Of a stretch of 29,062 nucleotides of DNA, positions 1 through 29,062 are shown piece after piece (positions within the stretch are counted from its first letter, which is position 1; each line of letters begins with the position of its first letter). Position numbers and translations under genes: made by a program. The stretch lies in IMG/VR virus record IMGVR_UViG_3300037189_005620, positions 1 through 29,062 of that record, one strand, 5' to 3'. The DNA is from a virus. Below the pieces are notes generated by a model. It was given only the letters and a program-made list of their open reading frames with translations. It made no database searches and was not told the origin of the DNA.

Positions 1-144
1 GGCGTAGAAAAGCGTGTCGATGCAGTAGAATCAGAGACTGCAATTAAGAAGTCCTCAGACCTTGGCGGGTCTCAGGAAGTAACAATCCAAAAATCAAAAT
101 GGAACGGTTCTTTCCTCGGTTCCGTAAATGAATTATTCAAATAA
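1..144 (+). CDS. C-terminal end of capsid protease/scaffold-type protein (partial)
   Basis: Frame 1 is open from the first base to a TAA at 142-144 and gives 47 residues of a protein that begins outside the window. The tail holds a charged helical part (VEKRVDAVESETAIKK), a Gly/Ser turn, and the ending SKWNGSFLGSVNELFK. Endings of this kind (aromatic-Gly-Ser/Ala-Phe-Leu-Gly-Ser) are known from prohead proteases or protease-scaffold fusions lying just upstream of actinophage major capsid genes. The position, 24 bp before the major capsid gene, fits that role. The catalytic part cannot be seen, so the name rests on the C-terminus and synteny. Confidence 0.6.
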   Translation, partial: GVEKRVDAVESETAIKKSSDLGGSQEVTIQKSKWNGSFLGSVNELFK

Positions 145-168
145 TAAAGGGTAGGTGAAATAAATATA

Positions 169-1218
169 ATGAGCAATGAATTATTAGAAAAAGCTATTGC
201 TGCTGATACAACAGCAAGAGCAACATTTGCTTCAACATCTGGTGGTTCAGGAATCCACACTGCGTCTGAAAATGGCAATGGTGGTTTACTAAACCCAGAG
301 CAATCTGCACGCTTCCTTGACTATATGTTCGACGCTACCGTAATTGGTAAAGTTGCACGTACTGTTCGTATGAAGGCAGATACAACTGAAATTGATCGCA
401 TGAACGTAGGCGAAAAGCTTATGAAGCTTGCGACAGAAGGTGACAATACTGCAGCTAACGCAGCAGTTACTTTCTCAAAGATTTCTTTGACAACAAAGAA
501 ATTGCGCCTAGATTGGGAACTTTCAACTGAGTCTCTAGAAGACAATATTGAGGGTGCAGATCTAGAAGATCATATTGCACGTTTGATGGCAACACAGGCA
601 GGTAATGACATTGAAGATGTAATTCTAAATGGTAATACCGATCTATCATCAGATGGTCTATACAAGGCATTTGATGGTGTTGTAAAGAAGGCTAAGTCAT
701 ACGGTCACGTAGTTGACGCTGGTGGAGCTGCAGTTTCTCGTGCTGTATTTAACAGCGCTTTGAAGGCACTTCCACGTAAGTACAAGCAACGCCGTACAGA
801 TCTTCGTTTCTTGTCAGGTTCAAACTTGATTCAAGATTATCTATACAATACAAGCAACTCAACAAACTTTACCAATCCACAAGATATCGCATCAAGCCTT
901 ATCCGTGGTGATGTAGCTCCTCTATCTGGCCCAGCTGGATACGTAGCTCCATTCGCATTTGGTATTCCAATTGTTGAAGTTCCATTACTACCAGAGACAC
1001 AAACTGGTACATACTCAGGAACATCTGGTTCACACGGTGATATCCACTTGACATTCCCAAATAACGTAGTTATTGGTATCAAGCGTGATGTAACTGTATA
1101 CCGATTCTTCTGGCCACGTAAGGACTCCATCGAGTACACAATGTACACTCGTGTTGGTGTTCAAATCGAGCAAGCAGACGCTTGGGTAGTTGTAAAGAAC
1201 GTTAAGGTTGCTTCTTAA
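169..1218 (+). CDS. Major capsid protein, HK97 fold
   Basis: This 349-residue protein should be the building block of the icosahedral head. Residues about 40-345 read as a phage_capsid (HK97-fold) protein: the segment LLNPEQSARFLDYMFDATVIGKVAR is followed by charged beta-rich blocks, a helix (DLEDHIARLMATQAGNDIED, the spine-helix region), and a C-terminal beta domain ending in a run of aromatic and valine residues. ATG 169 is preceded by AGGGTAGGTG as ribosome binding site. Codon choice differs from most of the window: Arg is nearly always CGT/CGC (one AGA) and Lys often AAG, as expected for a very highly expressed gene. A strong hairpin terminator follows 22 bp downstream. Length and position agree with a typical siphophage capsid gene. 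Confidence 0.93.
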   Translation: MSNELLEKAIAADTTARATFASTSGGSGIHTASENGNGGLLNPEQSARFLDYMFDATVIGKVARTVRMKADTTEIDRMNVGEKLMKLATEGDNTAANAAVTFSKISLTTKKLRLDWELSTESLEDNIEGADLEDHIARLMATQAGNDIEDVILNGNTDLSSDGLYKAFDGVVKKAKSYGHVVDAGGAAVSRAVFNSALKALPRKYKQRRTDLRFLSGSNLIQDYLYNTSNSTNFTNPQDIASSLIRGDVAPLSGPAGYVAPFAFGIPIVEVPLLPETQTGTYSGTSGSHGDIHLTFPNNVVIGIKRDVTVYRFFWPRKDSIEYTMYTRVGVQIEQADAWVVVKNVKVAS

Positions 1219-1237
1219 TTAAGAATTAACCATATTG

Positions 1238-1266
1238 AAGGCCCCCAATTAATTTTGGGGGCTTTT
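1238..1266 (+). terminator. Intrinsic terminator after major capsid gene
   Basis: Perfect 8-bp stem GCCCCCAA (1241-1248) / TTGGGGGC (1255-1262) with loop TTAATT, followed by TTTT. A/T and G/T pairs can extend it on both sides. It would end the capsid transcript. Its core is almost the same as that of the terminator at 5253-5279. Confidence 0.9.
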
Positions 1267-1291
1267 CATTTGAATTTACTAATGCTATAAT
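1263..1291 (+). promoter_or_regulatory. Extended -10 promoter for the connector genes
   Basis: TATAAT at 1286-1291 is preceded by TGC, forming an extended -10. The hexamer TTTTCA at 1263-1268, 17 bp upstream, is a weak -35 that overlaps the T-tract of the terminator. The predicted start near 1298 would give a leader of about 20 nt holding AAGGAG before ATG 1318. Confidence 0.6.
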
Positions 1292-1317
1292 TAAATAACT
1301 TAGACTAAGGAGAATAT

Positions 1318-1713
1318 ATGTCATTTGAGACATTAAAACTATCTGAAATTAAAAAGATCGCTGAAGATTTTGGCGTAGATATAGAAAACTTAAAAAGCAA
1401 AACAGACATTATTGCAGCACTTTCAGAAGAAGGTGTAACATGGGCGGTGTATTCAAAAACATTAAAAGATGTAGAGGATGCAAAAGAAGAAATTGAAATA
1501 TTACCAAAGTTTGATCCTAAAAAAGTACAGGATAAAGATTCAGTATTAGTTAGGATGACTAGAGCAAACTTTAGATATGATGCTTTAGGATATACTTTTA
1601 CACAAGATCATCCTTTTGTAGCAATGACTGAAGATGAAGCTCAAGCAATTTTTGATAAGGAGGAAGGTTTTAGATTAGCCACACCAAAGGAAGCTCAAGA
1701 CTTCTACAACTAA
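1318..1713 (+). CDS. Small capsid- or connector-associated protein with SAP/Rho-N-like domain
   Basis: This 131-residue acidic protein is not securely identifiable. Residues about 5-37 (LSEIKKIAEDFGV..., with KSKTDIIAAL) have the helix-extended-loop-helix look of SAP/LEM/Rho-N modules, often found in phage head proteins and nucleic-acid binders. The C-terminal half has a conserved-looking pattern, MTRANFRYDALGYTF, then DHPFVAMTEDEAQAIFD and FRLATPKEAQDFY, which I associate with proteins coded between capsid and adaptor genes in actinophages. It could be a head-decoration or head-tail interface protein; this role is inferred from position only. AAGGAG lies 7 bp before ATG 1318, and the gene opens a transcription unit behind its own predicted promoter. 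Confidence 0.6.
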   Translation: MSFETLKLSEIKKIAEDFGVDIENLKSKTDIIAALSEEGVTWAVYSKTLKDVEDAKEEIEILPKFDPKKVQDKDSVLVRMTRANFRYDALGYTFTQDHPFVAMTEDEAQAIFDKEEGFRLATPKEAQDFYN

Positions 1714-1727
1714 TCTAAGCCTTTAAT

Positions 1728-2711
1728 ATGGCAGAGATATATATAAATAGTAGTTCACCAACAGCAACTAAAATTATTTATGGTGGAGACATCGTAGATG
1801 CAGACGGAGATGTCATGGTTACTGTATTTGATATTACAGAAGATCCTGCCGTTAGTCCACCAGTTGATCCAGGAACTCCAGTTTATACAACTCAAGCAAT
1901 AAAATCGGATATTGATAATGGAACTTACAAAATTAATGTACCTTATCATTTAACAAATAGAAATAAAAATTTTAGGGTAAGATGGGACTACCATGTTAAT
2001 GGGGAATCTTTAGAACATTATACTTTAGTTGATGTAGTTCAGCCATATTGTAATATAGCAGAAGCCATAGAAGATTTAAATCTTGGAACAGATCCATCTG
2101 ATCCAAACTATAAGTCGTATCATGATTTAGTAATGGCTGAAAAATATGCACGTAAAGCAATTGAAAATTATACTGGACAAAAATTTTCATTATATGATGA
2201 CTTAATAACCGTATATGGATCTGGTTCTGACGTTTTGCCTCTTCCATTTAAATTAAACACATTGCATGAATTATATGGTAATGATATTTTATTGCTTGAT
2301 GCAATTAATGATATTAATAACTGGAACTATGATGTTCAAATTTCTGAATCGGGATTTGGTATTAGAGTTAATAGAGCTAATATGTTAGATAATACAGTGT
2401 ATACAGCAAATGGAATGGTTCCACCAAGTATTAACGACAGTGGCCCTGGAGTGTTTATAAAAGATTCTATTTATCGTGTACAAGGTAAATATGGCTGGGA
2501 TACAGTTCCAAATGATGTGCAAATAGCATGTGTTGAATTAATGAAAGATTATTTTTCTAAAGATACTGTTTGGAGATCTAAATACGTACATAGTGTACAG
2601 TCATTTGACTGGCATTTTGAGTATAATGCAGAAGCATATCGTGGAACAGGAAATGTATACGCAGATCAAATATTGCTTCCATATGTATTAACTCAATTAA
2701 TGGTTATCTAA
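1728..2711 (+). CDS. Head-to-tail adaptor with N-terminal beta domain
   Basis: This 327-residue protein seems to have two parts. Residues 1-105 are beta-rich with an Ig-like look (VFDITEDPAV..., YKINVPYHLTNRNKNFRVRWDYHVNG). Residues about 110-310 look like the all-helical gp6/gp15 adaptor family that sits below the portal: YHDLVMAEKYARKAIENYTGQKF early on, and VPNDVQIACVELMKDYFSKDTVWRSKYV near the end, the usual final helix pair. The fused beta domain makes it longer than a standard adaptor (about 100-150 aa) but is common in actinophage homologues. ATG 1728 has only a weak ribosome binding site, suggesting coupling with the gene 14 bp upstream. Its stop overlaps the next ATG (TAATG). Confidence 0.72.
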   Translation: MAEIYINSSSPTATKIIYGGDIVDADGDVMVTVFDITEDPAVSPPVDPGTPVYTTQAIKSDIDNGTYKINVPYHLTNRNKNFRVRWDYHVNGESLEHYTLVDVVQPYCNIAEAIEDLNLGTDPSDPNYKSYHDLVMAEKYARKAIENYTGQKFSLYDDLITVYGSGSDVLPLPFKLNTLHELYGNDILLLDAINDINNWNYDVQISESGFGIRVNRANMLDNTVYTANGMVPPSINDSGPGVFIKDSIYRVQGKYGWDTVPNDVQIACVELMKDYFSKDTVWRSKYVHSVQSFDWHFEYNAEAYRGTGNVYADQILLPYVLTQLMVI

Positions 2712-3139
2712 TGTTTGAGGTAGTAGATGCAGCATTCTCAATGAGAATGGATGTATACAGACAATCAGAAACTCAAAATCCATATACTGGTGCTTTAAAT
2801 AAAGAATGGAATTATTATAAAACTATACCTTGTTATGCAAAAGGTGTTATTAGTAATAGTTCTACAGCCAGAAGTGGTGATAGGCAAATAATAGCAAATA
2901 AATATACTAATACTCAATTTATAGAAATTAGAACTACTGAAAAAATTTCAATAAGAGATAAAATTACAAATATTACAACTCAACAAGGAAATATAATTTG
3001 GACTGAATTAGATTATCCAACTGAAACCCCTACTGTTTTTGAGGTAATAGGAACAACACCAATGACAGATCCATTTGGAGATGTTTTAGCATGGAATAGT
3101 ACATTAAAGAGATCGGAGAATCAACAAATTGGACTCTAA
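2711..3139 (+). CDS. Head closure (head-tail joining) protein
   Basis: The 142-residue protein has the size, beta-rich make-up and position of the SPP1 gp16 / HK97 gp7 head-closure family: an early MDVYRQSETQNPYTGALNKEW strand pair (a typical start for these proteins), a middle EIRTTEKISIRDKI strand region, and a late FEVIGTTPMTDPFGDVLAW. Such proteins plug the head after packaging and connect adaptor to tail. It starts at an ATG overlapping the stop of the adaptor gene by 1 nt and overlaps the next gene by 11 nt, so translation is probably coupled. No catalytic motif is expected. Confidence 0.65.
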   Translation: MFEVVDAAFSMRMDVYRQSETQNPYTGALNKEWNYYKTIPCYAKGVISNSSTARSGDRQIIANKYTNTQFIEIRTTEKISIRDKITNITTQQGNIIWTELDYPTETPTVFEVIGTTPMTDPFGDVLAWNSTLKRSENQQIGL

Positions 3140-3917
3140 TGTAATGTTACTTCAAGCTTCTGTTGGTTTAGAAAGATTAATGTATAATAAAAATCCAGAT
3201 CCTATGATACAGGATAGTAATGTTGCTCAAATTTCTGCAATTTTATATTATCAAGCAAATGTTCTTGCTAAATTAGATAATAGTAAAAAATTTAAAAATG
3301 CATTTAAAAAAATTATATTCACACAAATAGAAAAGGATTTTGGATTACATATTGATGCTCAAGCCAGGTCTAAACCAAAATCTCTTCACCATGTATATGA
3401 ATGGAAAAAGGTTGGAAATAAAAATGCACGATTATTTAAACTTAAATCTATTGCTGGTGAAGGTGTTTCTTTTAAAATAAATTATGAATTTATTCCATCA
3501 AAATCATTTGTTCCAACAGAAAAAGGAAGACGTAGGCATGTATTTGCAGCAAAGGCTTCTATCATGGAAGCTGGAATGCCTCTAAAAATTGCTCCACGCC
3601 ATTCTAAGCGCCTTGTATTCGAATCTAATGGTATTACAGTATTCATGCCTATTGGGGCTTCTGTGACCGTTCAGAGGCCTGGAGGACCTAGTGTTAAAAA
3701 TCAATTTACATCACAATATAGTAGATGGTTTAGCAGTGATCTTGTAAATCAATCTATTAAAAGATCTGGGTTTGGACAAGTATTTAATTCAGAAATTACA
3801 AAAGCATTAAAGCTCCCAGCACCAATTAGAAAAGTTCAATATTCTTTTTCTGCTAATACTATTAGAAATATGGCAGACTCAGCCCTTGAATCTGCATTTG
3901 GAGGATCAATATTATGA
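3129..3917 (+). CDS. HK97 gp10-like neck/tail component
   Basis: A 262-residue basic protein between head closure and tail terminator genes, which is the slot of HK97 gp10-like neck proteins. It is longer than the usual 120-170 residues. The middle part (about 95-185) is Lys/Arg-rich and beta-structured, and the end has helices (IRNMADSALESAFGGSIL). I chose TTG 3129 because GGAGA lies 9 nt upstream; the in-frame ATG at 3144 would have no ribosome binding site at a usable distance. It overlaps the previous gene by 11 nt and the next by 4 nt (ATGA). Function is inferred from position and general shape rather than from a diagnostic motif. Confidence 0.55.
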   Translation: MDSNVMLLQASVGLERLMYNKNPDPMIQDSNVAQISAILYYQANVLAKLDNSKKFKNAFKKIIFTQIEKDFGLHIDAQARSKPKSLHHVYEWKKVGNKNARLFKLKSIAGEGVSFKINYEFIPSKSFVPTEKGRRRHVFAAKASIMEAGMPLKIAPRHSKRLVFESNGITVFMPIGASVTVQRPGGPSVKNQFTSQYSRWFSSDLVNQSIKRSGFGQVFNSEITKALKLPAPIRKVQYSFSANTIRNMADSALESAFGGSIL

Positions 3918-4423
3918 CATCTTATGCAATGGATGCAATGTTTGAATTACGTAAATATTTATGGCAGGAAATGATTGATCATAAAATTCTAGATCCAGAA
4001 AATTACTATAGTGATTCTATAGGAGAAACAATATCTCCTATCCTACCAGTCCAACAGTCCCCAGAAATGAATCATTTTTTTAGTGGTAAGACTCATATAG
4101 TTTATGACAAAATTGGAATGTCCTATGAAGATAATTGGTTAATATGCTGTGAACAAATATTATTCACAATTTATTCAACCGATATTTTAGAAATTAATAA
4201 AATAAGAAACTTTATGACTGATTTATTTAGAAGAATGGATGACTCAGCTAGAGATATAAATATGTACCCAGAAAAAAGCAATAAGTTTAAATTCTATAGC
4301 ATATTTATAGCTGATATTTCTCCAACTGCCCCATCGGAAGAAATGCAGGGATTCTTTTCAGCAGACGTTACCCTTGAAATTAAATACTCTAGAATAACCA
4401 ATGAAGTAGGTAGATTCCTTTAA
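3914..4423 (+). CDS. Tail terminator protein
   Basis: The 169-residue protein lies directly before the major tail gene and has the alpha/beta pattern of tail terminators: an N-terminal helix (MDAMFELRKYLWQEMIDHKIL), strands around CCEQILFTIYSTD, a helix (ILEINKIRNFMTDLFRRMDDSARDI), and a final strand pair (FFSADVTLEIKYSR). These proteins cap the tail tube and join it to the neck. The start overlaps the preceding gene by 4 nt. No ribosome binding site of note is needed because of the coupling (GGAGGA lies 11-16 nt upstream). Confidence 0.65.
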   Translation: MTSYAMDAMFELRKYLWQEMIDHKILDPENYYSDSIGETISPILPVQQSPEMNHFFSGKTHIVYDKIGMSYEDNWLICCEQILFTIYSTDILEINKIRNFMTDLFRRMDDSARDINMYPEKSNKFKFYSIFIADISPTAPSEEMQGFFSADVTLEIKYSRITNEVGRFL

Positions 4424-4535
4424 TTGCTTTAAGCCCCAGAATGCCGTATCATAGGGTATGAGGAAAGAAGCCTAGCCAGCTTTGGTTTTAAAAAATATAT
4501 ATATATAGTTTAAAACACAGGAGGTAACAAATACT
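4424..4535 (+). promoter_or_regulatory. Structured leader region of the major tail gene
   Basis: A 112-bp gap, long for this compact genome. TTGCTT (4424-4429) and TATCAT (4447-4452), 17 bp apart, form a possible weak promoter. TCATA-GGG-TATGA (4449-4461) is a perfect small inverted repeat. GTTTTAAA (4485-4492) and TTTAAAAC (4509-4516) pair around an alternating TA run and place a hairpin just before AGGAGG (4519-4524). The sequence between about 4430 and 4485 is less AT-rich than its surroundings and codes for nothing visible. A stabilising or regulatory 5' leader is likely; the exact role is open. Confidence 0.45.
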
Positions 4536-5231
4536 ATGGCACAATCCGTAGGTAATGCAAAAAACATTCTTGTTGGTGCATCCCCACTATTTTTGTCTGT
4601 TGAAGACTCAACCGTAAGCGGTTATGTTGAAAACATGGAAGCAGGAACTGCAAAGTCAGGAACTTCTGCTCGAAATACAAAGGTACCAGCATTTGATTCA
4701 CAAAAGTCATACATCGAAACTCTTAATGCAGTTGATACAGCAGCAGGAGTAGATGGTGCAGCATATCGTAACGTAGGCTATACAAACAATGGTCTTCAGA
4801 TTACTTATAACCCAACATACGATTCAGTAACAGTAGATCAATTACTTGATACAGCTAAGCTATTCAAGTCTGCGATGGAAGTTATGATCGCAACTGAAAT
4901 GTCAGAAGGTACTCTAGAAAATATTCTAGTTGTATTTGGACAAAAGGGTGCAACATTAAATAATGGCGTTCTAGGTTTGGAAGCAGGTGCACTTGGTGCA
5001 GCTCCAACTGAGCGTCAATTGATTGCAATTGGTCAAGCACCAACTACATCATCACCTAAGTCAGAGCGTGTATATTATGCACGTCGTGTATTGTCTGTAC
5101 AACAATCACAATTCTCACTAGCACGTACAGCTCCAACTACATTCCCAGTAACATTCCGTCTTCTTCCAGATGGCAACTCAGCCTATGCAGGACAAGAATA
5201 CGGTAAGATTATTGACCGTACTTGGGCATAA
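4536..5231 (+). CDS. Major tail (tube) protein
   Basis: This 231-residue protein should form the tail tube by stacking of hexamer rings. It sits between the tail terminator and chaperone genes, has AGGAGG 11 nt before ATG 4536, and has its own terminator. The sequence is Ala/Gly/Thr-rich and beta-structured, with ...YNPTYDSVTVDQLLDTAKLFKSAMEVMIATE in the middle and VTFRLLPDGNSAYAGQEYGKIIDRTW at the end, typical for actinophage tube proteins. As in the major capsid gene, Arg is coded by CGN (mostly CGT) and never AGA, against the AGA habit of neighbouring genes, which points to very high expression. Confidence 0.85.
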   Translation: MAQSVGNAKNILVGASPLFLSVEDSTVSGYVENMEAGTAKSGTSARNTKVPAFDSQKSYIETLNAVDTAAGVDGAAYRNVGYTNNGLQITYNPTYDSVTVDQLLDTAKLFKSAMEVMIATEMSEGTLENILVVFGQKGATLNNGVLGLEAGALGAAPTERQLIAIGQAPTTSSPKSERVYYARRVLSVQQSQFSLARTAPTTFPVTFRLLPDGNSAYAGQEYGKIIDRTWA

Positions 5232-5252
5232 TTTAATTTAATTTAAATTGTA

Positions 5253-5279
5253 GAAACCCCCATTAATTTGGGGGTTTTC
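5253..5279 (+). terminator. Intrinsic terminator after major tail gene
   Basis: AAACCCCCA (5254-5262) pairs with TGGGGGTTT (5269-5277) around loop TTAATT, with a TTTT run forming the 3' arm end. The C5A-TTAATT-TG5 core matches that of the terminator after the major capsid gene. Confidence 0.9.
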
Positions 5280-5282
5280 TAT

Positions 5283-5311
5283 TTGTCTTATTAATATCAA
5301 TTTGTTATAAT
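5283..5311 (+). promoter_or_regulatory. Extended -10 promoter for the tail operon
   Basis: TTGTCT (5283-5288), a 17-bp spacer and TATAAT (5306-5311) preceded by TGT. The predicted start near 5318 gives a leader of about 20 nt with AGGAGG before TTG 5338. It is the only good promoter seen for roughly the following 11.7 kb of tail genes. Confidence 0.65.
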
Positions 5312-5337
5312 AATTAAGACAATCCTAGGAGGATAAA

Positions 5338-5670
5338 TTGGCTACAACAGTATACGACGTAGAAGAAATTGAACTTCAAAATGGCTCAAAAATAAAGTTA
5401 AAACCTTTAACTATCAAAGCCTTAAGAAAGTTCATGGCAGAAATTAAAAAAACTGAAAATTCATCAGGTGAAGATGAAACACTTACAATTCTTATTACAG
5501 CATGTGGAATTGCAATTGAGTCACAAGTACCAGATTTGGTAGCAGATAAAGATAAATTAGAGGATGCATTAGATATGCCAACCATTAATCGCATTCTAGA
5601 AGTATGTGGTGGAATTAAACTTGACGACCCAAACCTTCTAGCGGCAGCGGTTCTGGCTGGGCAGAACTAG
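5338..5670 (+). CDS. Tail assembly chaperone, short (G-like) product
   Basis: The 110-residue protein corresponds to the lambda gpG-type chaperone that coats the tape measure during tail assembly. It begins with strands (VYDVEEIELQNGSKIKLKPLTIKALRKFM) followed by helices, as usual for the family. TTG 5338 is chosen because AGGAGG (5327-5332) lies 5 nt upstream and no ATG fits. The gene lies directly before the tape measure region, and its last third carries the slippery site for the longer fusion product. The end, LLAAAVLAGQN, is what the non-shifting ribosomes make. Confidence 0.85.
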   Translation: MATTVYDVEEIELQNGSKIKLKPLTIKALRKFMAEIKKTENSSGEDETLTILITACGIAIESQVPDLVADKDKLEDALDMPTINRILEVCGGIKLDDPNLLAAAVLAGQN

Positions 5671-5996
5671 ATTTAGCCGCATTACTAGGAGAAGTTTTTC
5701 TTTTAGGTAATTGGAAAAATTACGAAGAACTAGAAGAAAGCCTCTCAATGCCAGAACTGATACAAACATTTAAGTCAATGCAAAAAACTGAAGATGAGAA
5801 AAGAAAATTCTTAGCATCACTTCAAGGAGTAAACTTAAATGGAGAAGAAGAAAAAGAAGGTCCTTCCTTTGATGACATTAAAAGAAGAGCTTTAGGTATA
5901 GATGCAAATGGCAATGATATTGTTTCACTACAAGGTTCATTTGCATCAGAAGCTGGATTTGGAGTCGGAGCAGGATTAGGATATTCCAAGGAGTAG
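5338..5996 (+). CDS. Tail assembly chaperone, frameshifted (G-T-like) fusion
   Basis: A -1 shift at CCCAAAC (5628-5634) joins codons 1-99 of the short chaperone to the frame ending at 5996, giving a 219-residue protein. After the shift the product continues PSSGSGSGWAELDLAALLGE, then LGNWKNYEELEESLSMPELIQTF, a charged linker and KFLASLQGVNL. This is the classical T part of actinophage chaperones (tryptophan after Gly/Ser linker, LSxPELxxT, KKFLxxLQGxxL). The -1 frame has stops at 5616-5618 and 5622-5624 and is then open to 5996, and lacks a start with ribosome binding site before 5748, so the shift must occur within 5625-5670. The fusion would recruit the tail tube subunits in lambda-like tail assembly. 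Confidence 0.85.
5628..5634 (+). other. Programmed -1 frameshift slippery heptamer CCCAAAC
   Basis: In the chaperone frame the bases read ..C CCA AAC, which is a perfect X-XXY-YYZ heptamer. Both tRNAs can re-pair on CCC AAA after slipping. It is the only such heptamer in the 46-nt stretch where the shift has to take place. Confidence 0.85.
5641..5680 (+). other. Two-part stem-loop stimulating the frameshift
   Basis: An outer stem GCGGC (5641-5645) / GCCGC (5676-5680) starts 6 nt after the slippery heptamer. Inside it GGTTCTG (5649-5655) pairs with CAGAACT (5662-5668) around loop GCTGGG, with one G-U pair. The spacing is the usual one for -1 frameshift stimulators, and this stretch is strikingly GC-rich for the surroundings. 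Confidence 0.7.
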
Positions 5997-6007
5997 AATA
6001 TAGTTAA

Positions 6008-9000
6008 ATGGCTGAAGAGCAAATAGTAACGAATATAGTCGCTAAGTCCGACTTTTCAAATCTTATTTCAGATCTAAATAAGGTTACTTCAGCCTTAACT
6101 TCTCTTCAAGCAAAATTAAACGCAACAAATAAAAATTTAGCATCACAAGTAAATGTGATGAATCGTTCATTTGCAGAAACATTACGAAGCACAGGACAAT
6201 ATTCTACACACTTTGTAAGTCTAGCTTCAGACGTAGAAAAATTTGGTACTCAGCTAGATAAAGGTCAAATTAAATTAAAACAATTTGCTCAAATATATCA
6301 AACACATATAAAAACTAGTGGCGGATTAGTTAGACAGTTAGCTCAACAACAAGTTCAATTACAAAATGCAATTCTTCAACCACTTGGTAAAAATGCCGAA
6401 GGGTTAATGCAATATAATGTTCAAATTCCTGCAGGTTTAGATAAAGTAAAAAATGCAGCAGCATTAACAAAACAAGAAATACAAATCATGAACAAGGTAG
6501 TTCAAGAAGGTGCTAATCAATTAATTAACTGGGGTAAAAATACTCAATGGGCTGGTCGTCAACTAACAGTAGGTTTAACATTACCACTTGCAGCATTTGG
6601 TAAAGCATCAGCAGACGCATTTAAACAAGCAGATCAAGAACTTGTCCGTTTAACTAAGGTTTATGGTGGTATAGCAGCAACATCTACAAAAGAATTAGGT
6701 CAAGTTAGAAAAGATGTAGCAAAAACTGCAGCAGATCTTTCTAAAACATATGGATCATCATTTAAAGATACACTAGCATTAGCAGCTGATATTGCAGCAA
6801 CTGGTAAACAAGGAAATGAATTACTTGGTTCAATTAAAGAAACAACAAGACTTTCAGTATTGGGTGAAGTTGATAGACAAGATGCAATGAAAGCTACTTT
6901 AGCAATTCAAACAGCATTTAAACAAAATACAGAACAACTATCTGAATCAATTAACTTTTTAAACGCAGTAGAAAACCAAACATCAACAACTCTTGGAGAT
7001 CTTGTAGAAGCAATTCCAAAAGCTGGACCAGTTATTAAAGGTCTTGGTGGAGATGTAAAAGATTTAGCACTTTATTTAACAGCAATGCGTGAAGGTGGAA
7101 TTAGTGCAACTGAAGCAGCAAATGCTTTAAAATCTGGTCTTGCATCTCTTATTAATCCAACAAAGGCTGCTCAAAATATGTTTGCTGGATTTGGAATAAA
7201 TCTTAAGAATATAGTTGAAAAAAATGCTGGACATACTACTGCAACAATATTAGAATTACAAGCAGCATTAGATAAACTTAATCCATTACAAAAACAACAA
7301 GCATTAGAACAATTATTTGGTAAATTCCAATTTGCTCGTATGAATGCTTTATTCTCAAATCTTGGAAAACAAGGAAGCCAAACACTTGCAGTTTTAGATT
7401 TAATGAAAGCAAGTTCTCAAGATCTTGCAAATATAGCAGGTCGAGAATTAAGTCAGGTTACAGAATCTGCTTCTGGTAAATACCGTAGAGCATTAGAAGG
7501 ACTTAAAGCAGACCTTGCTGGAGTTGGAGAACAATTCTTAAATATTAATACACATTTAATTAATATTGTTGACGGTATATTAAAATTTGTTAATAAGTTG
7601 CCTGGTCCAGTTAAAACAATATTAGGATTATTTGGTGGATTAACTGCTGTTGCTGGTCCATTAATTATGTTAACTGGTGTACTTGGAAACTTCTTTGGAT
7701 ATATTATTAAGGGTGTTTCTCACATGAGAGCACTAACAAAAGGCGGAGAGGGATGGAAGTTACTAACTCCAGAAATACTTGCAGCTAATAAAGCAGGCGG
7801 ACTTGTAGAACAAACATTTTATAGCGATGCAAAAGCATCTGAAATATTAGATATAGCAATTAAAAGATTATCTGCTTCATATGAAAAATTAGCTGCAGAT
7901 GCATCAAGTGCAATGATTGCAACAAATCCAGCAGTTTCAACATTAGGTGGAACACCAATTACTCTTAATAAAACTCCAAGAATAGGTAATGCAGGACATT
8001 TATTAATTGGTAATATAGATGAAAGAGCTGCAGCACATGGCAATCCAGTTGGATTAATGACTAAAGCTGAAAAAGGTTTACAAACAATTCACTCTGTAAC
8101 ACCAAACCCAATTCCAGTTAATAGAGCAATTGGAAAAAATCCTCAAATATTTTCATATCAAGAAATGCCAAATATTCCTGGACTTACAACTATTAAAGGA
8201 GTATCAACTGGTATAGTTGCTGGCGAAGCAGCAAAATGGCATAGCTTAATGGCAACACTTTCTATGCAAACAAAACAAGAAGTTGCAACTTTAAAGAAAG
8301 AAATTTATACAACAGGAACAATAAGTCAAGAATTTTTAAGCACCTATTCAACAATACTACCACAAATGACTAGTGTTATTGATAATGCTGTAATTGAATC
8401 TCAAAAAATTATACAACAAGTTGAAATGGGCAAACTTAGAGTAGATCAAGCGCAACAAAAAATTATAGCCATTAACGCACAACTTGAAGCAGATATGGCT
8501 TCAACATCTGCAATGATGGCACAACAAATGGGACGTACAACTAATCTAACAACCGTTCCATTAACTGGCGAAGCAGTTGTTGATAAAGCTGGTAAATCAA
8601 ATTTAAGAGCTTTATTTAAAGAGGGAAGAGCATCAAAGAAAATGATTGATGCTATAGCAAGACTTACTGGTGTTAAAACATATGGTGGAGGATATTCTAT
8701 TGAAACTACTATTCCTAAGAAATTTGCAACAGGTGGAACAGTTGTTAGTGGACCAAGATCAGACACTACAGATACACAATTTGCTTATTTAAATGAAGGA
8801 GACTTTGTACTAAATAGAAAAGCATCGGATGCATTATTAGGATTTAATCAAGGTGGTCAAGTTCCAGCAATGGTTACTCCTGGAGAAATTGTAATTCATA
8901 ATCCTACACAAGAAGAAGTTGCTCAGTTATCAGCATATAATAATCAATATGCAGTTGGTGGAAAAGTAAAACGTTCAAAAAATAATTATGGATTAATAGG

Positions 9001-12000
9001 TCGTAGAGTACTTTCTAATAGAGAAATAAGTCGAAAATCTTTAAAAAATAGTATAAAGTCAAGACAACAAGTTGAAGATTTTTCAACAAATACTGAAATT
9101 ATATTTCCAAAATCAATTACTAAAGAAATGAAAGAAAAAAAAGCTCAACAACGAATTGATAGATTAGAAGCAGAACTTCAAAAATATGAAGCTCAAGTTG
9201 CAGCATCAAGATCTAGTAGATCTGGAATGCAACAAGGTTATGATACACCAAGAGCAAGAGGCAGTCGAGATGTTAGAACATTTGTAACAATTGGTGATTC
9301 ACAATTTGCAACAAGGGGTCCAAATGTTGCAAAATCAATAGAATTTAGTATTGCCAATTCTAAAAATCCAGAAATGGCTAAAAGAGTATTAAGTGCTTAT
9401 GTAAAATCAATAACAACAAAAACACATAATAGGGCTGAAACACTTCAAGATAAAGATTTAAAACCAAATTCACCATTAGCAAGATTGTGGAAAAAATTTA
9501 ATTTAGGTAACTTATATCCATCAGGACCAATTACACATGCAACTCATGCAACAAAAGCAAGGGTTGATGAGCAAGGTAATAGGTGGGTTAGTAGATATAC
9601 ATATGATTATGACTCTTATGCAAATCAAAGATTAAAAACAGGAATATCAGTCAAAGAATTTATTGCTTTAAACTCTCAACATAAAAATAAATATAATAAT
9701 CTTTTTGAACAAACTGGTGTGCCTAAATCACAATGGAAAAATTTAGAAAAAGAAATAGATAAAGCTATATATGGAAAATATGGTAAAAGTAGACAGATCA
9801 TCAGTGATGATTTACCAGGAACTTTAACACTTGAAGATCATATTGGACCAATAGTAGATGGAATAATTTTAAATTCATTTGGTCAAAATATTAATGCTAA
9901 AAATTCTGCATCCTCTAAATTAAAACAACTTAAAATAACTGATCAATTAAGAAAAGCAGGAACAGCACAAGCTCAACGACAAACACCTAGAAATACTCTT
10001 CTTGAAGACATTAGAAAAGCTCAGCAAGCAAGATATGATAAAGAAGATGCTGCTGTTTTGGGATATTATAATCGTGGCGGTGTAGTTGGTGGAAGAGTAC
10101 GTCGTGGTAAAAATAATTATGGAATTCCAGGATTAAATACTAGTGGATTAAATCAACCACCATTAATTGAACAAATGGGATTACAATCTCCAGAACAACA
10201 ACCACAAACAAAAAGTTCTGGATTTGGTAAAGCAATTGGTTCTAATCTTTTATCAACTATTCTATATTCTGGACTATCAATGGGTGGCGGTGCTCTAGGA
10301 CAAAAATTTGGCGGTACAGCTGGAGGATTTGCAGGATCAATTCTTGCACCGACAATATTAAATGGAACAATAACTAAATTAGGGGCACTTAATAGATTAG
10401 GCGCATCATCTATTGGAATCTTTAGTAGATTGGGACCAGCTTTATTAAATCCATACGTTGCAGCTGGCGTGGCAGTAGCTGCTTTAGGTATTGGTTTATT
10501 TAAATTAAAACAACGTGCAACAGAAGCTGGTGAAAGAAATAGATTAGCTTTTGCTGGTGGAGTTAAACCATTAGAAGATTTTAATGGAAAAATTAAAGCT
10601 ATTCAAAAATCACTTCAAGATGCAAGAGCAGCAAGAGAATTATTAAGTGCACAATTTACTAGTGCTGGACTTCCAGGATTGGTTGTAACAGCAGCACAAT
10701 TTAAACAAGTAAAAGATGAAATTGCAAAAACATATCCAAAGTTAGTTGATTTAATTAAAAATACTTCTACTAAAGATTTACAAAAAGTAGCGCTAGGATT
10801 AAAAGCACAGTTTGTTGCAGCAGGAGATTCCGCTGCTTATGCAAATGAAAAAATTGCAGCCTTATTACAATTAGGTGGTAAAGGTGGAATGTTAGCTGCC
10901 ATCCTAGGTGGTAAAGGCATGTCTGATATAACAAATGCAGAATCTGCAATTAAATCAATGTTAAGCATAGTTAAGGGAGATTGGCTTGGAGATTCAGCAC
11001 AATCTGTACAATCAATACTTCAAATATTTACTTCATCAGATGATTATATTGGAAAACAAAAAGATAGCGGAGAAGCATTAAAAACAATATTTAATGATAT
11101 TAATTCATCTGCCTCTGGACAATTAAAATTAACCTCAGATCAAGTACAAAAATTTAAAGATATGGTTCCTGAACTAGGAAATATTTTAACTACATCAGAT
11201 ACGATAGCTAGTACATTTGCTAAATGGAAAATAGTTACATCTGGTGTAACAAAAGATTTATCTGGATTGTCTAATGATCAATTACAAACACTAGCAGAAT
11301 ATGCAACAAAGGTATCTTCATATTTTGATAAACTATCAAATGTTTCATCAAAAGAAGCTCAATCAAATAAAGTTACTGGATTACTAGCTAAAGATATTGA
11401 TAAATTTAATAAGCAACAAGCAGCAGCATCAAAAGCAGCAATTACTAGCGTAGAAGATCAAATATCTGCAAAAGAAAAATTAATTGCTGCAATTAAAAAA
11501 GAAGCAGAAGCCAGAAAGAAAGCACTGCAAGATCAGCAACAAATTGAAGATACTAAGCTTCAAATTCAACAAGAACAATTAAATTATCAAAATGCTTTAG
11601 CATCAGGAGATATGTCTTCTGCTGCACAGGCTCAAATTAATATTCAAAGATTAGTTGGACAACAACAATTAAAAGCTGCAGAAAATGCAATAGATGATGC
11701 AACACAAAAGAAAATAGATGCTCTTCAAGCAGAAATTGATGCACTAAATAAAGCATTAGCAACTAAAAATTCAGCAGATGCAACTGTTAAAACTTCACCA
11801 TTACAGGGTCAATATGATAGAATTTTGGCTTTCTTAAAAGATGTTTCTTTAAATAACCCAACAGGTAATTTTACAGAAGAACAATTAACATCATTTAACT
11901 CAATGCTAACTGATTTACAAAGAATGCCTGGCGGACAAAAGTATGTAGATGCATTAAGTAACAATGGACCAGTTGCTCAAATAACAGGTAGAAGTGAAGG

Positions 12001-12769
12001 TGGAATGGGTAATGCTCTTGGTGGAGGAAATGATAAAAGAACATTAACTGGAACATCACAAGGTGCTGCACTTAGCTATGATTTGCAAAATGCTATTAAT
12101 GCTAATGTGACAGGTGCAAAAATAGATACAACAAACTCTATTTTAAGAGACATATTAGTGGCTGTTAGTAATGGAAGAAGTACTCTTGGAAGTACTAATT
12201 TTAGCGTATCATCTAGTAGGGCTACTTTTAGTCAATTAAGTGATAATGGTATTAGTTTTCAAACTGGAACAAAATTTACTGATAAATCAGGAATTGAGTG
12301 GCAAATAACTGGTTATGATCAAGGTACAGGTGGAGTACTATTAAAACGATTAACGCCAGAATCAAAAACTACAAAAACAAAAAGTCCTAGCACAAGAATA
12401 GCAGATAGGGCAATTGGTGGATTAATTAGAGGTCCTGGAACTGGAACATCTGACTCGATTCCAGCAATGCTTTCAAATGGTGAATATGTAGTAAGAGCAG
12501 CATCAGTACAGGCAATTGGAACCCCTACATTAGATAGAATTAATAAAATGGCTGCTGGCGGACTAGCAACTAAATATGATATTCCTAGAATGAATATGGG
12601 TGGAATTATTAATTATTCAAGAGGCGGATTAACAGCCCCATCTAGTTCTTTATATAATATAAATGTTACACTTAATGGATCAAACCTAGACGCTAATGAT
12701 GTAGCTAAAGCAATACATAATGAAATGAAAATGCGTGAAATTGTAGCTGGACGGAGAAGAACAATATGA
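6008..12769 (+). CDS. Tape measure protein
   Basis: The 2253-residue protein sets tail length and is packed inside the tube. Residues about 1-500 are long helices (SALTSLQAKLNATNKNLASQ; later the well-known phage tape-measure domain with ATGKQGNELLGSIKETTRLSVLGEVDRQDAMKAT and LYLTAMREGGISATEAANALKSGLA). Hydrophobic segments lie near 532-568 and 1479-1501. Gly-rich motifs of the type GGxV...DSIPAMLSNGEYVVRA occur at about 907-980 and 2135-2190, as in many tape measures. VGG(K/R)V(K/R)R(S/G)KNNYG is present twice (983-995 and 1360-1372), flanking a block I do not recognise. Residues about 1818-1918 look like coiled coil. At about 1.5 Angstrom per residue the upper limit for the tail would be near 340 nm, less if the inserted globular blocks do not count. 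AAGGAG lies 14 nt before ATG 6008. Confidence 0.95.
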   Translation: MAEEQIVTNIVAKSDFSNLISDLNKVTSALTSLQAKLNATNKNLASQVNVMNRSFAETLRSTGQYSTHFVSLASDVEKFGTQLDKGQIKLKQFAQIYQTHIKTSGGLVRQLAQQQVQLQNAILQPLGKNAEGLMQYNVQIPAGLDKVKNAAALTKQEIQIMNKVVQEGANQLINWGKNTQWAGRQLTVGLTLPLAAFGKASADAFKQADQELVRLTKVYGGIAATSTKELGQVRKDVAKTAADLSKTYGSSFKDTLALAADIAATGKQGNELLGSIKETTRLSVLGEVDRQDAMKATLAIQTAFKQNTEQLSESINFLNAVENQTSTTLGDLVEAIPKAGPVIKGLGGDVKDLALYLTAMREGGISATEAANALKSGLASLINPTKAAQNMFAGFGINLKNIVEKNAGHTTATILELQAALDKLNPLQKQQALEQLFGKFQFARMNALFSNLGKQGSQTLAVLDLMKASSQDLANIAGRELSQVTESASGKYRRALEGLKADLAGVGEQFLNINTHLINIVDGILKFVNKLPGPVKTILGLFGGLTAVAGPLIMLTGVLGNFFGYIIKGVSHMRALTKGGEGWKLLTPEILAANKAGGLVEQTFYSDAKASEILDIAIKRLSASYEKLAADASSAMIATNPAVSTLGGTPITLNKTPRIGNAGHLLIGNIDERAAAHGNPVGLMTKAEKGLQTIHSVTPNPIPVNRAIGKNPQIFSYQEMPNIPGLTTIKGVSTGIVAGEAAKWHSLMATLSMQTKQEVATLKKEIYTTGTISQEFLSTYSTILPQMTSVIDNAVIESQKIIQQVEMGKLRVDQAQQKIIAINAQLEADMASTSAMMAQQMGRTTNLTTVPLTGEAVVDKAGKSNLRALFKEGRASKKMIDAIARLTGVKTYGGGYSIETTIPKKFATGGTVVSGPRSDTTDTQFAYLNEGDFVLNRKASDALLGFNQGGQVPAMVTPGEIVIHNPTQEEVAQLSAYNNQYAVGGKVKRSKNNYGLIGRRVLSNREISRKSLKNSIKSRQQVEDFSTNTEIIFPKSITKEMKEKKAQQRIDRLEAELQKYEAQVAASRSSRSGMQQGYDTPRARGSRDVRTFVTIGDSQFATRGPNVAKSIEFSIANSKNPEMAKRVLSAYVKSITTKTHNRAETLQDKDLKPNSPLARLWKKFNLGNLYPSGPITHATHATKARVDEQGNRWVSRYTYDYDSYANQRLKTGISVKEFIALNSQHKNKYNNLFEQTGVPKSQWKNLEKEIDKAIYGKYGKSRQIISDDLPGTLTLEDHIGPIVDGIILNSFGQNINAKNSASSKLKQLKITDQLRKAGTAQAQRQTPRNTLLEDIRKAQQARYDKEDAAVLGYYNRGGVVGGRVRRGKNNYGIPGLNTSGLNQPPLIEQMGLQSPEQQPQTKSSGFGKAIGSNLLSTILYSGLSMGGGALGQKFGGTAGGFAGSILAPTILNGTITKLGALNRLGASSIGIFSRLGPALLNPYVAAGVAVAALGIGLFKLKQRATEAGERNRLAFAGGVKPLEDFNGKIKAIQKSLQDARAARELLSAQFTSAGLPGLVVTAAQFKQVKDEIAKTYPKLVDLIKNTSTKDLQKVALGLKAQFVAAGDSAAYANEKIAALLQLGGKGGMLAAILGGKGMSDITNAESAIKSMLSIVKGDWLGDSAQSVQSILQIFTSSDDYIGKQKDSGEALKTIFNDINSSASGQLKLTSDQVQKFKDMVPELGNILTTSDTIASTFAKWKIVTSGVTKDLSGLSNDQLQTLAEYATKVSSYFDKLSNVSSKEAQSNKVTGLLAKDIDKFNKQQAAASKAAITSVEDQISAKEKLIAAIKKEAEARKKALQDQQQIEDTKLQIQQEQLNYQNALASGDMSSAAQAQINIQRLVGQQQLKAAENAIDDATQKKIDALQAEIDALNKALATKNSADATVKTSPLQGQYDRILAFLKDVSLNNPTGNFTEEQLTSFNSMLTDLQRMPGGQKYVDALSNNGPVAQITGRSEGGMGNALGGGNDKRTLTGTSQGAALSYDLQNAINANVTGAKIDTTNSILRDILVAVSNGRSTLGSTNFSVSSSRATFSQLSDNGISFQTGTKFTDKSGIEWQITGYDQGTGGVLLKRLTPESKTTKTKSPSTRIADRAIGGLIRGPGTGTSDSIPAMLSNGEYVVRAASVQAIGTPTLDRINKMAAGGLATKYDIPRMNMGGIINYSRGGLTAPSSSLYNINVTLNGSNLDANDVAKAIHNEMKMREIVAGRRRTI
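8954..10123 (+). repeat. Repeated VGG-x-V-x-R-x-KNNYG motif flanking a tape-measure insert
   Basis: Two copies of a 13-residue motif lie at 8954-8992 and 10085-10123 inside the tape measure gene. They match at VGG, V, R and KNNYG, with Lys/Arg exchanges between. The 364 residues between them (996-1359) differ in style from the rest: fewer hydrophobic helix repeats, several His and Tyr residues (PSGPITHATHATKARVD), and a predicted mixed fold. The repeats could be linker modules marking an inserted domain. Confidence 0.6.
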
Positions 12770-13245
12770 CAACTGTAACAATGCCTAGAGGATCTATTCT
12801 TCAAATTCAAGGATATGATTTAACAACAAATGGTGGAGATGGAACATTAAAGTATAATAAGATTACTGAACATAATAGATCTCAATTTGATATATCTACT
12901 GAACGTATTGAAAAACAACAGAGAATGAGTAATGGAACATTAAGAAAATATTTTATTGCTGATAAAAAAACATTTAGTTTATCTTGGGATATGCTTCCTT
13001 CATATAGAACTTTAACAGTTGATGGAGCATGGGGAGCAGAAGATTTAAGATCTTTTTATGCAAGTACATCAGGTCAAGGATCATTTAATATTAGAGTTAA
13101 TTTAGCTAAGGATGGAACTAATCAAGAAAATACTTCTGGTAAATATGAAGATTATACAGTAGTATTTGGTAGTTGTAATTTTACAGTATTGAAACGAGGC
13201 ATACAACCTTTTTGGAATGTATCAATGACCCTGGTAGAGGTTTAA
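12766..13245 (+). CDS. Minor tail protein, probably distal-tail (Dit)-like
   Basis: A 159-residue protein starting with a 4-nt overlap (ATGA) on the tape measure gene. The position directly after the tape measure is that of the distal tail protein in siphophages. The sequence is beta-rich: RGSILQIQGYDLTT, then FIADKKTFSLSWDMLPSYR, then YEDYTVVFGSCNFTVLKRG and WNVSMTLVEV at the end. The FSLSWDMLP pattern recurs in small actinophage minor tail proteins that share the tube-like beta-sandwich. It probably forms the ring joining the tail tube to the hub. No enzymatic motif is visible. Confidence 0.65.
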   Translation: MTTVTMPRGSILQIQGYDLTTNGGDGTLKYNKITEHNRSQFDISTERIEKQQRMSNGTLRKYFIADKKTFSLSWDMLPSYRTLTVDGAWGAEDLRSFYASTSGQGSFNIRVNLAKDGTNQENTSGKYEDYTVVFGSCNFTVLKRGIQPFWNVSMTLVEV

Positions 13246-13246
13246 A

Positions 13247-15304
13247 ATGATTTCAGCATCCGATAATTTAAAAGACATATTTTATAAAAATACCAATGTA
13301 GAAATTGGTACTGGATGCTATATTGAATATAATATGAATGAAATGATTGACGCAGTATCTGCAGAAAATAATATTGCAGATTCAGTTTATACTAGTCAAA
13401 TATTACAAACTGTAACAAGTGGAAATACAACAGTTACAGAACCTGGTTGGCCACCAGAAAGACCAAATCCATATAAAAAATTATTTCCTATTGATTCTTT
13501 AATTAAACCTTTTAGGCCAACAATGCCAGGGGTAAAATATTATGTTATGGTTACTGGAGACACTTTACCAAAATCATTTTCTCCCGCAAGATCTGTATCA
13601 TATCCAACAAATCAACCTAGAATATATTACCCAGGAGCAGATAATTTTTATAAATACTGGCTTACTCCAAAAAATACTGGAGTAAATGTTAAAATTAATT
13701 ATGCAACATCAGGTAATCTTTATGCATTAACAAATAAAATTGTTGTTAAATTTGAAAAAACACATAGCCTTCCATCAACTTACACAATTTCAGTTACAAA
13801 ATCAGATGGTACTAATGTTACCGTAGCAGATGCATTATCAACTCCATCAGATGGAATTGTAAATCTTTATTATAATGGAATATCATGGTCTGCAGCAGAA
13901 CCGTCAGAACCAGTAACATATCCAGATCCAATATCAATTAAATCAATTACATTGACTACACCAAGTGCAGGTGCTACAAAAATAATTGGAGTAATTGAAA
14001 TATCTGCAAAATGGGTTAAAGATATATCATCAGATATTGTATCTTTTGATATATCTAAAGAGTCATCTTCTAGTTCAGAAGATATATTGCCAGTAGGTAA
14101 AATAGTATCTCAGTCTTTAATTTTAAATTTATCAAAATATAATGAATCATCATTACAATATAAATCATATAAAAGAACTGACATATTATCTAACTCAATT
14201 AATTATATAACTAAATTTGCAAAATTATATCCATATTTTAAAATATATCATTCAAATGGTGCAATTACAGAAGGATCTAAAAAATATGATAAAGTTTTAC
14301 AAGGACATTATTATATAGATAGTTGGTCTATAGATGATTATGGTGATGCATCCATTACAGCATTAGATAGTTCTAAATATTTAATGGACACTACAGCACC
14401 CGATATGTTATGCGAATTCTATCCAGTGACCGCTATTATTAGAAGATTATTAGATTCTGTAGGATTTACAAATTATGCATTTAATCTCACATCAGATACA
14501 GATTCTTCAATACCATTAATTAATTATTTTTGGACTGATGGCTCTAAAACAATATGGGAAAGCTTACAAGAATTATGTAGAGATATTCAAATGAATGCAG
14601 TTGTTGATGAAAATAATATTTTACAATTTTATAGTAGAAACTATATGTATGCAAGTAGATCAAAAAATTGGAATTTTTATTATGATAAAGATAATGATAC
14701 TAATAGACTACCAAATATAATAGATTTTAGTCAAAGAGATATAGCATCTGCAAATGAAGTAAGAGTAACTTGGTCTACACCTATATCATCTAATTATTTA
14801 GGATCTTCTGGCCCATTATGGCAAGCACCAACTTCATTTTTAATAGCTGGCGGATTAAAAGATGAATTAAGTCCTACAAGCGATAAAGTTGTATTAGACC
14901 TACAAACTCCAGATAAATATAGTAGATTTCAAACTGGATTTAATTTCAATGGATATTTCCTAATAGATTCAGAAATTATTGAATTTGATGCAATAGGATA
15001 TCAATATGTACCAAGAAATCCAACTAATACACAAGTAACAGATGTTCTTAAAGGAACTGTTTTAGATGATGGAATAAATTTTATTAATCTTTGGATTGAA
15101 AACTCAAATGATTTGGGTAAATATAGAAACTTTTGTAAACAATCAATTAACTCAGATGGTTCAGATACTTATTTAAAACCAAACGGAGTATATAGAGTTA
15201 AGACTAGAGGAGCATTAGGAACTAAGGCTGCTACTCATTATTCTAGTGGTGCACCAACTTCTAAATATCCATGGACAGGAGTAATGATTACTAAAAATGC
15301 CTAG
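13247..15304 (+). CDS. Baseplate hub / tail tip protein, N-terminal part
   Basis: This 685-residue protein begins 1 nt after the preceding stop. Residues about 250-470 have the pattern of gp27/Tal-type hub proteins: VVSFDIS-like strands, a region describing PYFKIYH...GHYYIDSWSIDDYGDASITALDSSKYLMD, a helix (AIIRRLLDSVGF, about 396-407), and WESLQELCRDIQMNAVVDENNILQFYS (about 437-463). Residues 488-510 (PNIIDFSQRDIASANEVRVTW) match the linker seen in many actinophage minor tail proteins. Residues 60-240 are an additional beta region. The usual C-terminal hub part (a GDMV strand module) is missing here and appears at the end of the next gene, which suggests the hub is built from two chains. Confidence 0.7.
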   Translation: MISASDNLKDIFYKNTNVEIGTGCYIEYNMNEMIDAVSAENNIADSVYTSQILQTVTSGNTTVTEPGWPPERPNPYKKLFPIDSLIKPFRPTMPGVKYYVMVTGDTLPKSFSPARSVSYPTNQPRIYYPGADNFYKYWLTPKNTGVNVKINYATSGNLYALTNKIVVKFEKTHSLPSTYTISVTKSDGTNVTVADALSTPSDGIVNLYYNGISWSAAEPSEPVTYPDPISIKSITLTTPSAGATKIIGVIEISAKWVKDISSDIVSFDISKESSSSSEDILPVGKIVSQSLILNLSKYNESSLQYKSYKRTDILSNSINYITKFAKLYPYFKIYHSNGAITEGSKKYDKVLQGHYYIDSWSIDDYGDASITALDSSKYLMDTTAPDMLCEFYPVTAIIRRLLDSVGFTNYAFNLTSDTDSSIPLINYFWTDGSKTIWESLQELCRDIQMNAVVDENNILQFYSRNYMYASRSKNWNFYYDKDNDTNRLPNIIDFSQRDIASANEVRVTWSTPISSNYLGSSGPLWQAPTSFLIAGGLKDELSPTSDKVVLDLQTPDKYSRFQTGFNFNGYFLIDSEIIEFDAIGYQYVPRNPTNTQVTDVLKGTVLDDGINFINLWIENSNDLGKYRNFCKQSINSDGSDTYLKPNGVYRVKTRGALGTKAATHYSSGAPTSKYPWTGVMITKNA

Positions 15305-17027
15305 AGATTCTGGAATTCTTGATAGTGCTGGACAAACAGTATCATCACTTACTATATCTAAAGCCCTTGGGGTTGAAATAACATCTTCAACATCAGTTAC
15401 AATAAATATAGATAAAACAAGCTTTACTGTAATACCTACATCATATAGAGTAAGAGCTCATAAACTTATATTTGATGAATCTGGCATATATGTACCTGAT
15501 ATTAATTTTCAAACAATAGTAAGGGATTATGGTCCATCCGAAACTCTTACAATAACAGGTTTAGTTCCTGGAGATACTTATTATTTTTTTGCAACTGCAT
15601 ATTTAAATTTAAATTCAGGAAATACAGCTTATTCCGAAGCAACTCCCATGCCAGTAGACGGGGCAAATCTAAAACCATTTTCAAATACACCTACTACATT
15701 TAAAGCAAGTAAATCATATGTAAATTTATCAGTATCAGAAGATGACTATAAAAATAAAAAACTTGCTGTAGCTCATAAAGTATTTCCAGCAATTACAGTA
15801 ATTCCTGCTACAGATGTATCAAAAATTAATGGTGACAATTATGCAAATGCAGGATACTATTCTTTTGGAACAAGTATTTTAATGGATAATAGTTTAGATA
15901 ATACGGCACAATCTGGTGGGTTTGGATTTTTTGTTAATTCTACTGGAACAATTGGATATTATGTTATTTTAGAAAGTACTAGTTCAATTTCTACATTTGA
16001 TCAAAAAGCTGTAAGAATTGTAAAATTTGTTGGAAATAAAATAATAACATTAAAAGAAGTAGGCACTAGAACAGAATCAACAATTGAAGGTATTTATGGC
16101 GGTAGAATATACAACGTTGATATTAAAGTAAAGGTAAAAACAAAATCAGTTTATATAGATGCTTATATTAATGGATATAAAATTAGTTATGTAGATACTA
16201 CATATAAAAGTAATAAAATAACTGAGACTATGGATCAGACAGCAATCCTTACTCCAACAAGTAGAGTTGCATTATTATGTATGCGTGGAACCGTATCATT
16301 TGATTATGCTTATGGTAAATCTTTACAAGAATTTCAATACAATGAATTATTAAATTTAAATTTTTATCAAGGTCAATTTAGCAATGATTTAATAAATACA
16401 ACATATGGAGATCTTGCATATACTGGTCAGTATAAGGATGATGAAATTACTTCTAATAATTTAAAGGAAACTGGATTGGACGAGTTTGGCACTGTTGTTA
16501 GAGAAATATATAGGCAAGATGTTAAATTTGATACAAGACCAGGATATCCAATTAAATGGAGTACTGGTGTAAATAAATATGCAAATGTTCTTGGTCAAAA
16601 AATATCTAATTTTGGAGCAGAAATATTTGTATTAAATAATACCTCAACAACAATTCCTTTATCAAATGGCATGGAGGCAAGTCTTTATATATATGGAAAT
16701 ACTCTTGGATCTTCTGGAGAATTGGTATATACAACTGATTCTGCCAATACATTTAATACAAAAGAGCCAGTATTATTTGGGTCTACATGGTTACAAAATG
16801 AATCTGATGTTAAATCTTTAGCAAATTGGATTAAAGCTAATGTTGTTAATAAGGGTAAACTTGTAGAAATGTCAATATTTGGAAATCCATTAATTTCTGT
16901 AGGAGACATGGTATCAATAAATTATCTTTATCAAGGACTTAATGGAACAGAAAATTTTATAGTTACTTCAATCAAACATTCATTTTCTCAAGGATTGGAG
17001 ACTAGCATTACCTGCAGAGCTTTATAG
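15297..17027 (+). CDS. Minor tail protein with FnIII and LamG-like domains, hub C-terminal part
   Basis: The 576-residue protein overlaps the preceding gene by 8 nt in another frame. Residues about 28-115 are FnIII-like (SYRVRAHKLIF..., LTITGLVPGDTYYFFATAY). Residues about 156-340 look like a LamG/concanavalin-like sandwich (GYYSFGTSILMDN, VYIDAYINGYKISYVDTTY, SRVALLCMRGTVSFDYAYG), a carbohydrate-binding type of fold common in tail tips. The end (about 525-576; ISVGDMVSINYLYQGL, then FIVTSIKHSFSQGLETSITCRAL) resembles the terminal strands of baseplate hub proteins. AGGAG lies 14 nt before ATG 15297, so coupled re-initiation is likely. It probably takes part in cell-surface binding. Confidence 0.7.
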   Translation: MPRDSGILDSAGQTVSSLTISKALGVEITSSTSVTINIDKTSFTVIPTSYRVRAHKLIFDESGIYVPDINFQTIVRDYGPSETLTITGLVPGDTYYFFATAYLNLNSGNTAYSEATPMPVDGANLKPFSNTPTTFKASKSYVNLSVSEDDYKNKKLAVAHKVFPAITVIPATDVSKINGDNYANAGYYSFGTSILMDNSLDNTAQSGGFGFFVNSTGTIGYYVILESTSSISTFDQKAVRIVKFVGNKIITLKEVGTRTESTIEGIYGGRIYNVDIKVKVKTKSVYIDAYINGYKISYVDTTYKSNKITETMDQTAILTPTSRVALLCMRGTVSFDYAYGKSLQEFQYNELLNLNFYQGQFSNDLINTTYGDLAYTGQYKDDEITSNNLKETGLDEFGTVVREIYRQDVKFDTRPGYPIKWSTGVNKYANVLGQKISNFGAEIFVLNNTSTTIPLSNGMEASLYIYGNTLGSSGELVYTTDSANTFNTKEPVLFGSTWLQNESDVKSLANWIKANVVNKGKLVEMSIFGNPLISVGDMVSINYLYQGLNGTENFIVTSIKHSFSQGLETSITCRAL

Positions 17028-17034
17028 TTTAAAA

Positions 17035-17043
17035 TGGTATAAT
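17035..17043 (+). promoter_or_regulatory. Extended -10 element directly before a start codon
   Basis: TGGTATAAT ends 7 nt before ATG 17051. No -35-like hexamer is seen 16-18 bp upstream. If it is used, the transcript would begin at or next to the ATG, i.e. be leaderless, a frequent arrangement in Actinobacteria. No ribosome binding site precedes this ATG, which agrees with this reading. Confidence 0.45.
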
Positions 17044-17050
17044 TAAAAAT

Positions 17051-17857
17051 ATGACAAACAGTAAACCAAGAATAGATTATAGTAACCTCACCAGAGGTCA
17101 AATTATTGCTTTAAATAAAGAGCACCCAGATGCACTACATATGTATCCAAGTTCATATATTGCTATTAAAGGTGATTCAATTAATTATGATTCTTATTTA
17201 ACAAGTAATCCATATGGAGATACAGCAACATCTGTTACATATACTACAAATGATGGAACTGTAAATACTATTCTTCCAACATTTGATAACCTATTAGATG
17301 TTCCACAATTAACAGATATACAAAGTATTAATTTTGAACCATATTATGACACTACGGCTAAATTGCAAAAAGTAAGAGCAATTATTAAAATTAAAAATTC
17401 AAGTAAAAATCCATCTGGTGTTGAATCTGTAGACACTAGAATATTTAATCCAAATACTGTTATTGTTAAGGTAGATACACTTGGAGCAAATCAATCTGCA
17501 CAATTTGTTACACCTACCCCAGGAGTTCCAGCAGTAGTATTTAAACGAGATAGCACAACAATATCATGGGGATGGGATAACGTAACTGGACTTGGGTCGT
17601 ACAAGTCGGTATCATATGAGTGGATAATAAGTTCCTCTAGTTCATCGAATGCATCTACACTAAGCAGTGGAACAGAAGATTATAGTACATCAACTGGACT
17701 GCCTATTGGAATCAATGGAGTAACCAAGCAATATCGGGTAAGCTCTAAAGACGGAGACACCCCAGCAACTTCTGCGGCAAGGTGGCTAAGAGTAAGAACA
17801 AAGGTATTGGGTACAGATAATAATACATATTATTCATCTTACTCTACACCAATTTAA
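17051..17857 (+). CDS. Minor tail protein with C-terminal FnIII-like domain
   Basis: The 268-residue protein has an N-terminal part (1-160) with LTRGQIIALNKEHPDALHMYPSSYIAIKGDSINY, a start I associate with fibre-adjacent proteins in actinophages, and a C-terminal FnIII-like part (about 165-268; STTISWGWDNVTGLGSYKSVSYEWIIS... RWLRVRTKVLGTDNNTYYSSYS). A Ser-rich stretch (ISSSSSSNASTLSSG) lies inside the latter. It likely forms part of the tail tip. No ribosome binding site is visible; an extended -10 box lies 7 nt upstream. From about 17540 to 17840 base composition is less AT-rich and codon use shifts (TCG, CGG, GGG), as if this domain had a separate origin. Confidence 0.6.
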   Translation: MTNSKPRIDYSNLTRGQIIALNKEHPDALHMYPSSYIAIKGDSINYDSYLTSNPYGDTATSVTYTTNDGTVNTILPTFDNLLDVPQLTDIQSINFEPYYDTTAKLQKVRAIIKIKNSSKNPSGVESVDTRIFNPNTVIVKVDTLGANQSAQFVTPTPGVPAVVFKRDSTTISWGWDNVTGLGSYKSVSYEWIISSSSSSNASTLSSGTEDYSTSTGLPIGINGVTKQYRVSSKDGDTPATSAARWLRVRTKVLGTDNNTYYSSYSTPI

Positions 17858-17867
17858 TAGGAGAATC

Positions 17868-18938
17868 ATGATAACAAAATTTGGAAAAAGATTTTTAACT
17901 AATGTGATTGCAGGTAATGCATCAAATTTAAATAAAGATTTAGCTATTGGAATAGATTCATCTTCAGCCAATGAAAATAATACTAGATTAGGATTTGAAT
18001 TTTATAGAACACCAGTATTATTTGGCTCTACAGATATTCAATCTAGCGGAGGATCCTCTACTTACTCAGTTATATTTAAAGCTACAATTCCACAAGATGT
18101 TGAGGGATATATTAATGAAATTGGATTATATCCATCATTAAGATCATCCATTAATATATTTGATAGCAAGTTCATTACAGATTTTGAATCTTATATAAAT
18201 TGGGTAGACCAGGATGGATTTAGGGCTGGATTTAATACAGGTAATCCTAGAATTGGAGTAAGCACATTAACGCTACAATCTAATAATGGTAGCACTAATG
18301 AGTACTTTTATAATATTGGATCTTTAAATCTTTCTGGATATAGCGTTAATGATACTTTAAGATTAGCCTATTATAAATATGATAATAATCTACAATTCAT
18401 TAAAATTAGATTCTATAGTACAGACACAGAGTATTTTGAAACCACAATAACTCCTGCATCAGGATTAGGGCATAAAATTACAAATGATATATTAATGTCA
18501 GATGTATTTAATAATGCAACACAAGTAGCTCCAGATAAATCAGCAATTATTAAAATAGGAATTATTTTGGTACCATCTACAGGCACAATAACAAATGTTG
18601 GATTTGATGGATTAAGAATAAATGATGAAGATACTTTTGATCCTATTTATGGACTAATCTCCAGATCAGTAGTTATTAACAATACATCAATATCTGGAAC
18701 ATCTGGACAAAATACAATCACAGTAGATTCAGTTAATAATCTATTTATAGGACAACCAGTTACTGGAACTGGAATTGGCACAAATGCTTTAATTACAAAT
18801 ATTGTAGAAAATGTAGTTACCCTATCAGTAAATAATTCTGGCTCAGTTTCAGGCACTGGAAACTTTTATGGAATTAAAAAAATTGCTGGTAGGTCATTAG
18901 ATATAGAGTACAAATTAGATTTAGACTGGAACTTATAA
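17868..18938 (+). CDS. Tail fibre-type protein
   Basis: The 356-residue protein starts with MITKFGKRFLTNVIAGN and ...YINEIGLYPS near residue 85, the N-terminal module often seen where fibre proteins attach to the tip. Residues about 105-245 look like a beta-sandwich (FESYINWVDQDGFRAGFNTG, YFYNIGSLNLSGYSVNDTLRLAYYKYDNN), possibly carbohydrate binding. Residues about 271-335 carry a known fibre module (SGQNTITVDSVNNLFIGQPV followed by TGTGIG and ITNIVENVVTLS), widespread in phages of aquatic bacteria. AGGAGA precedes ATG 17868. The exact fold was not tested; receptor binding is inferred from position between tip and fibre genes. Confidence 0.65.
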   Translation: MITKFGKRFLTNVIAGNASNLNKDLAIGIDSSSANENNTRLGFEFYRTPVLFGSTDIQSSGGSSTYSVIFKATIPQDVEGYINEIGLYPSLRSSINIFDSKFITDFESYINWVDQDGFRAGFNTGNPRIGVSTLTLQSNNGSTNEYFYNIGSLNLSGYSVNDTLRLAYYKYDNNLQFIKIRFYSTDTEYFETTITPASGLGHKITNDILMSDVFNNATQVAPDKSAIIKIGIILVPSTGTITNVGFDGLRINDEDTFDPIYGLISRSVVINNTSISGTSGQNTITVDSVNNLFIGQPVTGTGIGTNALITNIVENVVTLSVNNSGSVSGTGNFYGIKKIAGRSLDIEYKLDLDWNL

Positions 18939-18939
18939 C

Positions 18940-20778
18940 ATGGCAGAATATCAAGATCTGTTAAAAGATACCTCCATATCAGTAGATAGTGGAAATTATT
19001 TTCTTATTACAATTACTGATCTTGATTTAAATCAATCATATCCATTGCAATTTAGATGGAAATATAAAGATGGTACTTATGGATTATGGTCAAGCTCTAA
19101 AACAATTTTAACTCCAGGAGAAACACTTCCTGGAAGACCAAACTTAGCAATAACAGATGTAGTTGGCGGAAAAGGATTTATTAGTGTAACTTGGAACGGA
19201 AATGATTCAGGTGGCAAACCAATTGCAAATATTGATAGAGTTGATATTTATATTGATGGTGGGATATTTGATGGGACAAAACCTGCTGCAAGTTTTAAAA
19301 CATCTGGAACACAAACCATCGCAGCAGCAGCTGGTCAATATGCAGTAACCTTGTATGCGGTTACAAATTACGGTAGTACATCACCAGTAAGTTTATCAAG
19401 AACAGTTACCGTTAAATCACCTACACAAGAAATTATAAGCCCAGAAGATCCATCAGCACCCAAAGCAACAGCAGGTCTTGCATCAGTTATTGTAGAGTGG
19501 GATGGAAAAAGAAATAAAGGTGATGGCACATATTCAGATTTTTCAGCAGGAAGTTTTGCAGGAGCAAAAGTATTTATTGGAACAACATCAGATTTCACAC
19601 CAGATATCAACAATTGGGTACATACATTAAATTTTGCTAATGGTGCAAATAAAGTTTCAATAGGGGTTGGAACTGTAATTAATAAAACTGATAATATTAA
19701 ATTACAATATGGAGTTCCATATTATGTAAAAATTGATACAGTAAATGCTGATGGTACAGCAAATGGCCATCCAGTATTAGCAGTTGGAAATCCAGTTACA
19801 GTTGACAAATTACCTGCAAGCGAAATTAAAACAGGGTTCTTAGATGCAGAAGCATATATTAAAGCTGGCGTAAGCGGTGGAGCAAGAGTAGAATTATCAG
19901 GATCTACAAGTCCATTTATTATTTATGGTACAGATGGACAAACAAAACTTCTTGAATTTATTGGAGGTTCTACAGGAACATTAGCAATTAATGGATCTGG
20001 AACATTTACTGGAAATTTATCAATAGGTTCTGGTGATGATATATTTAAAGCGCAGCCAGCATCTGGTATTTGGTTAGGAAATGCATTATTTGATAATGCT
20101 AATTTTAGTGTTAGCAAAACTGGATATTTAACAGCAAAAGCTGGAATAATTGCTGGTTGGTCAATGAATGGAAATTCATTACAAAATAGTTTAGGCACAT
20201 TTCAAATAGATAGTGGTAATTCAAGAATTATTTTAGGAAACCCAGACTCTAGTCATATAGCATTATCCCCTTCATCAATAACACATTATAATGGTCCAGG
20301 AGCTCCTTCTGGTAAATTTACATTAACTACTGCAAACGGAGACATCTCAGTTTCTGGACAAATTACTGGATCTCAAATTACTGGATCAACAATTACTGGA
20401 TCAACAATTTCTTTAGATGGACTTAATTCATATGGAACATTTACTTTAACTAATACCTTGCATTACGGAAGTCCTAGTTTAACTTGGGGACCCACTGGAA
20501 ACCCTAGTTTTGAAATATATCAATTTGGTGGAGGCATTGGAACAGTAATTAATGCTAATGGGATTTTGGATGGTGGGGGTTCTATATTTATAGAAGCAGC
20601 TACAAAAATTAGATTTGCGGCCCCAGAAGTTACATCTGATTATAGTATACAAATGCCTTCCGCATCCCCAGATTCCTATCCATTAAGTGGAGGTGGCATA
20701 AGAAATATATATGCTTCTCAAACTACATTACCATCGGCAGGAAGTTATAATAATGGAGATATAGTAGTGGTGTACTAA
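18940..20778 (+). CDS. Tail fibre protein with FnIII domains and shaft repeats
   Basis: The 612-residue protein begins 1 nt after the previous stop. Residues about 60-165 and 170-290 are FnIII-like (KGFISVTWNGNDSGGKPIANIDRVDIYIDGG; LASVIVEWDGKRNKGDGTYSDFSAG). From about 310 on it is a Gly/Ser/Thr-rich shaft-like region (LLEFIGGSTGTLAINGSGTFTG, GYLTAKAGIIAGWSMNGNSLQNS) of a type common in phage fibre and tip proteins. Residues near 473-488 hold a short tandem repeat (QITGSQITGSTITGSTI). The last residues (GSYNNGDIVVVY) form a terminal strand. The stop overlaps the next ATG (TAATG), so the two fibres are probably made together. Confidence 0.72.
   Translation: MAEYQDLLKDTSISVDSGNYFLITITDLDLNQSYPLQFRWKYKDGTYGLWSSSKTILTPGETLPGRPNLAITDVVGGKGFISVTWNGNDSGGKPIANIDRVDIYIDGGIFDGTKPAASFKTSGTQTIAAAAGQYAVTLYAVTNYGSTSPVSLSRTVTVKSPTQEIISPEDPSAPKATAGLASVIVEWDGKRNKGDGTYSDFSAGSFAGAKVFIGTTSDFTPDINNWVHTLNFANGANKVSIGVGTVINKTDNIKLQYGVPYYVKIDTVNADGTANGHPVLAVGNPVTVDKLPASEIKTGFLDAEAYIKAGVSGGARVELSGSTSPFIIYGTDGQTKLLEFIGGSTGTLAINGSGTFTGNLSIGSGDDIFKAQPASGIWLGNALFDNANFSVSKTGYLTAKAGIIAGWSMNGNSLQNSLGTFQIDSGNSRIILGNPDSSHIALSPSSITHYNGPGAPSGKFTLTTANGDISVSGQITGSQITGSTITGSTISLDGLNSYGTFTLTNTLHYGSPSLTWGPTGNPSFEIYQFGGGIGTVINANGILDGGGSIFIEAATKIRFAAPEVTSDYSIQMPSASPDSYPLSGGGIRNIYASQTTLPSAGSYNNGDIVVVY
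20352..20409 (+). repeat. Short tandem repeat (ITGS)n in fibre gene
   Basis: About 15-bp units reading ATTACTGGATCWACA/CAA occur in tandem near 20362-20408, translating to ITGSQ/ITGST units. Such hydrophobic-x-Gly-Ser repeats are compatible with a beta-helical or trimeric fibre shaft. Copy number may vary between relatives. Confidence 0.6.
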
Positions 20779-22415
20779 TGGATTTTAGAATAAAATCTAA
20801 TGGTGCTTGGACAAGCAAGATAACAAAAATGTCTATTAAAAGGAATAATGCTTGGTCTACAATTATAGGTGGTTATATAAATGTTGGATATCAGTGGAGA
20901 CAATTTTTTTCAGCAGGATCTAATGTACCAGTAATATCAACCCCAGTAACAATATCTCAATCTACTGCAACAAATGGAATTGTTACATTAACTGGAACTA
21001 ATTATCATTGGACTAATTTTAATAGTGGTATATATAGATTTGAAGTATCTACAGATCAAATGAATTGGTCTTCTATTGATTCTGGTACTATTAGTAATCC
21101 TTCAACTAATTTAACTACTACCAAAACATATACAATAAAACAATCAAATTTAACTGCAAATAAAGCAAATTATTTTAGATTTTATGTTCTTGCAACTGGA
21201 TCAACTGGTAGTACCAATGACTCTACATCTGGAAATGAAATAGTACAGATGCCCAGGGATATTACGGATTTAATATATACTGCAGTAGACGACACTTCAG
21301 TAACATTAAAATGGACGCCATCTCAATATGCAAATAGACAAATGTTGGAATATAGAAATGCACCAACAGATGCTAATCCAAATCCAACATGGCTTCCAAA
21401 TGGACTTACTGGAATAGGTGGATATAACAAAGATGTGCAAACAACCATAGTAAGTGGTTTGACACCAGGAACAAATTATGAGTTTAGAATATTACCATGG
21501 ACTGGAAATGATAATAATTATGGTTATTATGGAAATTATTCTAATACCTTACCAGTTAAAACAACAGGAATGGTTACAAATCCATATATTGATTTTATTT
21601 TTGCAACAGGTGGTGGGTCATCAACACCATATATGACATGGAACGTATTTGCAGTAAATTCAGAATCATATGCTTTTACTGTAACTAGAGTAGGCGGATC
21701 AAATCCAGGAACATCTTCAGGTATAACAAATGGTTCTAATTATAAAGTAATTACTACTGGAACATCTGCTACATCATATACATTAACAATTACTCCTTAT
21801 ACGGGATTAAACGCAAGTGGTACTGCTGGTCCAACCATTACAACATCTAGTAAAAATAGAACAGATACAACTCAAACAACAGTTTATAATTCAAATACTA
21901 CAACTACTGGAACAACTGGAACTACTGGAACTACCGCATCTACTTTGCCTACAATTACATCGCTTTCAGCCTCAGCACCAGCAGTACCTACTGGAACACA
22001 GACAACAGTTACTGTAAGTTGGGCTTCTACAAATCAGGCATCTTATTTCTTAAATGTAACTCAAGTTATGGTGGCTAATTATTTAGATTACGGAACAACA
22101 GAAACAAGTTCTTCTGCATCTCATGGTTCTGGAAGTTCATTTAATGTATATCCTGGAGATGTATCTATATCTTTAACTGTATATAATGGAACAAATCAAA
22201 CTGGACAGTCTGCCACACAAACAATTACTTATACAGTACCCACAGCTACTACTACAACTGGCACTACTACAGGTACTACAGGTACCACTGGAACAACAGG
22301 AACTACTGCAAGTACAAATGTTGGAAAATTATGTGCTACAAGAGATATAGCAATATTTGGTTGTGATCCAGGAGATTGCGATACTGTATTCCATGGAGGA
22401 TCATGTACATTTTAA
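20778..22415 (+). CDS. Tail fibre with FnIII/Ig-like domains, Thr-rich linkers and Cys-rich tip
   Basis: The 545-residue protein opens with a basic Trp module (IKSNGAWTSKITKMSIKRNNAWS, then GYQWRQFF), the 'NGxW' repeats found at the N-terminus of actinophage fibres. FnIII- or Ig-like domains follow at about 50-155, 158-265 (TSVTLKWTPSQYANRQMLEY, IVSGLTPGTNYEFRI), 268-365 and 390-485. Two linkers made almost only of Thr and Gly (about 373-388 and 488-514) flank the last Ig-like domain. The final 30 residues contain four Cys (LCATRD, FGCDPGDCD, GGSCTF), unlike the rest of the protein, and could form a disulphide or metal-stabilised tip. It is the end of the tail operon; no terminator is visible after it. 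Receptor binding is likely but inferred. Confidence 0.7.
   Translation: MDFRIKSNGAWTSKITKMSIKRNNAWSTIIGGYINVGYQWRQFFSAGSNVPVISTPVTISQSTATNGIVTLTGTNYHWTNFNSGIYRFEVSTDQMNWSSIDSGTISNPSTNLTTTKTYTIKQSNLTANKANYFRFYVLATGSTGSTNDSTSGNEIVQMPRDITDLIYTAVDDTSVTLKWTPSQYANRQMLEYRNAPTDANPNPTWLPNGLTGIGGYNKDVQTTIVSGLTPGTNYEFRILPWTGNDNNYGYYGNYSNTLPVKTTGMVTNPYIDFIFATGGGSSTPYMTWNVFAVNSESYAFTVTRVGGSNPGTSSGITNGSNYKVITTGTSATSYTLTITPYTGLNASGTAGPTITTSSKNRTDTTQTTVYNSNTTTTGTTGTTGTTASTLPTITSLSASAPAVPTGTQTTVTVSWASTNQASYFLNVTQVMVANYLDYGTTETSSSASHGSGSSFNVYPGDVSISLTVYNGTNQTGQSATQTITYTVPTATTTTGTTTGTTGTTGTTGTTASTNVGKLCATRDIAIFGCDPGDCDTVFHGGSCTF
21894..21945 (+). repeat. Thr/Gly-rich linker repeat 1
   Basis: Imperfect 9-bp repeats ACAACTGGA / ACTACTGGA code for repeated TTG tripeptides. 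It separates the third from the fourth Ig-like domain of the fibre. Confidence 0.75.
22240..22317 (+). repeat. Thr/Gly-rich linker repeat 2
   Basis: A longer tract of the same 9-bp unit (ACTACAGGT / ACAACAGGA variants) coding TTG repeats ends in TTAST, as does the first linker. It connects the last Ig-like domain with the Cys-rich end. Synonymous variation between units argues against a very recent expansion. Confidence 0.75.
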
Positions 22416-22417
22416 TA

Positions 22418-22446
22418 TTTACAACAATTAATCAATATGTTATAAT
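22418..22446 (+). promoter_or_regulatory. Extended -10 promoter before the post-fibre genes
   Basis: TTTACA (22418-22423, one mismatch to TTGACA), a 17-bp spacer and TATAAT (22441-22446) preceded by TGT. The predicted start near 22453 leaves a very short leader with TGAGGA before ATG 22463. Confidence 0.65.
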
Positions 22447-22462
22447 CAAATAATGAGGAATT

Positions 22463-22882
22463 ATGATAACAGATAACGATATAAAATATAAAAAAATTGA
22501 AGGATATGCAGGATATGCTTTAGCCTGGATTATAGAAGAAGATTGCGTATTTACTAATGCTATGAATAAAAAGTATTTTGATTTATTTACCTCATTTAAT
22601 AATGTAATAGATATATCAAATCAATATCCTGAACATAACGGCCTAACTGTCAGACTATTAAAAAATGGTGAAGTCTTAGAAGATTTTCAGACATCAGAAT
22701 ATTTTGGTAGTATTTTATTAAGTAATCCAATTATAATTGATTTAATGGAATGGCCATATGGTGCATATGTAGAAGAGCTTAAATGTAAATTTATAAATAA
22801 TGAATTTGTTTTTTCTCATATAGATAAAACTAATTTAGATCCATTTCCTGGGGGTAAAATACTGGGAGGTCAAAAACTGTAA
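22463..22882 (+). CDS. Protein of unknown function next to fibre genes
   Basis: A 139-residue acidic protein I do not recognise. It has no signal peptide, membrane segment or clear catalytic motif. The centre (DLFTSFNNVIDISNQYPEHNGLTVRLLKNGEVLEDFQTSEYFG) looks beta-rich, and the end is GGKILGGQKL. TGAGGA lies 6 nt before ATG 22463, and a good promoter is placed just upstream, so it is the first gene of the group that includes the DUF6171-like protein and the glycosyltransferase. It overlaps the next gene by 1 nt (TAATG). A role in fibre modification or assembly is a guess from position. Confidence 0.6.
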   Translation: MITDNDIKYKKIEGYAGYALAWIIEEDCVFTNAMNKKYFDLFTSFNNVIDISNQYPEHNGLTVRLLKNGEVLEDFQTSEYFGSILLSNPIIIDLMEWPYGAYVEELKCKFINNEFVFSHIDKTNLDPFPGGKILGGQKL

Positions 22883-23109
22883 TGAAAAGTAGATGGCAAC
22901 AATATAAAGAAAAAAATGGGGTTACTCCATTAGATTTATTTAATCCAAATGTAAAAATGGCTGACGAGGAGATTGCCAATACTCGATATGACTTATGTTT
23001 AAAATGCCCAGAATTAATTTCATTAACAAAACAATGTAAACAATGTGGTTGTTTTATGGCAATGAAAACTAAATTAGAAAATGCTACATGTCCGTTAGGC
23101 AAATGGTAG
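22882..23109 (+). CDS. DUF6171-like zinc-binding protein
   Basis: The 75-residue protein has the recognisable pattern RYDLCLKCPELISLTKQC-KQCGC, then MKTKLENATCPLGKW at the C-terminus. Six cysteines (39, 42, 52, 55, 57, 70) are placed for one or two zinc sites. Proteins with this RxxxCxxCPE...CxxCGCFMxxKTK...CPLGKW signature are common in phages of marine and freshwater bacteria (DUF6171, by recollection); the function is unknown. It is coded directly before, and with no spacing to, the glycosyltransferase, so the two may work in one process. Confidence 0.75.
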   Translation: MKSRWQQYKEKNGVTPLDLFNPNVKMADEEIANTRYDLCLKCPELISLTKQCKQCGCFMAMKTKLENATCPLGKW

Positions 23110-24012
23110 TTGGCCAGTATATTTGTTCAAATAGCATCATTTCAAGATTATGAACTTCCAAGAACAATTAAAGATTGTATTTTAAAGGTTAGTTCAGATA
23201 ATGAAATATTTTTTGGAGTGCATTCTTGTGAAGTGCCAAATTTACAAACTACAGTTAATGATTTTAAAAATTTAAAAATAGAAAAATCTATTGCTCCTAA
23301 AAATTTAGGGGTGGGAACTGCAAGATATATAGCAAATGAATTTTATGACGGGCAAGATTATTATTTACAAATAGATTCTCATACTAGATTTATTCAAGAT
23401 TGGGATAAATATTTAATAGAGTCATATTTATTATATAAACAAGAAGGTTTAAATCCAGCAATTACATCATATCCAGGAATATACTATTATGAGGGTACAC
23501 AGACTAAATTTATAGAAAATCCTTCTCCATCATATATATCATTTAAAAATACCGAAAATGATCAAAAACAATTTAAGTTAGATAAAATATTACCTCAAAA
23601 GTCAGAATTAAATAAAGATAATAATATATTTACAAAGTCTATATCTGGTGGATGTATTTTTGGCAGTGGAGATATTGCTAAGATTAAGCCAAATAAAAAA
23701 ATGTATAATTGGGGAGAAGAGACTTTAACTGCCGTAAGATTATTTACGCATGGTTTTGATTTATTGATTCCTCAAAAAGATACGCTATACCACCTATACT
23801 ACAACCACTCAGATAATATTAGAAGTCAAAGAATATTGCCTCAAGCTATATATCAAAAAGAAATGAATGATATAGTTGCTGAGTCTAATAAAGAATTGAA
23901 TAGAATTATAACTAATAATATAATTGGAGATCAAGAGCTAGGTACAACCAGAACTCTTGCTCAATATGAATATTATGCAGGGGTAAATTTTTATAGCGGA
24001 AAAATAGATTAA
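23110..24012 (+). CDS. GlcNAc-type glycosyltransferase (PF11397-like)
   Basis: The 300-residue protein matches the GlcNAc glycosyltransferase family known from eukaryotic Skp1 modification and from many phages and bacteria. It has the start SIFVQIASFQDYELPRTIKD, then FFGVHSC, GVGTARYIANEFYDGQDYYLQIDSHTRF with the D89-S90-H91 metal-binding (DxD-like) motif, GGCIFGSGD in the acceptor region, and W201-G-E-E followed by TAVRLFTHGFDLLIPQ and LYHLYYNH. All core motifs seem intact, so it should be active and transfer a sugar, probably from a UDP-sugar, to a hydroxyl on protein. TTG 23110 follows the previous stop directly; no ATG is possible near the conserved start. Lying right behind fibre genes, it may glycosylate a virion protein; modification of the host surface is another option. 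Confidence 0.85.
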   Translation: MASIFVQIASFQDYELPRTIKDCILKVSSDNEIFFGVHSCEVPNLQTTVNDFKNLKIEKSIAPKNLGVGTARYIANEFYDGQDYYLQIDSHTRFIQDWDKYLIESYLLYKQEGLNPAITSYPGIYYYEGTQTKFIENPSPSYISFKNTENDQKQFKLDKILPQKSELNKDNNIFTKSISGGCIFGSGDIAKIKPNKKMYNWGEETLTAVRLFTHGFDLLIPQKDTLYHLYYNHSDNIRSQRILPQAIYQKEMNDIVAESNKELNRIITNNIIGDQELGTTRTLAQYEYYAGVNFYSGKID

Positions 24013-24013
24013 A

Positions 24014-24022
24014 TGATATAAT
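24014..24022 (+). promoter_or_regulatory. Possible extended -10 element
   Basis: TGATATAAT lies 16 nt before ATG 24039, without a good -35. A start near 24029 would fall within the ribosome binding site GAGGAGG (24027-24033), which weakens the case. Confidence 0.3.
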
Positions 24023-24038
24023 GAATGAGGAGGAATAA

Positions 24039-24260
24039 ATGGCACTTAATAATCAAGATAAAATTTCTATAGTAGAACAACATATAAGGAATTTAGAAGT
24101 TAATAAATTCAATATAGAGTTATCTATTGCTGAAGAAAATTCCGTAGAGTCACCAAGCGAATCAATTTTGCATGGACTAGATGGACAACTTGCAAATATA
24201 AATGCAAAAATTTCTGTTTTAAATACAGAATTAACTACACTACAACAAGCTGGTCAATAA
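24039..24260 (+). CDS. Small coiled-coil protein
   Basis: The 73-residue protein consists of two helices with heptad-like hydrophobic spacing (ISIVEQHIRNLEVNKFNIELSIAEE and LDGQLANINAKISVLNTELTTLQQ). A Pro/Ser turn separates them. It has a strong ribosome binding site (GAGGAGG) and overlaps the next gene by 1 nt. The antiparallel hairpin shape and position after fibre genes could fit a fibre chaperone or a small virion component. I cannot assign a function. Confidence 0.6.
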   Translation: MALNNQDKISIVEQHIRNLEVNKFNIELSIAEENSVESPSESILHGLDGQLANINAKISVLNTELTTLQQAGQ

Positions 24261-24487
24261 TGAATAATCAGGTAGTAGAGTTACCACCAGACAGAGTAGC
24301 ATTTGTTATTGATGGAGAAGTGGTAGAAGTTTTATTTGTTAATGAAAAATTAGCTGCTATTTTAAATAGTAATCCTATTATATTAGATGTAACAGGAATG
24401 ACAGTTGAAGAAGGCGGAATTGTTCAACGTGGCACATTATATGATGTTGAAACAAATACATTTAAACCAAGACCAGAAAGCAATTAA
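24260..24487 (+). CDS. Small conserved phage protein, function unknown
   Basis: The 75-residue protein has an early strand pair (DRVAFVIDGEVVEVLFVNEKLAAIL), then NPIILDVTGMTVEEGGIVQRG and LYDVETNTFKP. Small proteins with the outline 'VxDGxVVxVLxxxxxLAxIL...P.ivDVT...V..G..Y' are frequent in tail and fibre regions of actinophages and cyanophages and are thought to be structural, without proof. It starts at the stop of the upstream gene (TAATG) and ends 2 nt before the next start. Confidence 0.6.
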   Translation: MNNQVVELPPDRVAFVIDGEVVEVLFVNEKLAAILNSNPIILDVTGMTVEEGGIVQRGTLYDVETNTFKPRPESN

Positions 24488-24489
24488 AA

Positions 24490-24675
24490 ATGACAAATTC
24501 TAAATCAGAGTTAATTATTACGGCTCTACAGCAACGTATAGGAGAAATTGTTTCAAATTATGAAACTCAAATTGCAATACTACGGGCAGAAATTACTGAA
24601 CTTATTAATGAAAAGCAGGAACGTGAAAAATCTATTCAAGAGTACTCAGACTCCCTTAATAACCTCACCAATTAA
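24490..24675 (+). CDS. Small coiled-coil protein, possibly N-terminal part of a frameshifted gene
   Basis: The 61-residue, highly charged protein is predicted to be one continuous helix (ITALQQRIGEIVSNYETQIAILRAEITELINEKQEREKSIQEYSDSL) with heptad spacing. No membrane segment is visible. The ribosome binding site of ATG 24490 is weak; the gene follows the previous stop by 2 nt. The downstream frame (+1 relative to it) is open across its last 130 nt and continues into a domain that lacks a convincing start of its own. This gene may therefore be the first half of a longer protein made by frameshifting, or of a gene broken by a one-base change. Confidence 0.55.
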   Translation: MTNSKSELIITALQQRIGEIVSNYETQIAILRAEITELINEKQEREKSIQEYSDSLNNLTN

Positions 24676-25021
24676 TTTTCCTTCAGGTATTGCCGTTAAA
24701 ACAGATAAGGCAACCTATTGGATTAAAGATGGGAAAAAATACAAATTAATTTCTAATAGGGCAGCAAAGTCTTGGTCATTTACTACAGTAAAGGCTACTG
24801 AAGAAGCATTATCTTTAATTAAATTATCTGGTAAGTTGGGCTTTAGAGATGGGGCTTTGATAAAAAACATAGCAGATGGTAAAATGTATTTAATATCGCA
24901 AAATAAAAAAAGGCATATTGTAGACCCAGACGTATTTACTAAATATGGATTAGATAGATCTAAAACTATAGAAGTAAGCGAAGCGGAAACAAATGCACAT
25001 GATTTAGGAGATAATTTATAA
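24548..25021 (+). CDS. Protein with YxI-DGKK-type surface repeat domain; start uncertain
   Basis: The frame is open from 24542 to the stop at 25021. The convincing protein part begins only near residue 45: GIAVKTDKATYWIKDGKKYKLISNRAAKSW, then GFRDGALIKNIADGKMYLISQNKKRHIVDPDVFTKYGLD. Such 'Y-x-I-x-DGKKR...I..P..F...G' repeats are known from phage tail-associated and bacterial surface proteins. The first 40 codons overlap the preceding gene out of frame and look random. TTG 24548, ATG 24560, ATG 24608 and GTG 24623 all lack a properly placed ribosome binding site, and no ATG/GTG/TTG occurs between 24626 and the start of the domain. The real N-terminus could come from a frameshift out of the upstream gene or from a rare start codon such as ATT at 24672. 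Confidence 0.5.
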   Translation: MFQIMKLKLQYYGQKLLNLLMKSRNVKNLFKSTQTPLITSPINFPSGIAVKTDKATYWIKDGKKYKLISNRAAKSWSFTTVKATEEALSLIKLSGKLGFRDGALIKNIADGKMYLISQNKKRHIVDPDVFTKYGLDRSKTIEVSEAETNAHDLGDNL

Positions 25022-25425
25022 TGGCAGGCGACGTTTGGAAACCAGTAGTATTTAATGAAGGTGCACCATTTGATCCAAATGATTTAAATCAATTACAAAC
25101 AAATATTACACAGTCTTTTCAACAAGGTAAAGATATTTTAAGAAACCTTTTAATTGGAACTGACCAATCTTTATTGCTTGCTGCGGGAACTAGTGAGACT
25201 AAATCAGTTCCAGCAAATACAGCAACATCATTTAATTTAGGTCGTGATAGCAAATTTGGATCAGGTATTCCCACATATGTAGTATCTATTGGCTCACCAA
25301 TTCCAAATGGAACAATTATGTCAGTAGGAATTATTAATCCTGATACAAATCCACAAGCTGTAGTAGTTTCAAATAAAGCAGCCACAGGTGTATTTCTTAA
25401 CTTTATAGCATTTGCTATAAAATAA
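25021..25425 (+). CDS. Short fibre-like or virion-associated protein
   Basis: A 134-residue protein starting at the overlap TAATG. The N-terminus (MAGDVWKPVVFNEGAPFDPNDLNQLQTNI) has the 'W...V..EG.P..A.DLN.LQ.NI' pattern by which small fibres or tip proteins of phages often begin. The rest is a beta-rich Gly/Asn/Pro domain (VSIGSPIPNGTIMSVGIINPDTNP, FLNFIAFAIK at the end). No catalytic residues are recognised. It probably closes the structural-gene region; a terminator-like hairpin and a promoter follow directly. Confidence 0.55.
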   Translation: MAGDVWKPVVFNEGAPFDPNDLNQLQTNITQSFQQGKDILRNLLIGTDQSLLLAAGTSETKSVPANTATSFNLGRDSKFGSGIPTYVVSIGSPIPNGTIMSVGIINPDTNPQAVVVSNKAATGVFLNFIAFAIK

Positions 25426-25428
25426 TAC

Positions 25429-25456
25429 TTGACAGCATAGTTTAATATGTTACAAT
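25429..25456 (+). promoter_or_regulatory. Strong promoter before the replication-region genes
   Basis: A perfect TTGACA (25429-25434), a 16-bp spacer and TACAAT (25451-25456) preceded by TGT. The transcript should begin near 25463. It is the best -35 seen in the window. Confidence 0.75.
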
Positions 25457-25467
25457 TTTATTGTAAC
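25449..25467 (+). promoter_or_regulatory. Perfect palindrome over the -10 (putative operator)
   Basis: GTTACAATTTTATTGTAAC is an 8-bp perfect inverted repeat with a 3-bp centre. It covers the whole -10 and reaches the expected start point. A dimeric repressor bound here would block the promoter. No counterpart is present at the other promoters of the window. Confidence 0.55.
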
Positions 25468-25471
25468 TTAT

Positions 25472-25497
25472 AAAGTCACGACCGTCGTGACTTTTTT
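25472..25497 (+). terminator. Hairpin terminator or attenuator in the leader
   Basis: A perfect 10-bp stem AAAGTCACGA (25472-25481) / TCGTGACTTT (25485-25494) with loop CCG and a T-run up to 25497. It can end the upstream structural operon. Since it lies about 10-35 nt after the predicted start of the 25429 promoter, it could also attenuate that transcript. Confidence 0.75.
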
Positions 25498-25513
25498 AAT
25501 TTAAGGATAGTAA

Positions 25514-26329
25514 ATGTCTAACGATTTAAAATGGATGTTGTCGTCTGATCAGCAGTTCCCATATCAAGACGATAAAGCCATTGAGCTTTGGTTTAAAGTA
25601 ATGAAGTGGTTTAAACCAGATGTAGTTGATTATCTTGGTGATACAGATGATCAAGCATGTTATAGTAAGTACACAGACGGTAAGCCAACAGAATTTTTAA
25701 AAGCATATAAAAATGATGATGTCACCAACGATTTAGAATTAATGCTTAAGGATATGAAATTAGAAGCAAGCGGTGCTCGTGAATTCTATGCTAGAACTAG
25801 AAAGATGCTTCCAAATGCACAATTATTTTCTGCATTAGGAAATCATGATATTAGAATTTTTGATTATCTTGAAAAAAAGATTCCAGAATATGCAAAGCAT
25901 GTAACACCAGAAGCTTTATGGAGTTTAGATTCTTTGGGATATGAATATATTTATTATAATGAATTACCTAAACGCAGATTTGGCGACATACATGTTCATC
26001 ACGGAATGTCAGTTTCAGCAACTGGTGCCATTAGAAAAGATATGGAAGACTTACAAGTATCTTTAATTCGTGGACATTCTCATAGAATTGCCTCACATAT
26101 GGTAACTTATGAATTAAGAAATAAAGGCAAGGGCGAAACAATTAGAGGTTATGAGATTGGACACATGTGTGATGAAAAGGGTCCAGGAATGAAATATACT
26201 CAACACCATGATTGGCAAAAAGGATTTGCTGTTGCTCATATTGAAAATGGAAAGTATCCTCATATTAATATGATTCACATATCACCAGACTATACATGTG
26301 TTGTTGATGGAAAGTTGTTTACTTTATAA
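25514..26329 (+). CDS. Calcineurin-like metallophosphoesterase
   Basis: The 271-residue protein carries the five metal-binding blocks of the family: D12-Q-Q (the usual DxH with Gln in place of His), G42-D43-T-D-D46, G109-N-H-D112, H161-H162-G, and G186-H-S-H189. Two divalent metals bound there would hydrolyse phosphodiesters or phosphomonoesters. The Gln in block I is common in phage members. The gene is the first one behind a strong, possibly repressed promoter, with AAGGA before ATG 25514, and heads the replication region, so a role in nucleic-acid processing or repair is plausible but not proven. Substrate cannot be predicted from the sequence. Confidence 0.85.
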   Translation: MSNDLKWMLSSDQQFPYQDDKAIELWFKVMKWFKPDVVDYLGDTDDQACYSKYTDGKPTEFLKAYKNDDVTNDLELMLKDMKLEASGAREFYARTRKMLPNAQLFSALGNHDIRIFDYLEKKIPEYAKHVTPEALWSLDSLGYEYIYYNELPKRRFGDIHVHHGMSVSATGAIRKDMEDLQVSLIRGHSHRIASHMVTYELRNKGKGETIRGYEIGHMCDEKGPGMKYTQHHDWQKGFAVAHIENGKYPHINMIHISPDYTCVVDGKLFTL

Positions 26330-26514
26330 TGTGGTGTGCTAAATGTTCTGGAAGAGTTTTTGTTGATAGAGTATTTTCTCAAAAACTACACATAGAGTTA
26401 TTTTGTATTTTATGTGGTAAGCGCTGGATGATCAATAAAGAAACGAACAGATTTGGAAAATGGTTAGAAAAAAGAGATCGGGAATACGCAAAAAATTTCT
26501 CTATTTTTTCTTAA
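26329..26514 (+). CDS. Small zinc-ribbon protein
   Basis: A 61-residue protein with two CxxC knuckles (C3/C6 and C26/C29) separated by about 19 residues, the layout of a zinc ribbon. A basic tail (RFGKWLEKRDREYAKNF) follows. It overlaps the preceding stop by 1 nt (TAATG). Proteins of this kind often bind nucleic acid or mediate protein contacts. Its last 55 nt overlap the next gene in another frame, an overlap longer than usual here. Confidence 0.65.
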   Translation: MWCAKCSGRVFVDRVFSQKLHIELFCILCGKRWMINKETNRFGKWLEKRDREYAKNFSIFS

Positions 26515-26939
26515 ATAATCAATTACATAAAGTAATTAGATTGTCTAGGGCGAAAGATGAAATCATTGCTTGGCGCTATTCAGATAAAAAAAGAGTCCTA
26601 TATTCTTATGTAGATGTACAAAAAAATATGGAGAATGCTTATACTATTACACAAGTTGGTGCAATATTGGGTAGACATAAAGTTACTATTGAGGAATATA
26701 TTCTTCAAGGTAAAATTAGTACACCTCAAAAAGTTTACCCAATAAGCAATCCAGACAGTACTTGGTCTAAATTTATGTTTAGCGAATCTGATATATTAAA
26801 ACTACATGAATATATTCTAGAAGCTGGGTATACAAAAAATATACCATCTAGGGCAGAATTAAGGGCACTTCTCAAAAATAACATGATATTGTATACTAAG
26901 ACCGAAACAGGGTTCGTACCAGTATGGAAGGCGGAGTAG
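26460..26939 (+). CDS. HTH (MerR/excisionase-like) DNA-binding protein
   Basis: The 159-residue basic protein has a middle region (residues about 59-110) of winged-helix type: AYTITQVGAILGRHKVTIEEYILQGKIS, then YPISN and FSESDILKLHEYI. This resembles MerR/excisionase-like helix-turn-helix domains, in which a tyrosine or arginine follows the recognition helix and a wing precedes the final helix. Residues about 23-55 (HKVIRLSRAKDEIIAWRYSDKKRVLYSYVDV) form a beta-rich N-terminal part seen in actinophage homologues placed near helicase genes. ATG 26460 overlaps the upstream gene by 55 nt with weak ribosome binding; the true start may be further in. It may control gene expression or act in replication. 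Confidence 0.65.
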   Translation: MVRKKRSGIRKKFLYFFLNNQLHKVIRLSRAKDEIIAWRYSDKKRVLYSYVDVQKNMENAYTITQVGAILGRHKVTIEEYILQGKISTPQKVYPISNPDSTWSKFMFSESDILKLHEYILEAGYTKNIPSRAELRALLKNNMILYTKTETGFVPVWKAE

Positions 26940-27049
26940 TGTCTAATAGATTTGTTATATGTGATATATGTAACAAAGAAATAGAATTACGCTGGGGAAT
27001 ATTTGGAAGCGATACTCTAAGGAGACATGTAAAGGCGGAGCATAAATAA
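26939..27049 (+). CDS. Tiny C2H2-type zinc finger protein (36 aa)
   Basis: GTG 26939 overlaps the preceding stop by 1 nt (TAGTG), has GGAAGGCGGAG just upstream, and the frame ends at TAA 27047-27049, itself overlapping the next ATG. The 36 residues hold C8-x2-C11 and H30-x4-H35 (FVICDICNKEIE ... LRRHVKAEH), i.e. one complete C2H2 finger with an 18-residue spacer. The tight 1-nt overlaps on both sides and the intact ligand set argue for a real gene in spite of its length. It could bind nucleic acid or another protein. Confidence 0.7.
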   Translation: MSNRFVICDICNKEIELRWGIFGSDTLRRHVKAEHK

Positions 27050-27252
27050 TGGCGGAAACAAAAGTAAAAGTAGATCTTTCGTTTACTAGAAATCTTGGTA
27101 ATTATGAAAGCATTAAAATTGGAATTGGTATTGAGGATGATGTTCGTGCTGGAGAAAATGTAGGTACAGCTACTGAACGTGTCTATAAATTTGTTGAAGA
27201 AAAGTTAATTCAAAAAACACAAGAAATTGAAGAAGAGCTAAAACGTGGCTAA
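27049..27252 (+). CDS. Small conserved phage protein near helicase
   Basis: A 67-residue protein with VKVDLSFTRNLGNYESIKIGIGIEDDVRAGE (beta strands) and TERVYKFVEEKLIQKTQEIEEELK (helix). This 'F(S/T)xNLGNYExxKIxxGIEDxVRxGE...VYxFVExKL' pattern recurs in small actinophage and plasmid proteins of unknown function, usually close to replication genes; a single-strand-binding or replication accessory role has been suggested by context only. Starts in the preceding stop (TAATG) and overlaps the next gene by 8 nt. Confidence 0.65.
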   Translation: MAETKVKVDLSFTRNLGNYESIKIGIGIEDDVRAGENVGTATERVYKFVEEKLIQKTQEIEEELKRG

Positions 27253-27562
27253 TACCAAAGAACCATATATTTTATTAACCATGTATCAAAATATGTATAT
27301 GGAAAAATATGGCAAAACCCCTTTTATGAATAAATATAGAGAGAAGTGGGCTATGCAAGATGTCATAGATAGTGTAGGATATACCCGTGCAAAAGAATTA
27401 TTGGAGTACTATTTTACAACTGGTAAATATGGACACCCATTGCAGTTCTTCTTTTTTAATTTTGATAAGATTGATATAATGCAAAGAGAAATTGAGAAAG
27501 ACAAGAAAACCCGTAAGGCTTTACAAGAAGCTACAAAGAGATTAGTTGAGGGTGAAAAGTGA
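27245..27562 (+). CDS. Possible helicase-loading or replication accessory protein
   Basis: The 105-residue protein is helical and basic: YILLTMYQNMYMEKYGKTPFMNKYREKWAMQDVIDSVGYTRAKELLEYYFTTGKYGHPLQFFFFNFDKI, then a charged C-terminal helix. Proteins with 'NKYREKWAxxDxIDxxGxxRAxExxxYYFxTGxxGHPxxxxxxNxDK' lie immediately upstream of DnaB-like helicases in many actinophages, which suggests helicase loading or regulation; this is inferred from synteny. Start is GTG 27245, overlapping the preceding gene by 8 nt; overlaps the helicase gene by 4 nt (GTGA). Confidence 0.65.
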   Translation: MANTKEPYILLTMYQNMYMEKYGKTPFMNKYREKWAMQDVIDSVGYTRAKELLEYYFTTGKYGHPLQFFFFNFDKIDIMQREIEKDKKTRKALQEATKRLVEGEK

Positions 27563-28797
27563 ATACAGAAGCAACGTTAATATCAGCAGTATGCAAGAAC
27601 AAGGATATAAGTACATTACTTGCAGACAATGTTGATGATTTATTTACTTCACATAGAGATATCTGGGAAGGTCTAAAGTCCTACTATTATAAATTCAAGG
27701 CTGTTCCAGAAACTGGTGTACTGCAAGAAAAATTTAAAGACTTTGAACCTGATTTAAATGTAAAGGCAGAAACTGGATATTACCTAGATAAATTAAAAAA
27801 TGAATATTTATCTGCAAGATTAAAGAGCATTATTCTTCAAGGTGGATCTGCATTAAAAGAAGATGCAGCATCTAGAGTTTTAGCAGACATGCAAAGCAAA
27901 CTTGCTGGCCTTGCTAGATTTACAAATAACGTTAGAGATTTAGATATTACAGATCTAGATGCAGCAGAAAGACACTTTACATCCGTTAAAGATAGATCTG
28001 CAGCAATGGGCGGAAGTCCAGGAATTAAAACTGGTTTTCAAGCAATTGATACTGCATATCCAACAGGCATGGCTCCAGGACATTTAATTGTTGCTATTGG
28101 TTGGCCAGGAAAAGGCAAGACATGGTTTACTTCATATCTTGCATGTAAAGCTTGGGAGCAAGGATTCAAACCAATGATCATATCACTAGAAATGTCACCA
28201 GAAAATATGCGTGATCGTATTTACACAATGTTAGGATCTGGTTTATTTAAAGCCAGCGATTTGTCTAAGGGAGATATTAATATAGATGATTTCAAATCAT
28301 GGGGACAAAAAAAGTTTGAAGGAAAGAATAGTTTTGTATTGGTATCAAATGAAGGAACAGCAGAAGTTACACCAGCTACTGTCCAAGGTAAAATTGATCA
28401 ACACAAACCCGACCTTGTTATATTGGATTATCATCAGTTGTTTAATGATAACAAACGCTCTAACTCAGAAGTAGAACGAAATAGAAATATTTCTCGTGAG
28501 TTTAAATTACTAGCAGTATCTAATAATATTCCAATTATTGATATTACTGCTGCAACTGCAGATGATATTTCTGATCAAGATAATCCACCGATGATGTCAC
28601 AGGTAGCATGGTCAAAGGCTATTGAGTACGATGCAGATATGGCTATGGCTATCCATAGATATCCAAATACAAATTTAATTGAAGTAGTATCACGTAAAAA
28701 TCGTCATGGTCATGAATTTGATTTCCATTTAGATTGGGATATTAATAGAGGTATTATCAAAGAATTGTATGATTATGTACCATCACAAACCAATTAA
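27559..28797 (+). CDS. DnaB-like replicative helicase
   Basis: The 412-residue protein has a short DnaB-N-like helical domain (EATLISAVCKNKDISTLLADNVDDLFTSHRDIW...) and a RecA-like ATPase domain. Walker A is G181-W-P-G-K-G-K-T188, Walker B is D285-L-V-I-L-D-Y-H, followed by NRNISREFKLLAVSNNIPIIDITA (the region of the sensor/Q motif) and VVSRKNRHGHEFDFHLDWD near the end (DnaB motif 4 / arginine finger area). It should unwind the fork as a hexamer. It is smaller than cellular DnaB (about 450-470) as usual in these phages. GTG 27559 has GAGGGTG upstream and a 4-nt overlap with the preceding gene. Confidence 0.92.
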   Translation: MNTEATLISAVCKNKDISTLLADNVDDLFTSHRDIWEGLKSYYYKFKAVPETGVLQEKFKDFEPDLNVKAETGYYLDKLKNEYLSARLKSIILQGGSALKEDAASRVLADMQSKLAGLARFTNNVRDLDITDLDAAERHFTSVKDRSAAMGGSPGIKTGFQAIDTAYPTGMAPGHLIVAIGWPGKGKTWFTSYLACKAWEQGFKPMIISLEMSPENMRDRIYTMLGSGLFKASDLSKGDINIDDFKSWGQKKFEGKNSFVLVSNEGTAEVTPATVQGKIDQHKPDLVILDYHQLFNDNKRSNSEVERNRNISREFKLLAVSNNIPIIDITAATADDISDQDNPPMMSQVAWSKAIEYDADMAMAIHRYPNTNLIEVVSRKNRHGHEFDFHLDWDINRGIIKELYDYVPSQTN

Positions 28798-29062
28798 AAG
28801 ATTTCAAATTGAAGTGGAGTTCAGAGATGATTCTGATTTAATTAGACTTAGAAATCAATATGAAAATATGTTAGTTCATCAAATGAGAGATAAGGGATAC
28901 TCAAGAGTACTTGACATAGACACCGCATTTTCGGTAGAATTTACGGGTGAATCATGGAAGTTTTTAATGACTCTCCATGGAATACATACAGGAAGGCGGA
29001 AAGCATGGGAATCAGAGGGAATAACACAAGGGAAGTTAGTTCCACGCAATATGCACCAAACC
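28775..29062 (+). CDS. Conserved hypothetical protein, cut by window end
   Basis: The frame is open from ATG 28769 or ATG 28775 (MYHHKPIKRFQIEVEF) to the last base, 96 or more residues. It overlaps the helicase gene by 23-29 nt. The protein begins with a strand (RFQIEVEFRDDSDLIRL), has a helical part (NQYENMLVHQMRDKGYSRVLD), then a strand region (FSVEFTGESWKFLMTLHGIHTGRRKAWESEGIT). The last pattern, VG/TGxRKAWxxEG, is frequent in small actinophage proteins near the helicase. No function is known to me. It may continue only a few residues beyond the window. Confidence 0.6.
   Translation, partial: MYHHKPIKRFQIEVEFRDDSDLIRLRNQYENMLVHQMRDKGYSRVLDIDTAFSVEFTGESWKFLMTLHGIHTGRRKAWESEGITQGKLVPRNMHQT

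Follow-up and report, generated by a model that had tools for sequence, protein, structure and literature searches.

The succession of a promoter, a pause and a terminator within one control region has precedents in lambda pR′ and in AlpA (PMC7969949). The AlpA-controlled alpB promoter of Pseudomonas has a sigma-dependent pause element at −1 to +5 (PMC9371919) and a terminator just ahead of the first gene (PMC7969949, PMC9371919), and AlpA binds between −35 and −10. In Caulobacter, the gene transfer agent promoter is under a phage-derived two-tier control by GafY and GafZ, which combines promoter regulation with antitermination; there the palindrome occupies the −35/−10 spacer of the promoter, and the terminator comes only past the first gene (PMC11150451). 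Pleft of the mycobacteriophages L5 and D29 is an actinophage early promoter from which promoter-proximal RNA greatly exceeds the downstream mRNA, and its region of about 500 nt has asymmetric operators and no evident stem-loop terminator (PMC5712189). The classical repressor operator over −10/+1 is a two-fold symmetric site in a single copy.

The window, i.e. the whole stretch of DNA analysed here (29,062 bases of the IMG/VR virus record IMGVR_UViG_3300037189_005620), contains, from 25429 onwards, a cassette that resembles each of these systems in some respects. The promoter TTGACA-N16-TACAAT spans 25429–25456 and comprises the −35 element TTGACA (25429–25434, +) and, set 16 nt past it, an extended −10, TATGT-TACAAT (25446–25456, +). 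From the position of the promoter, transcription is predicted to start 7 nt past the −10, at 25463 (+). The −10 and the predicted start are both covered by the dyad GTTACAAT-TTT-ATTGTAAC (25449–25467, assigned to neither strand). In the initially transcribed region, the −10-like TAACTT (TAnnnT) at +2 to +7 (25464–25469, +) is a candidate sigma-dependent pause element. A predicted intrinsic terminator follows (25472–25497, +), consisting of the 10-bp hairpin AAAGTCACGA-CCG-TCGTGACTTT (25472–25494) and a T6 tract at 25492–25497, of which three T lie beyond the hairpin; an RNA started at 25463 and terminated there is predicted to measure about 35 nt. The ribosome-binding site AAGGA (25503–25507, +) precedes the ATG of the first gene at 25514, 16 nt past the terminator. 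Each RNA from the cassette promoter must pass the hairpin, and the window sequence leaves no space for a second promoter between terminator and ATG. An earlier note on this DNA had described a TTGACA/TACAAT promoter, a palindrome over the −10 and the start, and a 10-bp hairpin with a T-run, all of which are in place, and the terminated RNA of about 35 nt that it expected agrees with the predicted +1 and the position of the hairpin. What it called a perfect 19-bp palindrome is, more exactly, a central TTT flanked by two perfect 8-bp arms, with 16 of the 19 positions symmetric, and its distance of about 10 nt to the hairpin is right when counted from the predicted +1 but not from the palindrome, past which the hairpin begins after 4 nt.

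The first gene encodes a metallophosphoesterase (MPE; phrog_221, 25514–26329, +), the second a 61-aa Cys-rich protein (phrog_12850, 26329–26514, +) and the third a MerR-like winged-HTH protein (phrog_9440, 26460–26939, +); a DnaB-like replicative helicase (27559–28797, +) lies farther along the presumed operon. The genes upstream of the cassette all run in the same direction, with no other terminator between them and the cassette promoter. By its match to the consensus, this promoter ranks in the top two of the window and within the top 2–8 in most of the full related genomes. The other top-scoring promoter of the window, TTTACA-N17-TATGTTATAAT (22418–22446), adjoins an ORF at 22463 and has no hairpin. 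Ordinary C-rich terminators are present at 1241–1270 (GCCCCCAATTAATTTTGGGGGC) and 5254–5280 (AAACCCCCATTAATTTGGGGGTTT), each preceding the next promoter or gene, which is the usual order, unlike that of the cassette. A search for MPE relatives in bacterial genomes, made with the host in mind, found none. The genome G032 encodes a WhiB-family transcription factor (PF02467; 46286–46663, −), conserved in 16 records, which supports an actinobacterial host. In the same genome (L527, L532), 2OG-Fe(II) oxygenase (PF13640) is matched above the curated cut-off by at least four separate proteins and weakly by a fifth, and several of these oxygenase-like proteins are conserved across 18 of 20 records.

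The comparison as a whole took in about 150 distinct cassettes from related phages. A first broad promoter scan across IMG/VR was too unspecific, and the conservation counts refer to 95 distinct MPE-upstream regions from IMG/VR, which were anchored on MPE without selection for the element. The −35/−10 pair is kept in 94 of the 95 regions (TTGAC followed by A, G or T), mostly as TTGACA-N16-TATGYTANAAT. The information content over 123 freshwater cassettes was about 1.3–2.0 bits per position in the extended −10 compared with 0.1–0.9 at most positions of the −35/−10 spacer, a measure that, like the tree used below, also includes sequences fetched by promoter or stem motifs, sets in which the conservation of those motifs is overstated. 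The stem is GTCAC/GTGAC in 65 of the 95 regions, GTCAC/GTGGC with a T.G wobble in 6, GTCGC/GCGAC in 2 and GGCCATGA/TCATGGCC in 9, with another hairpin in 2 and none or a degenerate one in 11. The stem sequence varies with its pairing kept, as in GTCGC/GCGAC, GTCAC/GTGGC, GGTCACG/CGTGACC and GGCCATGA/TCATGGCC, and within the main clade the stem AAGTCACG/CGTGACTT is strongly conserved. Every one of the 73 scored relatives whose stem is GTCAC or GTCGC has a tract of 5–7 T, and T6 persists in the L448 group, in which the flank of the stem has changed from AAA/TTT to G/C. In almost every relative, the hairpin begins at about +9 to +12. In one clade (L007, L013, L023, L504 and relatives), a strong GGCCATGA hairpin occupies this position but no T tract follows, so that the hairpin is conserved separately from the U tract; some clades retain the promoter with no hairpin. 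Nearly all freshwater relatives preserve the order of promoter, hairpin and MPE, which is the core, usually with 5–7 T.

The layout is also found in nine cultured Streptomyces phages (Loccivirinae or close), whose MPE is about 43% identical and is preceded by TTGACA/T-N17/18-TAnnnT and then a 10–14-bp hairpin. Their U tracts are weak, and their hairpins are unrelated in sequence to the freshwater ones, with arms that have changed but remained complementary. The string CTTGTGT recurs in the −35/−10 spacer of most of the nine phages (L587, L590, L592–L597, L599), which are few and related, and is a candidate factor-binding element. The Rhodococcus phages, which have the closest cultured MPE (55–58% identity), show no gap and no cassette; in them and in the Wilnyevirus/Wakandavirus relatives, MPE lies directly behind the upstream gene. 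Upstream of MPE, the cassette layout is absent in Wilnyevirus, Wakandavirus and Byblos. The layout is therefore either old or was gained repeatedly, and what is kept of its hairpin is the structure.

Just after the predicted start, TAACAT or TAATAT (TAnnnT) at −1 to +5 is frequent in the relatives and overlaps the right arm of the dyad. A TAnnnT at −1 to +2 is found in most dyad regions and in 11 of 28 non-dyad regions, compared with 3.1 expected (maximum 9 in 2000 shuffles; the regions are not independent), and it is kept in several dyad-less lineages, for example as TTGTTTAATATC and TTCTTTAACATC. It shares its register with the sigma-dependent pause of AlpA and lambda Q; the likeness is suggestive only, as is the retention of TAnnnT, because the relatives are not independent. 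Like lambda pR′-tR′ with Q (and the Q of phage 21), the cassette would combine, in a phage context, a strong sigma-70 promoter, a −10-like element in the first transcribed bases and a terminator ahead of the first gene. Unlike the lambda region, it precedes a replication operon rather than late genes, and its terminator lies at +10 to +35 whereas that of lambda pR′ lies well downstream of the start; the gene lists yielded no Q-like gene, and the freshwater phages no conserved element in the −35/−10 spacer. AlpA/alpB has in common with the locus the terminator just ahead of the first gene and the register of the −10-like element in most relatives, and differs in the site bound by AlpA, since the extra element here is the dyad over −10 and +1. 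Pleft of L5/D29 would be alike in its excess of promoter-proximal RNA and unlike in its operators and its lack of a stem-loop terminator. Judged by sequence only, a sigma-70 promoter with an intrinsic terminator ahead of the first gene is a trait held in common with the Q/AlpA systems, but the −35/−10 factor-binding element is not conserved among the 123 freshwater cassettes. For this reason we do not claim membership in the Q/AlpA family; the similarity is one of logic only.

Inverted repeats of the size of the dyad are not rare in the A+T-rich DNA of the window (20 compared with 10.9 in local shuffles), and conservation is therefore its real test. In 33 of 66 distinct regions, the right arm matched the left arm (the extended −10 half, e.g. 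GTTACA) at every one of six bases, compared with 0.24 of 66 expected when the bases downstream of the −10 were shuffled and 12.4 of 66 (maximum 21 in 2000 tries) when left arms were permuted among phages, several of our chance estimates being simple shuffles that ignore relatedness. The matched arms occur as GTTACA/TGTAAC, GCTACA/TGTAGC, GTTATA/TATAAC and TACACT with GTGTA. On a tree of MPE proteins that includes 112 tips with the dyad, changes at the second pair fall on 14 branches; on 10 of these both arms changed together, where 0.65 would be expected, and the four single-arm changes leave three T.G and one C.A. The arms are spaced by 5, 6 or 7, and the C-G versions carry differing loops, which argues against a single swapped cassette, although phages may have exchanged the element. 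Roughly half of the distinct regions keep promoter and hairpin but have no perfect dyad, which makes the dyad, by this comparison, an optional, lineage-specific layer, under selection where it is present. The two-layer switch suggested by the earlier note thus fits the dyad-bearing lineages and not the others, and the palindrome is selected where present but has been lost in about half of the distinct relatives.

The simplest function for the dyad would be a site at which a dimeric repressor blocks the start. Its two-fold symmetry over −10/+1 and its single copy are those of a classical repressor operator; unlike such an operator, it has no cognate repressor found here, its arm spacing takes three values and its arms have repeatedly switched together. 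The Caulobacter promoter likewise has a palindrome, and a two-tier control such as may operate here, but both its palindrome and its terminator are placed differently. No other site in the window lies within 3 mismatches of the dyad pattern. The search for further copies in full genomes, which had been proposed as a check, returned the exact GTTACA dyad at a single site per dyad-bearing genome, and relaxed searches gave few near matches, all degenerate; an operator regulon was rejected on these grounds.

Neither HTH co-variation nor the correlation of gene-family presence and absence with the dyad in 17 genomes (G016, G029 and G035 were left out) revealed a cognate dyad protein, the latter giving no DNA-binding candidate. 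The winged-HTH protein at 26460, put forward earlier as the possible repressor, is not supported in this role: its recognition helix does not follow the T-A/C-G or lost dyads, although a contact change elsewhere is possible, and its gene type is conserved irrespective of dyad class and also occurs in phages without the cassette. No antiterminator or Q-like gene was identified in the gene lists; antiterminator proteins are too divergent for recognition by sequence. The only fold of the leader, which is about 35 nt long, is the terminator hairpin, with no alternative structure, and the leader had no significant family match in Rfam; a riboswitch or a leader peptide was rejected, there being no room for either and no significant Rfam match. 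Of the attenuation or antitermination envisaged for the locus, RNA-structure attenuation is therefore unlikely, and protein-mediated antitermination or partial read-through fits better.

Starting from the anatomy, the conservation, the paired evolution of the dyad and the retained TAnnnT, all read from sequences and their comparison, we infer a scheme of start site, termination, pausing, antitermination and repression. We give about even credence to its overall form, a promoter-proximal premature-termination gate controlling the MPE-HTH-DnaB operon, to which certain lineages would add a second layer at the start. Host RNA polymerase (sigma-A type) would start at about 25463 from the near-consensus promoter and meet the intrinsic terminator about 35 nt on, so that the default would be a short RNA and a low level of the operon. 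The operon would be expressed upon read-through, most likely aided by a promoter-loaded factor while the polymerase dwells at the −10-like element, by a logic like that of lambda pR′ and AlpA. In many lineages, including the window phage, the symmetric element over −10/+1 would bring in a further level of control, for which a dimeric repressor is the simplest candidate, and the terminator would also end transcripts from the upstream structural operon. The replication genes behind the cassette are probably switched by whether the polymerase passes or not, and a near-consensus promoter directly before a terminator would make sense if read-through is regulated. The earlier note already had the promoter and immediate terminator controlling entry into the replication region, and this is well supported by the conservation and the Streptomyces-phage layout. 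Against the gate stand the hairpin without a T tract in the GGCCATGA clade, the hairpin-less clades and the weak U tracts of the Streptomyces phages, and the conserved terminator may just be the end of the upstream operon.

In its full form, this last reading is possible but on balance unlikely. The hairpin would be the terminator of the upstream structural operon, the next promoter would lie before it by chance, and constitutive partial read-through would set a modest level of the replication operon without any regulation, in agreement with the co-directional upstream genes, with the lack of another terminator ahead of the cassette promoter, and with the Rhodococcus phages and Wilnyevirus/Wakandavirus relatives, in which MPE follows the upstream gene without a cassette. 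If nothing were regulated, however, it would be odd that one of the best promoters of the genome is kept before a terminator in both Streptomyces and freshwater phages, and elsewhere in the window the terminator precedes the promoter or gene.

For the dyad, we regard it as rather unlikely that it is an RNA hairpin acting only in upstream-derived transcripts, in tandem with the terminator; promoter-started RNAs would lack it because the left arm precedes +1. Among the rival readings, such a hairpin would account best for the conservation of pairing instead of sequence: T-A and C-G have switched on about ten branches, the right arm matches the left for both TACAAT/TACACT and TACA/TATA, the loop is 5, 6 or 7 long, and T.G intermediates outnumber C.A. 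The count of T.G to C.A, 3 to 1, is too small to separate RNA from DNA symmetry, the A+T-rich stem lacks a T tract, and the function of an extra hairpin is not evident. The same phages have a terminator hairpin enclosing an extended −10 ahead of a tail gene: upstream of this tail-region gene, hairpins such as GCCCTTATGC-TAAAATTG-GCATAAGGGC-TTTT enclose the extended −10 TATGCTAAAAT, and their arms co-change (G032 8413, −; G033 53328, −; G036 66751, −; G038 31848, +; G001 21850, +; G019 17816, +). A transcript started inside such a hairpin would be without its left arm and would not be terminated there. For the cassette, an improbable reading is that the terminator sorts transcripts by origin, such that upstream RNAs, carrying both dyad arms, would stop and promoter-started RNAs, without the left arm, would read on; if true, the −10 element would double as one arm of a regulatory RNA hairpin.

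It is likewise improbable that the hairpin is no terminator but a 5′-UTR element that shields the MPE mRNA from decay or tunes its translation. Its start at about +9 to +12 in most relatives and the strong hairpins with weak or absent T tracts in one clade and in the Streptomyces phages would suit such an element, but not the 5–7 T in 73 of 73 scored main-clade sequences or the T6 that outlasted the altered stem flank in the L448 group. The chance is slight that the RNA of about 35 nt is itself the product, as a small regulatory or decoy RNA, with the operon fed by leak. A strong promoter with an immediate terminator and the strongly conserved AAGTCACG/CGTGACTT stem of the main clade would be expected of it, and there is a precedent in the toxic, abundant small RNA from Pleft of mycobacteriophages L5 and D29 (PMC5712189). 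The RNA sequence is, however, unrelated in the Streptomyces phages and the GGCCATGA clade despite the same layout, Rfam gave no significant match, and cassette sets selected by the stem motif overstate stem conservation. A bidirectional promoter is suggested by the presence of TACAAT on either strand, with the two starts some 10 bp from each other, and such promoters are known from E. coli with starts 10–23 bp apart (PMC12825309). It was rejected as highly improbable because the minus-strand −10 (TAnnnT) is not kept, its final T having disappeared from many relatives that bear the dyad (GGTGTAAC, GTTGTAGC, TGCTGTAAC), and because the position immediately ahead of the −10 co-varies despite having no specific role in a −10.

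Little is known about the timing of replication genes in large (100–140 kb) actinobacteriophages. A promoter-then-terminator arrangement kept from Streptomyces phages to abundant freshwater phages would offer a concrete and easily tested switch, and because the layout is common to cultured Streptomyces phages, it can be tested without the uncultured host. The cassette might thereby serve as a lead to a new antiterminator or repressor.
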